Source of the DNA: Gammaproteobacteria bacterium
GTDB lineage: Bacteria; Pseudomonadota; Gammaproteobacteria; Enterobacterales; Permianibacteraceae
DNA: 64,000 bases
Assembly: GCA_016182845.1 (NCBI GenBank)
Contig: JACPFT010000015.1
Coordinates: 1-64,000, forward strand
Reading direction: 5' to 3'
Of this stretch, positions 1 through 64,000 are shown in pieces (within the stretch, counting starts at the first letter, position 1; each line of letters starts with the position of its first letter). The notes beneath the pieces were generated by a model. It saw only the letters and a list, made by a program, of their open reading frames with translations, was not told where the DNA came from and did not search any database. Position numbers and translations under genes: made by a program.

Positions 1-46
1 CATGCCGCCAGCGTTCAATCTGAGCCATGATCAAACTCTTCAGTTC
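1..46 (-). rRNA. rrs: 16S ribosomal RNA, 5' end only
   Basis: The reverse complement of the first 46 bases reads GAACTGAAGAGTTTGATCAT followed by the universal 16S start (GGCTCAG...AACGCTGGCGGCATG). Aligned to E. coli numbering, window position n corresponds to 16S nucleotide 47 minus n, so the mature 5' end is close to position 46. The gene leaves the window at position 1. The GGCGGCATG ending, rather than GGCGGCAGG of enterics, is common in Betaproteobacteria and in some Gammaproteobacteria. A boxA and two promoters lie upstream in the right orientation. Confidence 0.97.
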
Positions 47-177
47 AAATCAAAACTCGATTCGATTCCACTTGCGTCTTTCATCTCTGAATTTAACGAG
101 TGTTCACTCATCGATAATCATCTTGTGTTGTGCACACTGACTATCGCGAGCGCCCACACATCATTGCTTGTTCTAAC

Positions 178-189
178 TGTTAAAGAGCA
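178..189 (-). promoter_or_regulatory. boxA antitermination element of the rrn leader
   Basis: On the minus strand this reads TGCTCTTTAACA, identical to the E. coli rrn boxA core. It lies between the rrn promoters and the 16S 5' end. BoxA in nascent RNA recruits NusB/NusE so that RNA polymerase ignores Rho termination. Besides this box and the two promoters, the roughly 540-base stretch between 16S and tyrS holds only leader sequence with mixed composition; I see no gene in it. Small open frames there are fortuitous. Confidence 0.88.
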
Positions 190-334
190 TTGCGCTTCGG
201 CTCGGAGCCTTTCACGCTAAGGGACGTGCATTTTACGCCACCTTATCATTTTGTCAACTTCTTTTCGCATCGCGCTGCGCGCTTCGCTTTCGTTGACTTT
301 CGCCGATTTCGTTACCGTTATCAGCGAGGCGCGC

Positions 335-362
335 ATTTTATACTGTTTACTCACCGTGTCAA
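335..362 (-). promoter_or_regulatory. rrn promoter, proximal (P2-like)
   Basis: Minus strand: a perfect -35 TTGACA (357-362), a 16-base spacer and -10 TAAAAT (335-340), followed by a GC-rich GCGCGCC discriminator. GC-rich discriminators are characteristic of stringently controlled rRNA promoters. It lies about 290 bases upstream of the mature 16S end. Confidence 0.75.
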
Positions 363-425
363 GCACTGTTTTCAACGCTTTTCTGCGCGTCGCCGGCGAT
401 TTGTTGTCGTCGGCGAGTGGGGCGC

Positions 426-453
426 ATTATAGGGTTCTGGCGCGGGCGATCAA
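426..453 (-). promoter_or_regulatory. rrn promoter, distal (P1-like)
   Basis: Minus strand: -35 TTGATC (448-453), 16-base spacer, perfect -10 TATAAT (426-431) and a GCGCCCC discriminator, very like E. coli rrn P1. The A/T-rich tract just upstream (about 455-480) could act as an UP element. Together with the promoter at 335-362 this gives the usual tandem rrn arrangement. Confidence 0.8.
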
Positions 454-535
454 GCGATTTCTGTAAGAAAACTGACATTTTTGAGCAACTCGACGTGATT
501 TGCTCAAAAAGCCTTCAAAACGGTTAATTAACAGG

Positions 536-562
536 CAAGAAAAAGGCCCTGACGGGCCTTTT
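536..562 (-). terminator. Rho-independent terminator of tyrS
   Basis: A perfect nine-base-pair stem AAAAGGCCC/GGGCCTTTT with a four-base loop sits 26 bases beyond the tyrS stop codon. On the minus strand it is followed by a short T-rich stretch. Confidence 0.8.
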
Positions 563-587
563 CGTTGTAATCGCTGCGCAGAACGTC

Positions 588-1793
588 CTAGGCGGTAATG
601 CTGACCCGGGCGAACTTGCGCTTACCGACTTGGTATATATGTTGGCTGGCCACCGGGATCAGGCGCTTGCCATCTTCTATACGTTCACCGTCGATGCGCA
701 CGGCCCCCGCCTGGATCTGGCGCAATGCCTCCGAAGTAGATGCCGTGAGTCCGGCCAGCTTGAGCAGGGCGGCAATGCCCAGGCCTTCGGGGCCGGTCGC
801 CTGAACCGTGATGTCCGGGATCTCGTCGGGCATGGCGCCCTGCTGGAAGCGGGCGATGAATTCCGCCAGAGCCGCCTCGGCGGCGGCCTGGTCGTGGAAG
901 CGGGCGATGAGTTCCTGGGCCAGCTCGAACTTGATGTCGCGAGGGTTGCGTCCCTCGGCAGCCTGTTGCTTGAGGGCGGCCAGCTCGGCATTGCTGCGGA
1001 AGGACAGCAGCTCGAACCAGCGCCACATCAGCTCGTCGGAGATGGACATGATCTTGCCAAACATCTCCGAGGGCGACTCGGTAATGCCGATGTAGTTGCC
1101 TAGGGACTTGGACATCTTGTTGATGCCGTCCAAGCCTTCCAGCAGGGGCATGGTCAGGATGCACTGTGGGGTCTGGCCATAATGGCGTTGCAGCTCGCGG
1201 CCCATGAGCAGGTTGAACTTCTGGTCGGTGCCGCCCAGCTCCACGTCGGCGTGGAGGGCGACGGAGTCGTAGCCCTGGGCCAGGGGGTAGAGGAACTCGT
1301 GGACGGCGATGGGCTGCTGGCTGGTGAAGCGCTTGTGGAAGTCGTCGCGTTCGAGCATGCGCGCCACGGTGTACTTGGCGGCGAGCTGGATCATGCCCGC
1401 CGAGCCCAGCTTATCCATCCATTCGGAATTGAAGCGGATCTCGGTCTTGGCCGGATCGAGAATCTTGAACACCTGTTCCTGGTAGGTGACTGCATTGGCC
1501 GCCACTTCCTCGCGGGTCAGGGGTTTGCGGGTGACGTTCTTGCCGGTGGGGTCGCCGATCATGCCGGTGAAGTCGCCGATCAGGAAGATGACCTGGTGGC
1601 CCAGGTCCTGGAAATGGCGCAGCTTATTAATAAGCACGGTGTGGCCCAGGTGCAGATCCGGGGCGGTGGGATCGAAGCCGGCCTTGACGCGCAAGACCTT
1701 GCCGGCCTCGAGGCGAGCGGCCAGTTCCGATTCGATGAGCAATTCGTCGGCCCCGCGACGGATCAGGGCGAGGGCATCGGCGACGATGGACAT
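588..1793 (-). CDS. tyrS: Tyrosine--tRNA ligase
   Basis: Charges tRNA-Tyr with tyrosine in the cytoplasm. 401 residues from the ATG at 1793, the usual length of the TyrZ-like subclass seen in Pseudomonas. The class I signature HLGHT is at residues 48-52 and KMSKS at 226-230. A C-terminal S4 RNA-binding domain (about 335-400) carries the [12 protein letters not shown] stretch. The open frame extends 24 codons further upstream, but a GGAG ribosome-binding site and alignment to family N-termini ([17 protein letters not shown]) favour 1793. It is divergent from the M23 peptidase gene and transcribed towards the rRNA operon, a neighbourhood common in gamma- and betaproteobacteria. Confidence 0.97.
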
Positions 1794-2013
1794 GATGGAC
1801 TCCGAGACTATCGTATAAATAAAGCCGCCAAGGATAGGGCACTTTTTCCCGCAAGGCGACTCCAAGGCAAGACGCCGGTGCGGCCTGGCCGCATCTGGTC
1901 AAAAAGACGCCGCTTTTCCATTGACCCCCCGCAGGGCTGACGGGTAAGGTAGCGCCAAAAATAGCTGTATCAATAGAACGATTTACCCGCCTTTGCGCGC
2001 TTGAAGACTCCTC

Positions 2014-3432
2014 ATGCCTCTCATTCGTTTTTTTGCGAAGCAAGACAAGCACTTGCGTCGATTCAAGCAGTTCCCGAAGGGGCATCTGGCCCTGGTCGCG
2101 GGAGTGAGTGCCGCCGTGTTCCTGGGCCTGGCCCTGATCCCGGCGGACAATGCCAGCGCCTATCGCATCGACTCCCTGTTCCTGAACCCGCCGCCCAAGG
2201 CCGGCGGGGAGGACGTCGAACGCATCGCCCTGACCCTGGATATTCCCGAGCCGCCCCGCACCACCCATCTGTTCGAGGAGGACAACTTCGAACCGGAAGC
2301 GGACTGGCATGCGGAGAAAGTTCGGCGCGGCGATAATATGTCCAAGATTTTCAGCCGCTTGCGCCTGTCCAGCGTGGAGCTGGACACGGTGATGAAGCTG
2401 GGCCCGGACACCTCGGTGCTCAAGGCGCTCCAGCCCGGCGACGTGGTGGAGGTATCCCGCGACGACGAGGGCAAGCTGGAGGCTCTGCGCTATGCGGTGA
2501 GCAGTTCGGCGACGCTGGTGGTGACGCGCACAGGCGAGGAGTTCATCGCCGAGCAGGAAACCCGTCCGGTGGAGACGCGCATGGGCTTCGGCTGCGGCGT
2601 GATCGAGTCCTCGCTGTTCGGCGCGGGCCTACAGGCGGGCCTCGCCGATGCGCAGATCATGAAGCTGGCCGACATTTTCGAGTACGACATCGACTTCCAC
2701 CAGGAAATCCAGAACGGCGACAGCTTCTGCGTGGTTTTCGAGGAACGCTATGTCAATGGCGAGAAGGTCGAGAACGGCCCCATCTTGGCCGCCGAGTTCA
2801 TCAACCAGGGCCTGCGCTACAGTGCCGTTCGCTACACGGACCAAGCCGGCGATACCAGCTATTATGCCGGCAACGGCCTTGCCCTGAAGAAGGCCTTTCT
2901 GCGCGCGCCGCTCAAGTTCACGCGCATCAGCTCGGACTTCAATCCGCGCCGCAAGCACCCGATCCTCAACAAGATCCGCGCCCATAAGGGCACGGACTAC
3001 TCCGCCCCCCAGGGCACGCCCATCTATGCGCCCAGCAATGGTGTCGTGAAGTTCGTCGGCAAGCAGAACGGCTTCGGCAATCTGTTGATCCTGCAACACG
3101 GTCAGCGGTATTCGACCAAGTACGGCCACGTCTCGCGCTTCGCCAAGGGCCTGCGCAACGGCCAGAAGGTCAAGCAGGGCGATGTGGTGGCCTATGTGGG
3201 CGCCACCGGCCTCGCAACCGCGCCGCACCTGCATTACGAGTTCCTGGTGGACGGTGTGCACAAGAATTCGCGCACTGTGGAGCTGCCCAAGGCCGAACCC
3301 ATCCCCAATCGCGAGCGCAGCCGCTTCTTCGCCAGCACCAAGCCCCTGGTGGCCCAATTGGAGCTGCGCCGCAAGTTCGTCCTGGCCCAGAATGGCCAGG
3401 CGGCGGGCAGCATCATGCCGCGCTCGGAGTAA
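2014..3432 (+). CDS. M23 family murein DD-endopeptidase (MepM-like)
   Basis: Predicted periplasmic peptidoglycan endopeptidase that opens cross-links during cell-wall growth. 472 residues. Basic N-terminus, then one membrane anchor or uncleaved signal (about residues 24-45, LALVAGVSAAVFLGLALIPA). A LysM/OapA-like segment follows (about 95-155, VRRGDNMSKIFSRLRLS). The C-terminal M23 LytM domain (about 300-410) has intact zinc ligands in HKGTDYSAP and HLHYE. It lies just upstream of anmK, as in Pseudomonas, pairing a wall hydrolase with recycling of its anhydro-muropeptide products. The pairing is a conserved neighbourhood; functional coupling is inference. Confidence 0.9.
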   Translation: MPLIRFFAKQDKHLRRFKQFPKGHLALVAGVSAAVFLGLALIPADNASAYRIDSLFLNPPPKAGGEDVERIALTLDIPEPPRTTHLFEEDNFEPEADWHAEKVRRGDNMSKIFSRLRLSSVELDTVMKLGPDTSVLKALQPGDVVEVSRDDEGKLEALRYAVSSSATLVVTRTGEEFIAEQETRPVETRMGFGCGVIESSLFGAGLQAGLADAQIMKLADIFEYDIDFHQEIQNGDSFCVVFEERYVNGEKVENGPILAAEFINQGLRYSAVRYTDQAGDTSYYAGNGLALKKAFLRAPLKFTRISSDFNPRRKHPILNKIRAHKGTDYSAPQGTPIYAPSNGVVKFVGKQNGFGNLLILQHGQRYSTKYGHVSRFAKGLRNGQKVKQGDVVAYVGATGLATAPHLHYEFLVDGVHKNSRTVELPKAEPIPNRERSRFFASTKPLVAQLELRRKFVLAQNGQAAGSIMPRSE

Positions 3433-3439
3433 TGCTTCC

Positions 3440-3476
3440 ACCCTCTCCCCAGCCCTCCCCCATCGAGGGGGAGGGA
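3440..3476. repeat. Dispersed GC-rich palindrome (CCCTCTCCCC family)
   Basis: CCCTCTCCCCAGCCCTCCCC followed by a short spacer and GGGGGAGGGAG makes an interrupted inverted repeat between the peptidase stop and anmK. Closely related copies occur at 53541-53578 and 58745-58858. The family resembles REP-like palindromes found in many proteobacterial genomes. Confidence 0.7.
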
Positions 3477-3488
3477 GCAGGAGCCGTC

Positions 3489-4607
3489 ATGTCTCAGACC
3501 CCCGAGCTTTACATTGGCCTGATGTCCGGCACCAGTGTCGATGCCCTGGATGTCGCCCTGGTGGAAATCGGCGCCCAGACTAGGCTGCTGGCCGCCCATG
3601 CCCACGAGATCCCGGACGATTTGCGCGCGGCGGTGCATGGACTCTGCGCCAGCGGCGAGCGCGAGGTGGAGCGCCTGGGCCGGCTGGATCGGGTTTTGGC
3701 CCGGTTGTTCGCGGAGGGCGTGCAGGCCATCCTGTCCAAGACCGGCATACCCGCCTCGGCGGTGCGTGCCATCGGTTCTCACGGCCAGACCGTGCGCCAT
3801 CATCCCGATGGGCCGGACGGTTTCACCCTGCAGCTGGGCGATGCCAACACCCTGGCCGTATTGACCGGGATTCCCGTGGTCGCCGATTTCCGTCGCAAGG
3901 ACATCGCCCTGGGCGGACAGGGTGCGCCGCTCCTGCCCATCTTCCATAACGCCATGTTCCGGCAAGCCGGCGCGGCGCGGGCCGTGGTCAATATCGGCGG
4001 CATCGCCAATATCACCGTCCTGCCCGCCGAACCGACGGCCCCGGTCTTCGGCTATGACACGGGACCGGGCAACACCCTCATGGATGCCTGGAGCGAACGG
4101 CAGCGCGGCATGCGCCTGGACGAGGGCGGCGAGTGGGCGGCCTCGGGCAAGAGCGACGAGGGGCTGGTGGCCGCCATGCTGCAAGACCCGTATTTCGCCC
4201 GGGCCTTCCCCAAGAGCACCGGCCGCGAGCTGTTCCATCTGAACTGGCTGGATGGACATCTGGCCCGCCGGGACCGGGAGCTCGAGGCGGAGGATGTGCA
4301 GGCCAGCCTGCTGCAGCTGACGACGCGCAGCATCGCGGCGCAAGTGCGTCAGCAGATCCCGGTCGGTGGCGCGGCCTATCTCTGCGGCGGCGGCGTGCAT
4401 AATCGCGCCCTGATCCTGGCCCTGCGCGCGGCCCTGCCCGGACTGGACGTGCAGACCACGGACATGCTGGGCATAGGCGCGGACTGGGTGGAGGCCATGG
4501 CCTTCGCCTGGCTGGCCTATCGGCATTGCCATGGCCTACCAGGCAATCTCCCGGAAGTGACCGGAGCGTCCCGGCTGGCGGTACTGGGCGGGTATTACCC
4601 CGTCTAG
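3489..4607 (+). CDS. anmK: Anhydro-N-acetylmuramic acid kinase
   Basis: Phosphorylates and hydrolyses 1,6-anhydro-MurNAc to MurNAc-6-phosphate in cytoplasmic peptidoglycan recycling. 372 residues, normal for the family. The N-terminus shows the phosphate-binding motif GLMSGTSVDALDVAL. Downstream are GSHGQTVRHHP, DFRRKDIALGGQGAPL and GYDTGPGNTLMDAW, all AnmK hallmarks. The ATG at 3489 is chosen because the 19 codons before it are encoded by the palindromic repeat at 3440-3476. The gene follows the M23 endopeptidase in the same direction. Confidence 0.96.
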   Translation: MSQTPELYIGLMSGTSVDALDVALVEIGAQTRLLAAHAHEIPDDLRAAVHGLCASGEREVERLGRLDRVLARLFAEGVQAILSKTGIPASAVRAIGSHGQTVRHHPDGPDGFTLQLGDANTLAVLTGIPVVADFRRKDIALGGQGAPLLPIFHNAMFRQAGAARAVVNIGGIANITVLPAEPTAPVFGYDTGPGNTLMDAWSERQRGMRLDEGGEWAASGKSDEGLVAAMLQDPYFARAFPKSTGRELFHLNWLDGHLARRDRELEAEDVQASLLQLTTRSIAAQVRQQIPVGGAAYLCGGGVHNRALILALRAALPGLDVQTTDMLGIGADWVEAMAFAWLAYRHCHGLPGNLPEVTGASRLAVLGGYYPV

Positions 4608-4613
4608 GAACTA

Positions 4614-4707
4614 ATAACCGCGAAGGCCGCAAAGGCCACGAAGTAAGAGCGATGGGTGCTCCCCTATTTCTGCATTCTTTGCGGACTTTGCGGCCTTCGC
4701 GGTTAAT
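4614..4707. repeat. Dispersed palindromic repeat, family A copy 1
   Basis: Begins ATAACCGCGAAGGCCGCAAA and ends with the inverted form GCGGCCTTCGCGGTTAAT. The arms are about 30 bases with an unrelated centre. It sits between the convergent anmK and metE genes, 6 bases after the anmK stop. Related copies are at 13084-13180, 15875-16015, 39321-39420 and 61038-61164. Confidence 0.85.
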
Positions 4708-4717
4708 CCCCGGTCGT

Positions 4718-7018
4718 TCACACGAATTCAGCCCGCACTTCCCTAGCCGCCGCCACCATGGCCTTGAGCGCCGACTCGGTCTCGGGCCAGGCGCGGGTCT
4801 TGAGGCCGCAATCCGGGTTGACCCAGAGGCGTTCGGCGGGGATGGCCTTAAGGGCGAGGCGCAGGAGCCGGCTCATCTCCTCGGATTCCGGCACGCGCGG
4901 CGAGTGGATGTCGTAGACGCCCGGGCCTATGCCATTGGGGTAGGCGAAGTGCTCGAAGCCAGCCAAGAGCTCCATGTCCGAACGCGAGGTCTCGATGGTG
5001 ATGACATCGGCGTCCATGGCGGCGATGGCGGGCAGGATGTCGTTGAATTCGGCATAGCACATATGGGTGTGGATCTGGGTCTGATCGGCCACCGGCGAGG
5101 CGCTGATGCGGAAGGCCCGTGCCGCCCAGTCCAGGTAGGCCGGCCAATCGCGGCGGCGCAGGGGTAGGCCCTCGCGGAAGGCCGGCTCGTCGATCTGGAT
5201 GATGGCGATGCCCTGTTGTTCCAAGTCCGCCACTTCCTGACGCAGGGCACAGGCCAGTTGCAAGCATACTTGCTCACGGGACAGATCGTCGCGCGGGAAG
5301 GACCAGGCCAGGATGGTCACCGGGCCGGTGAGCATGCCCTTGACCGGGCGGGTGGTGAGGCTCTGCGCCGCCGCGCTCCATTCCACGGTCATGGCCGCCG
5401 GCCTGGCCACATCGCCGTAGATCAGCGGCGGCTTGACGCAGCGGCTGCCGTAGCTCTGCACCCAGCCGTTCTCGGTGAAGGCGACGCCGTCCAGGAGCTC
5501 GCCGAAATACTCCACCATGTCATTGCGCTCGGCCTCGCCATGGACCAGCACGTCCAGCTCCAATGCCTCCTGGCGGCGCACGCAGTCGGCGATCTCGCGC
5601 AGCATTACCGCGCGGTAGTCGGCCTCGGTGATCTGGCCCGTGCGCCAGGCCTTGCGCGTGGCGCGGATGGCCGGGGTCTGGGGGAAGGAGCCTATGGTGG
5701 TGGTGGGCAGCAGCGGCAGGTTCAGCGCAGCCTGTTGAGTCCGGGCACGTTCGGCATAGGGGCTCAGGCGTCGGGCATGCTCGGGGCGCAGGGCGGCGAC
5801 CGCCGCCTGGACCTCGGCACGCTGCACCCGCGGCGAGCTGCGCCGGCTGGCGACCGCCGCATCGCTGGCCGCCAGGACCGTGCGGACCTCCGGGTGCTCC
5901 GGCTGGGTCAGGGCCAGGGCCAGGACGCGCAACTCCGCCAGCTTCTGGGCGGCGAAGGCCAGCCAGGATTTCAGCTCGGCGTCTAGCGCCTGCTCCGGGG
6001 CCAGGTCCACGGGCACATGCAGCAGCGAACAGGAGGCCGACAGCCAGAGGCGCTCGCCCAGGGCGGCGGCCAGGGGCTGCCAGCGATCCAGGGCGGCGCG
6101 CAGGTCCGTGCGCCAGATATTGCGTCCGTCCACCAGGCCCAGGGACAGCACTTGCTCGGCGCGCAGCGCGGCGGCGATGGCCCAGGCTTCGTCCGGGGCG
6201 CGCACCGCATCGCAATGCAGGCCGGCCACCGGCAGGCTCAGGGCGCAGTCCAGGTTGTCCTCGTAGCCGCCGAAATAGCTGGCCAGCAGCAGCTTGACCG
6301 GGCTGGCCGCCAGGCTGGCGTAGGCGCCGGCGAAGGCCTGACGCCAGGCGGCCGGCAGATCCAGGGCCAGGATAGGCTCGTCGAGCTGCACCCAGTCCGC
6401 GCCCAGCTCGGCCAGGCGCGCCAGGATCTGCCGGTAGGCCGGAAGGAGGCGCGGCAGGAGCGCCAGCTTGTCGAATGCGCCGCCCTTGGCCTTGCCCAGG
6501 TAGAGGTAGCTCAGGGGCCCGAGAAGCACCGGCTTGACCGCGTGCCCCAGGTCCCGAGCTTCGGCCACCTGGGCGAACAGGCCGGCGTAGTGAATGCCAA
6601 ACGCTTGATCTTCTTGAAACTCCGGCACGATGTAGTGGTAGTTGGTATCGAACCACTTGGTCATCTCGCAGGCGAAAGTCTCAGCGTGTTGATGACCGCA
6701 GGCCTGCACGCCTTTGCCGCGCGCCATGCGGAACAGCAGGTCCAGATCCACGGATTCGCCGGCTGCCGTGAAGCGCGGCGGGATGACGCCCAGCAGGCCG
6801 GACAGCTCCAGCACCTGGTCGTAATAAGCGAAATCGCCGATGGCGACGAGCCCTAGGCCGGCCTCGGCCTGGGTCTGCCAGTGGCGGGCGCGCAACTCCC
6901 TCGCCACGGCTTCCAGCTCGGGCAGGGTCGATGCGCCGGCCCAATAGGCCTCGACGGCGGTCTTCAGCTCGCGGCGGGCGCCGATACGGGGAAAGCCCAG
7001 GATATGGGTGAGTGCCAT
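4718..7018 (-). CDS. metE: Cobalamin-independent methionine synthase
   Basis: Transfers the methyl group of 5-methyltetrahydropteroyltriglutamate to homocysteine, the last step of methionine synthesis. 766 residues from the ATG at 7018, the usual MetE length, with the start motif [16 protein letters not shown]. The zinc/homocysteine site is visible near the C-terminus: [11 protein letters not shown] (His and Cys) and NPDCGLKTR (Cys). The frame extends 46 codons upstream, but a GGAG site and family alignment favour 7018. Divergent from metR, which lies 161 bases away with a MetR box between them, so MetR activation is expected. Confidence 0.97.
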
Positions 7019-7149
7019 GGTTTGCTCCAGTTTGCCGGCATGAATTCGGTGATAAGCGACAAAAGCGCCATCAGACCGAACAGGATTCGTTGACAGCATT
7101 CTCAAGGCTTGAGCACAATGAATCAAACTGAGAGTTTTCATGCTCTGTA

Positions 7150-7162
7150 TGAACAAAATTCA
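7150..7162. promoter_or_regulatory. MetR operator
   Basis: TGAACAAAATTCA matches the MetR consensus TGAA-N5-TTCA perfectly. It lies 17 bases upstream of the metR start and about 130 bases upstream of metE. The position just before the metR ribosome-binding site suggests autorepression. A second weaker half-site region (7119-7140, with TGAATC and TTTTCA) may complete the metE activation site; that part is inference. Confidence 0.7.
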
Positions 7163-7179
7163 AGAAGAAGGAGAGCGCC

Positions 7180-8124
7180 GTGCTGGAACGCCGCCATCTG
7201 CGTACCCTGAGCGTACTGCGCGAGTGCCAGAGCCTGAGTCAGGCCGCCGACAAGCTGTGCCTGACCCAATCGGCCCTGTCGCACCAGCTGGCCGATGTGG
7301 AGGACTATTGGGGGCTCAAGCTCTTCGAGCGCAAGAGCCGGCCCCTGCGTTTCACGCCGGCGGGCTTGCGGCTCCTGGCCCTGGCCGATGCGGCCCTGCC
7401 GCTATTCCAGGACGCAGAGCGGGAGCTGAAGCGCCTGGCGGGCGGCGAGGCCGGGCGGCTGCACATGGCTATCGAATGCCATAGCTGCTTCAGCTGGCTG
7501 ATGCCGGCCATCGACCGCTACCGGGATTCCTGGCCGGGGGTGGACATCGATCTGCTGAGCGGTTTCAGTTTCGACGCCTTGCCGGCCCTGGCGGCCGGGG
7601 AGCTGGACTTGGTGGTGACCTCGGATCCGCGCGCTCTGGCCGGGCTCGGCTATCAGCCCGTGTTCGGCTACGAGTCCCGGTTGCTGCTGGCCAGGGAGCA
7701 CCCACTGGCGGCGAAAGCCTGGATCGAACCGGCGGATCTGGCCGGGGAGACCCTGCTCACCTATCCGGTGGAGAAATCGCGGCTGGATGTCTACACGCGC
7801 TTCCTGGAACCGGCCGGCGTGCAGCCCAAGACCCAGCGCCGGGTCGATCTGACGCAGATGCTGGTGCAGCTGGTGGCCGGCGGCCGGGGCGTGGCGGCCC
7901 TGCCCAACTGGGTGATCGCCGAGTATCTCGGCAAGGCGGACGTGGTGGCCAAGCCCCTGGGGCGGGAGGGATTGCGATGCACGCTCTACGCGGCGATCCG
8001 GGAGGAGCAGCGGGACGCGCCTTATATGGCGGCGTTTCTGGAGCAGGCGAAGAGTCAGTGTTTCGAGAGCCTGGCGGGGATTATCGAGGTAAGCGGTGAA
8101 CCCGGGTTACGGCCTTCGGCCTAA
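7180..8124 (+). CDS. metR: LysR-family regulator of methionine genes, MetR
   Basis: Homocysteine-responsive activator of metE. 314 residues from a GTG start preceded by AGAAGGAGA. The N-terminal winged helix-turn-helix (about residues 5-62) contains QSLSQAADKLCLTQSALSHQ. The C-terminal ligand-binding domain (about 90-295) has the LysR two-lobed pattern. MetR proteins characteristically begin MLERRHLRTL, as here. It is divergent from metE, the canonical MetR arrangement. The final codons run into a small palindromic repeat at 8099-8136, so the last few residues may be encoded by the repeat. Confidence 0.95.
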   Translation: MLERRHLRTLSVLRECQSLSQAADKLCLTQSALSHQLADVEDYWGLKLFERKSRPLRFTPAGLRLLALADAALPLFQDAERELKRLAGGEAGRLHMAIECHSCFSWLMPAIDRYRDSWPGVDIDLLSGFSFDALPALAAGELDLVVTSDPRALAGLGYQPVFGYESRLLLAREHPLAAKAWIEPADLAGETLLTYPVEKSRLDVYTRFLEPAGVQPKTQRRVDLTQMLVQLVAGGRGVAALPNWVIAEYLGKADVVAKPLGREGLRCTLYAAIREEQRDAPYMAAFLEQAKSQCFESLAGIIEVSGEPGLRPSA

Positions 8125-8136
8125 CCCAGGCTACAC
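8099..8136. repeat. Short palindromic repeat (AACCCGGGTTA family)
   Basis: GAACCCGGGTTACGGCCTTC followed by GGCCTAACCCAGGCTACAC forms a stem around a GGCCTTCGGCC core. It overlaps the metR 3' end and precedes the convergent erpA stop. It may act as a bidirectional terminator, but there is no T-tract. Confidence 0.5.
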
Positions 8137-8142
8137 AAGATG

Positions 8143-8493
8143 TTACAGGGAGAACGACGAGCCGCAGCCGCAGGTGCTCTTGGCATTGGGGTTCTTGATC
8201 ACGAACTGGGCGCCGGACAGGCCCTCGGTGTAATCGATTTCGGCGCCGGCCAGGTACTGGAAGCTCATGGCGTCGACCACCAGCTTGACCCCGTCGTTTT
8301 CCACTTCCGTGTCGTCCTCGTTCTGAGTCTCGTCGAAGCTGAAGCCGTACTGGAAGCCCGAGCAACCGCCACCGGTGACGAAGACGCGCAGCTTGAGTTC
8401 CGGATTGCCCTCTTCCTCGATCAAGGCCTTGACCTTGGCCGCCGCTGCGTCGGAGAAAGTCAGCAGGGAAGGGATGAAGGTTTCGACCGTCAT
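8143..8493 (-). CDS. erpA: Iron-sulfur cluster insertion protein ErpA
   Basis: A-type carrier that delivers Fe-S clusters to apoproteins, including isoprenoid-pathway enzymes. 116 residues. The three conserved cysteines are in [11 protein letters not shown] and the C-terminal CGCGSSFSL. The start at 8493 has GGAG seven bases upstream. ErpA next to bactofilin, DUF6776 and near anmK is a conserved gammaproteobacterial neighbourhood. Confidence 0.97.
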
Positions 8494-8557
8494 GAGGGAC
8501 TCCGGGTTACAACACTGGTGCTTAGCAACAAATTATCCGAAAAACCTAGCGCCATAG

Positions 8558-9043
8558 TCAAGAATTCTCCGCCTTGGGGCTGGCTGGGGCCAGTTCGGGC
8601 TGCTCCTTGAGCGAGGACGGCTCCTTGAGCTGGGGCGATTCCTTGAGCTGGGCATGCCGTTCGTCCTGGCGAACCAAGTGGCCGGCCACCTGGGCGCCGC
8701 TGTGCATTTCCAGCAGGCGGTAGTAGACATGCCCGGCCACGCGGGCGCCGGCTTCCAGGTGCACATGGCCCTCGCTGTGGATATCGCCCTGGACCTCGCC
8801 GCCCACCACCACGAAGGGACAGCGCAGATCGCCGCCGACCCGGCCTTCCGGCAGGATCACCAGCATGGCGCCCGGCTCGCCGATCACCGGCCCGTGCACC
8901 TCGCCGGCCAGGTAGAAGACGCCGCGGAAGCGCAGCTCGCCCTGCAGCACGCTGCCGCGCGCCAGCAGGCTATCGGCCACGCCGTGGGGCGGCTCGAACA
9001 GGCTCTTGAACCAGGCACGCCAGTTCAGCTTCGGCCCAACCAT
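8558..9043 (-). CDS. Bactofilin (polymer-forming cytoskeletal protein)
   Basis: Small beta-helical protein that polymerises at the membrane. 161 residues; the bactofilin core (about 25-120) shows short glycine-rich repeats: GSVLQGELRFRG, EVHGPVIGEPG, GRVGGDLRC, GEVQGDIHSEGHVHLEAGARVAG. The tail (about 128-161) is charged and repetitive, with LKESPQLKEPSSLKEQPEL, and is probably disordered. The start overlaps the end of the upstream DUF6776 gene by 19 bases, so the two are translationally coupled. Confidence 0.88.
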   Translation of the reverse strand: MVGPKLNWRAWFKSLFEPPHGVADSLLARGSVLQGELRFRGVFYLAGEVHGPVIGEPGAMLVILPEGRVGGDLRCPFVVVGGEVQGDIHSEGHVHLEAGARVAGHVYYRLLEMHSGAQVAGHLVRQDERHAQLKESPQLKEPSSLKEQPELAPASPKAENS

Positions 9044-9720
9044 GGGAACTCCTTGCTCTGCTTCTTGGCGCCGCGCTCGGCGGGCTTGACCGTCACGATG
9101 ACCTTCTCGGCCTGAAAAGCCTCGGGCAGGACCAGCTCGCCGTCCAGGTAGTGGAATTGCTGGAACTGGTACTTGGTCTTGCCGCCCGAGAGGCCGGCCA
9201 AGTCAGCCAGGTTCAAGGTCTTGGCCGCGCCATCGACCCGGCCCTGAAGCTGCAGGCTCACCTCGCCGCGCGCCGGCTTCTTGGCCTGGTTGTTGACCAG
9301 GGTCAGGCGGAAACGGTAGTGGGTCTTGTCCAGGGCCGAGGAGTCGAAACCGGCGATCTCCAGGCCCGGCTTGGGCTTGGCGCCCTTGGCCGGTTGCAAT
9401 ATCGACTTGTAGAGAGAAATCTCCTTCTCCATCCGATACTTATCGGACTCCAGCTCGGCCATGTGCCGGGCATTCTGCTGGCTGCTGGCCTTTTCAACAT
9501 CGTAGGCACGCTGGCTGGCGGCCAGCTTGTCCTTGAGCTCGGCCAGAGCCTGGGCAGCAGCGGGATCGGGCACGACCGGCGCCAGGGCCCGGGGCAGGGC
9601 CTCGGGGCTGGCGGCGAAGCCCAGCCAGAAGCCGAAAAACAGGAAGCTCAAGGCCGCACCGGCCTGGAGCAGATGCCAATACGCCGGTGGCCGGCGCACG
9701 ATGATCAGGTTACGGTGCAC
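9025..9720 (-). CDS. DUF6776 family membrane protein
   Basis: Function unknown. About 231 residues from the GTG at 9720, which has GAGG eight bases upstream; a GTG two codons earlier is possible. One membrane segment near residues 18-42 (LLQAGAALSFLFFGFWLGFAA). A coiled-coil stretch follows (about 60-110, AELKDKLAASQRAYDVEKAS), then a beta-rich periplasmic domain (about 125-220). Always found beside a bactofilin and erpA in related genomes, so it may anchor or organise the bactofilin polymer; that is inference. It is divergent from hemJ. Confidence 0.8.
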   Translation of the reverse strand: MHRNLIIVRRPPAYWHLLQAGAALSFLFFGFWLGFAASPEALPRALAPVVPDPAAAQALAELKDKLAASQRAYDVEKASSQQNARHMAELESDKYRMEKEISLYKSILQPAKGAKPKPGLEIAGFDSSALDKTHYRFRLTLVNNQAKKPARGEVSLQLQGRVDGAAKTLNLADLAGLSGGKTKYQFQQFHYLDGELVLPEAFQAEKVIVTVKPAERGAKKQSKEFPWLGRS

Positions 9721-9813
9721 GCGCACTACCTCACCGAAGGAATGGTTTATTATGCCAGCCGTTCACGCGCATGCCGCACGAAAACCGCAAGAAGAAGAAG
9801 AAGGAGCATCCCC

Positions 9814-10236
9814 ATGCTGGCCCTGAAAGCCTTTCACGTCATGGCCATGGTCACCTGGTTCGCCGGCCTGTTCTATCTGCCGCGTTTGTTCGTCTACCAC
9901 GCCGATACGGAAGACCACGCCGGGCGCGAACGGTTCAAGCTCATGGAAAAGAAACTGCTCATCATGAGCCATATCGGCATGGGCCTGACCTTCGTCCTGG
10001 GCGGCACCCTGGCCTGGGAATACGGCCTGGCCTGGTTCAAGGCCAGCCACTGGTTCCACGCCAAGCTCTTGCTGGTCTTCGGCCTCTTGGCCTACCAGAT
10101 TGTCTGCGGGCGCATGGTCAGGACCTTCGCCGCCGACGCCAACACCCGCGGCCACCGATTCTACCGGCTGTTCAACGAGATACCGGCACTGTTCCTCGTC
10201 GCCATCGTCTACCTGGCGGTGGTGAAGCCCTTCTGA
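9814..10236 (+). CDS. hemJ: Protoporphyrinogen IX oxidase HemJ (CopD-like)
   Basis: Membrane protein oxidising protoporphyrinogen IX to protoporphyrin IX in haem synthesis. 140 residues with four predicted helices. Conserved histidine in LKAFHVMAMVTWFAGLFYLPR, the family signature, and a second in SHIGMGLTF. The ATG at 9814 has AAGGAG eight bases upstream; the longer open frame is antisense to DUF6776. Presence of HemJ suggests the organism uses HemJ rather than HemG or HemY. Confidence 0.9.
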   Translation: MLALKAFHVMAMVTWFAGLFYLPRLFVYHADTEDHAGRERFKLMEKKLLIMSHIGMGLTFVLGGTLAWEYGLAWFKASHWFHAKLLLVFGLLAYQIVCGRMVRTFAADANTRGHRFYRLFNEIPALFLVAIVYLAVVKPF

Positions 10237-10245
10237 GCCGGACTT

Positions 10246-10302
10246 GTCCCGCTGAAGCGGGACCTACAAGACGCGTTCGCCTAGGTCCGGCTTTAGCCGG
10301 AC
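10246..10302. repeat. Paired palindromes (GTCCCGCTTCAGCGGGAC family)
   Basis: Two perfect hairpins, GTCCCGCTGAAGCGGGAC (10246-10263) and GTCCGGCTTTAGCCGGAC (10285-10302), separated by 21 bases. They sit between the convergent hemJ and rubredoxin genes. A second pair of the same design is at 31163-31207. Confidence 0.8.
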
Positions 10303-10315
10303 TTGGACCTCAGCC

Positions 10316-10504
10316 TCAGCGCAGCTCCACCATTTCGAAATCGTCCTTGGTAGAACCGCAGTCCGGGCAGGTCCAGTTGAGGGGCACATCCTCCCAGCGC
10401 GTGCCGGGCGGAATGCCGTCATCGGGCCAGCCTTCGGCCTCGTCGTAGATGAAGCCGCAGACCAGGCAGTGCCATTTTTTGTAGGGTTGATGGGTGTTTT
10501 CCAT
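10316..10504 (-). CDS. Rubredoxin
   Basis: Small one-iron electron carrier. 62 residues with two Cys-x-x-Cys iron ligand pairs: [19 protein letters not shown] and [18 protein letters not shown]. The aromatic core and the [12 protein letters not shown] loop are standard. ATG at 10504 with AAGG six bases upstream. Divergent from thiD; rubredoxin next to thiD-thiE-hemL is a common beta/gammaproteobacterial arrangement. Electron partner unknown. Confidence 0.95.
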
Positions 10505-10549
10505 GGGGCGCCTTGTGCCTTGCTAAACAAAAATGAAGCGGAAGCGGCG

Positions 10550-10558
10550 TGCTAAAAT
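10550..10558 (+). promoter_or_regulatory. Candidate extended -10 promoter of thiD
   Basis: TGC-TAAAAT forms an extended -10 box ending 30 bases before the thiD ATG, with the ribosome-binding site GAGAAGGA at 10571-10578. No good -35 is seen at the expected distance. No TPP riboswitch motif is visible in the short leader. Confidence 0.45.
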
Positions 10559-10587
10559 CGCCGTTTTCTTGAGAAGGATTGTGCATC

Positions 10588-11421
10588 ATGCCCGCCGAAC
10601 CTACCACCGTCCCGGTTGTTCTGTGCTTCTCCGGCCATGATCCCTCCGGCGGCGCGGGCATCCAGGCCGATATCGAGGCCCTGGCCAGCCATGGCTGCTT
10701 CGCCACCACGGCCATCACCACGCTCACCGTCCAGGACAGCCACAATGTCCACGAATTCTCGGCCCTGCCGGCAGAGTTCGTGCTCAAACAAGCCCGCGCC
10801 GTGCTGGCCGACATGCCGGTGGAGGCCTTCAAGATCGGCATGCTGGGCTCGGCGGACAATGCCCGTGCCATCGCCGGCCTCTTGGCGGAATACCCCAAGC
10901 TGCCGGTGGTCCTGGATCCGGTCCTGGCGGCAGGCGGCGGCACCCGCGTCGATTCGGAGGAGCTCATCGCGGTCATCCGGGAACAACTGCTGCCGCGCAC
11001 CACGATCTGCACGCCCAATGGCGAAGAAGCCCGCCGCCTGACCGGCAAGACAGCCTTGGAAGACTGCGCCAAGGAGCTCATCCAGCTGGGCTGCGGGTAT
11101 GTACTGATCACCGGTGGCCACGAGGCCACGCCGGCCGTGCTCAATACGCTGTACAGTAGCCAGGACAAGCCCGATACCTTCAGCTACACCCGCCTGCCAG
11201 CCCTCTACCACGGCTCGGGCTGCACCCTGGCCGCCAGCATCGCCGGCCTCATGGCCCTCAAGCTGCCCATCGAGCAGGTGGTGAGCGAGGCCATGAACTA
11301 CACCTGGGAAAGCCTGGCCAATGGCTATGTCCTGGGCGAGGGTCAACACTACCCGAACCGCTTCTTCTGGTTCGGCGACGAGGATGTGGAGGAAGAGGAC
11401 TGGAGCGGGGAAGGATATTGA
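10588..11421 (+). CDS. thiD: Hydroxymethylpyrimidine/phosphomethylpyrimidine kinase
   Basis: Phosphorylates HMP and then HMP-P to HMP-PP for thiamine synthesis. 277 residues. Ribokinase-fold motifs: N-terminal [17 protein letters not shown], a [13 protein letters not shown] segment and the C-terminal anion hole/catalytic [18 protein letters not shown] 10588 has AAGGA nine bases upstream; a TTG three codons earlier is less likely. Its stop overlaps the thiE start (TTGA), so the genes are coupled. The acidic tail [13 protein letters not shown] is an unremarkable extension. Confidence 0.95.
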
Positions 11422-12050
11422 ACACCATCCGCCTGAGCGGCCTCTACGCCATCACCGACGCGGGACTGATGCCCGATCGGGAGGCCTTGCTGAGCGGCGT
11501 GCAGGCCGCCATCCTCGGCGGCGCGGCGCTCATCCAGTACCGGGACAAGTCCGCCGACGCAGACAGGCGTCTCGCGGAAGCAAGCGCGCTGAACAGCCTC
11601 TGCCGCAAGCTCGGTGTCCTATTCATCGTCAACGACGATGTGGCCCTGGCGGCCGAGAGCGGCGCCCATGGCGTGCACCTAGGCCAGGCCGACGGTTCCA
11701 TCCTGGAAGCCCGGCTCTGGTTGGGCAACGAGGCCATCATCGGCGCCACCTGCCATGCCAGCCTGGAGCTCGCCGAGCGGGCCACCCTGGAGGGCGCGAG
11801 CTATCTCGCCTTCGGGCGCTTCTTCGACTCCCAGACCAAGCCGGGCGCACCGGCCGCGACGCCCGAGCTCCTGCACGCGGCCCGGCGTTTCGGCCTGCCC
11901 CGGGTTGCCATCGGCGGCGTCACGCCGGACAATGGCGCAACCCTGCTCGCGGCCGGCGCCGACATGCTGGCCGCCGTGCACGGCGTGTTCGGTCAGGCCC
12001 ATGTCATGGCCGCCGCGCAAGCCTATGCCCATCTATTTGAAGCTCAATGA
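11418..12050 (+). CDS. thiE: Thiamine-phosphate synthase
   Basis: Condenses HMP-PP with thiazole phosphate to give thiamine phosphate. 210 residues, TIM-barrel. Motifs: [72 protein letters not shown] and [10 protein letters not shown]. The start is a TTG at 11418 overlapping the thiD stop, with a purine-rich GGGGAAGGA close upstream; no better start exists before GLYAITD. Cotranscribed with thiD. Confidence 0.93.
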
Positions 12051-12057
12051 GATCGCT

Positions 12058-13071
12058 ATGAATTTCCGAGGCGCCCACATCCTGTCCGTGTCCCAGTTCC
12101 AGCGCGAGGACATCGAAACCGTGTTCCAGACCGCCGACGCCATGGCGCCCTACGCCCGGCGCGAGAAGGTCACCAAGGTCCTGGACGGCGCCATCCTCGG
12201 CTCCATGTTCTTCGAGCCCTCGACCCGCACCCGCGTCAGCTTCGGCTGCGCCTTCAACCTCCTGGGCGGCCATGTGCGCGAGACCGTGGGCCTGCAGAAC
12301 TCCTCCCTGAGCAAGGGCGAGTCCCTGGCCGACACGGCGCGCGTGCTCTCCGGTTATTCCGATGCCATCGCCATGCGCCACCCGACCTCGGGCTCGGTGG
12401 CGGAATTCGCGGCGGCCAGCCGCGTGCCGGTCCTGAACGGCGGCGACGGCGCCAACGAGCACCCGACCCAGGCCCTGCTGGATCTCTACACCATCCGCAA
12501 GGAACTGATCTCCAAGGGCCGCGACCTGGACGGCTTGCGCATCGCCATGCTCGGCGATCTGCGCTACGGCCGCACCGTGCACTCCCTGGCCAAGCTCATC
12601 AAGCAGTTCAAGGGCGTCAAGTTCTCCCTGGTCACGCCCGCCGAGCTGAAGATGCCCGGCGAGATCGTCGAGCAGCTGCGTGCCGCCGGTCATGAAGTTA
12701 CCGAGACCGAGAACCTGGAGGCGGGCATCGCCGGCCAGGACATCGTCTACATGACCCGCATCCAGGAAGAGCGTTTCCCCAATCAGGCCGAGGCCGACCG
12801 CTACCGGGGCAAGTTCCGCCTGAACAGCGCCATCTATACCCGCCATTGCGAGCCGCACACGGTGATCATGCATCCCCTGCCCCGCGACTCGCGCCCGGAA
12901 GCCAGCGAGCTGGCCACGGACCTGGACGACAACCCGAACCTGGCCATCTTCCGCCAGACCGACAACGGCGTCCTGGTGCGCATGGCCCTGTTCGCCCTGG
13001 TCCTGGACGTCGCCGGTCAAGTGGACCAGCACGCCCGCCCGGTGAACTGGTACGCCGGCCAGCGCGGCTAA
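12058..13071 (+). CDS. pyrB: Aspartate carbamoyltransferase catalytic subunit
   Basis: First committed step of pyrimidine synthesis: carbamoyl phosphate plus aspartate to carbamoyl aspartate. 337 residues from the ATG at 12058, a length like the Shewanella-type enzymes. Carbamoyl-phosphate motif FEPSTRTRVSFGCAFNLLGG and the NEHPTQALLDL and MHPLPRDSRPEAS motifs are intact. It starts 7 bases after thiE and is probably read from the thiDE promoter. No pyrI regulatory subunit, pyrR or pyrC is nearby. pyrB between thiE and hemL is unusual. Confidence 0.94.
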   Translation: MNFRGAHILSVSQFQREDIETVFQTADAMAPYARREKVTKVLDGAILGSMFFEPSTRTRVSFGCAFNLLGGHVRETVGLQNSSLSKGESLADTARVLSGYSDAIAMRHPTSGSVAEFAAASRVPVLNGGDGANEHPTQALLDLYTIRKELISKGRDLDGLRIAMLGDLRYGRTVHSLAKLIKQFKGVKFSLVTPAELKMPGEIVEQLRAAGHEVTETENLEAGIAGQDIVYMTRIQEERFPNQAEADRYRGKFRLNSAIYTRHCEPHTVIMHPLPRDSRPEASELATDLDDNPNLAIFRQTDNGVLVRMALFALVLDVAGQVDQHARPVNWYAGQRG

Positions 13072-13083
13072 GGCATGAACGAA

Positions 13084-13180
13084 ATTAACCGCCAAGGCGC
13101 CAAGAACGCCAAGGGGTTTGAAAGCATCAGCTTTCTTATTGTCTGTATCCCCTTGGCGTCTTGGCGCCTTGGCGGTTAAT
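13084..13180. repeat. Dispersed palindromic repeat, family A copy 2
   Basis: Starts ATTAACCGCCAAGGCGCCAA and ends TTGGCGCCTTGGCGGTTAAT, perfect reverse complements over 20 bases. The centre differs from the other copies. Lies 12 bases after the pyrB stop and 15 bases before the hemL start, so it could separate hemL from the thi-pyrB transcript. Confidence 0.9.
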
Positions 13181-13195
13181 CCCAAAGGATTCCCC

Positions 13196-14491
13196 ATGAC
13201 CCGTTCCGAAGACCTCTTCGCCCGTGCCCAGCAACACATCCCCGGCGGCGTCAATTCGCCGGTGCGTGCCTTCCGGGGCGTGGGCGGCACGCCGCGCTTC
13301 ATCGCCAGCGCCGATGGCGTCCATATCACCGATGCCGATGGCCGGACCTATATCGACTACGTCGGTTCCTGGGGCCCCATGATCCTGGGCCACAACCACC
13401 CGGAGGTGCTCGAGGCCGTGCGCGAGGCTGCCGGGCGCGGCCTGTCCTTCGGCGCGCCCACCGAGGCCGAGATCGACATGGCCGAGCTGGTCTGCCGGCT
13501 CGTGCCCTCCATGGACATGGTGCGCATGTGCTCCTCCGGGACCGAGGCCACCATGAGCGCCATCCGCCTGGCGCGCGGCTACACCGGCCGCAATAAGCTC
13601 ATCAAGTTCGAGGGCTGCTACCACGGCCATGGCGATGCCCTGCTGGTGAAGGCCGGTTCGGGCATGCTGACGCTGTCCGGCGGCAAGGGCGGCGTGCCCT
13701 CCTCGGCCGGCGTGCCGGCCAGCTTCGCCGAGCACACGCTCACCGCCGGCTTCAACGATCTGGCCAGCGTCGAGGCCCTGTTCGCCGAACACCAGGGCGA
13801 CATCGCCGCCATCATCGTCGAGCCCATCGCCGGCAACATGAACTTCATCCCGCCCGAGCCCGGCTTTCTCGAAGGTCTGCGCAGCCTCTGCAACGCCCAT
13901 GGCGCCCTGCTGATCTTCGACGAGGTCATGACCGGCTTCCGCGTCGCCCTGGGCGGCGCGCAAGCGCTCTATGGCATCAGCCCGGATCTGACCACCCTGG
14001 GCAAGATCATCGGCGGCGGCATGCCGGTCGGCGCCTTCGGCGGCCGGCGCGAGATCATGGAAAAGTTGGCGCCGCTGGGCCCCGTCTACCAGGCCGGCAC
14101 CCTGTCCGGCAATCCCGTGGCCATGGCCGCCGGCCTGACCGCCCTGAAACTCATCGCCGCGCCGGGCTTCCACGAGCGCCTAGCCGCCCAGACCGACAAG
14201 CTGGTGCAAGGCCTCAAGGCCCGCGCCGACGCGGCCGGCGTCCCCCTGCTCACCCAGCACTGCTGCGGCATGTTCGGGCTGTTCTTCACCGAACAGGCGC
14301 GGGTGCGCAATTTCGGCGAAGTGGCCGCCTGCGACACGCCGCGCTTCAACCGCTTCTTCCACGCCATGCTGGACGAGGGCGTCTACCTCGCGCCCAGCGC
14401 CTTCGAGGCCGGCTTCGTATCGGCGGTGCATGACGATGGGGTGATTGCCGCCACCCTGGACGCGGCGGAACTCGCCTTCGCGAGACTTTAG
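13196..14491 (+). CDS. hemL: Glutamate-1-semialdehyde 2,1-aminomutase
   Basis: PLP enzyme converting glutamate-1-semialdehyde to 5-aminolevulinate in the C5 haem pathway. 431 residues, normal length. Typical N-terminus [20 protein letters not shown]. The PLP lysine is in [19 protein letters not shown], with [10 protein letters not shown] before it. The ATG at 13196 is chosen because the preceding 26 codons are repeat-encoded; the AAAGGA ribosome-binding site directly follows the repeat. Confidence 0.97.
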
Positions 14492-14705
14492 GCGCGGCCC
14501 GGATAATGAACACTGTGTGTTGGCTTTTGACCACATCTCATCTAAAGTCAGCGACATCGCGTCAGGCTCAGCGCCCGTTCAGCTGACGGAAACTAGCTTT
14601 AGCCACAACAAAAACAACTGGAGCCACCCGATTCCACCGCAACGCCTTCGCGCGAACACGGTACGGTTCGAGGCTCCGCTATGCCAACCGAGGGAGACCC
14701 TAGGC

Positions 14706-15776
14706 ATGACCACCACGAAGCTGTTTGTCCGTTCCATCGCCGCCATGGGCGTGCTGTTGGCCGTCAGTGCCCCGGCCCTGGCCGGCAAAGCCGGTGAATT
14801 CACCGTCGGCGCCAATGCCGAATATTTCTGGCCGGATCGCGTCGACATGCTGCTCGAAAAGGGCGCCGGTTACCGCCTCCACGGCGGCTACCGCTTCACC
14901 GACGCCCTGGGCGTCAGCGCCTCCTACTCCGAAGTCAGCGGCGAAGTCGATGGCAAGGTACCGGTCATTGGCGGCCTAGACGCGGAGCTGAAATCCTGGC
15001 GCGTGGAAGGCCAGTATTTCATGAACACCAGCGGCGCCACCCAGCCCTATGTCAGCCTGGGCATCCAGAATCACGACAAGGTCGATATCGAAGGCAACTT
15101 CGACCAGGATCTGGACATGGACAAGCAGCTGACCATCGGCGCCGGCGTCCGTCACTACTTCAATCCGCACTTTTCCCTGAACGCCGGCCTGAACGCCAGC
15201 CATGACTTCGGCGACGTGACCGATTTTGGCGCCGGCGTCGGCGTCGCCTTCCACTTCGGCGGCAGCGAAGACGCGGCCCCGGCCAGCGAACCGGCCCCGG
15301 TGGCTCCGGCGGCTTGCGCCGACAGCGATGCCGATGGCGTCTGCGACAACGTCGACCAGTGCCCGGGCACTCCGCCCGGCGTGCAGGTCGATGCCACCGG
15401 CTGCCCCCCGACCATGAAGGAGCAGGTGTCCATCGAGCTCAAGGTGCAGTTCGATTTCGACAAGTCCCTGGTCAAGCCCGAATACATGGGCGAGATCGAG
15501 AAGGCGGCCAGCTTCCTGAAGGAACATCCGGAGACCGTCGCCACCCTCGAAGGCCATACCTGCGACATCGGCACGGACGAATACAACCAGAAGCTGTCCG
15601 AGCGCCGCGCCAACGCCGTGCGCGACATCCTGGTCAAGCAGTTCGGCGTCGACGGCTCGCGCCTGAAGGCCGAAGGCTTCGGTGAAGTCCGTCCGCTCAA
15701 TAGCAACGCCGACGAGACCGAGCGCAGCCTGAACCGCCGCACGATCTCGACCATTCAGGTGAAGGCCGCCCAGTAA
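14706..15776 (+). CDS. OmpA-family outer membrane porin
   Basis: Links the outer membrane to peptidoglycan. 356 residues: cleaved signal peptide (1-25, ending APALA), an N-terminal eight-stranded barrel (about 28-185), a thrombospondin type-3-like calcium linker (DSDADGVCDNVDQCPGTPPG, about 203-222) with paired cysteines, and a C-terminal OmpA domain (about 240-352) with NX2LSERRANAVRDIL-type motif in QKLSERRANAV. ATG 14706 follows AGGGAGA. The 214-base leader after hemL holds a possible promoter (TTGGCT at 14520, 17-base spacer, TAAAGT at 14543). A strong terminator follows, so it is probably monocistronic. Confidence 0.93.
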   Translation: MTTTKLFVRSIAAMGVLLAVSAPALAGKAGEFTVGANAEYFWPDRVDMLLEKGAGYRLHGGYRFTDALGVSASYSEVSGEVDGKVPVIGGLDAELKSWRVEGQYFMNTSGATQPYVSLGIQNHDKVDIEGNFDQDLDMDKQLTIGAGVRHYFNPHFSLNAGLNASHDFGDVTDFGAGVGVAFHFGGSEDAAPASEPAPVAPAACADSDADGVCDNVDQCPGTPPGVQVDATGCPPTMKEQVSIELKVQFDFDKSLVKPEYMGEIEKAASFLKEHPETVATLEGHTCDIGTDEYNQKLSERRANAVRDILVKQFGVDGSRLKAEGFGEVRPLNSNADETERSLNRRTISTIQVKAAQ

Positions 15777-15793
15777 TTCGGGCCCCACCTGGC

Positions 15794-15819
15794 ACAACGG
15801 CCCCGCTCGGGGCCGTTGT
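15794..15819 (+). terminator. Terminator after the OmpA gene
   Basis: Perfect 11-base-pair stem ACAACGGCCCC/GGGGCCGTTGT with a GCTC loop, then CGTTT. It begins 17 bases past the stop codon. Confidence 0.85.
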
Positions 15820-15874
15820 CGTTTCTGGGACTCACGGCAAGATTGAGATTAATCGCCATGGGAGACAGAGAAGA

Positions 15875-16015
15875 ATGAACCGCAAAGGCCGCAAAGGTTT
15901 GAAAATGAGGCACGGCTCAAATGCTTGCGGCAATAGTTCCTGCTTCGCGGCCTTGGCGGCCCTAGCGGTATAAATCTTTCTTCCCTTCGCGTTCTTGGCC
16001 TCCTTGGCGGTTAAT
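15875..16015. repeat. Dispersed palindromic repeat, family A copy 3 (compound)
   Basis: Left arm ATGAACCGCAAAGGCCGCAA, then a right arm GCGGCCTTGGCGGCCCTAGC near 15952-15971. A second partial right arm follows, CTCCTTGGCGGTTAAT to 16015. It looks like one element with a second overlapping or nested half copy. Situated between the ompA terminator and glrK, so the glrK promoter must lie in or just after it. Confidence 0.75.
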
Positions 16016-16065
16016 AATCTTCCCGGTTCCGGCATAATAGGCCGGTTTATCTCAAGCGAAGACTC

Positions 16066-17502
16066 ATGCTCAAGAAGCTGCAACCCCGTTCCGTCCTGCG
16101 CCTGGTGCTGCTCGGCTTCGCCGTCGTGCTGCTGCCACTGGTGCTGGCCATTTACAACGGCGTGCGCGCCCTGGATACCCTGGCCGAGCAGAGCCGGGGC
16201 ACGGTCATGGACGTGGTGCAGGCGACCCGCTCCAGCCAAGCGGTGCAGGGCGCTTTGAGCAATATGGAGCGCACGGCGCGCCAATATGTATTGCTGGGCG
16301 ATGCCGGTTTCCTGAAAGTCTTCGCCCAACATCATGCCAGCCTGCGCCAAGCCCTGGACACCCTGGAGCGCGTGCGGCCCGATTCCGAGCCGATCTTCGC
16401 CCTGCGTCAGGGCGCTGAAAAGCTGAATGCCCTACTCTCCACTCTCAAGCCCGGCCGCGCCCACGACGAGATTCTGAGCGGCTTCGAAGACCTGACCCGG
16501 CACGCCGAGCGCCTTGCCAGCGAGTCCAGCCAACTGGTGGACAGCAAGGTGGCGTCCATGCAGAGCACCGCCACGACGCGCCAGAAGGACATCCTGGCCC
16601 AGTCCATCGCCCTGGGGCCGGCCACGGCCCTCCTGGTGGCCATGTTCACCTTCCTGATCGCCAAGCCCATACGCCAGCTGGACCACATCATCAGCGGCAT
16701 CGGCGACGGCCGCTTCACCGGCCCCATCGAGCTGAACGGGCCGGACGATCTGCGGGCCGTGGGCGAGCGCCTGGACTGGCTACGCACCCGCCTGGCCGAG
16801 CTGGAGGCGGAGAAGCAGAAATTCCTGCGCCATATGTCCCACGAGCTCAAGACCCCCCTGGCCGGTTTGCGCGAAGGCTCGGATCTCCTGGCCGAGGAGA
16901 TCCCCGGGCCCCTCACCGAGGCCCAGCGCGAGGTGGTGTCCATCCTGCAAAGCAATTCCCGGGAATTGCAGAAACTCATCGAAAACCTGCTGGATTACAA
17001 TGTGATCCATGCCGGCAACCTGCACATCTCGGAATTCGACGTGCGCGAGTTGGTGGGCAGCGTGGTCAGCGCCCACAAGCTCAGCGCCAACGCCAAGCAT
17101 CTGCGCCTGGAATTGCAGGGCGAAACCGCCAGCCTGCACGCCGATCGCGGCAAGCTGCGCACGGCCATCGACAACCTCATCGGCAATGCGGTGAATTTCA
17201 CGCCAGATGGCGGCCTGGTGAGTATTTCCTGGCAGAAGCTCGCCGACAGCTTTCTGCTGCATGTGCGCGACGAGGGTCCGGGCGTGGCGCTCGACGAGCG
17301 CGAACACATTTTCATGCCCTTTTACCAGGGCTCGGCGCACCGCTCCGGGCCGGTCAAGGGTTCGGGCATCGGCCTGTCCGTGGCCCGGGAATGCATCGCC
17401 GCCCATGGCGGCCATCTGGAATTATTGGACTCGGTGGGAACGGGAGCCTGCTTCCGCATCCAGTTCCCCCTGGACCTGGGCGCCAAGCGCGTTGGAGCGT
17501 GA
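16066..17502 (+). CDS. glrK: Sensor histidine kinase, GlrK/QseE-like
   Basis: Membrane kinase that phosphorylates GlrR. 478 residues: TM1 (about 13-35), a periplasmic helical sensor region (about 36-185), TM2 (about 186-203), HAMP (about 204-255), HisKA with phospho-acceptor His259 in RHMSHELKTPLAGLREGSDLL, and HATPase with NAVNFTP, DEGPGV and GSGIGLSV boxes (about 365-472). The AKPIRQLDHIISGIGDG HAMP and the HELKTPLA form are typical of GlrK. Stop codon abuts the next ATG. Operon glrK-qseG-glrR matches enterobacterial gene order. Confidence 0.9.
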   Translation: MLKKLQPRSVLRLVLLGFAVVLLPLVLAIYNGVRALDTLAEQSRGTVMDVVQATRSSQAVQGALSNMERTARQYVLLGDAGFLKVFAQHHASLRQALDTLERVRPDSEPIFALRQGAEKLNALLSTLKPGRAHDEILSGFEDLTRHAERLASESSQLVDSKVASMQSTATTRQKDILAQSIALGPATALLVAMFTFLIAKPIRQLDHIISGIGDGRFTGPIELNGPDDLRAVGERLDWLRTRLAELEAEKQKFLRHMSHELKTPLAGLREGSDLLAEEIPGPLTEAQREVVSILQSNSRELQKLIENLLDYNVIHAGNLHISEFDVRELVGSVVSAHKLSANAKHLRLELQGETASLHADRGKLRTAIDNLIGNAVNFTPDGGLVSISWQKLADSFLLHVRDEGPGVALDEREHIFMPFYQGSAHRSGPVKGSGIGLSVARECIAAHGGHLELLDSVGTGACFRIQFPLDLGAKRVGA

Positions 17503-18327
17503 ATGAACAAGAGTGTGTTATCGGGCCTGATGCTGCTAGCGCTGAGCGCCTGCGCCAGCCGACCGCAGCCTGAGCCGAATCGGGAAACCCGCCCCACGCC
17601 CCCGCCGGCCGCCGTGTGCCGCGAGCATGCGCCTAGCCTGCCTACCGAGCATCCCCTGCAAGCCTGGCTGCGCTACCAGCAGGAACTGCTTGCCTTAAGC
17701 CGCCAGGGCCTGGAAAAGCGCATCTCGGAAACCGAGCGGGCCATGAATGCCGCCCCCACCGGGGAAGCGGTGATGCGCCACGCCTTGAGCCTGTCCATGA
17801 GCAGCCAGGCGGGCCGCCAGGAGCGTGCCCTGCGCCTGCTCAACAACCTGCGCCTGGACCCGCGCCTCAAGCCCGAAGAGCAGCACCTGGTCGCCATCCA
17901 GGCCCACCACCTGGGCGAGCTGCGTGCCGCCACCAAGGAGCGCCAGCGCCTGGAGCAGCGCCTCGCCCAGGAACAAGGCGCCAAGGATGCCCTGGAAGCC
18001 AAGATCAAGGCCCTCACCACCATCGAGCTGCGCATGAACGAGCGCCAGCGCAGCGAGTCGCCCCCGGAAACGGCCACGCCGGAGCCCAAGGCATCCAACG
18101 AGGCCAAGGCCGCATCCCCCGTGCCGCCCGGCCCGGCGCCGGCACCCAAGGAGCCCGCCCCCGCCAAGCCCGCCGAGCCGTCCAAGGGCAAGCCGGCGGC
18201 AGCGACGCCCGCCGAAACCAAGCCCAGTTCGCCCAAGACCGATTCGCCTAAACCAGTCCCGCCCAAGCCGAAACCCGACAAGCCCGAGCCCGGCGCCACG
18301 CCGCCGGCCCCCACCGACCAGCCCTGA
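17503..18327 (+). CDS. QseG-like outer membrane lipoprotein
   Basis: 274 residues. Lipobox LSAC at about residues 14-17 makes it a lipoprotein. A helical domain (about 40-185) includes the coiled-coil run RQRLEQRLAQEQGAKDALE. The C-terminal third (about 190-274) is a proline/lysine/alanine-rich low-complexity tail of PAPKEPAPAKPAEPSKG type, probably spanning towards peptidoglycan. It lies between glrK and glrR where E. coli has qseG, whose product modulates the kinase. Identification rests mostly on position, lipobox and helical region. Confidence 0.75.
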   Translation: MNKSVLSGLMLLALSACASRPQPEPNRETRPTPPPAAVCREHAPSLPTEHPLQAWLRYQQELLALSRQGLEKRISETERAMNAAPTGEAVMRHALSLSMSSQAGRQERALRLLNNLRLDPRLKPEEQHLVAIQAHHLGELRAATKERQRLEQRLAQEQGAKDALEAKIKALTTIELRMNERQRSESPPETATPEPKASNEAKAASPVPPGPAPAPKEPAPAKPAEPSKGKPAAATPAETKPSSPKTDSPKPVPPKPKPDKPEPGATPPAPTDQP

Positions 18328-18336
18328 GGATTGCCC

Positions 18337-19689
18337 ATGGCCAAGGATAAATCCCAGATTCTGCTGGTGGACGACGACCCCAGCCTGCTCAAGCTGCTGT
18401 CCATGCGCCTGGAAGCGGAGGGCTACGCGGTGAGCACGGCCAGCAGCGGCGAAGAGGCCTTGCACAAGCTCAAGCTCTCGCCGCCGGACCTCTTGATTAC
18501 CGATCTCCGCATGGAGGGCATGGACGGCATGGGCGTGCTCAAGGCCGTGCAGCAGGCGGCGCCCAGCCTGCCGGTGATCATGATCACCGCCCACGGCTCG
18601 ATACCCGACGCGGTGGCCGCCGCGCAACAGGGCGTGTTCGCCTTCCTCACCAAGCCCATCGACAAGGAAGAACTGCTCAAGACCCTGCGCAAGGCCCTGG
18701 AGGTCTCCGGCCGCAGCGAGAGCGCCGACGAGGGCTGGCGTGCCGAGATCATCACCCGCTCGCCGGTGATGCAGGAACTCCTGGCCCAAGCCAAGCTGGT
18801 GGCCGGCTCCGATGTCTCCATCCTGCTGCTGGGCGAATCGGGCACGGGCAAGGAGCTACTGGCCCAGGCCATCCACAAGGCCAGCAAGCGTGCCAAGGCG
18901 GCCTTCGTGGCCCTGAACTGCGGCGCCATGCCCGAGCAATTGCTGGAGAGCGAGCTCTTTGGCCATGCCAAGGGCGCATTCACCGGCGCGGTGGCGGCCC
19001 ATCGCGGCCTTTTCCAGACCGCCGATACCGGCACGATCTTCCTGGACGAGATCGGCGACATGCCCTTTCCGTTACAGGTCAAGCTCCTGCGCGTGCTCCA
19101 GGAGCGGCAGATCCGGCCCGTGGGTTCGACCCAGGTCGTCGAGGTGGATGCCCGGGTGATCTCCGCGACCCATAGCGATCTGGAGGCCGCCCTGGCCAAG
19201 GGCGAGTTCCGCGAGGACTTGTTCTACCGCCTAAACGTGGTGTCCCTCAAGCTGCCGCCCCTACGTGACCGGCGCGAGGACATTCCCCTGCTGGCCAACC
19301 ATTTCCTGAAAAAGATCATCGCCAAGGCGCCCGGCCATGTGCGCTCCTTCGCCCCCGATGCCGTGGAAATGCTGGTGTCCGCACCCTGGCCGGGCAATGT
19401 GCGCCAGCTCTACAACCTGGTGGAGCAGACGGTGGCCTTGTGCACGACGCCGGTGATCCCGGCCAGCCTGGTGCAGAAGGCCCTGCGCTCCGGAGGCGTC
19501 CAGCAACTGCCCTCCCTCAATGACGCCCGCGATCAGTTCGAGCGCGACTACCTGGTCAAGCTGCTGCAGATCTCCGACGGCAATGTCAGCCAGGCCGCGC
19601 GCCTGGCGCAACGCAACCGTACGGACTTCTACAAGCTCCTGGCCAAGCACGAGATCGATCTGGAAGCCTTCAAGGGCAAGGACGATTAG
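18337..19689 (+). CDS. glrR: Sigma-54-dependent response regulator, GlrR/QseF-like
   Basis: NtrC-type activator. 450 residues: receiver domain (about 5-120) with phospho-acceptor Asp56 in LLITDLRMEGMDG; AAA+ domain (about 140-380) with Walker A GESGTGKE, sigma-54 contact loop GAFTGA (213-218) and Walker B FLDEIGDMP; and a short Fis-type HTH (about 405-447, DGNVSQAARLAQRNRTDFYK). The ATG at 18337 has GAGGA six bases upstream. Immediately downstream are three TGTC-N10-GACA operators and a sigma-54 promoter, so a probable target is adjacent. Confidence 0.93.
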   Translation: MAKDKSQILLVDDDPSLLKLLSMRLEAEGYAVSTASSGEEALHKLKLSPPDLLITDLRMEGMDGMGVLKAVQQAAPSLPVIMITAHGSIPDAVAAAQQGVFAFLTKPIDKEELLKTLRKALEVSGRSESADEGWRAEIITRSPVMQELLAQAKLVAGSDVSILLLGESGTGKELLAQAIHKASKRAKAAFVALNCGAMPEQLLESELFGHAKGAFTGAVAAHRGLFQTADTGTIFLDEIGDMPFPLQVKLLRVLQERQIRPVGSTQVVEVDARVISATHSDLEAALAKGEFREDLFYRLNVVSLKLPPLRDRREDIPLLANHFLKKIIAKAPGHVRSFAPDAVEMLVSAPWPGNVRQLYNLVEQTVALCTTPVIPASLVQKALRSGGVQQLPSLNDARDQFERDYLVKLLQISDGNVSQAARLAQRNRTDFYKLLAKHEIDLEAFKGKDD

Positions 19690-19702
19690 CCCCTGCTCGG
19701 GC

Positions 19703-19720
19703 TGTTGCCAATTGGCGACA
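19703..19720. promoter_or_regulatory. GlrR-type operator, site 1
   Basis: TGTTGCCAATTGGCGACA: a near match (one base off) to TGTC-N10-GACA, the pattern bound by E. coli GlrR upstream of glmY. The inner GCCAATTGGC is a perfect palindrome. It starts 14 bases after the glrR stop. Confidence 0.7.
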
Positions 19721-19732
19721 GCCCATCTTCCC

Positions 19733-19750
19733 TGTCGCTTATCGGCGACA
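19733..19750. promoter_or_regulatory. GlrR-type operator, site 2
   Basis: TGTCGCTTATCGGCGACA fits TGTC-N10-GACA exactly. Its centre is 30 bases from the centre of site 1, about three helical turns. Confidence 0.8.
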
Positions 19751-19809
19751 CGTGTAACATACTGTTTTGTAAGTATTTTTCATGCACGAGCGGCGCCCCC
19801 TCAGAAAGC

Positions 19810-19827
19810 TGTCGCCATTTGGCGACA
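19810..19827. promoter_or_regulatory. GlrR-type operator, site 3
   Basis: TGTCGCCATTTGGCGACA fits TGTC-N10-GACA exactly and is an almost perfect palindrome. Its centre is 77 bases from site 2 and about 90 bases upstream of the sigma-54 promoter, normal enhancer distance. Confidence 0.82.
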
Positions 19828-19902
19828 GTCCAGAGCGAAGCGGAGTGGGCTTGCGGGCTGGAAAAAACAAATATTCCTTACAATTCAGTGCGTTGCAATT
19901 AT

Positions 19903-19918
19903 TGGCACGCTACCTGCT
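19903..19918 (+). promoter_or_regulatory. Sigma-54 promoter
   Basis: TGGCACGCTACCTGCT matches the -24/-12 consensus TGGCACG-N4-TTGCW with a single mismatch (C for the first T). Initiation would fall near 19930, leaving a leader of about 30 bases with GGAG before the EF-hand ATG at 19960. The AT-rich stretch 19860-19900 between enhancers and promoter is where an IHF bend would be expected, though I see no exact IHF site. Confidence 0.82.
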
Positions 19919-19959
19919 TTAGTCCGATACACACGCTTTACGCTGTATCGGAGTCCACC

Positions 19960-20169
19960 ATGAAGAACATCCTGTTTGCCGTCACCCTGATTGTCTCGGC
20001 CGTTGCCTTTGCCGACAACAATGGGCGCTTCGCGGATGTGGATGCCGATCAGAATGGTTTGGTGAGCCTGGAAGAAGCCCAGAGCATCGCCAGCCTGAGC
20101 CAGGACTTTGCTGCCCTGGACGTTGACGCCGACGGCCAGCTGTCCAGCGACGAGTTCCAGCAGTTCTAA
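19960..20169 (+). CDS. Small secreted EF-hand protein
   Basis: 69 residues. Signal peptide (1 to about 18, MKNILFAVTLIVSAVAFA) then two canonical 12-residue EF-hand loops: DADQNGLVSLEE and DVDADGQLSSDE, with acidic residues at positions 1, 3, 12 and Asp or Asn at 5. Predicted to bind two calcium ions in the periplasm. The GGAG ribosome-binding site is six bases upstream. It is preceded by a sigma-54 promoter and three GlrR-type sites and followed by a strong terminator, so it is probably a monocistronic member of the GlrR regulon. Function otherwise unknown. Confidence 0.88.
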   Translation: MKNILFAVTLIVSAVAFADNNGRFADVDADQNGLVSLEEAQSIASLSQDFAALDVDADGQLSSDEFQQF

Positions 20170-20214
20170 GGTTTTAAAAACCAGACATCGCCTGATGTTT
20201 GGTTCGCAAGCGCA

Positions 20215-20241
20215 GGGGTGACGAGAGTCACCCCTTTTTTT
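20215..20241 (+). terminator. Rho-independent terminator of the EF-hand gene
   Basis: GGGGTGAC-GAGA-GTCACCCC, a perfect eight-base-pair stem, followed by seven T residues. A weaker hairpin (CCAGACATC/TGATGTTTGG) lies just upstream at about 20180-20203. Confidence 0.95.
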
Positions 20242-20258
20242 CGCCGGTTTTTCGCCTC

Positions 20259-20546
20259 TCAGCCCAGTTCCTGCGTCCAAGGGTCGGAACGGCCGATCAT
20301 CTGCTGCACCGGCTCGTCGGTGGACAGGCTGCGCGCCAACTCGTCCACCAGTTCGGCCCAATCCCCATCCTCTCGCCAGGCCTCGCGCAGGAAGCGTGCC
20401 TGGGCCTTGTTCCAGTAGGGCGCATCGGCCAGGCTCATGCCCACCGGCAGCCGATGGCTGGCCAGGAAGTGTCGCATGCTGTAGGCGTCTGCCGGCAGGC
20501 CCAGCTGTTCGAACAGGGTGGTCATGGAATAGGCGCTGGTGTACAT
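20259..20546 (-). CDS. DUF2789 family protein
   Basis: 95 residues. The opening SMTTLFEQLGLPADAYSMRHFLASHR and the central FLREAWREDGDWAELVDELARSL match the small helical DUF2789 family common in gammaproteobacteria. No known function. It is separated from the LysR gene by about 110 bases. Confidence 0.8.
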   Translation of the reverse strand: MYTSAYSMTTLFEQLGLPADAYSMRHFLASHRLPVGMSLADAPYWNKAQARFLREAWREDGDWAELVDELARSLSTDEPVQQMIGRSDPWTQELG

Positions 20547-20657
20547 GATGGCTCCCCTCGCGTGCTCCGTATCTTTCTTAACACTACACCCGCGAGACGG
20601 GGATGCAAGTCCCTTCGCCAGGCCGGCACGCCTGGCGGGCGCCCGTCTCAGACGCCC

Positions 20658-21557
20658 TCAGGCCGAGCCCTCGGCGGCGAAATGATCGAGGAAGGCGCGC
20701 AGCTTGAGGGGCATGTGTTTGCCGGGCAGCCAGACGGCGTGGACGGTGGCGGCATAGGGCGGCTCGAACCGCCAGTCGCCAAGCACGGGGCAGAGCTCGC
20801 CCCGAGCCAGGGCGGCCTCGGCGGCGAACTGCGGCACCAGGGCCAGGCCGGCGCCGGCCTGGGCCGCCGCGACCAGGGCCGCGCTATTGTTGATGCGCAG
20901 GCGCGTGCACACGCTCACCGCCACGCGCTCCTCTCCGCGGTACAGGCTCCATTCCCCGCCGAACTCGCCATAGCCCAGATGCAGGCAGGCATGCTCCGTC
21001 AACGCCTCGGGCCGTTCGGGCAGACCCCGCCGCTCGAGGTAGGCCGGACTGGCCACCAGCACATAGCGCACCGCCATGAGCGGCCGGGCGATCCAGCCGG
21101 GCGCCGGCTGGCGGGTGATGCGCAGCGCCAGGTCGATGCCCTCTTCCGCCAGATCCACCATGCGGTCCGTCAGGCTCAGCTCCAGGCCGATGCCTGGAAA
21201 GCGGTCCAGGAAGCCGGGCAGGCGCGGCGCCAGCCAGGCCTGCCCGAAGACCACGGGCGCAGAGAGCCGCAGCAGGCCGCGAGCCTCGCCGGCCTGGGCT
21301 CCGGCCAGGCTCCGTAAAGCGCGCAGGATCTCCCCGACTTGGCGCGCGCCGGCATGGACTTCCCGGCCCAACTCGGTGGGCGACAGGCTGCGCGTCGTAC
21401 GGTTCAAGAGGCGTGCGCCCAGCTCGCGCTCCAGACGCGAGACTTGTCGACTGACCGCCGAAGTGGTCAGCCCCAGGTGCCGGGCGGCCGAGGAGAAGCT
21501 GCCCGATTCCACTACCTGGGCAAATACGCGCAAGGCTTCCGCATTGGGCTCAGACAT
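20658..21557 (-). CDS. LysR-family transcriptional regulator
   Basis: 299 residues from the ATG at 21557 (GGAAA five bases upstream); an ATG three codons earlier is possible. N-terminal winged helix (about 5-62) with GSFSSAARHLGLTTSAVSRQ; substrate-binding domain about 92-290, of the AaeR/DsdC-like subgroup that includes many orphan regulators. Divergent from the PhzF-family gene, with a perfect interrupted palindrome between them, so it probably controls that gene and itself. The co-inducer is unknown. Confidence 0.9.
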   Translation of the reverse strand: MSEPNAEALRVFAQVVESGSFSSAARHLGLTTSAVSRQVSRLERELGARLLNRTTRSLSPTELGREVHAGARQVGEILRALRSLAGAQAGEARGLLRLSAPVVFGQAWLAPRLPGFLDRFPGIGLELSLTDRMVDLAEEGIDLALRITRQPAPGWIARPLMAVRYVLVASPAYLERRGLPERPEALTEHACLHLGYGEFGGEWSLYRGEERVAVSVCTRLRINNSAALVAAAQAGAGLALVPQFAAEAALARGELCPVLGDWRFEPPYAATVHAVWLPGKHMPLKLRAFLDHFAAEGSA

Positions 21558-21587
21558 TGTTTCCATATTCTCAACATTCCATTGAAC

Positions 21588-21602
21588 AACAACGTCATTG
21601 TT
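21588..21602. promoter_or_regulatory. Candidate LysR-family operator
   Basis: AACAACGTCATTGTT is AACAA-N5-TTGTT, a perfect interrupted dyad in the gap between the LysR gene and phzF-like gene. A related half-copy (AACAACAATGTCAT) follows at about 21620-21633, fitting the recall-site plus activation-site layout of LysR regulators. Confidence 0.6.
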
Positions 21603-21668
21603 ACCTAGCGCGCATTTAACAACAATGTCATCAATGCCAAGCACTGGCGGCCCTGCGAGTACCTCCCC

Positions 21669-22544
21669 ATGAATCGGTCCGTCTACCGCGTCCATGCCTT
21701 CACCGACGGCGAGGCCGGCGGCAATCCCGCCGGGGTCGTGCCCTATGCCGATGGCCTGGGCCCGGCCCAGAAGCAAGCCATCGCCGCCCGTCTGGGCCTG
21801 TCGGAGACCGCCTTCGTCTCCACCTCCACCCAGGCCAACTGCAAGCTGGAATTCTTCACGCCGACGCGCCAGATCGCCCACTGCGGCCATGCCACGATCG
21901 CCGCCTTCTCCCTGCTGCGCCAACTGGGGAGGCTCCCCGCCGGCCCCGCCAGCAAGGAGACCATCGACGGCCTGCGCCGCATCGAACTGGACCGCGAACT
22001 GGCCTATATGGAGCAGAAGGCGCCGCGCTACGCGGAGTTGGATGCCGGCCAACAAGCGGCGGCACTGGCCGGCCTGGGCCTGGACGCCTCGGCGCTCCAT
22101 ACCGGGCTGGCGCCCTGCATCGTCGACACCGGCAATGGCTTCCTGCTCCTGCCGCTGCGGAACGAGGCGGCGGTGTCCGGCATCCAGCCACGGCTCGACG
22201 CCATCGCGGCCCTCAGCGAGCGTTTCGATCTGATCGGCTTTTATGCCTTCTCACTGGAAGCCCGCCAGCCCGGCCGCCAGGCCGGCGCGCGCATGTTCGC
22301 GCCGCGTTACGGCATCGCCGAGGAAGCCGCGACCGGCATGGCCGCCGGCCCCCTGGCCTGCTTCCTGCGGGAGCGGATGGGCATGGAACGGGAGGTGTTC
22401 GCCATCGAACAAGGCCGGCTGATGCCGGAGCCATCGCCCAGCGTGATCGAGGTGCGCCTGGATCTGGATGGCGCGGGATGCATCCGGGGGCTGATGGCCG
22501 GGGGGCGGGCGCGGATCGTGGAGCAAATGGAGTTCTCGCTCTAG
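21669..22544 (+). CDS. PhzF family isomerase
   Basis: 291 residues, diaminopimelate-epimerase-like fold. Key motifs: VHAFTDGEAGGNPAGVV near the N-terminus, LSETAFV with the family catalytic Glu (about residue 45), HCGHATIAAF, and the C-terminal EEAATGMAAGPLACFL. Substrate cannot be inferred; no phenazine genes are nearby. Paired with the divergent LysR regulator. Confidence 0.88.
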   Translation: MNRSVYRVHAFTDGEAGGNPAGVVPYADGLGPAQKQAIAARLGLSETAFVSTSTQANCKLEFFTPTRQIAHCGHATIAAFSLLRQLGRLPAGPASKETIDGLRRIELDRELAYMEQKAPRYAELDAGQQAAALAGLGLDASALHTGLAPCIVDTGNGFLLLPLRNEAAVSGIQPRLDAIAALSERFDLIGFYAFSLEARQPGRQAGARMFAPRYGIAEEAATGMAAGPLACFLRERMGMEREVFAIEQGRLMPEPSPSVIEVRLDLDGAGCIRGLMAGGRARIVEQMEFSL

Positions 22545-22575
22545 GCGGGAATCCGCGAGGCGCACATGCAAAGAA

Positions 22576-22600
22576 ATAAGGCGCCACTCGGGCGCCTTAT
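22576..22600. terminator. Bidirectional terminator between phzF-like gene and yqiK
   Basis: ATAAGGCGCC-ACTCG-GGCGCCTTAT, a perfect 10-base-pair stem with A/T flanks, between convergent stop codons at 22544 and 22626. Confidence 0.85.
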
Positions 22601-22625
22601 CGCGATGCGGGCACTCAGCTCAGGC

Positions 22626-24362
22626 TTATGAGACCCGCGTCGACGCCTGACCGGTTGCCTGGGCCAGGGCATTGATGTCCCCGGCCTTGAGCCCGATTTC
22701 GGCGAGCAGGGAGTCCAGCAGCGGCGCCTGGGCCCGGTAGCGCAGGGCGCTGTTGACCACCTGGTCGGCCAGGGAGCCGTTGCCGGCCTCGGCGCTTTCG
22801 CCATTCCCGCCCTGGCCGGCGCCCAGGCCCTGCACCTGCAGGATCTTGATGTCGCTGATCTGCTCCATGGGCTTGACGCTCTGGGCGATGATCTCGGGCA
22901 GCTGCTGGATCAGGCTCATGCGGATCTGCATGGCGATCTGCTCCACGGACAGGGTGTTGGCGGCCTCGTTGACGGCACGCTTACCCTCGGCCTCGACGCT
23001 GTACTTGCGCGCCAGGGCATCGGCCAGCATCACCTCGGCATCGGCGCGGCCCTTGGCTTCCAGGCGGGCCTTCTCGGCATCGGCATGGGCGGCGATGCGC
23101 AGGGCCTCGGCGCGATCCTCGGCGGCGCGCTTTTCGGCCTCGGCTGCCACGGTCAGGCCGATGGCCTCCTTCTCGGCCAGCTGCCGGGCCAGCACCAGCT
23201 CCACCGCCTTCTCGCGCTCGGCGCGCTGGGTCTCGCGCACCGTCACCACGGATTCCTCTTCCTTCACCGCCTCGGCGCGGGCCTTGTCGGCCAGGGCCTT
23301 GGCCTCGGATTCGGCGCGGGACTTCTCGGCGACGGCGATGGCGCGCTCCTGCTCGGCCAGCTCGATGGCCTTGCGCCGCTCGATCTCGGCCTCTTCCACG
23401 GCGCGCTGCTTGGCGATCTCCATTTCGCGCACGGCCCGCTCTTTCTGGGTGTTCTCGTTCTGTATGTCGCGCTCGGCGGTGATCTTCTTCAGGTCGACTT
23501 CGCGCTTGGCCGCGATGGCGGCCTCCTCGGCCTCGCGGGACTTCTCGGCCTGCTCGCGGGCGATCTCCGTGCTCTGGGAGGCCTTGCGGATCAGGATCTC
23601 CCGCTCCTGCTCCAGGCGCGCGTACTCTTCCTCGCGAGAGATCTGCAGCTTGGTGCGTTCCGCTTCCAGGTTCTTCTGCTTGATGGCGAGTTCCGTGTCC
23701 TGCTCGATGTCGTTGCGCTTCTTGCGCCGCGACTCGATGGCCTCGGTCAGCTTGGTCAGGCCCTCGGCGTCGAAGGCGTTCTGGGGATTGAAGTGCTCGA
23801 AACCGGTCTGGTCCAGGCCGGTCAGGGACACGGTCTCCAGCTCCAGGCCGTTCTTGAGCAGGTCCTCGGATACCACCTGCTGCACTTTCTGCACGAAGTC
23901 GACGCGCTTCTCGTGCAATTCCTCCATGGCCATCTCGGCGGCCACGGCGCGCAGGGCGTCGACGAACTTGCCCTCCACCAGCTCCTTCAACTCCTCCGGG
24001 TTCATGGTCTTGAGGCCCAGGGTCTGGGCGGCATTGGCGATGGACTCGGCGAGCGGCTTGACGCGCACGTAGAACTCGGCGGTGACGTCGACGCGCATGC
24101 GATCACGTGTGATCAGGGCCTGTTCGGCGGCGCGGCGCACTTCCAGGCGCAGGGTGTTCATGTTGACCGGGATGATCTCGTGCAGCACCGGCAGGACGAT
24201 GGCGCCGCCGTTGACGATGACCTTCTCGCCGCTGAAGCCGGTGCGCACGAAGGACACTTCCTTGGTGGCGCGCTTGTATAGCCGCGCCAGGATGAAGCCC
24301 AGGGTCATCAGCGCCACCAGCACCAGGCCGGCAATGATCAGAATGGGGATCAGGTTTTCCAT
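22626..24362 (-). CDS. yqiK: Flotillin-like SPFH protein (YqiK family)
   Basis: Membrane microdomain scaffold. 578 residues: N-terminal membrane segment (about 4-26, LIPILIIAGLVLVALMTLGFI), SPFH/band-7 domain (about 35-215, with SFVRTGFSGEKVIVNGG), then a very long helical coiled coil rich in Glu, Ala, Arg and Lys (about 230-500) and a tail with GLGAGQGGNGESAEAG. The longer open frame upstream is antisense or out of frame to yqiJ. It is last in a pspA-yqiJ-yqiK operon. Confidence 0.92.
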   Translation of the reverse strand: MENLIPILIIAGLVLVALMTLGFILARLYKRATKEVSFVRTGFSGEKVIVNGGAIVLPVLHEIIPVNMNTLRLEVRRAAEQALITRDRMRVDVTAEFYVRVKPLAESIANAAQTLGLKTMNPEELKELVEGKFVDALRAVAAEMAMEELHEKRVDFVQKVQQVVSEDLLKNGLELETVSLTGLDQTGFEHFNPQNAFDAEGLTKLTEAIESRRKKRNDIEQDTELAIKQKNLEAERTKLQISREEEYARLEQEREILIRKASQSTEIAREQAEKSREAEEAAIAAKREVDLKKITAERDIQNENTQKERAVREMEIAKQRAVEEAEIERRKAIELAEQERAIAVAEKSRAESEAKALADKARAEAVKEEESVVTVRETQRAEREKAVELVLARQLAEKEAIGLTVAAEAEKRAAEDRAEALRIAAHADAEKARLEAKGRADAEVMLADALARKYSVEAEGKRAVNEAANTLSVEQIAMQIRMSLIQQLPEIIAQSVKPMEQISDIKILQVQGLGAGQGGNGESAEAGNGSLADQVVNSALRYRAQAPLLDSLLAEIGLKAGDINALAQATGQASTRVS

Positions 24363-24403
24363 GGGACGGCGACTCCTTGTTGTCGTCTGGGGGGGATGTC
24401 TGG

Positions 24404-25084
24404 CTATTCCGGCCGCTCGGCCAGATGGGGATTGGGGTTGACGATGGCGCGGTAGACCGTGCCACGGTGTTCGGTCAGCAGCACTTGGGTTCCGGCAGTA
24501 AAGCTCTCGCCCTCGCCGTCCGGCTCCACCAGGAAATAATGGGTCTGCCCATGCTGATCGCGGGCCTTGGCCTCGGCCGGCTGGCCGGGGCGCGCCGTGC
24601 CCAGGGTGATGGTGGCGATGCGGCCCACCAAGGTGTCGGCGGAGACGGCCGTGGTCTCGTCCTTGGGCATGGCGCGGTGCAGCCAGCCGCCCACCAGGCG
24701 GGTCAGGGGCAGGGCCGCCGCCAGGGCCGGCAACCAGGCCAGCCAGCCGGGCAGGTAGACGCCCGCCAGGCCCTGCACCAGGTTCTGTATGCCCAGGCCG
24801 CAGAGCCCGAACAGGGTCAGCAGCACGACCAGCAACATCAGCACCGGCACCTGCCCGACGCGCAGCCAGCCCAGGACCCGGGTCAGGCTGTTCTCGGCCT
24901 CGGGCAGGCCGGCCTCGGCATGGACCTCGAGCTCGGCGCCCAGCTCCGGCGCCAAGCCCTCCAACAGCCCGGACAGGCCGGCGCCCAGCAGGCTGAAGAC
25001 GCCTTCCAGGACAGCCAGCAGCAGCATCAGGGCCAGGGCCACGGAAAACGCCAGATTCTCGTCGGCGGTCAGCAATTCCCACAT
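24404..25084 (-). CDS. yqiJ: YqiJ-like inner membrane protein (NfeD/OB-fold)
   Basis: 226 residues. Three predicted membrane helices (about 12-42, 72-98 and 107-128), then a C-terminal OB-fold (about 150-215) with LVGRIATITLGTARPGQPAEA. Belongs to the YqiJ family that partners with flotillin YqiK, much as NfeD pairs with FloT in Gram-positives. It ends 42 bases before yqiK and starts 11 bases after the PspA-like gene. Confidence 0.88.
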   Translation of the reverse strand: MWELLTADENLAFSVALALMLLLAVLEGVFSLLGAGLSGLLEGLAPELGAELEVHAEAGLPEAENSLTRVLGWLRVGQVPVLMLLVVLLTLFGLCGLGIQNLVQGLAGVYLPGWLAWLPALAAALPLTRLVGGWLHRAMPKDETTAVSADTLVGRIATITLGTARPGQPAEAKARDQHGQTHYFLVEPDGEGESFTAGTQVLLTEHRGTVYRAIVNPNPHLAERPE

Positions 25085-25094
25085 GGGCGGGACC

Positions 25095-25775
25095 TCAGGC
25101 CTTGCCGTCTTGGCCAGCGGCCTTCATGGCCGCCAGGCGTTCGGCGACGCGGTTGCGCCGAGCCAGCTCCTCCAGCTCCGCCAGCTGCCGGCCGTTGCCC
25201 GAGGCCTCGCGCGGCGGCAGGCCGCTGGCGGCCCCTAGGACCCGCTCGAAGGCGGCGCCGGCCTGGTCGGCACGGCGCTCAGCCGGGGCTGTGCCGGCGG
25301 GCATGCCGGGTTGCGCCGGCGCCTGACGCTCGGCCTGCTGCTTCTGAAAGGCCTGGAGCTCGGCGCGCATGTCCCGGCGCTTGGCCTGCAAGGCCTGGAC
25401 ATAGGCCTCCAGCTCCTTTTCCCGGGCCAGGCAGTCGGCGATAGTAGCCTCCAGGACCGGTAGCCGCGCCTCGATGTCCATCTGCTCGGCGATGCCCGCC
25501 TCGGCGAGATCGTCGCGGCCTTCGGCCACGGCCAGCTCCAGCTGCCCGGCCAGGTTTTCGTGGCGGGCGTTCTCTTCCATCAGGCGCTTGCTGGTGACGT
25601 GCTTCTGGGCGAGCTGCTGGCCCAGTTCGGCCCGCACCTCGTCGATAACGGCATCGATCTCGCGGATCGCCTGCTCCATGACCGCCTCGGGTGCGGCATT
25701 CTCCACGGCCGAGACCAAGGCATTCAGACTGCCGCTGACCAGGCGGCCGACGCGGCGGGCTAGGTTTTCGTTCAT
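25095..25775 (-). CDS. PspA/IM30 family protein
   Basis: 226 residues, almost all helical. Starts MNENLARRVGRLVSGSLNALVSAVENAAPEAVMEQ without the repeated amphipathic profile of E. coli PspA but with the PspA/IM30 core through about residue 150. A proline/alanine hinge (about 155-180, QAPAQPGMPAGTAPAERR) precedes a C-terminal helix. Predicted to stabilise the inner membrane with YqiJ and flotillin YqiK. ATG follows GGAG closely. No pspF or pspBC is nearby. Confidence 0.85.
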   Translation of the reverse strand: MNENLARRVGRLVSGSLNALVSAVENAAPEAVMEQAIREIDAVIDEVRAELGQQLAQKHVTSKRLMEENARHENLAGQLELAVAEGRDDLAEAGIAEQMDIEARLPVLEATIADCLAREKELEAYVQALQAKRRDMRAELQAFQKQQAERQAPAQPGMPAGTAPAERRADQAGAAFERVLGAASGLPPREASGNGRQLAELEELARRNRVAERLAAMKAAGQDGKA

Positions 25776-25785
25776 GACGCTCTCC

Positions 25786-25950
25786 TTATTGCGATTCCTG
25801 ACTTCGTTCGATGAGGCGGGCGAGTTCTAGCACCGAGCCCAGCCTGTCCTTGAGCGAACCGGCATCGTAGCATGGACTCTGGCGGGTGAGCGCCAGCTGC
25901 AAAACGCCGTCTATCAACCGTCCCAGTCGCTCGATCAGTCCCTGCTCCAA
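25786..25950 (-). CDS. Possible small ORF leading into the PspA-like gene
   Basis: A 54-codon frame from TTG at 25950 to TAA at 25786, ending 10 bases before the pspA-like ATG. The peptide is amphipathic: LEQGLIERLGRLIDGVLQLA, then LTRQSPCYDAGSLKDRLGSV and LELARLIERSQESQ. There is no ATG in the frame, and an upstream in-frame TGA bounds it. The amphipathic, leucine-rich character and tight spacing to pspA argue for a real peptide; the lack of a good start and ribosome-binding site argues against. Confidence 0.35.
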   Translation of the reverse strand: MEQGLIERLGRLIDGVLQLALTRQSPCYDAGSLKDRLGSVLELARLIERSQESQ

Positions 25951-26145
25951 GGCGCGCAGACCCTGGGGCGACCGCTCGCCGGCGCCGGGCCGGCGCCAAG
26001 GCTTCCAAGGTCAGCGCCAAGGCAAATCATCGCGTTCGCCAACCTTCCTCCCCCCCTGTCGGTTACAATGCCCGTCCTTCGGGAGGCCCCGCCAGTGACC
26101 GGGGATTTCCCGGTCCCCGAGCCTCCTGCCACCAGATCCGCAGAC

Positions 26146-28233
26146 ATGACCACTTCCGGTACCAACGACTACCAATTGGGTTCCTGGCGGGTACGCCCCT
26201 CGCTCAACCGGCTGGAGTCGGCCGGCAAGGTCGTCAGCCTGGAGCCCCGGGCCATGGCGGCCCTATGCCATTTGGCCGGGAAGAGTGGCGCCACTGTCAG
26301 CAAAGATGAACTACTGGCCGAGGTCTGGGGCGGGATTGCCGTAAGCGACAACGCCGTGAGCCGGGTCATCGCCCAACTGCGCAAGGCCCTGGACGACGAC
26401 GCTCAGGCGCCCAGCTACATCGAAACCATTGTCAAGAAAGGTTACCGTCTCGTGACGACCGTGGAGCCGTGGGTGCCCTCCGCCACAGCTCCATCGAGCC
26501 ATGACGCACCGAAGCCGCGCGGCTGGCAACCCGTGGCCCTGTTCGGGCTAGGCTTGCTGGGGCTAGGCCTGCTAATTGCGCTGGCCGGGTTCACGCGGCT
26601 CGCGCCGCCGGAAACCCATGGCGTGTTGCGCCCCCTGACCAGCCTGTCCGGGAGCGAACAAGATCCGGCCTGGTCGCCCGATGGGCGCTACCTGGCTTTC
26701 GCCCACACACCCGCCGATACGCACCAGTCCCGGCTCTACCTCAGACCGCGCACGGGAGAACCCCTGACCCGCCTGACCGAGACCGGACTTTCCGAGCGAG
26801 CCCCGGCCTGGTCCCCGGATGGCCGTCGCCTGGTCTTCCTGCGCGGCGACTTAAGTGCCTGCAGCATACTCATCGCCACCCTGGCAGAGCCGCCGCGCTT
26901 TGCGGATGTGCGGGAACTGGCACCCTGCCAACACTTCCCCTATGCCACGCTGCGCTGGGGCGCGGATGGCCAGATCTATCTCAGCGATCGGGAAACGGCC
27001 CTCACACCCGTGCCTTCCCGGCTCTGGCGCCTGGACCCCCGCGACGGGCGGCGCACGGCCCTCACCGAACCGCCGCCGCATGGCCTGGGCGACCGGGCAC
27101 CGGCCTTGTCCCCGGATGGACGAGTGCTGGCCTTTTTGCGTACGCCCTACTGGAGCGAGAGCGAGATCCGGCTGCGGGATCTCGGCAGCGGCGAAGAGCG
27201 GGTGCTGGCCCGCCTGGACCACGCCCCCCGCAGCCTGAGCTTCAGCCGGGATGGTCGGGAGCTAGTCTACGAGGACAACCGGGACGGCGGCCGCGTCATG
27301 GGCCTGCCCCTGGACGGGGACGGGCCGAGCCTGCGCTTCAGCACGCCCACGGGCGTCGGCGCCCTGGCCGCGGGACCGGGACCGAAGGAACTGAGCTTCG
27401 TCAGCGAGCTCAGCGATAGCAACCTGTGGGCGACCCCGCTTGCCGGCGGCGAAGCACGGCGCGTAACCGCCTCCTCGCGTTACGACGGCAAGGCCCAGTT
27501 TGCGCCCAGGGACCGCCGGCTCGCTTTCGCCTCCGAGCGCAGCGGCCGACCGGCGCTGTGGCTGCAGGAAGACGGCACGGACCGGATGCTGGCCGAGGTT
27601 CCGGATGGCAGCGCCATTCACCGCCTGCGCTGGGGGCCGGATGGCCGGCGCATCCTGATCAGCACTGGGTCCCGGCGCCTCTACCTCTACGCGCTCGCTG
27701 GCGGGAAGCTGAGCCCGGTGGATACCGGCACCGGCGGCGCGAGCCTCGGCGAGTGGGCGCCGGACGGGGATTGGGTCTATTTCAGCTCCGATCGCGACGG
27801 CGACTGGCAGATCTGGCGGACGGCCCTGGCCGGTGGCCATGCCGAGCGAGTGACCCGCGCCGGCGGCTACGGCGGCCAGGCCGATGCGAGCGGAACCCGC
27901 CTCTTTTACACCAAATACACCAGCACCGGCCTGTGGCGAATGGACTTGGCGACGGGCCGGGAGTCGGTGCTGCTGCCGGCCTTCTGTCCCTGCGCCTACG
28001 ACCACTGGCTGCTGCGTCCCGAGGGCATCTACCAGTTGGAGCGGCAAGCGCTCCAATCCCGGTTCTACCGCTACGAGCTGGTTCCTGGCGAGGGGGACCG
28101 TGGCGAGCAGGTTCTGCTGCGCAGCCTGCCGGCCACCAGCAACGAATTCACCCTGTCCGCCGACGGGAGCGCGCTCGTCTTCTGCCGACTGGACCGGGCG
28201 GAGTCGGACTTGGCGGTCTATGCAAGCGATTGA
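26146..28233 (+). CDS. Membrane-anchored winged-helix regulator with PD40 propeller
   Basis: A one-component transmembrane regulator. About 695 residues from ATG 26146; ATG 26068, 26 codons upstream, is an alternative and neither has a clear ribosome-binding site. N-terminal CadC-type winged helix (about 8-105: LGSWRVRPSLNRLESAGKVV, VIAQLRKALDDDAQAPSYIE, TIVKKGYRLV), one membrane helix (about 128-150), then a periplasmic TolB/PD40 beta-propeller with repeated units such as DPAWSPDGRYLAF, APAWSPDGRRLVF and ALSPDGRVLAF. It presumably senses an extracytoplasmic ligand and controls nearby genes. The DUF5916 gene follows after 109 bases. Confidence 0.85.
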   Translation: MTTSGTNDYQLGSWRVRPSLNRLESAGKVVSLEPRAMAALCHLAGKSGATVSKDELLAEVWGGIAVSDNAVSRVIAQLRKALDDDAQAPSYIETIVKKGYRLVTTVEPWVPSATAPSSHDAPKPRGWQPVALFGLGLLGLGLLIALAGFTRLAPPETHGVLRPLTSLSGSEQDPAWSPDGRYLAFAHTPADTHQSRLYLRPRTGEPLTRLTETGLSERAPAWSPDGRRLVFLRGDLSACSILIATLAEPPRFADVRELAPCQHFPYATLRWGADGQIYLSDRETALTPVPSRLWRLDPRDGRRTALTEPPPHGLGDRAPALSPDGRVLAFLRTPYWSESEIRLRDLGSGEERVLARLDHAPRSLSFSRDGRELVYEDNRDGGRVMGLPLDGDGPSLRFSTPTGVGALAAGPGPKELSFVSELSDSNLWATPLAGGEARRVTASSRYDGKAQFAPRDRRLAFASERSGRPALWLQEDGTDRMLAEVPDGSAIHRLRWGPDGRRILISTGSRRLYLYALAGGKLSPVDTGTGGASLGEWAPDGDWVYFSSDRDGDWQIWRTALAGGHAERVTRAGGYGGQADASGTRLFYTKYTSTGLWRMDLATGRESVLLPAFCPCAYDHWLLRPEGIYQLERQALQSRFYRYELVPGEGDRGEQVLLRSLPATSNEFTLSADGSALVFCRLDRAESDLAVYASD

Positions 28234-28342
28234 TAAATAACATCATCATGAAAACATCACGCAAGCCGTAGGCTTCCGGCATCACTTCCCGTCGCCATGC
28301 CGTTACAAGGGCCCTCCGCCATGCAATGAGGAGGTTCCCGCA

Positions 28343-30544
28343 GTGCGTCTATCCCTGTCCTGGTCTTGGCTGCTCGCCCTGACCGCCAGTTCCGCCCACG
28401 CCACCCTTCGCGTCGACGGCCGCCTGGACGAAGCCGAGTGGCGCTCGGCGAGCGTGCTCCCGCCCATGGTCACCGTTTCGCCCTGGACCTCGGCCGAACC
28501 CGAATACCGAACCGAGGTCCGCTACCTGGCCAGGCCCGACGGACTGTACCTGGGCTTTCGCAACGAGCAGCCGCCGGAGACGCGTCTGAACCGGGCCCAT
28601 ATCCGTGATGCCTTCAGCGAGTCGGATTTCAACGAGGTCGCCGTCGACTTCGACGGCCGGGGTGTCATCGCCTACGATTTCTTCGTCTCCAGCAGCAACT
28701 CCGTGCGCGACGGCGTCTGGTTCAACGAGCGCGAAATCAATGGCGATTGGGACGGCAGCTGGGAGCACGCGACCCATGCCGACGACCGGGCCTGGTACAG
28801 CGAGATCCGGATCCCCTGGGAGGTCGCCCCCATGGTACGGACCGAGGACGGGCAGCGGCGCATCGGCCTGTACGTCTCGCGCTGGGTCATGGGCCGCTAC
28901 CAACGCTATGCCTTCCCCAATATCCGTCCTCTCCAGCGCTTCATCAGCGTGTTCGCCCCAGTGACCGTGCCCGATTTCGACCAACCCGTGTTCCACGCCA
29001 CACCTTACGCCACCGTGATCCACGACAACCTGCGCGGCGAGGCCGAGGCGGACGCCGGCGTGGATCTGTTCTGGCGGCCGCGCAGCGACCAGCAGCTGAC
29101 CGCCACCGTCAACCCGGACTTCGGCCAGGTCGAGAGCGACGAACTGGTGGTCAACTTCTCGGCAGTCGAGACCCTGCGCTCGGACAAACGGCCCTTCTTC
29201 ACCGAGAACCAGGGCTTGTTCGACCTGCGCGGCACGGAGGACCTGCGCCTGGTCCACACCCGGCGCATCGGCGCGGCACCGGATCGAGGGCTGGAGGGCG
29301 CTTCCGAGCTACTGGGCGCGGCCAAGTACATGGGCGTGGGCGAGCAGTTCGACTACGGCGTGTTCCTGGCGGCCGAGGAAGACGGCCAGGAGGCCCGAGG
29401 CCGCGACTACGCCGTGACGCGCCTGCGCTGGCATGACAACGGTCATGCCTTAGGCCTGCTCGCGACCCGCGCCCGGCGCCCCAGCCTGGAGCGAGAGGCC
29501 AGGGTCGAAGCCCTGGACCTGGGCTTGAGCCTCGCGCCTGAGCTGCGCCTGGAAAGCATGCTGATGAGCTCCGAGGCAGCGGAACGCGACCGGGGCGGCT
29601 GGCTGCGCCTGCGCTACGCCCCCCAAAGGACCTGGAACAACAGCCTGGAACTGACCCGATACGGCCGGGACTTCGACGTCAACGACCTGGGCTACCAGCG
29701 CCGCCCGGATCTGAGCAAACTGCGCTTCGAGAGCATGCTGGACGTGAACGGTTTCGCCCCCGAGAGCCCGAGCAGCAACCGCAGCCTCAGCGCGGTACTG
29801 GAACTGGCCGAGAACACCGCCGGCCTGCGCCTGCCCGGCCTCGCCGCCCTCGGCTGGCGCGAAGACTTCCGCTCCAGCGCCAGCCTGGGTCTCTACTGGC
29901 GCCGCGAGACCTCAGGCACCGACGACCGGCTGACCCGGGGCCACGGCGAGCTGGCACTGGCCGCCCGCGACAGCGTGGAATTGATTTATCGCTCGACCCA
30001 ATCGGGTAGTTGGCGCTACGCGGCCGGCATGCGCCGCTTCCAGGAAGGCCTGGGCGGCTGGGCCCGGGAGCTGAGCTTCGGGCCCAGTTACACCTACAGC
30101 CCGGAGCTGGGCCTGGGATTGCGTCTGGCTTGGCTGAACAGCGCGGACTGGCTGATCTGGCGCGCCGGCGAACGGGTCGACCAGTACGAACGCGAGCTCG
30201 TGACCGCGACCGCGAACCTCGTCGCTCAATGGCAAGACCGCCACGAGCTGCGCGCGAGTTTCCAGTGGCTGGGGTTGCGGGCCGAGGCCTTCCAGGGCTG
30301 GCGCGTCGCCGACCGCCGCCTCGCGCCTCTGGATGAGGCGGGACAGGATTTCAGCTTCGCCGATCTGGCCTTCCAGATCCGCTACCGCTACGCCATGAGC
30401 CCAGTCACGGATCTGTTCCTGGTCTACGGCCGCGGCGGGCAGTGGCAGGACGGCGAGCACCAAGCCTATGCCCGTCTGTTCGAGACCAGTCTGAGTGAGC
30501 CGGAGGCAGACTCGCTGCTGGTCAAATGGCGGCACCGATTCTGA
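28343..30544 (+). CDS. DUF5916 / CBM9-like outer membrane protein
   Basis: 733 residues from GTG 28343, which has GAGGAGG eight bases upstream. Signal peptide (1 to about 20, ending AHA). An N-terminal family-9-like carbohydrate-binding fold (about 21-210: VDGRLDEAEWRSAS, PDGLYLGFRNEQPPE), then a C-terminal DUF5916 domain (about 215-733) with the conserved RPFFTENQGLFDL. The C-terminal half has alternating aromatic strands and ends in WRHRF, a terminal Phe typical of outer membrane barrels. Predicted to bind a polysaccharide or protein at the cell surface. Probably controlled by the upstream PD40 regulator. Confidence 0.85.
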   Translation: MRLSLSWSWLLALTASSAHATLRVDGRLDEAEWRSASVLPPMVTVSPWTSAEPEYRTEVRYLARPDGLYLGFRNEQPPETRLNRAHIRDAFSESDFNEVAVDFDGRGVIAYDFFVSSSNSVRDGVWFNEREINGDWDGSWEHATHADDRAWYSEIRIPWEVAPMVRTEDGQRRIGLYVSRWVMGRYQRYAFPNIRPLQRFISVFAPVTVPDFDQPVFHATPYATVIHDNLRGEAEADAGVDLFWRPRSDQQLTATVNPDFGQVESDELVVNFSAVETLRSDKRPFFTENQGLFDLRGTEDLRLVHTRRIGAAPDRGLEGASELLGAAKYMGVGEQFDYGVFLAAEEDGQEARGRDYAVTRLRWHDNGHALGLLATRARRPSLEREARVEALDLGLSLAPELRLESMLMSSEAAERDRGGWLRLRYAPQRTWNNSLELTRYGRDFDVNDLGYQRRPDLSKLRFESMLDVNGFAPESPSSNRSLSAVLELAENTAGLRLPGLAALGWREDFRSSASLGLYWRRETSGTDDRLTRGHGELALAARDSVELIYRSTQSGSWRYAAGMRRFQEGLGGWARELSFGPSYTYSPELGLGLRLAWLNSADWLIWRAGERVDQYERELVTATANLVAQWQDRHELRASFQWLGLRAEAFQGWRVADRRLAPLDEAGQDFSFADLAFQIRYRYAMSPVTDLFLVYGRGGQWQDGEHQAYARLFETSLSEPEADSLLVKWRHRF

Positions 30545-30585
30545 GTGTGGTGCTGATGCCGACGCAGCCTAGCGGCAGAAAGGGT

Positions 30586-31083
30586 TTACTGCCCCGATGC
30601 CCTGGCGATCAGCTCCTGGGCGCGCCTGGCCAGGGCCGAGCCGGGCGGCAGCAGGGTCTGGGCGCGGCGGGCCAGTTGCACGGCGGGGGCGTATTGGCCT
30701 TGCTGGAAGCGGGCTTCGGCGAGGAGCAGCCAGACCTGGCCGTCCTGGGGAGCGATGCGCACGCCCCGCTCCAGCTCGGCGGCGGCCCGATCCCATTGGT
30801 TTTGGCCGGCGAACTCCTGGGCGCGGGCCACCAGGGCGGCCACGGCCGGGTTGGCGAGCGGCGGCGGCGCAGCCGGCTCGTCGACGATGGGTTGCGGTGG
30901 TTGCACGCCCTCGATGGGCGAAACTTCGACGCCGGAGGGCGCGGTTTGGCTGCTCGCAGCCTCCGAGTCTTGGCCGGAGACGATGACGCCGCGCTCGTCG
31001 GGCAGGGGCTCGAGGGGGGTGACGATACAACCGGATAGGCTCAGGAGCGCGGTGAGCGCGGAGGCGATGCGCAAGGCGGACAT
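30586..31083 (-). CDS. TPR lipoprotein, LpoP-like PBP1b activator
   Basis: 165 residues. Signal peptide with lipobox LSGC at about residues 16-19; proline-rich linker (about 20-78); C-terminal tetratricopeptide repeats (about 80-160: AQEFAGQNQWDRAAAELERG, LLLAEARFQQGQYAPAVQLA). In Pseudomonas a TPR lipoprotein next to the PBP1b gene (LpoP) activates PBP1b; the present gene is directly downstream of mrcB with the same architecture. Assignment is by architecture and position; sequence-level orthology is untested. Confidence 0.7.
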   Translation of the reverse strand: MSALRIASALTALLSLSGCIVTPLEPLPDERGVIVSGQDSEAASSQTAPSGVEVSPIEGVQPPQPIVDEPAAPPPLANPAVAALVARAQEFAGQNQWDRAAAELERGVRIAPQDGQVWLLLAEARFQQGQYAPAVQLARRAQTLLPPGSALARRAQELIARASGQ

Positions 31084-31162
31084 GGGGGAGTCTCGAAGAG
31101 GAATTGTCGCTAGTTTAGCGGGCCTAGGGACGCGGCGTCATCCGTGAGCACTACCGATGTAG

Positions 31163-31207
31163 GTCCCGCTTCAGCGGGACGCTGCGGACGTCCGACTGAA
31201 GTCGGAC
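31163..31207. repeat. Paired palindromes (GTCCCGCTTCAGCGGGAC family), copy 2
   Basis: GTCCCGCTTCAGCGGGAC (31163-31180) and GTCCGACTGAAGTCGGAC (31190-31207), both perfect hairpins, with a third partial unit (TCGGACCTAC) near 31224-31233. Lies between mrcB and the lpoP-like gene, as copy 1 lies between hemJ and rubredoxin. The flanking GTAGGTCC/GGACCTAC is shared by both copies. Confidence 0.82.
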
Positions 31208-31229
31208 CTACGTCGAACGGGCCTCGGAC

Positions 31230-33485
31230 CTACAAACAGCTCACCGTCGGGCCATGGCCGACGATGAAGGGCACTTCCCCCGCGCCCTGGCGGCAGGCAA
31301 CCCCCTGGGACTTGTTGCCCTCGGCGTCCAGGGGCACCAGGCTGACGTCGGGCGGGGCCAGCAGGCTCAGGGGCTGGGGGTGGATCTCGGCCATCATGTC
31401 GGTCCAGATGGGCAGGGCGCCGCTGGCCCCGGTCAGGCCGGTGGGCTTGTTGTCGTCGCGGCCGACCCAGACCACGCCCAGGAGATCGCCGGTGAAGCCG
31501 GCGAACCAGGCGTCGCGGTAGTCGTCGGTGGTGCCGGTCTTGCCGGCGGCGTGCAGCTCCGGCAGGCGCTTGTGCAGGCTGGTGGCCGTGCCCTGGCTGA
31601 CCACGTCTTGCAGGGCGGTGTTGAGCAGGTACACCGGACCGGGCTCGAAGCGCTGTTCCACTTCCAGGGGGAAGCGCTTGAGGGCCTTGCCCTCGGCGTC
31701 GGTGACCGCCCGGATCGACTGCACCGGCGTGGTGAAGCCACCGCTGGCGAAGGTCAGGTACATGCGCGCCACTTCCAGGGGCGAGAGCTCCAGCACGCCC
31801 AGGAACAACGAGGGATAGGGCGGGATCTCGCGGCTCACGCCCAGGCGCTGCAGGGTGTCGACGACCTTGGGGATGCCCAAGTCCAGGCCCAGCTTGGCGG
31901 TGGCCAGGTTCAGGGAGTGGGCCAGGGCCGAGCGCAGGGGCACGGCGCCGCGCGGGATCTTGTCGTAGTTGTTGGGCGCCCAGACCTTGCCGCCGCTCAT
32001 GATCTGGAAGGGACTGTCGTCCAGATAAGTCATCAGGTTGTAGCGCTGGGGCATTTCCAGGGCGGCGAGATAGACCGCCGGCTTGACCAGGGAGCCGATG
32101 GGCCGGCGGATGTCCACGGCGCGGTTGAAGCCGGCCATATTGGCCTGGCGGCCGCTGACCAGGGCCATGACCTCGCCGCCGGTGGTGGAGGTGATGATGG
32201 CCGCGCCCTCCAGTTCCCCGGCTTTCAGCTTGCGGTTCTGTTCCAGCTGCTTGAGCTTGGTGGCCACCGCCAGCTCCGCATAGCGCTGCACGCGCGGGTC
32301 TAGCGTGGTGAAGATGCGCAGGCCCTCGCTGGACAGGACCTCCGGCGGGTAGTCCTCCTTGAGCTGACGGCGGATCAGATCCAGGAAGGCCGGGATCTTG
32401 GACAGGCTTAAAGAAGGCTTTGCCACCACGGACAGGGGCGTGGACAGGGCATCGTTCAGCTCCGGCTCGGAGAGCTTGCCCTCGTCGAACAGGGCGCGCA
32501 GCACCATGTTGCGCCGTTCCACGGCCCGCTCCGGCTTGCGGCGCGGATCGTAGACCGAAGGGCCTTGCACGATGCCGGCGAGCAGGGCCAGCTCGGGCAG
32601 GTTCAATTCCTCGAGCGGCTTGTCGTAGTAGAACTGGGCGGCCAGGCCGAAGCCGTGGATGGCCCGGTCGCCCTCCTGGCCCAGGTAGATCTCGTTCATA
32701 TAGGCCTGGAGGATCTCGTCCTTGGAGTAATGGGTCTCCAGGAGCAGGGCCATCCAGACTTCGGTGAACTTGCGCGACAGGGTGCGCTCGGAGCTCAGGA
32801 GATAGTTCTTGACCAGCTGTTGGGTCAGGGTGGAGCCGCCCTGGGCCAGGCCCCCGGCCACGACATTGGCGTAGAAGGCGCGGGCTATGCCTTTCGGGGA
32901 GATGCCGTGGTGCTCGTAGAAGTCCCGGTCCTCGATGGCCAGCAGGGAATCGACGAGGCCCTGGGGCACCTCCTTGAGCTTGACCAGGACCCGGTCCTCG
33001 TTATGGGCCGGGTAGAAGCGGCCAATCAGCAGGGGTTCCAGGCGCGCCAGGCTGACGGGCTCGCCCTGGGGGCCGGTGATGCTGGCGATGCCATGCTCAT
33101 TGAAGGCCAGGCGCATCAGGTTCGCGCCTTCCTTACCCTCCGGGAACTGGAAGCCGCGCTGCCAGATCCACAGCTCGCCCTCGCGGCGCGCGTATTCGCC
33201 CGGCCGCTCCGGCTTGGCGGTAGCGCGGTAGCCGAGGAATTTCAGCTCCTCCACCAGATCTTTCTCGCGTAAGGCCACGCCGGCGAAGAGTTCCAGGGGC
33301 CGGGCATAGACCTTGGCCGGCACATCCCAGTGGATGCCCTTCTCGAACTGCTTCTGCAGCTGGCTGTCCAGGTAGACCAGGTAGATGGCCAGGACGACGG
33401 CCAGGGCGGCGGCGAGCTTGGCGAAGAGTTTCCAGGGCAGGCGGCGCCAAAGCGCGGGCGCGGAGGCTTTTTTCTTAGGAGGCAT
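31230..33485 (-). CDS. mrcB: Penicillin-binding protein 1b (bifunctional)
   Basis: Class A PBP: glycan polymerisation and cross-linking. 751 residues. N-terminal basic cytoplasmic tail, TM (about 22-42), UB2H-like region (about 65-150), transglycosylase domain with catalytic Glu in AIEDRDFYEHHGIS (about 180-195) and QGGSTLTQQLVKNYLL, transpeptidase domain with Ser of GSLVKP (about 465), SLN in AHSLNLATAK and KTG in AAGKTGTTDD. The C-terminal end has a Cys-containing extension. No N-terminal long cytoplasmic domain beyond standard. Paired with a TPR lipoprotein (30586-31083). Confidence 0.95.
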   Translation of the reverse strand: MPPKKKASAPALWRRLPWKLFAKLAAALAVVLAIYLVYLDSQLQKQFEKGIHWDVPAKVYARPLELFAGVALREKDLVEELKFLGYRATAKPERPGEYARREGELWIWQRGFQFPEGKEGANLMRLAFNEHGIASITGPQGEPVSLARLEPLLIGRFYPAHNEDRVLVKLKEVPQGLVDSLLAIEDRDFYEHHGISPKGIARAFYANVVAGGLAQGGSTLTQQLVKNYLLSSERTLSRKFTEVWMALLLETHYSKDEILQAYMNEIYLGQEGDRAIHGFGLAAQFYYDKPLEELNLPELALLAGIVQGPSVYDPRRKPERAVERRNMVLRALFDEGKLSEPELNDALSTPLSVVAKPSLSLSKIPAFLDLIRRQLKEDYPPEVLSSEGLRIFTTLDPRVQRYAELAVATKLKQLEQNRKLKAGELEGAAIITSTTGGEVMALVSGRQANMAGFNRAVDIRRPIGSLVKPAVYLAALEMPQRYNLMTYLDDSPFQIMSGGKVWAPNNYDKIPRGAVPLRSALAHSLNLATAKLGLDLGIPKVVDTLQRLGVSREIPPYPSLFLGVLELSPLEVARMYLTFASGGFTTPVQSIRAVTDAEGKALKRFPLEVEQRFEPGPVYLLNTALQDVVSQGTATSLHKRLPELHAAGKTGTTDDYRDAWFAGFTGDLLGVVWVGRDDNKPTGLTGASGALPIWTDMMAEIHPQPLSLLAPPDVSLVPLDAEGNKSQGVACRQGAGEVPFIVGHGPTVSCL

Positions 33486-33672
33486 GAGTTGATCGACGCT
33501 CGACAGGGAAAGGCCAGAAAAGGCCGCTTATTGTTTCGCCAGCATAAGGGAAACACAAGGAAACTCTGAAGAAGTCAGAGTTTCCGCCGGCCAGGGATGG
33601 CCGGACCGCGAATCAAGCACGTAAGTGGTTGATTCGGCGCGAGCAAAGTACGGACATGCGCCGGACTTTGCG

Positions 33673-33704
33673 ACTGAAAAAGTCCATGGAGGGACTTTTT
33701 CAGT
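33673..33704. repeat. Strong A/T-capped hairpin in the mrcB-gntR gap
   Basis: ACTGAAAAAGTCC-ATGGAG-GGACTTTTTCAGT is a perfect 13-base-pair inverted repeat. On either strand it gives a stem followed by short T-runs, so it could terminate transcription, but neither flanking gene ends here (mrcB reads away, gntR reads away). The rest of the 320-base gap 33486-33805 holds the mrcB promoter region and the GntR operator. Confidence 0.7.
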
Positions 33705-33757
33705 AGTTACACAAGTTTACATTTGCTGAATCGCGGGGGCTTGCTCGCTTCGCCCAG

Positions 33758-33777
33758 GTGTTATACAAATATAACAC
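33758..33777. promoter_or_regulatory. Operator of the YtrA-type repressor
   Basis: GTGTTATA-CAAA-TATAACAC, a perfect eight-base-pair dyad with a four-base spacer, 28 bases upstream of the repressor start. It overlaps the likely -10 (TATACA at 33762), so binding would block transcription, consistent with autorepression by GntR/YtrA proteins. Confidence 0.8.
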
Positions 33778-33805
33778 ACCAGAACACAACCCAATGAGGA
33801 TGGCC

Positions 33806-34180
33806 ATGTTAGCGCCCTGGAATGACAGCCAGCCGATTTATCGGCAACTGCGGGACCGGGTCATCGCCCTGATCCTGGACGGCATGCTCAAGGACGGCGA
33901 TGCCCTGCCCTCGGTGCGCGCCGTCGCCGCCGAATACAACGTCAACCCCCTGACCGTGTCCAAGGCCTACCAGGAACTCGTCGACGAGAAACTGGTGGAG
34001 ACCCGTCGCGGCCTGGGCATGTTCGTCCTGCCCGGCGCCCGCGAGCGCCTGATGGACTCGGAGCGCCAGCGTTTCCTGCACGAGGACTGGCCGCCCATCC
34101 TGGAACGCATCCGCCGCCTCGGCCTGGACGCCGCCCGCCTCTTGAACCTGTCTTCCCCCTTACAAGGAGAATCCGCATGA
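33806..34180 (+). CDS. GntR-family repressor, YtrA subfamily
   Basis: 124 residues from ATG 33806 (GAGGA five bases upstream; ATGs at 33794 and 33800 are possible). Winged helix (about 10-75: QPIYRQLRDRVIALILDG, GDALPSVRAVAAEYNVNPLT, VSKAYQELVDEKLVETRRG). The small all-helical C-terminal domain and length define the YtrA type, which controls ABC transporters. Its stop overlaps the ABC ATPase start (ATGA), so regulator and transporter are in one operon. Confidence 0.92.
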   Translation: MLAPWNDSQPIYRQLRDRVIALILDGMLKDGDALPSVRAVAAEYNVNPLTVSKAYQELVDEKLVETRRGLGMFVLPGARERLMDSERQRFLHEDWPPILERIRRLGLDAARLLNLSSPLQGESA

Positions 34181-35046
34181 ACGCCCTCGTCAGCGCCCGT
34201 AGCTTGAAGAAGCGTTACGGCGGCAGCGAAGTCCTTCACGGCATCGACTTCGATATCCAGCCGGGCCGCATCGTCGGCCTGATCGGCCCCAATGGCGCCG
34301 GCAAGACCACGACCCTGAAGGCCATCCTGGGCCTGACCGGCTACGAGGGCGAACTCTCGGTCCTGGGCCTGAATCCCCAGACCCAGCGCGAAGAGCTGAT
34401 GCAGCAAGTGGCCTTTATCGCCGATGTCGCCGTGCTCCCCCGTTGGTTGAAGGTCAGCCAGGCCCTGGACTACGTGGCGGGCGTGCATCCCCATTTCCGT
34501 CGCGCCAAGGCCGAGGACTTCCTCAAGCGCACCAGCATCAAGCTCAACGCGAAGATCGGCGAGTTGTCCAAGGGCATGGTCACCCAGCTGCACCTGGCCC
34601 TGGTCCTGGCCATCGACGCCAAGCTCCTGGTCCTGGACGAACCGACCCTGGGGCTGGACATCCTGTTCCGCAAGGCCTTCTACCAGACCCTGCTCGCCGA
34701 GTACCTGGACGAGAACCGCTCCATCCTGATCACGACGCACCAGGTTGAGGAGATCCAGCATCTGCTCTCCGACCTGATGTTCATCAAGAACGGCCGCCTG
34801 GTCCTCAACAGCGCCATGGACGCGGTGACCGAGCGCTACACCGAGGTCCTGGTCAAGCCCGAGCTGGAAGCCGCCGCCCGGGAACTCAGTCCGCTGCACG
34901 AGCGCGCCGTCCTGGGCCGCAAGGTTTTCCTCTTCGACGGCCAGTCGCGGGAGTCCCTGGCCCAGCTGGGCGAGCTGCACGTGCCGTCCATCGCCGATTT
35001 GTTTGTCGCCACCATGGGCGGCCTGCCCGAAGGAGTCGCCGCATGA
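34177..35046 (+). CDS. ABC transporter ATP-binding protein
   Basis: 289 residues. Walker A GPNGAGKTTT (about 42-51), ABC signature LSKGM (about 128-132), Walker B LLVLDEPTLGLD (about 149-160), H-loop ILITTHQVEEIQ. Drug/antimicrobial-peptide exporter type (CcmA/YtrB-like), usually partnered by a single permease. Start overlaps the repressor stop and its own stop overlaps the permease start. Confidence 0.93.
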   Translation: MNALVSARSLKKRYGGSEVLHGIDFDIQPGRIVGLIGPNGAGKTTTLKAILGLTGYEGELSVLGLNPQTQREELMQQVAFIADVAVLPRWLKVSQALDYVAGVHPHFRRAKAEDFLKRTSIKLNAKIGELSKGMVTQLHLALVLAIDAKLLVLDEPTLGLDILFRKAFYQTLLAEYLDENRSILITTHQVEEIQHLLSDLMFIKNGRLVLNSAMDAVTERYTEVLVKPELEAAARELSPLHERAVLGRKVFLFDGQSRESLAQLGELHVPSIADLFVATMGGLPEGVAA

Positions 35047-35948
35047 ACACCGCCACCACCCTGTTAAAGCGCGAATTCTGGGAGCACAAGGGCGGCTTCT
35101 TCTGGACGCCCATCGCCCTGGGCGGCTTCCTGCTGCTGATGACCGTCATCGCCCTGACCACCGGCCGCCTGCACGGCACCATCCGTGTCGACGAACATGC
35201 GCTGAACTTCGGCGACCTTATCCAGCACCTGGCCAACCAGCCCTTCGCCGACAAGGCCGAGCATGTGCAGACCGTCCTGATGGGCCTGAGCATGCCCTTC
35301 CATATCGCCGTGTTCTTCGTGATCTGCTTCTATGCCGTGGGCTGTCTGTATGACGAGCGCAAGGACCGCAGCATCCTGTTCTGGCGCTCACTGCCGGTCT
35401 CGGACAGCAAGACCGTGCTGGCCAAGTTCGCCACCGCCCTGCTCGTCGCCCCGGCCCTGGCCTTGGCCGCGAGTTTCGCGACCCAGTTCCTCTGGCTGCT
35501 GCTGATGAGCATGGCCGCCTTCGGCCACGACATCCCGGTCTGGGAAAACGTCTGGGCGACCTCGGCCCCGTGGAGCCTGTGGCCTAGCCTGACCCTGGCC
35601 ACGGCCATCGACATGCTGTGGCTGGCCCCGCTCATCGGCTGGCTGTTCCTGGTCTCGGCCTACGCCAAGAAGGCGCCCCTGCTGATGGCGGTGCTGATCC
35701 CCCTGCTCTTGGCCTGGGCGGAGAGCATGTTCCTGCACAGCCATGTCCTGTTCGGCCTGCTGCGCGAGCGCTTCGAAGGGCCCCTCGCCGACATCTTCGA
35801 GCACCGGGGCGAAGGCTCGGTCCTGAGCGCCAGCACTAACCGCGCCCTGGAGCTGTTCGCCTCCAACAGCCTGTGGGCCGGCCTGGTGTTCGCCGCCCTG
35901 TGCCTGGCCGGCGCCATCTGGCTGCGCCGGCGCAGCGGTGAGGTGTGA
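35043..35948 (+). CDS. ABC transporter permease
   Basis: 301 residues with six predicted helices, of the ABC-2 type. Tryptophan- and leucine-rich segments at about 20-40, 82-105, 130-160, 180-205, 210-235 and 270-292. No peptide-sensing or signal domain. Substrate unknown; similar YtrA-regulated exporters respond to cell-wall-active compounds, which is inference only. Followed by a strong terminator. Confidence 0.88.
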   Translation: MNTATTLLKREFWEHKGGFFWTPIALGGFLLLMTVIALTTGRLHGTIRVDEHALNFGDLIQHLANQPFADKAEHVQTVLMGLSMPFHIAVFFVICFYAVGCLYDERKDRSILFWRSLPVSDSKTVLAKFATALLVAPALALAASFATQFLWLLLMSMAAFGHDIPVWENVWATSAPWSLWPSLTLATAIDMLWLAPLIGWLFLVSAYAKKAPLLMAVLIPLLLAWAESMFLHSHVLFGLLRERFEGPLADIFEHRGEGSVLSASTNRALELFASNSLWAGLVFAALCLAGAIWLRRRSGEV

Positions 35949-35966
35949 GCCCCCGCACCTCCCTCG

Positions 35967-35991
35967 GGGCCGGCATTCGCCGGCCCTTTTT
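35967..35991 (+). terminator. Terminator of the YtrA-ABC operon
   Basis: GGGCCGGC-ATTC-GCCGGCCC, a perfect eight-base-pair stem, followed by TTTTTCGTTT, 19 bases after the permease stop. Confidence 0.9.
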
Positions 35992-36029
35992 CGTTTCGCG
36001 CATTTCACGGGCGGACGTTCCGGGGAATA

Positions 36030-39000
36030 ATGGCCACTTTTGCACCGAGCCCGCCCATGTCCCTGATCCGCGATGTCCGCGACTTCTCCGGTTTCTTCAG
36101 CCAGCAGAGCCTCGCTCGCGGCCGGCGCTATTGCGAGGACGGTCAGGTCCTGCATCTGGAATGCGCGGCTGACAGCGCGCAGCGCCTGGAGCTCTTCGCC
36201 GAGGTCCAGGGCAGCGAGCCCTTCCCCTACGAGGTGGGCATCCAGGTGGAGCAGCGCCGGCGCAAGCTGGAACTGGTCAGCGATTGCTCCTGCCCGGTGG
36301 GCTTCCTGTGCAAGCACGCCGCCGCCGCGCTCCATGCCTTCCTGGCGCGCCGCCAGCCCGATGCCGGCGAGAGCCAAGTCCGCCGCCTGCGCGCCGCCGA
36401 GGAACAGAGGCTGCGCGCCTGGCTGGACAACCTGGCCCAGGCCGAGCGCGAGCCCCCAGCCGGCAACAACGAAGAGCTGCACTTCCTCATCGGCCACCGG
36501 GAAGGCAGCGCGCCGCTCCTGGCCTACCACCTCAGCCCCGTCACCATCTACCGGAAGAAAACCGGCGGCTGGAGCAAGCCCAAGCCGGTGAGCCTGGGTT
36601 ATTTCAAGCGTGCCACCGCCCCCGCGGCCCTGCAAAGCGACGAGGCCGTGCGCCTGCTCGCCCTGCTCAATGCCGAAGCCAGCTTCAGCGACTACGGCAA
36701 GAGCATCACCCTCACCGGGCCCGGCGGCGCCCATGCCCTGCGCGAGGTGGTGGGCACCGGACGCTGCCATTTCGGCGACGTGAATGCCCCTGCCCTCAGC
36801 TTGAGCGAGCCCCGGCGCATCGCGCCGAGCTGGCAGCCCGGCGCCGACGGCCAGCAACGCCTGGTCCTGGGCGAACCGGACTGGCGCATCGTCCCCTCCG
36901 CGCCGCCCTATGCCCTGGATCTGACCGCCAATCAGGCCTTCGCCCTGGACCTGGGCCTGCCCCCGGCCCAGGCCGCCCAACTCTGCCAGGCGCCGGCCTT
37001 GAGCGAGGAGCTGGCGGAAAGCGCGGCGGCCCTGCTGGCCCTGCGCCTGCCCGCCCTGCCCCGGCCGCGCGCCACGGGCCCGGCGGCCCGTGAGGACCTG
37101 CGCCCGACCCCGATCCTGCGCCTGGCCGCCATGGCCCTGCCCCGTTATCTCGACTACCTGGGCGGCGACAGCGGCCGGCTCTACTACGCCAGCCTGGAAT
37201 TCGATTACGCCGGGACGCGCATCGCCGCCGATGCGACCGCCCCCATCATCGAGGTGGACGGGCAGCGCGTGCGCCGCCATCCGGAGGAGCAGGCCGCCGC
37301 CGCGCGGCTGAACGGGGAGTTCATGCCGCTCCTGAAGCGCGTCCCCTCCTATGCGGCACGCGAGCTGCCGGCCCCGGCCTGGACCTTGGAGACGCCCGGC
37401 CACTGGCTGCGCTGGCTGCTCGCCGGGCCCGCCGCCTTCCAGGCCGAGGGCTGGCGGGTCGAATTCGACACGAGCTTCGACCTGCGCCTGCTGGAACCCG
37501 GCGGCTGGTATGCCGATTTCGAGGAGGGCGGCAAGGACGACTGGTTCGATCTGGCCCTGGGCATCACCCTGAACGGCATGCGTTTCAACCTCCTGCCGGC
37601 CCTGCAGGAAGCCTTGATCATGGGCACGCTGGACCGCGACTGGCAGGACATCCTGCTGCCCGGTCCCGAGGCCGGCCAGTATGTGCGCCTGGCCGGCGAA
37701 CGGCTCAAGACCCTGGTCGCCACCCTGGTGGAGCTCTATGGCGCCAAGCTCAACAAGGAGGGGCGCCTCAAGCTGCCCGCCTCCCAGGCCTACCGCCTGG
37801 AGCGTATCGCCGACCTGGAATGGCGCGGCGGCGAGCGCCTGAGAGCGACCGTCGCCAAGCTGCGCGACTTCCAGGGCCTGCAAGCCGCGGCGACGCCGGC
37901 CGGCTTCGCGGCCACCCTGCGCCCTTACCAGGGCCTGGGCCTCGCCTGGCTGCAATTCCTGCGCGACTACGATCTCAACGGCATCCTCGCCGACGACATG
38001 GGCCTGGGCAAAACCCTGCAGACCCTGGCCCATGTCTTGACCGAGAAGGCCGCCGGACGTTTGAAGCATCCCGCCCTGGTGGTCTGCCCTACGAGCCTGG
38101 TGGCCAATTGGCGCAGCGAGGCGGCGCGTTTCGCGCCGGACTTGAAGACCCTGGTGCTGCACGGCGCCAAGCGCCATGGCAGCTTCGCCGAGCTGAAGTC
38201 CTGCGATCTGGCCATCACCACCTACCCGCTGATCGCCCGGGACCTGGAAGCCCTGAAGAAGCAGCGCCTGCATTTGCTGATCCTGGACGAGGCCCAGACC
38301 ATCAAGAACCCCAAGGCCAAGGCCTCCGAGGCCGTGCGCGCGCTCAAGGCCGCGCACCGCCTGTGCCTGACCGGCACCCCCATGGAGAATCACCTGGGCG
38401 AGCTGTGGAGCCTGATGGACTTCCTCATGCCCGGCCTGCTCGGCGACGCCGAAACCTTCCGGCGCGTCTACCGCAAGCCCATCGAGAACCAGGGGGACAG
38501 CGAACGCCAGGCGGCCTTGAGCCAGCGCTTAGGCCCTTTCATGCTGCGCCGGCGCAAGCAGGACGTCCTCGCCGAGCTGCCGCCCAAGACCGAGATCACG
38601 CGCACCATCGCCCTGAGCGGCAAGCAGCGAGATCTCTACGAGAGCGTGCGGATGTCGGTCCAGGAGGACTTGCGCAAGGCGATCGCCGCCAAGGGCCTGG
38701 GGCGCAGCCAGATCGCCGTGCTCGATGCCCTGCTCAAGCTCCGGCAAGTCTGCTGCGACCCGCGCCTGGTCAAGCTGGACAGCGCCAAGACCGTCAAGGA
38801 CTCGGCCAAGCTGGACTTCCTCATGGAACTCCTGCCTTCCCTGGTCGAGGAAGGCCGGCGCGTCCTGCTCTTCTCCCAGTTCACCGAGATGCTGGGCCTC
38901 GTCGAGGAGGCCGTTACCCAAGCAGGCATCGCCTACGTCAAGCTAACCGGCCAGACCAAGGACCGGGAAACCCCGGTGCGCCGCTTCCAGAACGGCGAAG

Positions 39001-39314
39001 TGCCGCTCTTCCTCATCAGCCTGAAGGCCGGCGGCACGGGCCTGAACCTCACCGCCGCCGACACCGTGATCCTCTACGACCCCTGGTGGAACCCGGCCGT
39101 CGAGGCCCAGGCCGCCGACCGCGCCCATCGCATCGGCCAGGACAAACCGGTTTTCGTCTACCGCCTGGTCAGCGAGGACACCGTGGAGGAGAAGATCCTG
39201 GCCCTGCAGGAGCGCAAGCGGGCCCTGGCGGAGAGCGTGTACGGCGGCGAAGGCGGCGGCGCTGCGGCGTTCACGACGGAGGATCTGGAGGCGCTGCTCA
39301 AGCCACTGGAATGA
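36030..39314 (+). CDS. SNF2-family helicase with SWIM zinc finger
   Basis: 1094 residues. N-terminal SWIM zinc finger with CSCPVGFLCKHAAAAL (about 85-100). Central region of about 500 residues without recognised motifs. SNF2 ATPase: LADDMGLGKTLQTLAHVL (Walker A, about 650), LLILDEAQTIKN (DEAQ, about 750), and C-terminal helicase half with FSQFTEMLGLVE, LKAGGTGLNLTAA and QAADRAHRIGQ (about 1025). Bacterial SNF2/SWIM proteins are widespread but of unknown role; unlike RapA there is no RNA-polymerase-binding domain. Start at 36030 has GGGGA close upstream; ATG 36057 is an alternative. Stand-alone gene, not in a defence locus. Confidence 0.9.
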   Translation: MATFAPSPPMSLIRDVRDFSGFFSQQSLARGRRYCEDGQVLHLECAADSAQRLELFAEVQGSEPFPYEVGIQVEQRRRKLELVSDCSCPVGFLCKHAAAALHAFLARRQPDAGESQVRRLRAAEEQRLRAWLDNLAQAEREPPAGNNEELHFLIGHREGSAPLLAYHLSPVTIYRKKTGGWSKPKPVSLGYFKRATAPAALQSDEAVRLLALLNAEASFSDYGKSITLTGPGGAHALREVVGTGRCHFGDVNAPALSLSEPRRIAPSWQPGADGQQRLVLGEPDWRIVPSAPPYALDLTANQAFALDLGLPPAQAAQLCQAPALSEELAESAAALLALRLPALPRPRATGPAAREDLRPTPILRLAAMALPRYLDYLGGDSGRLYYASLEFDYAGTRIAADATAPIIEVDGQRVRRHPEEQAAAARLNGEFMPLLKRVPSYAARELPAPAWTLETPGHWLRWLLAGPAAFQAEGWRVEFDTSFDLRLLEPGGWYADFEEGGKDDWFDLALGITLNGMRFNLLPALQEALIMGTLDRDWQDILLPGPEAGQYVRLAGERLKTLVATLVELYGAKLNKEGRLKLPASQAYRLERIADLEWRGGERLRATVAKLRDFQGLQAAATPAGFAATLRPYQGLGLAWLQFLRDYDLNGILADDMGLGKTLQTLAHVLTEKAAGRLKHPALVVCPTSLVANWRSEAARFAPDLKTLVLHGAKRHGSFAELKSCDLAITTYPLIARDLEALKKQRLHLLILDEAQTIKNPKAKASEAVRALKAAHRLCLTGTPMENHLGELWSLMDFLMPGLLGDAETFRRVYRKPIENQGDSERQAALSQRLGPFMLRRRKQDVLAELPPKTEITRTIALSGKQRDLYESVRMSVQEDLRKAIAAKGLGRSQIAVLDALLKLRQVCCDPRLVKLDSAKTVKDSAKLDFLMELLPSLVEEGRRVLLFSQFTEMLGLVEEAVTQAGIAYVKLTGQTKDRETPVRRFQNGEVPLFLISLKAGGTGLNLTAADTVILYDPWWNPAVEAQAADRAHRIGQDKPVFVYRLVSEDTVEEKILALQERKRALAESVYGGEGGGAAAFTTEDLEALLKPLE

Positions 39315-39320
39315 AGCGAT

Positions 39321-39420
39321 GTAACCGCGAAGGCCGCGAAGGCCGCGAAGCAAGAGCGTCATGGCAAAATGCCGAGCATGCCATGAATCCTTTGCGGCCT
39401 TGGCGGCCTTCGCGGTTAAT
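39321..39420. repeat. Dispersed palindromic repeat, family A copy 4
   Basis: GTAACCGCGAAGGCCGCGAA at the left end and GGCGGCCTTCGCGGTTAAT at the right end. The left arm has a tandem GAAGGCCGC. Sits exactly between the SNF2 stop (39314) and the convergent hrpB stop (39427). Confidence 0.88.
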
Positions 39421-39426
39421 CCTTCT

Positions 39427-41931
39427 TCACGTCCCGCGCGGCTTGGCCCTTGCGGTCGGCTCCGCCTCCAGGGGGTTATCCGGCCAGTAATGCTTGGGAT
39501 AGCGCCCCTTCATGTCCTTCTTCACGTCCGGATAGCCGACCGTCCAGAAACGCGCCAGATCGTCGGTGACCGCCACCGGCTTGTGCCCCGGCGAGAGCAT
39601 ATGCAGGAGCACCGGCAGGGCGCTGCCCAGGATGCGTGGGGTCTGTGCCTCGCCGAACAGTTCCTGGAGGCGCACCGCCAGAACCGGCGTTTCGGGCGAA
39701 TAGTCGAGGCGGATGCGCGAGCCGGTGGGCATGCGCACCGTCTCCGGCGCCAGGGCTTCCATCCGCTGCTGCGCCTCCCAGGGCAGCAGGCTCTTGAGCG
39801 CCGCCAGCAAGTCCAGCTGGGCCAGGTGCGACAGCCGGCTCATGCCCGTGAGATAGGGCAACAGCCAATCTTCTAGACCGGCCACCAAGGCCTGATCGCT
39901 GACGTCCGGCCATTCCGCCGGCTGCTTGCCGTGCAAGAAGCCCAGACGTTGCCGGTAGTTCATGGCCGCCTCGCTCCAGGGCAGGACCGCCAGGCCCTTG
40001 GCGCGTATGCCGGCGCACAAGCCCCGCGCCAGGACCTCCCCGGACAGGTTCTTGAGGGCCTCGGTCTTGAGCACGAGCTCGCCCAGACGCCACTCCCGGC
40101 GCGCCAGGACCGCCTCGTCGCGGGCGCTCCATTCGATGCGCTCGGTCTCCGCGATCCGTTCGGCGAAATGCCGTTCGATATCGTCCCGGGACAGCCGTGC
40201 CGCCAGGAAGATCTTGGCTTCCCGGGCCTGGCCGTCCAGTTCGGCGGCACAGAGATAGTCCTCCCGGGCCAGGGGGTCGGCCTCGTCCAGGACCGCCCCG
40301 CGCCCGCCGGAGAGCAAATACCTTCCGCGACCGCCGGGCCGGGCCTGGGCGATGCGATCCGGGTAGGCGAAGGCCAGCAGCAGGCCGGCCCAGGCCTCCT
40401 CGTCGCCGCGAGGCTCGGCGCGCAGCTCCAGTCGCCGCCGGTGTTGCTTGGCCGCATCCAAGGCCCGGTAAGCCGAGGCCCGATCCGCCGCCGCCGGCAG
40501 CGGCCGCTTGGCCTCCAGGGCGCGCAGGGCATGAACGCGCAGGACCACGTCGGCCTCGCGAAAGCCCCCGCCGCGCCAGATGTCCCGCTCGCCCAACAGG
40601 CCGGCCAGGAGGCAGGCCAGATCGCCCTGGCCCAGGGCCTTGCCCTTGAGGCACATATGGGCGAGGCGCGGGTGCACGGCCAGCTCGGCCATGGCCCGGC
40701 CGTGGCCGGTGATCCGGCCCTGCCCGTCCAGGGCGCCCAGCTCCTGCAAGAGCTCCCTGGCCTGCGCCACGGCCGCCGCCGGCGGCGCATCCAGCCAGGC
40801 CAGGGCATTCGGTTCGGCGCCCCAGGCCGCCAACTCCAGGAGCAGGGGCGCCAGATCGGCGGTGAGGATCTCGGGCTCGGTCTGCTTCTTGAGGCCAGCC
40901 TGTATGCCCTCGGTCCACAAGCGGTAACACACCCCGGCCTGCACGCGCCCGGCGCGGCCCCGGCGCTGATCGGCGGCGGCCAGGGACAGGCGCTGTGTGG
41001 TGAGCCGGGTCATGCCCGACACGGGATCGAAGGCCGGCGCCCGCGACCAGCCGCCGTCGACGACGACGCGGATGCCGGGAATGGTCAATGAGGTCTCGGC
41101 GATGGCCGTGGCCAGGACGAGCTTCCGAACGCCCGGCGGCGCCTCGTCCAGCGCAGCCTGCTGAGCCTCGCCGGCCAGCTCGCCGTAGAGCGGCGCGACC
41201 AGCAGGCCCGGCTCGGCATCGGCGCGCAGCCGCTCCTCCACCGCGCGGATCTCGCCCACGCCCGGCAGGAAGACCAGGACGTTGCCGGCCTCCTCGCGCA
41301 GGGCCTGGCGGACGCCGGCATGCACCGTCGCCGCCAGGGGCGTGCGCGGCTCCGGCTCCCGGCCCAGGTAACGGGCCTCCACCGGCCAGGCGCGGCCCTC
41401 GGAGGTGATGAGCGGCGCATCGCCCAGTAGCCTGGCCACCGGCGCCGCGTCCAGCGTCGCCGACATGACCAGGAGGCGCAGCTCTGGGCGCAGGGCGGCT
41501 TGCGCCTCCAGGGAGAGGGCCAGGGCCAGATCGGTGTTCAGGCTGCGCTCGTGGAATTCGTCGAAGATCACCAGGCCCACACCGGCCAGCTCCGGATCGT
41601 GCTGCAGCCGCCGGGTCAGGATGCCCTCGGTCACCACCTCGATGCGCGTTCTGGCTGAGACCTTGCTGTCGAAGCGGATGCGATAGCCGACGGTCTCGCC
41701 CACCGCCTCGCCCAAGGTCCGCGCCATCTGCCGCGCCGCCGCCCCGGCCGCGAGCCGGCGCGGCTCCAGCATGAGGATGCGCTGGCCGGCAAGCCAGGGT
41801 TCGTCCAGCACGGCGAGCGGCAGGCGCGTGGTCTTACCGGCGCCGGGCGGCGCCTGCAGCACGCAGGCCATGTGCCGGTTCAAGGCCGAGCGTAGCTCGG
41901 GGATCACATCGTCGATGGGCAGTTTTTGCAT
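39427..41931 (-). CDS. hrpB: ATP-dependent helicase HrpB
   Basis: DEAH-box RNA helicase family. 834 residues from ATG 41931. Walker A PPGAGKTTRL (about 28-37), DEFHERS Walker B (about 125), SAT motif VMSATLDAAP, and a QRRGRAGRVQAG motif VI. The C-terminal HrpB domain (about 700-830) with YSPETPVLAVRLQELFGEAQ and DLARFWTVGYPDVKKDMKGR is diagnostic, ending YPKHYWPDNPLEAEPT. The open frame extends 30 codons upstream, overlapping the thpR promoter region. Divergent from thpR. Confidence 0.95.
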   Translation of the reverse strand: MQKLPIDDVIPELRSALNRHMACVLQAPPGAGKTTRLPLAVLDEPWLAGQRILMLEPRRLAAGAAARQMARTLGEAVGETVGYRIRFDSKVSARTRIEVVTEGILTRRLQHDPELAGVGLVIFDEFHERSLNTDLALALSLEAQAALRPELRLLVMSATLDAAPVARLLGDAPLITSEGRAWPVEARYLGREPEPRTPLAATVHAGVRQALREEAGNVLVFLPGVGEIRAVEERLRADAEPGLLVAPLYGELAGEAQQAALDEAPPGVRKLVLATAIAETSLTIPGIRVVVDGGWSRAPAFDPVSGMTRLTTQRLSLAAADQRRGRAGRVQAGVCYRLWTEGIQAGLKKQTEPEILTADLAPLLLELAAWGAEPNALAWLDAPPAAAVAQARELLQELGALDGQGRITGHGRAMAELAVHPRLAHMCLKGKALGQGDLACLLAGLLGERDIWRGGGFREADVVLRVHALRALEAKRPLPAAADRASAYRALDAAKQHRRRLELRAEPRGDEEAWAGLLLAFAYPDRIAQARPGGRGRYLLSGGRGAVLDEADPLAREDYLCAAELDGQAREAKIFLAARLSRDDIERHFAERIAETERIEWSARDEAVLARREWRLGELVLKTEALKNLSGEVLARGLCAGIRAKGLAVLPWSEAAMNYRQRLGFLHGKQPAEWPDVSDQALVAGLEDWLLPYLTGMSRLSHLAQLDLLAALKSLLPWEAQQRMEALAPETVRMPTGSRIRLDYSPETPVLAVRLQELFGEAQTPRILGSALPVLLHMLSPGHKPVAVTDDLARFWTVGYPDVKKDMKGRYPKHYWPDNPLEAEPTARAKPRGT

Positions 41932-42019
41932 GGGCTGGGTGTACGGCAAGACCGGCGGGGTGCCGGAAAAGCCGCTATTGTAAGACGAAAGCCCGGAGCC
42001 CGTTTCGCCGGAACAGCCC

Positions 42020-42538
42020 ATGGCCCGTTTGTTCTACGCCCTGTCCCTGCCCGCCAAGACCCGCAACGCCATCTGCGCCTGGCGCGAGCGCTTGCCCCTG
42101 GGCAATCCGCGCTGGAGCCAGGGCGGCAATCTGCACCTCACCTTGAGTTTTCTCGGCGAGCAGGCGGAGGAAAAACTCCCGCAACTGCTGAGCTGCGCGG
42201 CGGGGCTAGAGGCCCGGGATTTCCGCCTGGAGCTAAAGGAGCTGCATTACTGGCGCCACGCCGATGTGCTGGTGCTCAGCCCCCGGGACACGCCGGAGGC
42301 GCTGACGCGCCTGGTCGAGGCGCTGCAGACCAACCTAGCCGCCGCCGGCATCGGCCATGACCGCAAGAGCTTCCGCCCCCACGTCACCCTGGCCCGCCAC
42401 TGCCGGCTGGACGAGGACTTGGACCTGCAGGCCCTGGCTCCCAAGCGGGCCTTCGGCTTTCAGGCCCGGGAATTCGGCCTCTACGAATCCCGCGACGGCC
42501 GCTATACGCCCCTCGCCCAGTGGAGGCTCAGCACCTGA
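42020..42538 (+). CDS. thpR: RNA 2',3'-cyclic phosphodiesterase (LigT)
   Basis: 2H phosphoesterase. 172 residues with the two catalytic His-x-Thr motifs: NLHLTLSFLGE (about 38-48) and RPHVTLARHC (about 115-124). Starts MARLFYALSLPAKTRNAI, a family hallmark. Adjacent to and divergent from hrpB. The 3' end overlaps the end of the convergent signalling gene by 11 bases. Confidence 0.92.
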   Translation: MARLFYALSLPAKTRNAICAWRERLPLGNPRWSQGGNLHLTLSFLGEQAEEKLPQLLSCAAGLEARDFRLELKELHYWRHADVLVLSPRDTPEALTRLVEALQTNLAAAGIGHDRKSFRPHVTLARHCRLDEDLDLQALAPKRAFGFQAREFGLYESRDGRYTPLAQWRLST

Positions 42539-45500
42539 TCCTTTGCGGCATAAAATTGCGCGCGTAGCTCAGGAAAGCCGGCTCCGGCAGGGGTTTGCTG
42601 AAGAAATACCCCTGGCCCTCCTCGCTGCCCATGGCCGCCAACATCGCGTACTGCTCGGCGGTTTCGATACCCTCGGCGATGGTATGCAAGTGCAGGCTGT
42701 GCGCCAGGGTAATAATGGATTGAATGATCGCCCGGCTTTCCTCGTCCTTGAGCACGTCGCGCACGAAGGACTGATCGATCTTGAGGGCATGCACCGGGAA
42801 TTGCTTCAGATAACTCAGGGACGAATAGCCCGTGCCGAAATCATCGATGGACAGGATGCAGCCCAGGCCGTGCAACTGGCGCAAGACCTGCAGCGTGCGC
42901 TCCATATTGTCCATGGTGGCGCTCTCGGTGATCTCCAGCTCCAGATTCTCGGCCGGCATGCCGGTTTCGCGCAGCGTCTTGGCCACCAGCTCCACCAAGC
43001 CATCCTCGCGAAATTGCACGGCCGAAAGATTCACCGCCACCTTGTCAACGACCAGCCCCTCTTCCCGCCACCGGCAATAATCGCGGCAGGCCTGCTCCAG
43101 GACCCAACGGCCGATTTCCACGATGAAGCCATTTTCCTCGGCGAGCGGAATGAACTGCCCAGGAGGAACCAAGCCCTTGTCGGGATTGCGCCAACGAATC
43201 AGGGCCTCCACCCCGCCGATGCCCCCCGAGGCGATGTCGATCTGCGGTTGATAATGCAACTCGAATTCGCTGTTCTTCAGGGCCTCGCGCATGCGGCTTT
43301 CCAACTCGAAGGCATAGCGCCCGCCGGCTTCCATGCTGGCCTCGTAGAACAGGAAATGCGTGCTGGAACGGGACTTGGCATGGCGCATGGCGATGCTCGA
43401 ATGCCGAATCAACTCCTCCACGGATTGACTGACGAAGGGAAACAAGGAAATACCCAAGGACGAGGCGATGGAGATGCTATTGCCCGCCACGTGGAAGGGC
43501 TCGGCCAGGGCCGCCACGCAGCGCCCGGCCAGATCCACCAGCTGGCTGTAGCACTGCTGATGCGCGAGCGGCATGCCGCCCAGGGCAATCAGGAACTGGT
43601 CCCCCTCGAAGCGCACCACATGGGACTCCCCCTTCAACAAGTCCCGCAAGCGCCCCGCGGTCTGCTTCAGGATCTCGTCGCCCACGCTATGCCCATAGCT
43701 GGCATTCACCTTGCCCAGGCGATCCAAATCCACGAACAAGGCCCCGCAGGCATGCTCCCCGTCCGCCACGTAGTCCTGCAGATAGGCATTCACCACATTA
43801 CGCAACGGCAGCCCGGTCAGGCTGTCGGTATTGGCATGATGCAAGGCGAGACGCATGCTGGCCCGCGCCAGATCCTGGGCCTCGTCCCGCTGCTTGCGCA
43901 GCTGGAAGGCGCTGCGCAGCGCCAATAAATTCGTCACCCGCGCCAAGAACTCGCCCTTGTCCACCGGCTTGGCCACGTAATCATTGGCGCCGACACTCAA
44001 GCCGGCGACGATGTCCTGCATCTGCGTCTTCGCCGACATCACCAGGATGGGCAGCTCCGTCAGCGGATAACGCTCGCGCACATGCTGACAAACCGCCAGC
44101 CCCGAAGCCACAGGCATCACCACGTCCACGCAGATCAGGTCCACATCGTCGTGGGCGTCCATAAAGGCGATGGCCTCGCCGCCATCGCGCACCAGACTGA
44201 CCCGATAGCCGGCATCGGCGAGAAAATCCCCCATCACGCAGCGACAGACCCGCTCGTCGTCGGCGACCAGCACATGGGCGCCAGGCCCGGGCCGAGACAA
44301 GACCTCCTCGTCCTGAACGACGGCCGGTCTTTCACGCGCGGGCCTGCTCGCCGGTGCGCCATTCTCGTTTGCGCAGACCCTCGGCAGGGTGAACAGGAAG
44401 CAACTGCCTTGCCCGACGGGATTGTCCTCGACCCAGATCCGCCCGCCGTGCAGCGCCAACAAATACCGGCAGATAGGCAGCCCAAGACCCACGCCCCCGG
44501 CGCCCGAATCCGTATGAGCCTGAGCGAAATCCTCGAAGATCGACGCCTTCATGGCATCGGGCACGCCGATCCCCTTATCGCAGACTCGAACCGTCACGGA
44601 CTCCTCATCCACGGAGCAATCGATCACCACCTCGCCCATGGGCGCGTACTTCAGGGCATTGCTAAGCAGATTGAACAAGACCTGTTCCAAACGGGACTCA
44701 TCGGCCTGAACCCAGATCGACCCAAGAGGAATGGCATTCACCACCCGCTCCTGAGGCTGGTTGAACATCACCGAAAATGTCTCGATGGTAAAAGCAACGA
44801 ACTCCCTGAGCTCCAAGGGCTTGGGAAAAATCTCCAGCTTGCCCTCCTTGAGCCGGGTAACGTCCAGGATATCGTCCACCAGCTTGGACAGACGCTTGCC
44901 GCTGGACACGATCATGCCCAGGCGGTTGCGAATGAACTCGGGGCTGTTCGCGCCACCGTCCTTCAGGGTTTCGGCGACGCCGATGATGCCGATTAATGGT
45001 GTGCGGAGCTCGTGGGAGGTCTTGGCGAGGAATTCGTCTTTGGCGGCATTCAGCGCTCTAAGCTCTCCACTTACCGCCTCCTGCATGGTGATTTTCAACA
45101 AATAGCCGCGTCGAATTAACAACAATGCGAACATGGTTAAAATAACGTAACCAGCATATGCCCACTTCGTAAGCCACCAAGGGGGTTCCATATGGATAAA
45201 CAACTGCATGGGCTCGGACTCTGAACCGCTACTGGACGACACCGCCTTCATTTCAAGCTCATAATCCCCGGGAGAAAGTCCTGTTAAAGCAACGTAGCGT
45301 TCCCCCGACGGCAAAACAACCCAGTCCTCATGAAGCCTACCTATCCGATATCGGTAGCTAACATCACTGGCACCCCGCATACCCATGGAGGCAAAGTAAA
45401 GCCTGAGCAAATGTTCATTGTAGTTAACACGCAAATGCTTGGCGTCAAATATCTCGCGGTCTAGCCGACTATCCATATGGTCAAGCTCGTAATCGTTGAC

Positions 45501-47552
45501 ATAGGCCTTGATAAGCAAAGGCTTAGCTGGCACCGCGTCCTTCCAAAGCATCTTTGGCAAAAACATAGAAATTCCGTTCACCCCGCCAAAAGCAAGGCGA
45601 CCATCGGGCAAGGCAATGGCAGCCCCTTTATTAAATTCACTGCCAGGGAGCCCTGAACCAACTCCATATTTTCTAATTTTTTTCGACATTGGATTTAAAG
45701 AAAACAGCCCGTTAGCGGTCCCACCCCAAATCACCCCCTCGAGGTCCTCGACCAGACTAAATACACGGGAAGATGGCAGACCGTGCTCTACACCAAAATA
45801 GAGGAAGCTGCCATCCGACTCCTGAAACATGGCGAGCCCTTGCATCGTAGCCACCCAAACGCCACCATCCCTTGCAACCAATATGCGCGACACATTGTCA
45901 GAGGGCAAACTCTTTGGCTCACTGATATTGTGCCGAAATATTCGCATCGATTCACTTAATGGCCATGCAGCAGGAAGGCGCACTAGACCGGAGTCGAACA
46001 TAGCTATCCAGAGCCGCCCCATCGAATCCTTCGACGCGTCGCTCACGATAGCTGGACCATTAGAATCTAACGGGAAAAACGGGCGCACCGAATCTCCAAG
46101 CCTGACCTCATCAAGGCCAACTTTTGTGGCAACCAATACGCTATTATTAAAGCCTTCACCAATCCAAAATATCTCGTCACCTCGCAACTTAAGCGCGCCT
46201 TTAGTTCCTAGCCGAGCCAGCTCAACTCCATCTCTATTGAACACCTTAACCCCTGCATACCCACCGACCCACACGCCCCCATTCTTATCGGCATAAATAG
46301 CTTCGCTATGTGAGTCAGCGCCTGGCAGCAGTGAAATTTTACCATCACCATATTTGCCATCTAGACCAACAACGCCAGCCCCACCACCGGCAGTAGCAAA
46401 ATACAAACCATTTACTTCATCATAAGTGAGCCCAGTAATCATATTCTCCGATATACGATTCTTAGATTGACCTTTTGTGTAGTTCTCTAGAACGCGGCTT
46501 TCGATTATCTCCTGTGCCACACCGTTTTCCGTCCCCACCCACAAGCACGCCTCCCTATCTAGATACAGTGACCATACCGTGTTGCTTGGTAGACTTGCCC
46601 TCTCGCTAACTGAGGCTACGTAGCGACTATTTTCTTTACCTTCGCCATCAATGATGGCAACTCCGGCGCTCAGCGTTGCCAACGCGATCCTATCATCACC
46701 TATTGGCTGAATAGAAAATATACCTACATCCTTGACCGAATCAGCTTCTTTCATGTACCTCCGGACAACAGCCTCATTTTTCGACTCAATCGCCATCAAG
46801 CCGCTATTAAGGCTGCCAATCCAAAGTCTGCCTCTATCGTAATGCAAAGCCGTTATGAAGGGGTCAATATCCGAGACAGGAGATATTCGCACAGGTATGT
46901 AGAGACCGGACCCGGTCATATTTGCTCGAAATAGACCAGAACCATAAGTACCAATCCAAAGCGTACCATCCGGCTCCGCCGCCAAGGCTCGAATTGGTGA
47001 ACTAGCCTGCCCCCCATTTGAAACAGCTCCTACCATAAATAGCGACGGTCCAATTTTTGAGGCGTGCTTATACAATATCCCTTCTCGGTCACCGAAAATC
47101 CATACCCCGGCTTCCAGAGCCAGAGACGAAGACAACTTTAGCGTGCGTCCATGCTGTAGCTCGCGACTTTCAATTCCTACGATTAGACTTACGTCTTTTT
47201 TTATGTCATACCAATATGCACCCGACGTCGCTCCAACTAGCAACATGTCATCGCCAACGTACTCAATGACATTTACCTCGCTATTGAATGGATTGCCCCT
47301 CCCACTCCCGCCGACTTTGACAACTTCACGACCGTCATAGCGGTCAAGCCCCCCTTGCGTTCCGATCCATGCAAAACCTCTAGGATCGCGACGAATAACA
47401 CGTATGGTGCTCTGGGAGAGCCCGTCCTCAACAGAGATCTTCCGAAAAGCCAAGGCTTGCGACTCCTCACAAACAATGGCTACAAGAAGCGCTGACACAT
47501 GAATACACCACGAACACTTACGCAATCTGAACAGTTCAAATGCAGCTATCAT
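42528..47552 (-). CDS. Hybrid propeller-sensor kinase with REC, GGDEF and EAL
   Basis: 1674 residues from ATG 47552 (GGGG upstream; GTG 47564 possible). Order: signal peptide (about 1-30); two-component-regulator beta-propeller repeats (about 40-700, e.g. FAWIGTQGGLDRYDG, LWIGTYGSGLFRA, VWVGGYAGVKVFN); Y_Y_Y domain (about 710-790); TM (about 795-820); HisKA with His in KTSHELRTPLIGIIG (about 846); HATPase (GVGLGLPICRYL, about 1025); REC (VLVADDERVCR, about 1090); GGDEF-type (about 1230-1400) whose motif is FEGDQ, so cyclase activity is probably lost; EAL (about 1420-1660) with intact GVEALIRW, LEITES, DDFGTGYSSL and AEGIET. Likely a sensor-gated c-di-GMP phosphodiesterase. The sensor half is clearly more AT-rich than the enzymatic half. 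Confidence 0.92.
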   Translation of the reverse strand: MIAAFELFRLRKCSWCIHVSALLVAIVCEESQALAFRKISVEDGLSQSTIRVIRRDPRGFAWIGTQGGLDRYDGREVVKVGGSGRGNPFNSEVNVIEYVGDDMLLVGATSGAYWYDIKKDVSLIVGIESRELQHGRTLKLSSSLALEAGVWIFGDREGILYKHASKIGPSLFMVGAVSNGGQASSPIRALAAEPDGTLWIGTYGSGLFRANMTGSGLYIPVRISPVSDIDPFITALHYDRGRLWIGSLNSGLMAIESKNEAVVRRYMKEADSVKDVGIFSIQPIGDDRIALATLSAGVAIIDGEGKENSRYVASVSERASLPSNTVWSLYLDREACLWVGTENGVAQEIIESRVLENYTKGQSKNRISENMITGLTYDEVNGLYFATAGGGAGVVGLDGKYGDGKISLLPGADSHSEAIYADKNGGVWVGGYAGVKVFNRDGVELARLGTKGALKLRGDEIFWIGEGFNNSVLVATKVGLDEVRLGDSVRPFFPLDSNGPAIVSDASKDSMGRLWIAMFDSGLVRLPAAWPLSESMRIFRHNISEPKSLPSDNVSRILVARDGGVWVATMQGLAMFQESDGSFLYFGVEHGLPSSRVFSLVEDLEGVIWGGTANGLFSLNPMSKKIRKYGVGSGLPGSEFNKGAAIALPDGRLAFGGVNGISMFLPKMLWKDAVPAKPLLIKAYVNDYELDHMDSRLDREIFDAKHLRVNYNEHLLRLYFASMGMRGASDVSYRYRIGRLHEDWVVLPSGERYVALTGLSPGDYELEMKAVSSSSGSESEPMQLFIHMEPPWWLTKWAYAGYVILTMFALLLIRRGYLLKITMQEAVSGELRALNAAKDEFLAKTSHELRTPLIGIIGVAETLKDGGANSPEFIRNRLGMIVSSGKRLSKLVDDILDVTRLKEGKLEIFPKPLELREFVAFTIETFSVMFNQPQERVVNAIPLGSIWVQADESRLEQVLFNLLSNALKYAPMGEVVIDCSVDEESVTVRVCDKGIGVPDAMKASIFEDFAQAHTDSGAGGVGLGLPICRYLLALHGGRIWVEDNPVGQGSCFLFTLPRVCANENGAPASRPARERPAVVQDEEVLSRPGPGAHVLVADDERVCRCVMGDFLADAGYRVSLVRDGGEAIAFMDAHDDVDLICVDVVMPVASGLAVCQHVRERYPLTELPILVMSAKTQMQDIVAGLSVGANDYVAKPVDKGEFLARVTNLLALRSAFQLRKQRDEAQDLARASMRLALHHANTDSLTGLPLRNVVNAYLQDYVADGEHACGALFVDLDRLGKVNASYGHSVGDEILKQTAGRLRDLLKGESHVVRFEGDQFLIALGGMPLAHQQCYSQLVDLAGRCVAALAEPFHVAGNSISIASSLGISLFPFVSQSVEELIRHSSIAMRHAKSRSSTHFLFYEASMEAGGRYAFELESRMREALKNSEFELHYQPQIDIASGGIGGVEALIRWRNPDKGLVPPGQFIPLAEENGFIVEIGRWVLEQACRDYCRWREEGLVVDKVAVNLSAVQFREDGLVELVAKTLRETGMPAENLELEITESATMDNMERTLQVLRQLHGLGCILSIDDFGTGYSSLSYLKQFPVHALKIDQSFVRDVLKDEESRAIIQSIITLAHSLHLHTIAEGIETAEQYAMLAAMGSEEGQGYFFSKPLPEPAFLSYARNFMPQRIRC

Positions 47553-47756
47553 AAACCACCCCACGCAGCCTTATAGAAATCTTCTATTTGCGCGCTCACA
47601 AACTCAATCTACTCTACTCACCAGCCAGTACATTTTTGCAATATCACTTACAACCAATCGCCTGCGAACATCAAAATTGTAGACAATCATGCGCAATCAA
47701 GTTTCACGAAAAACTCACGCACTGTAAAAATAACAATCCGGAATGGAGCCATTACC

Positions 47757-48545
47757 ATGAACACATTTATCAAGCTCGCGACAGCATCCGCCCTTCTGGC
47801 GCCACTCATTGCAGCTATCGCGAATCCAAGCATCAGCAAAATTGAGTACATTGACTATAGCGATCCATCAAGATACCAAAACATTGATATTGGCAAATAC
47901 AATGCTTTGATAATCGACAGCAACGACTACTACGCTAGAATCGTTGGAGAATATTGCGAAGAGAACCCTAAGACGCCGACTGGCTGCGCTGACTGGAAAA
48001 CAAAACCAGAAGACATGAAAGTTGCTAAAATATCTCCAACACCATTTCACGCAATCTTTATTGTTGTCACCATTCAAGATGGAGCAGACAGCTATAAAAA
48101 GTCTTTTAGCTACATCAACAACGGCAACGAAGGCGACGTCGTCGGCCTATTCTGGACAGACGAAAGCGTTAATTGGTTAGATTATTATTATAGCGACGAT
48201 ATGTTCCCGTCTAAAAAAGGTGGGTTTTACGATCTATCTCCCGAGGATCAAATCCGCGTAGCCCAGCTTTTGAACAAGCGATTCCACGCGAGAGGGAAAG
48301 ACAAGTTCGTCGACGGTAAAATCTTAAATCCCAAAAATCTTAACAACATGATTGATAGACTTTGGCGGAGGGGGCATCCCTACCAGGAAACTGAAGATTT
48401 AGGAAAGCCGCTGGTATTAGCTAAATACGGCAACTCGGCGTCTAGTGAACCCTTGCGTGTTCCCGTTCAAGCGCAGGCTACAACCACCTTAACCTCCGAA
48501 ACACCAGCAACTGCCCCACAGCCAACACCAGCAACACGCCGCTGA
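47757..48545 (+). CDS. AT-rich orphan secreted protein, 3' end overlapping zntB
   Basis: 262 residues. Signal peptide (1 to about 22, ending LIAAIANP). The mature part is hydrophilic, with YNALIIDSNDYYARIVGEYC and NWLDYYYSDDMFPSKKGG; two cysteines near residues 62 and 76. The C-terminal tail TTLTSETPATAPQPTPATRR is encoded by the antisense of the zntB 3' end, so the original C-terminus was probably lost or replaced. No recognised family. The base composition is far more AT-rich than its neighbours. It lies opposite the hybrid kinase, also AT-rich at that end, and may have arrived with it. Confidence 0.6.
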   Translation: MNTFIKLATASALLAPLIAAIANPSISKIEYIDYSDPSRYQNIDIGKYNALIIDSNDYYARIVGEYCEENPKTPTGCADWKTKPEDMKVAKISPTPFHAIFIVVTIQDGADSYKKSFSYINNGNEGDVVGLFWTDESVNWLDYYYSDDMFPSKKGGFYDLSPEDQIRVAQLLNKRFHARGKDKFVDGKILNPKNLNNMIDRLWRRGHPYQETEDLGKPLVLAKYGNSASSEPLRVPVQAQATTTLTSETPATAPQPTPATRR

Positions 48546-49476
48546 CGATATGAAATCCCAGCGGCGAGTCGGCGCCGGGAATACCGCCGACGTTGATGCC
48601 CAGCAGACCGGTGATGAAGGTGAGGGGCAGGAACAGGCCGGTCATCAGGGTCATGGCGTAGATGGTACGGTTCATGGCCTGGGACAATCGGGCGGCGCGC
48701 TGGTCCTGGAGGATGGCGGCGCGTTCGCGGATATTGTCCAGTTCTTCGACGTAGTGGGTGGCGATATTGGACAGCTCGCGCCAGGCGTCCTTGTGTTTGC
48801 CGAATAGCCAGGGTGGGCTCATGCCGCGCAGATGGGCGAACATGTCGCGCTGGGGCGCGAGGTAACGGCGCAGTTCCACGGCGTCGCGGCGGATGCCGGA
48901 CAACTTTTGTTCCGGAAATTGCTTGCGACGCGCATCGGCGAGGATTTCCAGGTCGGCCAGCTCGTTGTCGACGGCGTCGATGGCGGATTCGAAGCGGTAG
49001 TTGATGCGCTCGGCGATGCGCCGCAGGAGTTCCGGGATGCTGCGCGCGCCCTTGCCCTTGCTTAGGGCCTCGCGGCAGTCCTTGGCGGCGAGGACATGGC
49101 GCTTTCTCAGGGTGATCAACCGGCCCGGTTCCACCCAGGCGCGCAGCGACACCAAGTCGGTGGGATCGTCGCCCTCGTTGAAATTCAGGCCGCGCATCAT
49201 CAGCAGCAGGCTCTCGCCGGAGCCGAACTCGGCGCGCGGCCGCGTGTCTTCGCGCAACAACGCGCCGGCGTTGATGCTATCCAGCCCGCTCTCCTCGTAG
49301 AGCCAGGCCTGGACCTTGGGGTGGGAGCGGTCCACATGGGCCCACAGCGGTCCCTGCTCCGGACGCCAGGCCTTCAGCTCGTCCCAGCCGATCTGCCGGG
49401 AACCGCCCTGGCCATTGAGGATCAGCGCATAGACCAGGCCGTCCACCGGCTCCAGGTAGGGGAAATCAGAGCTCAT
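48478..49476 (-). CDS. zntB: Zinc transporter ZntB (CorA family)
   Basis: 332 residues. Long N-terminal cytoplasmic funnel (about 1-265), two C-terminal helices (about 270-292 and 302-325) with the pore motif GINVGGIPG, characteristic of ZntB rather than GMN-type CorA. Ends VFRRLRWL. Its start codon overlaps the stop of the upstream MscS gene by 11 bases, so the pair is an operon. The far end overlaps the AT-rich ORF on the other strand by 68 bases. Confidence 0.93.
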   Translation of the reverse strand: MSSDFPYLEPVDGLVYALILNGQGGSRQIGWDELKAWRPEQGPLWAHVDRSHPKVQAWLYEESGLDSINAGALLREDTRPRAEFGSGESLLLMMRGLNFNEGDDPTDLVSLRAWVEPGRLITLRKRHVLAAKDCREALSKGKGARSIPELLRRIAERINYRFESAIDAVDNELADLEILADARRKQFPEQKLSGIRRDAVELRRYLAPQRDMFAHLRGMSPPWLFGKHKDAWRELSNIATHYVEELDNIRERAAILQDQRAARLSQAMNRTIYAMTLMTGLFLPLTFITGLLGINVGGIPGADSPLGFHIVSGVLLVLAVGQLLVFRRLRWL

Positions 49477-51862
49477 CGTTCAGCTTGTCCATGGGCACAC
49501 CCGGCACCGGGCTCTGGAAGAATTGCGGCACGCCGTCCGGGTAGCGGATATGCAGCTCGCGCTGCGGGAAGGGGATACTAATGCCGTTTTCCCGGAAAGC
49601 CTTGTCGATGGCGTAATTGATATCGCTTTCGACCAGGCGGGCCTCTTCCACATTGCGGATCACCGCGCGCACCTCGAAGTTCAGCGCCGAATCGCCGAAG
49701 CCTCGGAACAAGACGCGCGCCGGCGGCAGCGCCGGATCGTTGCGCACCACGTCCGGGTGTTTGCAGACGATGTCCAGCAGCAGGTCGCGCACCTTCTCCA
49801 CGTCCGAGCCATAGGCCACGCCGATGGGGAGCACGATGCGCCCGAAGGTGTCCTGCAGCACGCGGTTGATGACCTGGCCGGTGATGAATTCGGAATTGGG
49901 CACGATGACGTCAGCGCGATCGGCGGTCTTGATGCGCGTCGAACGGATGGAGATCTTCTGCACGAAGCCTTCCGTGCCGCCCACCACGACCAGATCGCCG
50001 GGGCGGATGGGCCGTTCCAGAAGGAGGATCAGGCCGGAGATGAAATTGCTCACCACGTTCTGCAGACCGAAGCCTATGCCCACCGACAGGGCGCCGGCGA
50101 TGACCGCCAGGTTGGACAGGTCGATACCTGCCAGGGACAGGCCGGCTACGGCCGCCACGGCGACGCCGCCGTACCAGAAGATGGTGGCGATGGCTTCACG
50201 GGCGCCCTTGGACACCTTGCTCTCGCGCACCCACTCGCCCTGCATGCGCTCGCGCAGCCAGCGGAATGCCGTGAGCAACACGGCGAAGAGCAGGACGCCC
50301 AGCAGGATGTTTTCCGGAACGATCTTTAGCTCGCCGAGCGTAAAGCCCTCGCTCAAGGCGTCGAGCAGCTTGCGGAAACCTTCGTCGGACAAACCCCAGA
50401 TGCGCAGCAAGGCGATGCCGCCGCCGGCCCAGAGCAACGCGATCAAGACCACGTGCAAGGCCAGGACACCGGGAATGGCCTCGTCCTCGGCCAGACCCAG
50501 CTTGGCGCGCAGGCGCTGTTGCCAGGGGTAGTTGCCGCCGTCCAGGGCGCGGAAGAAGTCGCCGGCCAGGGACAGGGCCAGGCGCACGCCGCCCAGCACG
50601 CCGATGGACAGCATTTCGGCATTGAGCAGAGCGCGGGCCAGGACCCGGTAGCCGGCCACATCGCAGAAGAACACCACGACGCTGCCCGCCAGCAACAGCC
50701 GCCAACCCCAGCGCAGCACCGCCAGGGACGAGACCCGCGAGGCGTAGTAGGCGGAAAAGCCGGTGGCCACCGCCGTCACCAGGGTCAGGAAGCCGGTCAG
50801 ACGGAAGGGCAGATCCAGGACCACCGCCGGCTCCAAACGCGCGGCCATCTGCGCCAGCAGGCCGAAGGCATACCAGGGCACGGCCGCTGCGTACAGGGCG
50901 CGCAGACTCCAGCGCAGGCGGCGCAGCATCGGTCGCACGCCCTCCTCGGCGCCGATGCTCAAGGTCAGGCTTTCCAGGACCACCAGGATCAGGGCACCCA
51001 GCCCCGCCATGCGCAAAACCTTGGCCCAGTACAGCTCGCCGTCGCCCAGATAGCCCGCCTTGGCGTAGGCCAGGGCGCTGGCGATGAGCAGCATCAGGGG
51101 CGCGTGAAAGAAAGCCGAGCGCAGGACGGCATTGACGAAGCGGCGCGAGAAGGAACGCGTGGCCTCCACGGGCGCCGGGCGGAAGCGGAAACGCAGGCTC
51201 AAGCCCAGGCCCAAGCTCAGGAACAGCGAGGTCCACAACCAGCCGCCGTCGAAGGGCGGCGCCTGCCAGAGGGGTCGGCTCCGTTCCTGCCAGCCGGGAA
51301 CCGACGGGGTATGAGCCGGGCCCTCGGCGGGCAGGGGCTCGGCCGAGCGCTTGCCGAAAAGCAGGGTCCAGAGCGGGACTTCGCGCTGAAGATAAACGGC
51401 CTCCTCGGCGCGCTTGCGCGCGGCGCCCAGGCGCTCGGCCGCCTGGCGGATATTGAGCTGGAACAGGGCGCAGGTACTGGCGCGGGCGGTGAGCTTCTTC
51501 AGCTCGGTGTTGAGCTCGGCGCGGCGCTTCTTCAGCTCGGAGGTATCGCCGGCGGCATCGGGTGGCAGAGTCGCCACGGCGGCGTTGATGCCGGAGAGAT
51601 CCTGCTTGGCCTGGGCCTCGCAGCCGCTGGCCAGCTCCAGGTAGCGGGTGAGCTCCGCCGCCTTGGTCTGCATCTCCGCCTGGCTCAGCTCATCGTCGTC
51701 GAGCTTGCGGTGAAGCCGGCGCAGCTCCGCCTCGACCTTGCGTTCCTCGAAGACCGGTTTCGGCTGGGCGTCCGGTTTGGCCGGTTCGGCGGCCTGGAGC
51801 GGCGTGCCAGCGCACAGGGCGGCGAGCAGCATGGGACCGAATCGTTTGAACAAGGCAAGCAT
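49466..51862 (-). CDS. Mechanosensitive channel, MscS family (large)
   Basis: 798 residues from ATG 51862 (GGAG five bases upstream); the frame runs 33 codons further but that region is a repeat. Signal peptide (ending GTPLQA), periplasmic coiled-coil (about 30-155), multiple helices (about 215-560), then the MscS pore and beta domain (about 590-780): IAGALSVGIGFGLQNVVSNF and LERPIRPGDLVVVGG. The size and long N-terminus resemble MscM/MscK-type channels that release solutes on hypo-osmotic shock. Operon with zntB. Confidence 0.9.
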   Translation of the reverse strand: MLALFKRFGPMLLAALCAGTPLQAAEPAKPDAQPKPVFEERKVEAELRRLHRKLDDDELSQAEMQTKAAELTRYLELASGCEAQAKQDLSGINAAVATLPPDAAGDTSELKKRRAELNTELKKLTARASTCALFQLNIRQAAERLGAARKRAEEAVYLQREVPLWTLLFGKRSAEPLPAEGPAHTPSVPGWQERSRPLWQAPPFDGGWLWTSLFLSLGLGLSLRFRFRPAPVEATRSFSRRFVNAVLRSAFFHAPLMLLIASALAYAKAGYLGDGELYWAKVLRMAGLGALILVVLESLTLSIGAEEGVRPMLRRLRWSLRALYAAAVPWYAFGLLAQMAARLEPAVVLDLPFRLTGFLTLVTAVATGFSAYYASRVSSLAVLRWGWRLLLAGSVVVFFCDVAGYRVLARALLNAEMLSIGVLGGVRLALSLAGDFFRALDGGNYPWQQRLRAKLGLAEDEAIPGVLALHVVLIALLWAGGGIALLRIWGLSDEGFRKLLDALSEGFTLGELKIVPENILLGVLLFAVLLTAFRWLRERMQGEWVRESKVSKGAREAIATIFWYGGVAVAAVAGLSLAGIDLSNLAVIAGALSVGIGFGLQNVVSNFISGLILLLERPIRPGDLVVVGGTEGFVQKISIRSTRIKTADRADVIVPNSEFITGQVINRVLQDTFGRIVLPIGVAYGSDVEKVRDLLLDIVCKHPDVVRNDPALPPARVLFRGFGDSALNFEVRAVIRNVEEARLVESDINYAIDKAFRENGISIPFPQRELHIRYPDGVPQFFQSPVPGVPMDKLNDEL

Positions 51863-51900
51863 AGAGACTCCGCGCGACGAACGATGCCGTTCACGAGAGC

Positions 51901-51999
51901 CGTTCGTGGTGAGCTTGTCGAACCACGTTCGGCCCTGCCGCAAGGGGAATAGCCCATTCACCCTTCGACTGGCTCAGGACGAACGGGCTATTCCCCTTG
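51901..51999. repeat. Dispersed palindromic element, family B copy 1
   Basis: CGTTCGTGGTGAGCTTGTCG...and TTCGACTGGCTCAGGACGAA, plus the AAGGGGAATAGCCC / GGGCTATTCCCCTT arms. Same modules as the element at 63566-63733. The region 51863-52113 between the MscS channel and rimK holds little else. A partial family-B end (AAACGGCGTTACGC) continues to about 52017. Confidence 0.7.
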
Positions 52000-52113
52000 T
52001 GTAAACGGCGTTACGCATGACAAAAGCGTGTAGGAGCCCGAAGCCCCCCGCTAAAGCGCGGATTATTGCCCTTTCGACGGCGCACGCCAAGCGATTGCGG
52101 CATTCTTCGGACT

Positions 52114-53019
52114 TCAGCCTCGCCCCTTGGTCTTGGTCTTGTTGTGATGGGCGTTCTTCTCGATGAATTCGATGATCTGCCCGGCGATGTCCTTGCCCGT
52201 TGTGCGCTCGATGCCGTTCAGGCCCGGCGAGGAATTGACTTCCAGGACCATGGGGCCGCGTTCGGAGCGCAGGATGTCCACGCCGGCGACGCTGAGGCCG
52301 ATGATCTTGGCGGCTTCGGCGGCAAGGGCGCGCTCCTCGGGGGAGATCTTGATGGCCGTGGCCACGCCGCCGCGATGCAGGTTGGAGCGAAACTCCCCGG
52401 CCTTGGCCTGGCGCTTCATGGCCGCCACCACCTTGTCGCCCACCACGAAGCAGCGGATATCGGCGCCCTGGGCCTCGCGGATGTATTCCTGGACCATGAT
52501 ATTGGCCTTCAGGTTCATCAGGGTGTGCATCAGGCTCTCAGCCGCCTGGGCAGACTCGGCGAGCATGACGCCGCGGCCCTGGGTGCCCTCCAGCAGCTTG
52601 ACCACGAGCGGCGCGCCGCCCACCAGGTCGATGACCCGGGGAATGTCTTCCGGGTCGTGGGCGAAGCCGGTGGCCGGCAGGCCCACGCCCTTGCGCGACA
52701 GGAGCTGCATGGCCCGCAGCTTGTCGCGGGAGCGGGTGATGGCCACGGACTCGTTGACCGGGAAGACATTCATCATCTCGAACTGGCGCAGCACCGCCGT
52801 GCCGTAGAAAGTGATGGAGGCACCGATGCGCGGGATCACGGCATCGAAGCTGCTCAGGGGCTCGCCGCGCGAGAACATCTGCGGCGCGCCGGGCGCCATG
52901 TGCATGTAGCAGTGCAGGGGGTCGATGATCTTCATCTCGTGATCCCGCGCCTGGCCGGCCTCCACCAGGCGCCGGGTCGAGTAAAGCTGGGGATTGCGCG
53001 AGAGTATGGCGATCCTCAT
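52114..53019 (-). CDS. rimK: Ribosomal protein S6 glutamate ligase
   Basis: ATP-grasp ligase adding glutamates to the C-terminus of S6. 301 residues from ATG 53019. Standard N-terminus [21 protein letters not shown]-grasp motifs: [35 protein letters not shown] and [16 protein letters not shown]-terminal extension of basic residues ([12 protein letters not shown]). The start overlaps the stop of the preceding retropepsin-like gene by 4 bases. No rimA upstream. Confidence 0.96.
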
Positions 53020-53474
53020 TCCAGGGTCTCCGGGTCCCAGCGCTCCGCCGACCCCGGCTCGGGCTGGCCCTGGAGGTAGGAATGCTTGGGATCCACCAGC
53101 ATGCCCGGCAGCAGGGCGCTGCGCCCCAGGAGCATGCGGAAGCGCATGCTGTCGCGGTTGGTGAGGGTGATGTCGATGGGCCAGGCCATGCGCCCTAGCA
53201 CGACCTCGGCACGGATCACGTAGCGCGCCTCCTGGTGGCCGCCGGAATCGGTCACCGGCCGGTAGTCGATGACCGGCGCCTCGCAGGTCACCACGTCCGG
53301 ACGCTTGCGCGAGGGATGGATGGAGAAACGCACCCAATGAGCCCCATCGCGCACGAAGGGCAGCAATTCGAAGGCATGCAGGGCCGAGGTACGCGCCCCC
53401 GTGTCGACTTTCAGCTTGAGCTTGGCCAAGCCCAGCTCCGGCAGCGCAGCCCATTCCCGCCAACCCAAAACCAT
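53016..53474 (-). CDS. RimB-like retropepsin (ATP-dependent zinc protease family)
   Basis: 152 residues from ATG 53474; upstream codons are repeat-derived. Aspartic protease-like motif [14 protein letters not shown] (about residues 23-36) and R-rich [14 protein letters not shown] near the C-terminus. In Pseudomonas rimB-rimK operons this protein is reported to act with RimK on S6 modification. Overlaps rimK by 4 bases. Not distinguishable from other retropepsin homologues without alignment. Confidence 0.85.
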
Positions 53475-53540
53475 GCCTGTTCTCCGGCGTGATCCTAGGC
53501 CAAGTGTAGACGGGATAAAGAAAAAGGGGCATGCGCTTTC

Positions 53541-53578
53541 ACCCTCTCCCCAACCCTCCCCCGTCAAGGGGGAGGGAG
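53541..53578. repeat. Dispersed GC-rich palindrome (CCCTCTCCCC family), copy 2
   Basis: ACCCTCTCCCCAACCCTCCC then CCGTCAAGGGGGAGGGAG. Nearly identical to 3440-3476. Sits between pepB (ends 53587) and rimB (starts 53474), on the 5' side of the rimBK operon. Confidence 0.78.
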
Positions 53579-53586
53579 TAAAACCC

Positions 53587-54885
53587 TCAGGCCTCCAGCA
53601 GGGCCCTGGCGATGGTCCGGAAGCCCAGCGCCGTCGCTCCCGCGCCCCAGAGGCCGTTGTCGCTGTCGGCGAAGGCGCCGGCCAGATCCACATGCACCCA
53701 GCCCTGGCCCTCATTGGCCACGAAGCGCGACAGGAAACCGGCGGCATTGCTGGCGCCGCCGGCGCCGCCGCCCTTCACCGGCTTGGAATTGGCGGTGTCG
53801 GCATAGGGGCTGGGGCAGGCGCTCTGGTGGAAGCCTTCCAGGGGCAGGGCCCAGTGGCGCTCGTTCTCGGCGCGGCCGTGGCCCAGATAAGCCTCGCGCA
53901 TGCCCTCGTCCAGGCTGAACACGGCATTGTAGTCGGTGCCCAGGGCTGTGACCGCCGCCCCGGTCAGGGTGGCGGCGTCGATGACCAGCGGCGCACCGCT
54001 GGCGGCGGCGTCCAGGAGGCCGTCGGCCAGGACCAGGCGGCCTTCCGCGTCGGTATTGACGATCTCCACGCTCACGCCGTTGCGGTAGCTGAGAATGTCG
54101 CCCAGCTTGTAGGCATGGCCGGACACCAGGTTTTCCGCACAGCACAGGAAGAGCTGCACGCGCTTATTGAGGCCGCGGGCGATGGCCAGCCCCAAGCCGG
54201 CGGTGACCGTGGCCGCGCCGCCCATATCGCATTTCATGGTGAGCATGCCTAAGGATTCCTTGAGCGAATAGCCACCGGAATCGAAGGTGATGCCCTTGCC
54301 CACCAGGGCCGCCGCCACGGGCGCATCGGCCTCGCCGCTGGGATTGAAGTCCAGGATCAACAGGGCCGGAGGCCGGCTGGAACCGCGTCCCACGTTCCAC
54401 AGGCCGGCATAACCGCCCTCGCGCAGGGCCTCGCCGCTGACGATACGGTGGCTGACCTTCCCCGGCGCCAACTCGGACAGGAAGCCCGCCGCCGCCTCGC
54501 ACAGGCCCAGAGGCGCGATGTCCTCGGGCGTGCCGTTGACCATGCGCCGCAGCCAGGCGGTGTTGTGCCGGCGCGCCCGCAATTCGGCGGACTCGGCCTC
54601 GGGCAGGGGCGCGAACGCGACGCCGTCCAGGTTCTTGGCCGAGGTGAAGCCCTGGTACAGCGCCCATTGCGCCTCCAGGTCCCAGCCCTCGCCGGCCAGG
54701 GCCACGGACGGCAGGCCCAGGGCGCCCAGGCGCCGCCCGGCCTGCTGGATGCGCCGCAGGCGCTCGGCCGCCTTGTCGCCGGCATGGACCCGGAAGCCTT
54801 CGCCCGCCGCGCTCAACACCGGGTTCTTGCCCCAGGCCTCGTCGGCCGCCTGCATGCTGAGCTGGACGCTCACGCTAGTCGCCAT
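53587..54885 (-). CDS. M17 leucyl aminopeptidase (PepB-like)
   Basis: 432 residues from ATG 54885 (GAGGAG upstream). Metallo-aminopeptidase with metal-binding motifs GKGITFDSGGYSLK and the signature VNTDAEGRLVLADGL. Length and N-terminus are closer to PepB than to PepA (about 500 residues). It hydrolyses N-terminal residues from peptides in the cytoplasm. The extended frame upstream is fortuitous. Likely transcribed independently; the strong repeat between it and rimB separates the operons. Confidence 0.9.
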   Translation of the reverse strand: MATSVSVQLSMQAADEAWGKNPVLSAAGEGFRVHAGDKAAERLRRIQQAGRRLGALGLPSVALAGEGWDLEAQWALYQGFTSAKNLDGVAFAPLPEAESAELRARRHNTAWLRRMVNGTPEDIAPLGLCEAAAGFLSELAPGKVSHRIVSGEALREGGYAGLWNVGRGSSRPPALLILDFNPSGEADAPVAAALVGKGITFDSGGYSLKESLGMLTMKCDMGGAATVTAGLGLAIARGLNKRVQLFLCCAENLVSGHAYKLGDILSYRNGVSVEIVNTDAEGRLVLADGLLDAAASGAPLVIDAATLTGAAVTALGTDYNAVFSLDEGMREAYLGHGRAENERHWALPLEGFHQSACPSPYADTANSKPVKGGGAGGASNAAGFLSRFVANEGQGWVHVDLAGAFADSDNGLWGAGATALGFRTIARALLEA

Positions 54886-55238
54886 ATCCACCACTCCTCG
54901 TTGTTGCTCCGGTCGCCGGCCCGCAGGCCGACCCCGATAAAGCCCGATTATCGACGAGACGCCGCCAAAACGTAGCCCGAGGGCTGGCCTGGGCAGCATC
55001 ATCAAAACATTTCATTGGTTGCCGTGAACACCGCTTACTAGACTATGAGCGGTTGCCGCAGACATGCCGCAATCCCTCCCGCGCAGGACAAGGCGGCGCA
55101 TCTTTGCATGCTCCCGCCGCGTTTTGCTCCGCGCCCGCAGGTTTGGTCCTCACGACGCAAGCCCAATCCCGCTTGGTCAGCTTCCAGTTTGCAAAAACCG
55201 GGCGGCCGTCCTGCGCCCATCGCATGGAGATTCCGATT
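54886..55238. other. Intergenic region between pepB and the orphan small protein
   Basis: 353 bases with no convincing gene. Overlapping open frames of 80-100 codons on both strands exist but are low-complexity translations of GC-rich sequence. It must hold the divergent promoters of pepB and the 130-residue gene; a weak TTGCCG (55019) with CTATGA about 18 bases later is the only sigma-70-like pair I see. No repeat or RNA element is recognised. Confidence 0.5.
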
Positions 55239-55631
55239 ATGGCCAGCATCACCGAGCTCAAGCTCAGCATCAACCACAACCACACCACCAAGACCGCCAC
55301 CCCGCTCGTCACCGGGAAGATCGCCTTCTCGGCCTATGAGCTGAACCAGATGAAGGAAGGCTTGAAATTCCGCCTGAAGGTCCAGCTCTGGGGCGAGGAC
55401 AGCGGCCTGACCGGCGCCGATGATTATTTGTACACTTTCGACAAGATCATCTACTACCCCGACAAGAGCCCTACGGCCCTGGAAAGCTTCACCTTCGAAA
55501 AGACCCTGGGCGAAGGCCTGCTGGACGAGGACCTGGGTACCGACGAAGTCTATGCCAAGGCCTTACTGAGCAATCTCTACACCCTGGTGACGGTCAAGAA
55601 GTCGTCCAATATCGTGACGCACAGCTTCTGA
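55239..55631 (+). CDS. Orphan 130-residue protein
   Basis: 130 residues from ATG 55239 (GGAGA eight bases upstream). No signal peptide, no cysteine, no membrane segment. Sequence is beta-rich with regular hydrophobic alternation: SITELKLSINHNHTTKTATP, FRLKVQLWGEDSGL, YLYTFDKIIYYPDKSP, YTLVTVKKSSNIVTH. I do not recognise a family. Isolated between pepB and ribA. The codon use resembles the neighbours, so it is probably native and expressed. Confidence 0.7.
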   Translation: MASITELKLSINHNHTTKTATPLVTGKIAFSAYELNQMKEGLKFRLKVQLWGEDSGLTGADDYLYTFDKIIYYPDKSPTALESFTFEKTLGEGLLDEDLGTDEVYAKALLSNLYTLVTVKKSSNIVTHSF

Positions 55632-55710
55632 TCCGCGACGGCCGGGGCACGCAGGTCGCGTGCTCCGGTTTTCCACTCCCATTCCGGGATTCGCACGGCT
55701 CCGCCCTTGC

Positions 55711-56295
55711 TCACAGCATATGCCCGAGCTTGCCGGATTTCGTGGCCAGGTAACGGGCGTTATGGGGATTGCCGCCGACCTTGAGGGGCACGCGCTCCGC
55801 GACGACGATTCCCGCCACTTCCAGGGCGCGCACCTTGCGCGGGTTATTGGTCATCAGGCGCACCTGCTTGATGCCCAGCAGCTCCAGGATCTCGCGCGCC
55901 GCCCGGTAATCGCGCTGATCGGCGCCGAACCCCAGGCGCTCGTTGGCTTCCACCGTGTCGAGGCCGGTGTCCTGTAGGGCGTAGGCGCGGATCTTGTTCA
56001 TCAAGCCTATGCCCCGGCCTTCCTGGTTCAGGTAGACGATGACGCCGCGTCCGGCCTCGGCGATGCGTTGCATGGCCGCCTCCAGCTGGGCGCCGCAGTC
56101 GCAGCGCAGGGAAAACAGGGCGTCGCCGGTCAGGCAGGAGGAATGCACCCGGACCAGGACCGGCTCTTCGCCGGACAAATCCCCCATGACCAGGGCGATA
56201 TGCTCCTCGCCGGTCTCGTCGTCGCGGAAGCCGTGCAGGGTGAACACCCCGTGAGCGGTGGGCAGGAGGGCATGGGCAAGCGGGGAGTAACTCAT
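55711..56295 (-). CDS. ribA: GTP cyclohydrolase II
   Basis: Opens GTP for riboflavin synthesis. 194 residues from ATG 56295 (AAGG eight bases upstream; a GTG two codons earlier is possible). Zinc-binding cysteines in [20 protein letters not shown]; catalytic [12 protein letters not shown] motif and [11 protein letters not shown]. Monofunctional RibA, without a fused RibB. No other rib gene nearby. Confidence 0.96.
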
Positions 56296-56550
56296 GGGCA
56301 CAGCCTTGGGCAGGGGAAGCGGCCGATATGGGGGCAGCCCCCCACGTACACAAGAGCTAGTTTACACAAGCATCGCCCTGGCACTGTCATCTAGCTTGGC
56401 TACACTGGTCCAATCTGCCCCGTTTGCGGGCTGGCAGCGCAGCCGGAAACCGGTTATCGTCAGGCGCTAAACGCGGTTCAAATAATTGAACGCACCCGAA
56501 CGATTCACAACTTATCCACAGACCTAAGAAAACAAGACCCAGGGGAAGCC

Positions 56551-58743
56551 ATGACTCTCAACCGCCGCCATTTCCTGCATACCGTCACCTTGTCCGCAAG
56601 CGCCATCGCCACCGCCTCCTTGACCGGCTGCGGCGGCGGAGGCGGCGGCTCCGGCGTGGTGCAAGTACCCAGCTCCGGGGTCTCGGTCAAGCCCGAGTTC
56701 TTTCCCCAGTCGGTAGCCTCCGGCGACCCGCGCCCGTCCAGCGTGATCCTGTGGACGCGCATCGTCGACGCCGGCCGCAGCGGCGACATCCCCCTGACCC
56801 TGCAGCTGGCCGCCGATGCCGGGTTCACCACCGTCCTGGGCAGCTTCGATCTCACCGCCTTCGCCGAGGCCGATTACACCCTGAAGGTCCGCGTCGGCAG
56901 CCTGCCGGCGGATTTCCGCTTCTATTACCGCTTCGTCTACGTCAAGGACGGCCAGTTCCTGTCCTCCAAGACCGGCCGTACCCGTACCGCCCCTGCGACC
57001 GGCTCGACCCGTGCCGTGAAATTCGCCTACGCCTCCTGCCAGGACTTCAACGGCCGCTATTACAACCCCTATCTGAAGCTCCTGGACCAGGACCTGGATT
57101 TCGTCGTGCACCTGGGCGACTACATCTACGAGACCACCGGCGATCCGCGTTTCCAGACCCCCACCGCCGAGCGCCAGGTCAGCTTCACCGACACCGCCGG
57201 CGCCGTGGCGCTGGGCAGCGCCGATGCCCGCTTCTATGCCGCCCAATCCCTGTCCAATTACCGCGAGCTGTACAAGACCTATCGCGGCGACACGCTCCTG
57301 CAAAAGGTCCAGGAGCTTTTCCCCATCATCGCCATCTGGGACGATCACGAATTCGCCGACGACTCCTGGGGGGCCACGGCCTCCCATAGCGACGGCCGCG
57401 AGAACGAGAAGAACGAGACGCGCAAGCGCAATGCCGAACAGGCCTGGTTCGAATACATGCCGGTGGACCCCTCCGCCGGCGCCAGCACCGGAGCCCTGGG
57501 CGTGCAGATCTCCGAACTCTATCCGAACAGCAAGATCTACCGGGAGTTCCGCTTCGGCACCAACGTCCATTTGATGATGACCGACTTCCGAACCTACCGT
57601 CCGGACCACCTCATCGCCGAAGACGCCTTCCCGGGCACCATCGCCGTGGATCGCCTGAACCTGAGCATCCTGCTCGGCAATATCGGCATCCCCTACGAGG
57701 CCGCCAAGGCCAAGTTCGACCCCTATGTGGCCATCGACGCAGCGCCTTGGGATGCCTACAAGCCGGTGCTCATCGGCGTCGCCACCCAGGGCTACATGGC
57801 CGAGGGCCTGGCCCAGGCCGATGCCGCCGCCAAGGCCGCCTCGGTTATCAAGGGCAATCTTTCCACCACCGTGATCAACCAGTTCATCGCCAAGTACAAT
57901 GCTGCCGTGCCCGAAGCCATGCGCGTCGCGCCCATCGCCCCGGAAGTCCTGGCCAGCCTGGACACGGGCATTTCCTATGCCTTCCTGGGCAAGACCAGCC
58001 TGTTCGGCAACCTGGGCGCCCGCTATTTCGCGGTCAAGGACACTTTCGACCTGTTCGCGGCCTACAAGTACAACCTGGTGTCCAACACCACCCAGGATGC
58101 CCTGGGCCTGTTCCAGGAAGACTGGCTGAAGTCCGCCATCGGCGGCTCGCCGGCCCGCTGGAAGATCGTCGGCTCCTCGGTGGCCTGGACCAAGCTCTTG
58201 CTGGATCTCTCCAACCCGGCCTTCGGCGTGCCGGCGCCCTTCAACCAGAAGTTCTACCTGAACCTGGACCACTGGGACGGCTTCGGCAATCGCCGCGACG
58301 CCCTGCTCGGCTCCACCTTCAAGAACAGCCCGGGCACGGTGATCATCTCCGGCGACATCCATTCCGCCTTCGTCACCGACCACGGCCAGGGCACCATCGA
58401 GTTCACCGGTCCCTCCGTGTCCTCCGGAACCTTCACCGACATCATCCGCCGCACGGTGGAGGCCGATCCGGTCTTAAGCCAGCTGCCGGCCGCCGGCCAG
58501 CTCGTCGCCAGCCTCGCGCCGCTGATGCAGCAGGCCTACCCGGCCATCAAGTACGCCAATTCCACCAGCCACGGCGTCGTGATCATGACCGCCGCCGCCG
58601 ACGGCCTGAGCGCGGATTACTACGAACTGCCGGAAGCCACGGAAAGCCAGAACCTCTACGCCGACGCCGCCGGCGCCATCGCCCAGATGCAGGTTCGCAA
58701 GTTCAAGGTGAATAGCCAGAACAAGCTGGAGATCCTGGGCTGA
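56551..58743 (+). CDS. PhoD-like alkaline phosphatase
   Basis: Secreted phosphodiesterase/phosphatase releasing phosphate from organic esters. 730 residues. Twin-arginine signal LNRRHFLHTV followed by a hydrophobic stretch and LTGC plus a glycine run (GGGGGGSG), so both a Tat leader and a lipobox-like cysteine are present: possibly a Tat-exported lipoprotein. PhoD N-terminal domain about 45-145; catalytic domain with HLGDYIYE, WDDHEFADDSW and ISGDIHSAF (metal ligands). ATG 56551 with AGGGGA upstream. Followed by palindromic repeats. Confidence 0.92.
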   Translation: MTLNRRHFLHTVTLSASAIATASLTGCGGGGGGSGVVQVPSSGVSVKPEFFPQSVASGDPRPSSVILWTRIVDAGRSGDIPLTLQLAADAGFTTVLGSFDLTAFAEADYTLKVRVGSLPADFRFYYRFVYVKDGQFLSSKTGRTRTAPATGSTRAVKFAYASCQDFNGRYYNPYLKLLDQDLDFVVHLGDYIYETTGDPRFQTPTAERQVSFTDTAGAVALGSADARFYAAQSLSNYRELYKTYRGDTLLQKVQELFPIIAIWDDHEFADDSWGATASHSDGRENEKNETRKRNAEQAWFEYMPVDPSAGASTGALGVQISELYPNSKIYREFRFGTNVHLMMTDFRTYRPDHLIAEDAFPGTIAVDRLNLSILLGNIGIPYEAAKAKFDPYVAIDAAPWDAYKPVLIGVATQGYMAEGLAQADAAAKAASVIKGNLSTTVINQFIAKYNAAVPEAMRVAPIAPEVLASLDTGISYAFLGKTSLFGNLGARYFAVKDTFDLFAAYKYNLVSNTTQDALGLFQEDWLKSAIGGSPARWKIVGSSVAWTKLLLDLSNPAFGVPAPFNQKFYLNLDHWDGFGNRRDALLGSTFKNSPGTVIISGDIHSAFVTDHGQGTIEFTGPSVSSGTFTDIIRRTVEADPVLSQLPAAGQLVASLAPLMQQAYPAIKYANSTSHGVVIMTAAADGLSADYYELPEATESQNLYADAAGAIAQMQVRKFKVNSQNKLEILG

Positions 58744-58744
58744 G

Positions 58745-58858
58745 GCCCCTCTCCCCAACCGGCCCCCTCGCTTCGCTCTCCCCCGCAAGGGGAGAGGGGC
58801 AAAAGCAGCGCATCTCTTGTCCCCTCTCCCTTGATGGGAGAGGGCTAGGGAGAGGGAG
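58745..58858. repeat. Tandem GC-rich palindromes (CCCTCTCCCC family), copies 3 and 4
   Basis: Two adjacent inverted repeats: CCCCTCTCCCC...GGGGAGAGGGGC (58747-58800) and CCCCTCTCCCTTGATGGGAG with AGGGCTAGGGAGAGGGA (58820-58857). They lie between phoD and the convergent DUF3187 gene and could form strong RNA stems in both directions. Confidence 0.8.
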
Positions 58859-58944
58859 ATCTTCGGTCGCCCGCCGGGGCGAGACCCGGCCGTGCGTCCG
58901 TAATTAACGACCCTAAGCTGCCGGCCCCCACCTAACGGCAGTTC

Positions 58945-60006
58945 TCAAAACTCCATCCCCACCGCCACATGCAGACTCAAATCCGCCGAGGTGTCCAGGT
59001 TCACCAGGTTCTCGCTCAAGCCCAGGCTGTAATACCCGGCGTCCTCGCCGAAGCGCAGGCTGATGCTGGCCTGGTAGCTGTCGTCGGCCAGGTTCTCCTC
59101 GACCTTGCCCGGATCGAACAGGCTCTGGGTCCCGGTGATGGCGGTGAGAATGTGCAGATCCCGAGACCAGCGATAGACGTGATCGACCCGGAGCTGGTAC
59201 AGCCGCTCGCGCAGGCTGGAGGGAAACAGGGGCGAATCACCCAGTTGGATGGCATGGGCGCTGAATAGCCAGTGCTGGTTCTCTCCGGCCCAAGCCAGGC
59301 TGGCCTGCAGGCCGACATCGTCATCGCCGCTGGCGTAGAAGTAACTGGCGTCCTGGGTCGAGAGCTTCGCCGCCGCCTGCAACTCCAGGCGCCAGACATC
59401 GGACAGCGCCTGACCGTAGCGCAGGCCCAGGACCGGATCGCCCAGGCCGCTGCGCTTGTCGGGCTCGAGCAGCAGAACCTCGTCCCGGCCCAAGCGCAGC
59501 GCCGCCTGGAATTGGTCGCGCTCCATGATGTCCCGGTCGGCGCTGCCGAAACCGAAAACATCATGAAACCCTTCGATCAGCCCATCGAACACCCCGCCGC
59601 CGTTGGCCTGGCCGTTGATATCCAAGTAGGCGCTGAGGCTGTCGCTCACCCCGTATTCCAGCCAGACATGAGCCTGGCTGAATTCGCCGTCGAGATAATA
59701 AAACTCATCGGAAAACCCGGCGAACAGCCGCTGGCCGTCTTCGGCGGAAATCGGCTCGTCATGGCCACGGAATTCCAGATAGCCCTTGGGCCAGTCGCTG
59801 AGGATGAAGACATTGCTATGACTGAGCGAAGCGCGCAGGGCCCATTCGCCGGCCTTGAGTCCTTCGCTGCGCGGCGCCGCCATCTGCAGGCTGAGGGCGG
59901 AAAACGGCGAGGCCAGGGGTAGATTTTCCGGCTCCGCGCCGGCCTGGGCCGTCGACGTGGTCAGGAGCAAAAGCCCAGAGCAAAAAAAACAGAGGCGAGA
60001 CGGCAT
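58945..60006 (-). CDS. DUF3187 family outer membrane protein
   Basis: 353 residues from ATG 60006 (GGAG six bases upstream). Signal peptide (1 to about 23, ending STAQA). The mature protein alternates aromatic/hydrophobic strands and ends in VAVGMEF with C-terminal Phe, as expected of a beta-barrel. Matches the DUF3187 pattern (SGLGDPVLGLRYG, RLYQLRVDHVYR, SLGLSENLVNLDTSADL). Function unknown. Stand-alone. Confidence 0.82.
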   Translation of the reverse strand: MPSRLCFFCSGLLLLTTSTAQAGAEPENLPLASPFSALSLQMAAPRSEGLKAGEWALRASLSHSNVFILSDWPKGYLEFRGHDEPISAEDGQRLFAGFSDEFYYLDGEFSQAHVWLEYGVSDSLSAYLDINGQANGGGVFDGLIEGFHDVFGFGSADRDIMERDQFQAALRLGRDEVLLLEPDKRSGLGDPVLGLRYGQALSDVWRLELQAAAKLSTQDASYFYASGDDDVGLQASLAWAGENQHWLFSAHAIQLGDSPLFPSSLRERLYQLRVDHVYRWSRDLHILTAITGTQSLFDPGKVEENLADDSYQASISLRFGEDAGYYSLGLSENLVNLDTSADLSLHVAVGMEF

Positions 60007-60064
60007 AGCCACTCCATGGATTGTTGTTTTTCCTGAGTGTAGCCGCTGCCGCCCTCAAGCCCGA

Positions 60065-60559
60065 TTATTTGAGTGAGGCGCGCAGCATCCAGGCCTGTTT
60101 GTCGTGGACCTCGATACGCGCCAGCAGCATGCCCGCCGAGACCTCGTCACCGGCCTCCTGGGCCAATCGAGCGGCCTTGTGCAAATTGGCTACCAGGCTC
60201 TCCTGGGATTTCAGCAGGTCATCGAGCATCTCGGCGGGCTTGCCGCCGCCCTTGCACTCCTTCAGCGCCGCCCGCTTGAGGATCTCGGCGAAGCTATGGG
60301 GCGCATAGTCGCCGAGGGCACGGATGCGCTCGGCCAGCGGATCCAGGGCCAGCCAGAGCTCGTTGTACTGGCCCTCGAAGAGCAGATGCAGGCTGTGGAA
60401 ATTCGGGCCCTCGATGTTCCAATGGGCGCCGTGGGTCTTCATATAGAGCACGAAGGTGTCGGCCAGGATGCCGTGCAGGGCGGCGGCGATATCCGCGCTC
60501 GCGGCGTCGCGTTTCTTGGCGGGTGCTTTGCTGGAAAGTTTGTTGGCGGTCTTGCTCAT
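60065..60559 (-). CDS. dps: Dps family ferritin-like DNA-binding protein
   Basis: 164 residues from ATG 60559. Ferroxidase residues visible in MKTHGAHWNIEGPNFHSLH and FEGQYNELWLALDPLAERI. The N-terminal tail is lysine-rich (KLSSKAPAKKRD), fitting DNA binding. Protects DNA by oxidising and storing iron. A possible promoter TTGCAA-16 bases-TAGAGT lies upstream on the minus strand. Divergent from the Rieske gene. Confidence 0.93.
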   Translation of the reverse strand: MSKTANKLSSKAPAKKRDAASADIAAALHGILADTFVLYMKTHGAHWNIEGPNFHSLHLLFEGQYNELWLALDPLAERIRALGDYAPHSFAEILKRAALKECKGGGKPAEMLDDLLKSQESLVANLHKAARLAQEAGDEVSAGMLLARIEVHDKQAWMLRASLK

Positions 60560-60708
60560 GGCGTTCTCCTCGTGCTCGGGTGTTGAACTTACTCTAGAAG
60601 CAACAACGCATTTTGCAAAATCAATCGCTACAACCAACAAAATAGCTTTTGACTATTAACATACCCAAGGCCATTGACAAGCGCATGCCGCTTTCCCAGC
60701 ATGGTCCC

Positions 60709-61026
60709 ATGAACATCCTCTGTTATCTCACCGAGATCCCCGATGGCCAGGCACGCGGCTTCTGCATCGGCGGCCGCGAGCTCATGGTCCTGCGCTTAGG
60801 GGTAGAGGCCAGGGCCTACGAGAACCACTGCCCCCATGTGGGCCTGCCCCTGGAATGGCAAGCGAACCAGTTCATGAGCCGGGACGGCGAATTCATCCAA
60901 TGCGCCAACCACGGCGCCCTGTTCGACAAGGCCAGCGGCTTGTGCATCTACGGCCCCTGCGCCGGCAAACGCCTGCGCCCCGTGGCCGTGGCCGTGGAGA
61001 ACGGCCGGGTGATCCTGGACGAATGA
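60709..61026 (+). CDS. Rieske [2Fe-2S] domain protein
   Basis: 105 residues; stand-alone Rieske domain. Ligands Cys-x-His in NHCPHVGLPL (about 41-50) and Cys-x-x-His in QCANHGALFD (about 69-78). Probably an electron-transfer ferredoxin-like component; partner unknown. ATG 60709 is chosen over an ATG 20 codons upstream for length agreement with family members. Often found immediately upstream of sfsA in betaproteobacteria and some gammaproteobacteria, as here. Confidence 0.88.
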   Translation: MNILCYLTEIPDGQARGFCIGGRELMVLRLGVEARAYENHCPHVGLPLEWQANQFMSRDGEFIQCANHGALFDKASGLCIYGPCAGKRLRPVAVAVENGRVILDE

Positions 61027-61037
61027 ATGGGAAGGGG

Positions 61038-61164
61038 ATTAACCGCGAAGGCCATGAAGGCAAGAACCTGATAAGAGGAAAAGGGGCCTGTCGCGGAGCA
61101 GGATGAAGCGTGGAGCTTGCTCACTCGTTTTTTCTTTGCGGCCTTCGCGGCCTTTGCGGTTAAT
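61038..61164. repeat. Dispersed palindromic repeat, family A copy 5
   Basis: ATTAACCGCGAAGGCCATGA at the left and GCGGCCTTTGCGGTTAAT at the right. It separates the Rieske gene from sfsA, starting 11 bases after the stop and ending 20 bases before the sfsA ATG. Confidence 0.88.
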
Positions 61165-61184
61165 CTCTTCACTTTTTAACATCC

Positions 61185-61880
61185 ATGCACTACCCCCAGC
61201 CTCTCGCCGCCGGCCGTTTCCTGCGCCGCTACAAACGCTTTTTCGCCGATATCGAAACCCCCGGCGGCATCATCACCGCCCATTGCGCCAACACGGGGTC
61301 CATGCGCAACTGCCTCGGCGAGGGCTGGACCGCCTGGTATTCCGACGTGGGCCCGGACACCAAGCGCAAGCTGCGCTACAGCCTGGAGCAGGTCCAGACC
61401 CCGGACGGCGCGCGCATCGGCCTCAACACCGGCCTGGCCAATGCCCTGGTGGCGGAGGCGATCCGCGCCGGACTCCTGCCCGGGATTCCTCGGGACTGCG
61501 AGCTGCGCCGGGAAGTCGCCTATGGTGAGGAAGGCAGCCGCATCGACCTCGTCGCCGATGGCTGTTACATCGAGGTGAAGAGCGTCACCCTGCGCGAAGA
61601 CGATGGCCGGGGCTATTTTCCCGACGCCCGCTCCGAGCGGGGCATTAAGCATCTGCGCGAGCTGGCGCGCTTGGCGCGAGATGGAATCCCGGCGCGCCTG
61701 GTCTATGCGGTGCAGCACACCGGCATCGCCAGCGTGCGCCCGGCGGAGCACATCGACCCGGCCTATGGCCAGGCCCTGCGCGCAGCAGCGTCCGCCGGCG
61801 TACACATCCAGGCCCTGGGCGCCGAGATCGACGCGCGCGGCATTCGGCTGGTGCGGGCGATTCCGGTGGAGCTCGCTTAG
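61185..61880 (+). CDS. sfsA: DNA/RNA nuclease SfsA
   Basis: 231 residues. Typical SfsA motifs: RRYKRFFADIETPGG, HCANTGSMRNCL, NTGLANALVAEAI, IEVKSVTLREDDGRGYFPDA and HLRELARLARDGIPARLVYA. First described from an effect on sugar fermentation, later linked to nuclease activity; the physiological role is unsettled. No clear ribosome-binding site because the repeat ends 20 bases upstream. The stop overlaps the convergent bufC stop by 4 bases. Confidence 0.95.
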   Translation: MHYPQPLAAGRFLRRYKRFFADIETPGGIITAHCANTGSMRNCLGEGWTAWYSDVGPDTKRKLRYSLEQVQTPDGARIGLNTGLANALVAEAIRAGLLPGIPRDCELRREVAYGEEGSRIDLVADGCYIEVKSVTLREDDGRGYFPDARSERGIKHLRELARLARDGIPARLVYAVQHTGIASVRPAEHIDPAYGQALRAAASAGVHIQALGAEIDARGIRLVRAIPVELA

Positions 61881-62656
61881 TCCCAGCTCAGGCCGCTCAG
61901 CCAGCCCGCATGCAGCCAGGTCTTGAGCAGGCTGGCGGCGCGCAGGGCCACGGCGCTCGGCTCATGCCAGGGCAGCAGCGCGGCGCAGACCTCGGGGAAG
62001 CCGCCGCCTCGGGCGAGCTGGGCGAAGGCCGCCGCCTCGTCGCTCTCCAGGCTGCGGTACTGGCAGACCCGCTCGGCATTGCGCCAGACGACGCTGGCCT
62101 GGGCTTCGGGCAGGCGCCGCGCCTCGGGTAGGGCCTCGCCCGCTTTCCAGGCCTTCCATAAGGCCAGGACGTTGAATTCGGATTCGACCCGCCACAGGGC
62201 CGGATGGAGCGCGAAGCTCAGGCTGGCCCAGGCCGCCGGCGGCAGAACCGCGATCTCGGCCTCGCCCAGGATCGGTGCCTCCGGGGCGTCGAAGACCTCG
62301 CAGAAGGCCCATTCGAAGGCCGCCAGTTCGGCCGCCCAGGGCCAGGCTTTCACGTTTTCCGGCTGCGCCAGGAAGGCCGGCAGCCGGGCGCCGAAATCCC
62401 GCAGGGTGAACGACGTAGAAGGATGCGTCGCCACATAGGCGGAAAACACGGCATCGGCCTCGGCGCCCAAGGCGGCCGCCAGGGCCGGAAAATCCTTGTG
62501 CAGCACGCCGGCCAGGCGCGCGCGATAGGCATGGGCATAGACCGCGAGGCGGGTGGGCGCATCGAAACCCGGCGTGCTGGGCACGGCCGCGAGGATGGCC
62601 GGGTCGCCGTGAAAAATGTACGCCTTGAGCGCTACTTGAGTTTGCGCGAGGTTCAT
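61877..62656 (-). CDS. bufC: BufC-like partner protein (DUF2063)
   Basis: 259 residues. N-terminal DUF2063 domain (about 5-100: NLAQTQVALKAYIFHGDPAI, YAHAYRARLAGVLHKDFPAL) thought to bind the precursor, and a C-terminal helical domain (about 125-255). In bufferin and methanobactin-type clusters this protein is the RiPP-recognition partner of the DUF692 enzyme. Start overlaps the bufB stop (ATGA). No cysteine-rich or catalytic motif is seen. Identification follows from domain and operon context. Confidence 0.85.
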   Translation of the reverse strand: MNLAQTQVALKAYIFHGDPAILAAVPSTPGFDAPTRLAVYAHAYRARLAGVLHKDFPALAAALGAEADAVFSAYVATHPSTSFTLRDFGARLPAFLAQPENVKAWPWAAELAAFEWAFCEVFDAPEAPILGEAEIAVLPPAAWASLSFALHPALWRVESEFNVLALWKAWKAGEALPEARRLPEAQASVVWRNAERVCQYRSLESDEAAAFAQLARGGGFPEVCAALLPWHEPSAVALRAASLLKTWLHAGWLSGLSWD

Positions 62657-63537
62657 GCCGCCTCCCGGCTCAGGACCGCCTCGCCCAGGCGGCGCGCCGT
62701 TTGCAGCTCTTCCGCCAGCTCGGCGAACTCCGGGAAGTTGTCGTCGCGCTCGATCATGGTCGACACCGCCCCGAAATGGCGCAGCGCCGTCTGGTACAAG
62801 TCCCAGACCTCCGCCCGGACCGGCTGATCATGGGTATCGACCAGGAAGCCGTCCGCCTCGCTATGGCCGGCCAGATGGAATTGCCAGACCCGCTCGGGCG
62901 GCAGGCCATGCAAAAAATCCTCCGGCTTGAAGCCGTGATTCACGGCGCTGACAAAGACATTGTTGATGTCCAGCAGCAGCAGGCAATCGGCCTCCTCGGC
63001 GATGGCGCTCAGGAACTGCCACTCGCTCATGCTCGACTGCCGGTAGCTCAGATAACTGGAGACGTTTTCCAGCAGGATGCGCCGGCCGAGAAAATCCTGG
63101 ACCTGGCGGACGCGGGCGACCACGTGCCTGAGGGCTTCCTCGGTATAGGGCAAGGGATAGAGATCGTGCAGGTTATTGCCCCCCGCGCCGGTGAAGCACA
63201 GGTGATCGGAGATCCACCGGGGCCGGGCGCGCTCGGCCAGGGTTTTCAAACGGGCCAGGTAGGCGAGGTCCAGCGGCTCCGTCCCGCCTATGGACATCGA
63301 CACCCCGTGCAGCACCAGGGGATAGCGCTCCGCCATGGCGTCCAGGACATGGAGCGGCTTGCCGCCGGGCACCATGTAGTTCTCCGAGAGCAGTTCCAGC
63401 CAGTCGACAGCCGCCTCGCCCTTGAGCAAGTCGTCGAAATAGCAGGGGCGCAGGCCCAGGCCGTAGCCGAGGAAGGGGCGGGGTTCGATGGGGGCGAGTC
63501 CGTGCATGGCGGAGTTATGCATCGCAGGGTTATGCAT
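62653..63537 (-). CDS. bufB: BufB-like MNIO enzyme (DUF692)
   Basis: Multinuclear non-haem iron oxidase that modifies cysteines of a RiPP precursor. 294 residues, TIM-barrel. Metal-binding and family motifs: LHGVSMSIGG, RWISDHLCFTG, LLENVSSYLSY, LLDINNVFVSAVNHGF, FHLAGHSEADGFLVDTHDQP. The N-terminus has a repeated MHNPAMHNSAMHG, giving three possible starts (63537, 63522, 63507); 63537 has a GGAA six bases upstream. Operon with bufA upstream and bufC downstream. Confidence 0.93.
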   Translation of the reverse strand: MHNPAMHNSAMHGLAPIEPRPFLGYGLGLRPCYFDDLLKGEAAVDWLELLSENYMVPGGKPLHVLDAMAERYPLVLHGVSMSIGGTEPLDLAYLARLKTLAERARPRWISDHLCFTGAGGNNLHDLYPLPYTEEALRHVVARVRQVQDFLGRRILLENVSSYLSYRQSSMSEWQFLSAIAEEADCLLLLDINNVFVSAVNHGFKPEDFLHGLPPERVWQFHLAGHSEADGFLVDTHDQPVRAEVWDLYQTALRHFGAVSTMIERDDNFPEFAELAEELQTARRLGEAVLSREAA

Positions 63538-63565
63538 GGAAAATTCCGAGGCGGGTGGGAAACGA

Positions 63566-63733
63566 ACCGGGGCGTTACACCTGATGCTGTTCAGTTAAGG
63601 GGGAATAGTCCGTTCGTCCTGAGCCTGTCGAAGGATGAACGGACTATTTCTCCGTGGTAACCACGCCATTCATGGTTCGACAGGCTCACCACGAACGGCT
63701 TAAGTGAATTGCATCAGGCGTAACGCCCCGGTT
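63566..63733. repeat. Long terminal-inverted-repeat element, family B copy 2
   Basis: A 35-base left arm (63566-63600, starting AACCGGGGCGTTAC) and a right arm (63699-63733) are inverted copies of each other, 31 of 35 identical. Between them lie nested palindromes shared with 51901-51999 (CGTTCGTCCTGAGCCTGTCG, TTCGACAGGCTCACCACGAA). It carries no gene, so it is MITE-like. It fills the bufA-bufB gap almost exactly. Confidence 0.85.
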
Positions 63734-63745
63734 CACGGGGGTGGC

Positions 63746-64000
63746 TTACTTGGTTTCTTCGTGCTTGTGCTGGCGCTCGACCTTGCCGCCCTTGTCGGTA
63801 CAGGCCTTTTCCGAGTCCATATGGACCCAGCCCTGGCCCTTGCACTCGGCGTGGCCCTTGCAGGCATTCTTGTCGGTCTTGCAGTCGTTGTGGCCCTTGC
63901 ACTCGTTGGTGCCCCAACATTGCACGCCCGCGTCATTGGCCTGGGCGGCGGTGATGGGGGCCATGGCGAACAGGCTGGCGGCGGCAACGGCAAAGGCGAT
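63746..64000 (-). CDS. bufA: BufA-like bufferin precursor (5' partial)
   Basis: Copper-responsive RiPP precursor. The start lies beyond position 64000; the frame enters mid signal peptide ([21 protein letters not shown]), then about 63 mature residues beginning NDAGVQCWG. It has six cysteines in the order CWGTNEC, CKGHNDC-like repeats (two CKGHxxC units), then a last Cys in [10 protein letters not shown], and a His/Lys/Glu-rich tail (QHKHEETK). This matches the bufferin precursor pattern of signal peptide plus repeated CxxxC-type units. bufB and bufC follow. A long inverted repeat separates it from bufB. Confidence 0.85.

Follow-up and report, generated by a model that had tools for sequence, protein, structure and literature searches.

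The gene cluster at the end of the window (the whole 64,000-nucleotide stretch analysed here) is, we are confident, an ordinary Buf2 bufferin operon. The earlier note had read a bufABC cluster here, and rightly so: family models match all three genes, and BufB lies among Buf2-linked enzymes. Family membership, clade, gene content, specificity residue and the RRE-like model fold of BufC were computed in this work; the chemistry, export and copper role we infer from published work on relatives. The cluster is an additional member of the Buf2 family, with a precursor of a common and known type.

The operon and its surroundings

The operon occupies positions 61877-64000 of the window on the minus strand, as read from its open reading frames on the extended contig; its features are listed in Table 1. 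The genome comprises 3.8 Mb in 26 contigs, and the window corresponds to C21:1-64000 of a contig that extends to 77,645. The whole cluster was read from an extended locus (L004), in which window position equals L004 position plus 51999. Eighteen bases (6 codons) at the start of bufA, C21:64001-64018, lie outside the window. A DUF692 enzyme and a DUF2063 partner overlapping by ATGA had been described from the window, and the ORF coordinates and Pfam matches bear this out for bufB and bufC. The 3' end of bufC overlaps the end of the convergent gene sfsA by 4 bases, and a gap of 208 bases separates bufA from bufB.

Table 1. Features of the Buf2 locus (window positions unless a contig is named)
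Feature	Position	Strand	Nature	Evidence
bufA2	63746..64000 in window, continuing to C21:64018	minus	precursor of a Buf2-type bufferin	NF050166 Cu_RiPP_BufA2 match
bufB	62653..63537	minus	294 aa; MNIO (formerly DUF692) maturase	NF050167 MNIO_BufB, PF05114, 3BWW homology, tree
bufC	61877..62656	minus	259 aa; DUF2063 and RRE-like partner, PME-type 1 as modelled	PF09836, AlphaFold model
nested palindrome, 171 bases	63564..63734	minus	between bufA and bufB	inverted repeats I1-I3, fold

Upstream of bufA, on the same strand, Pfam matches identify a ThiF-family gene, PrmC, RF-1 and glutamyl-tRNA reductase, with an ORF that has a lipoprotein-like start, and no Pfam match, between PrmC and RF-1. Below bufC, convergent sfsA is followed by genes for a Rieske protein and a ferritin-like protein. 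The window end hid any upstream regulators or transporters from the earlier note; the next five ORFs include none, and none of the eight neighbours (one of them without a match) is a regulator, DoxX or transporter by Pfam match. The lack of a DoxX gene adjoining the operon counts against the Buf2 reading. The stretch before bufA in a genome of the same family (G002, locus L077) is, by eye, unlike the window's neighbours.

Precursor, maturation enzymes and family placement

The full BufA2 product is 90 amino acids long and consists of a 27-residue Sec-type signal, with cleavage placed by eye at AQA/ND, and a mature part of 63 residues, six of them cysteines. The secreted 63-residue peptide that the earlier note described, with its six cysteines, its CKGHNDC and CKGHAEC units and its charged tail, is present in every particular in the extended frame, and the signal peptide, read by eye past position 64000, is complete. 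The same note had proposed a search against bufferin and DUF2282 models. The precursor matches NF050166 (Cu_RiPP_BufA2) at 84.6 bits (cut-off 60; E = 4.2e-24), in an alignment that begins at residue 6 of the 89 residues submitted. This is its sole match among NCBIfam models at E 0.1, the KCGExKCG model included, and at the same threshold it matches nothing in Pfam, DUF2282 included. The BufA2 family is common: of 274 genomes searched from the same class, 51 carry a precursor above the cut-off, as do two of three genomes of the same family, the present genome counted in each case.

Precursors were compared as 73 distinct cores, a set that leans to strong matches in that loci from the class-wide survey entered only above the BufA2 cut-off, alongside loci from other searches. 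Six cysteines occur in 65 of these cores, and in 90% of Buf2 members according to PMC12452194; because cores were cut from a pattern match onward, the cysteine counts of the five- and eleven-cysteine cores L015, L017 and L107 may be undercounts. The spacing C5C5C6C5C12-13C is found in 60 of the 73, and the window precursor (5-5-6-5-13) has it too. The earlier note allowed for a new bufferin subtype, marked by the CKGHxxC repeat pattern and the His/Lys/Glu tail. In favour of such a subtype, which might bind another metal through histidine, are five histidines C-terminal to Cys1, a pair of CKGH units, and a tail of 17 residues after Cys6, longer than most. We consider this reading most unlikely. 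CKGHNDCK occurs in 13 of the 73 cores (the window's and 12 others), CKGH occurs twice or more in 15, and the six-cysteine cores printed have between 8 and 37 residues after Cys6. PMC13097082, moreover, counts HNDCK and NACKG among the common 5-mer motifs that it tested. A 17-residue stretch of the window precursor is identical in L009, L010, L011 and L028, and the charged tail recurs in L009, from a relative in the same family. The precursor is not a new subtype, then, since six cysteines are the family norm, HNDCK is already published and 12 other precursors carry CKGHNDCK.

BufB matches NF050167 (MNIO_BufB) at 371.7 bits (cut-off 310; E = 1.7e-111) and PF05114 at 367.3 bits (E = 5.1e-110). 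Its scores fall under the cut-offs of the NCBIfam models for HvfB, ApyH, MbnB and ChrH; for the methanobactin MbnB equivalog the score is 77.5 bits, against a cut-off of 325. BufB also aligns to 3BWW (E = 1.6e-55), with the HG, SDHL, EN, DxNN, HxAGH, DTH and ERD blocks kept. BufC matches PF09836 (DUF2063) at 66.9 bits (E = 1.9e-18) and falls under the cut-off of the NCBIfam HvfC model (52 of 142 bits), which is named for another subfamily. For BufC, searching the PDB by sequence yielded a chance-level match only (E 0.32), and a structural search was needed. The AlphaFold model (pLDDT 96.4, built on 45 sequences) resembles chain A of the TglHI complex, which we take to be TglI (8hci_A, E 6.2e-07; 8hi7, E under 1e-5), as well as NGO1945 (3dee, E 5.4e-06) and, more weakly, the lasso-peptide RRE of TbiB1 bound to its leader (5v1u_B, E 0.29, probability 0.99). 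Judged by this predicted fold, BufC is a PME-type 1 partner, with DUF2063 joined to an RRE-like fold. PME-type 1 partners go with Sec-signal precursors (PMC12452194).

Cys-Lys MNIO enzymes have an Asp, proposed to contact the substrate Lys, where Lys-Cys enzymes have a Phe, just after the catalytic Asp (PMC13097082). The motif of BufB is ERDD, with the Asp published for Cys-Lys enzymes. The genome has two further MNIO clusters, one of the EGKCG type (L005), with a precursor that passes the KCGExKCG_twice model and an enzyme that passes HvfB, and one of the DUF2282, or Buf1, type (L006), with a precursor that passes DUF2282 (84 bits) and an enzyme that reaches 305.9 of the 310 bits for BufB. 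Their enzymes have ERDF and EWDQ, respectively, so that the three enzymes of this one genome fit the published Phe-to-Asp switch. The motif was read by simple pattern in a wider sample, 105 distinct sequences kept from 130 MNIO frames in loci L001-L144 and labelled by our own rules (a phmmer match to the window precursor or to the Buf1 precursor, or at least two GKCG). ERDD is present in 42 of the 54 Buf2-linked enzymes and missing from 12; ERDF is present in all 14 that are EGKCG-linked. Neither occurs in the 16 Buf1-linked enzymes, 15 of which have an EWD-type motif, and the 21 unlabelled enzymes include 7 with ERDD and 6 with ERDF.

In a tree of these 105 enzymes, BufB lies within a 12-member clade that is wholly Buf2-linked (SH-aLRT 96 in a quick tree; bootstrap/SH-aLRT 91/94 in a careful one, the bootstrap not settled). 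The possibility that the DUF692 enzyme falls outside the bufferin clade is answered by this placement, in a tree confined to MNIO sequences. Deeper branches are weakly supported, and Buf2-linked enzymes overall do not form one clade, although the label changes needed number 8, against a mean of 35 for shuffled labels. Two enzymes labelled as Buf2 (L026 and L117) do not have ERDD and are placed among Buf1 enzymes.

Because the genome also carries the other two cluster types, which share enzyme and partner families with the window locus, one might ask whether this cluster is itself of the EGKCG/oxazolin or Buf1 type, misread as Buf2. That is practically inconceivable. The window precursor matches BufA2 alone, whereas the Buf1 precursor of the same genome reaches only 26.7 of the 60 bits on that model and passes DUF2282, and the EGKCG precursor passes KCGExKCG_twice instead. 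These scores rule the misreading out, and the enzyme has ERDD, not ERDF.

With the Buf2 bufferins of PMC12452194 (Buf_6/12Cys), the window locus thus has in common a signal peptide, six cysteines, 5-5-6-5-12/13 spacing, the bufABC gene order, a bufferin-group MNIO, a DUF2063-RRE partner and the absence of adjacent sigma/anti-sigma genes. We see no defining difference; the enlarged palindrome between bufA and bufB and the 17-residue tail are particular to the case at hand. The locus resembles the captophorins of the Cys-Lys group (PMC13097082) in its CK motifs, with both HNDCK and NACKG, and in the Asp at the proposed substrate-Lys contact, a likeness seen here at the level of the genes. Buf1 (DUF2282) bufferins share the enzyme and partner families and the signal peptide, but differ in a precursor with four conserved cysteines that passes DUF2282 and in an EWD-type enzyme motif. 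EGKCG/oxazolin RiPPs (HvfA, fontiphorin) share the same features, but differ in their EGKCG repeats, in which Lys precedes Cys, and in the ERDF motif.

The region between bufA and bufB

The 208-base gap between bufA and bufB folds to -109 kcal/mol (z -12.3), and 0 of 200 shuffled sequences fold as well. In the palindrome within it, outer arms of 36 bases each enclose two REP-like repeats. The repeat unit occurs in 130 copies genome-wide at up to 2 mismatches, against 0 for a reversed-pattern control. The outer-arm pattern finds no match elsewhere in the genome within 2 mismatches, and at 3 mismatches it finds two, the same number as its control. No known RNA family scores above threshold in the gap; the only hits, RF02901 (31.3 of 97 bits) and RF03679 (20.9 of 100 bits), fall below it and are taken as chance matches of the palindrome. 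A consensus scan of the stretch around bufA detected no intrinsic terminator and no sigma-70 promoter, and neither that scan nor a stem count detected a T-run terminator in the first 100 bases after the window's bufA. The palindrome is possibly a brake on expression of bufBC, or a hairpin that protects mRNA.

A gap filled by a REP-like palindrome, without a sigma-70-like promoter in the scanned stretch, could instead be the mark of a decayed or unexpressed locus in which a repeat insertion has parted bufA from bufB. The bufA stop lies 277 bases from the first enzyme motif, against a median of 115, the third longest such distance among 53 Buf2 loci. Two other Buf2 loci have longer gaps, however, hairpins are usual in this position in the Buf2 operons examined, and the three frames are intact with their motifs conserved; decay seems to us very unlikely.

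That the hairpins are usual emerged from comparison of the Buf2-labelled operons. The 54 labelled rows gave 53 in the list of gap distances, 49 for folding of whole gaps once gaps under 40 bases were dropped, and 48 for folding and stem counts in the first 100 bases after the precursor stop once those under 60 were dropped. In these first 100 bases, 42 of the 48 operons have z below -2 and 21 have z below -3; the corresponding counts are 6 and 1 for the 100 bases that precede bufA, and 2 and 0 for enzyme coding sequence. A stem of at least 7 pairs follows the precursor in 35 of the 48 (12 upstream, 10 coding), and a stem with a T-rich tail in 21 (2 upstream, 0 coding); related operons are not independent in such counts. 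Whole gaps of Buf2 operons fold with z below -3 in 16 of 49. EGKCG gaps are similar (z below -3 in 5 of 6), but Buf1 gaps are not (1 of 7). The window's own first 100 bases after bufA have a z of only -1.8, because they hold about half of the palindrome.

We tentatively propose that in Buf2 operons a stem-loop directly after bufA, conserved in structure and variable in sequence, may lower read-through into bufBC, or separate its mRNA, and so give a large excess of precursor; in the window, this stem-loop would have been enlarged by the nested pair of REP-like repeats. We offer it as a lead rather than a demonstrated mechanism. In other RiPP operons, hairpins with an attenuating role are well known downstream of the precursor gene. 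The words 'stem-loop' and 'terminator' are absent from the main texts of PMC12452194 and PMC13097082.

Proposed modification and role

In the window precursor, Lys directly follows each of Cys2-Cys5 and neither Cys1 nor Cys6. Across the 65 six-cysteine cores, Lys follows Cys2 in 62, Cys3 in 39, Cys4 in 48 and Cys5 in 58, a rule that is weaker at Cys3 for the lower count there. The residue after Cys1 is Tyr, Met or Trp in 38 of the 65; that after Cys6 is Asp or Glu in 35 cores and Lys in 8. In Buf1, it is the central cysteines that carry modifications, the outermost two being joined in a disulfide, and the modifications of Buf2 are stated as not identified (PMC12452194).

By analogy with such relatives, BufA2 would be synthesized with its Sec signal, and BufC, with its DUF2063 and RRE-like parts, would keep the precursor, still with its signal, in place for BufB. 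The latter, an iron-dependent oxidase, would convert the Lys-preceding Cys2-Cys5 to 5-thiooxazoles, with loss of four hydrogens each. We predict four thiooxazoles at these positions because Lys follows each cysteine and because a substrate Lys-enzyme Asp contact has been proposed. Cys1 and Cys6 are probably unmodified and, on the Buf1 parallel, may pair as a disulfide. The calculated monoisotopic mass of the mature peptide is 6980.10 unmodified; four thiooxazoles plus a disulfide would bring it to about 6961.96, and modification of all six cysteines to 6955.91. The modified peptide would leave via Sec, be trimmed, and sequester excess periplasmic copper, which is the best-supported role, carried over from relatives. 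A related EGKCG cluster of Microbulbifer went undetected in proteomes whether or not copper was added (PMC12538549), and a copper-induced role should therefore not be taken for granted in all clusters.

The bufferins, copper-handling peptides recognised only recently, are a common class, to which the window locus adds one member. Its genome has a modest value as a natural test set, in that Buf2, Buf1 and EGKCG enzymes that differ at the proposed substrate-choosing residue occur together in one organism. Should the intercistronic stem-loop prove active, it would account for the setting of the ratio of precursor to enzyme.

The bufA–bufB gap and the start of bufB

A strong stem-loop lies in the gap between bufA and bufB, the precursor and MNIO maturase genes, in most of the Buf2 operons examined (48 to 53 Buf2 loci). 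In the window, the gap holds a nested palindrome that encloses a REP-like repeat found throughout the genome. The unit of this repeat, TTCGACAGGCTCANNACGAAC, matches the window four times at up to three mismatches, against a chance expectation of 0.02, and a pattern close to it occurs in 130 copies genome-wide. Three in-frame ATGCA starts open bufB (MHNPAMHNSAMHG), and the start assigned to this gene is therefore only putative.

Coordinates of the repeat, start and cluster features
Feature	Position	Contig	Remarks
Nested palindrome, 171-base	63564-63734	window	between bufA and bufB; encloses genome-wide REP-like repeat
Inverted pair of repeat unit	51902-51984	window
Inverted pair of repeat unit	63612-63696	window
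Three ATGCA starts	63500-63537	window	open bufB
EGKCG/oxazolin-type cluster	L005 7714-9649	C24	same genome
DUF2282 Buf1 cluster	L006 7744-9721	C3	same genome

Duplicated, extended and lipoprotein-like precursors

Duplicated Buf2 precursors with twelve cysteines (eleven counted in L107) occur at four loci (L066, L012, L107 and L108), hosted by three genomes of the window's order and by Parashewanella; CKGHNDCK is present in those of their second halves that were listed. At five others (L065, L067, L069, L071 and L074), open frames of about 240-254 residues, whose starts are putative, end in a Buf2 domain preceded by a membrane-like segment.

Small, lipoprotein-like precursors with CK motifs lie upstream of MNIO genes at nine loci (L079, L085, L093, L096, L097, L098, L102, L103 and L104). 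None was retrieved by phmmer with the window's precursor as query, and the L085 example (ACKGMNACKGKHACKGKNACK), the one for which a score is given, reaches 34.1 bits on BufA2, under the 60-bit cut-off. The adjoining MNIO enzymes fall within a weakly supported group of 18 rows in the quick tree, the first tree of 105 distinct MNIO rows.

Other MNIO clusters of the genome

In the Buf1 cluster of the window's own genome, the partner gene is followed by one for a membrane protein, a putative DoxX judging by its sequence. Since the genome has both an EGKCG and a Buf1 cluster in addition to the Buf2 operon, three large types of captophorin precursor come together in one genome.
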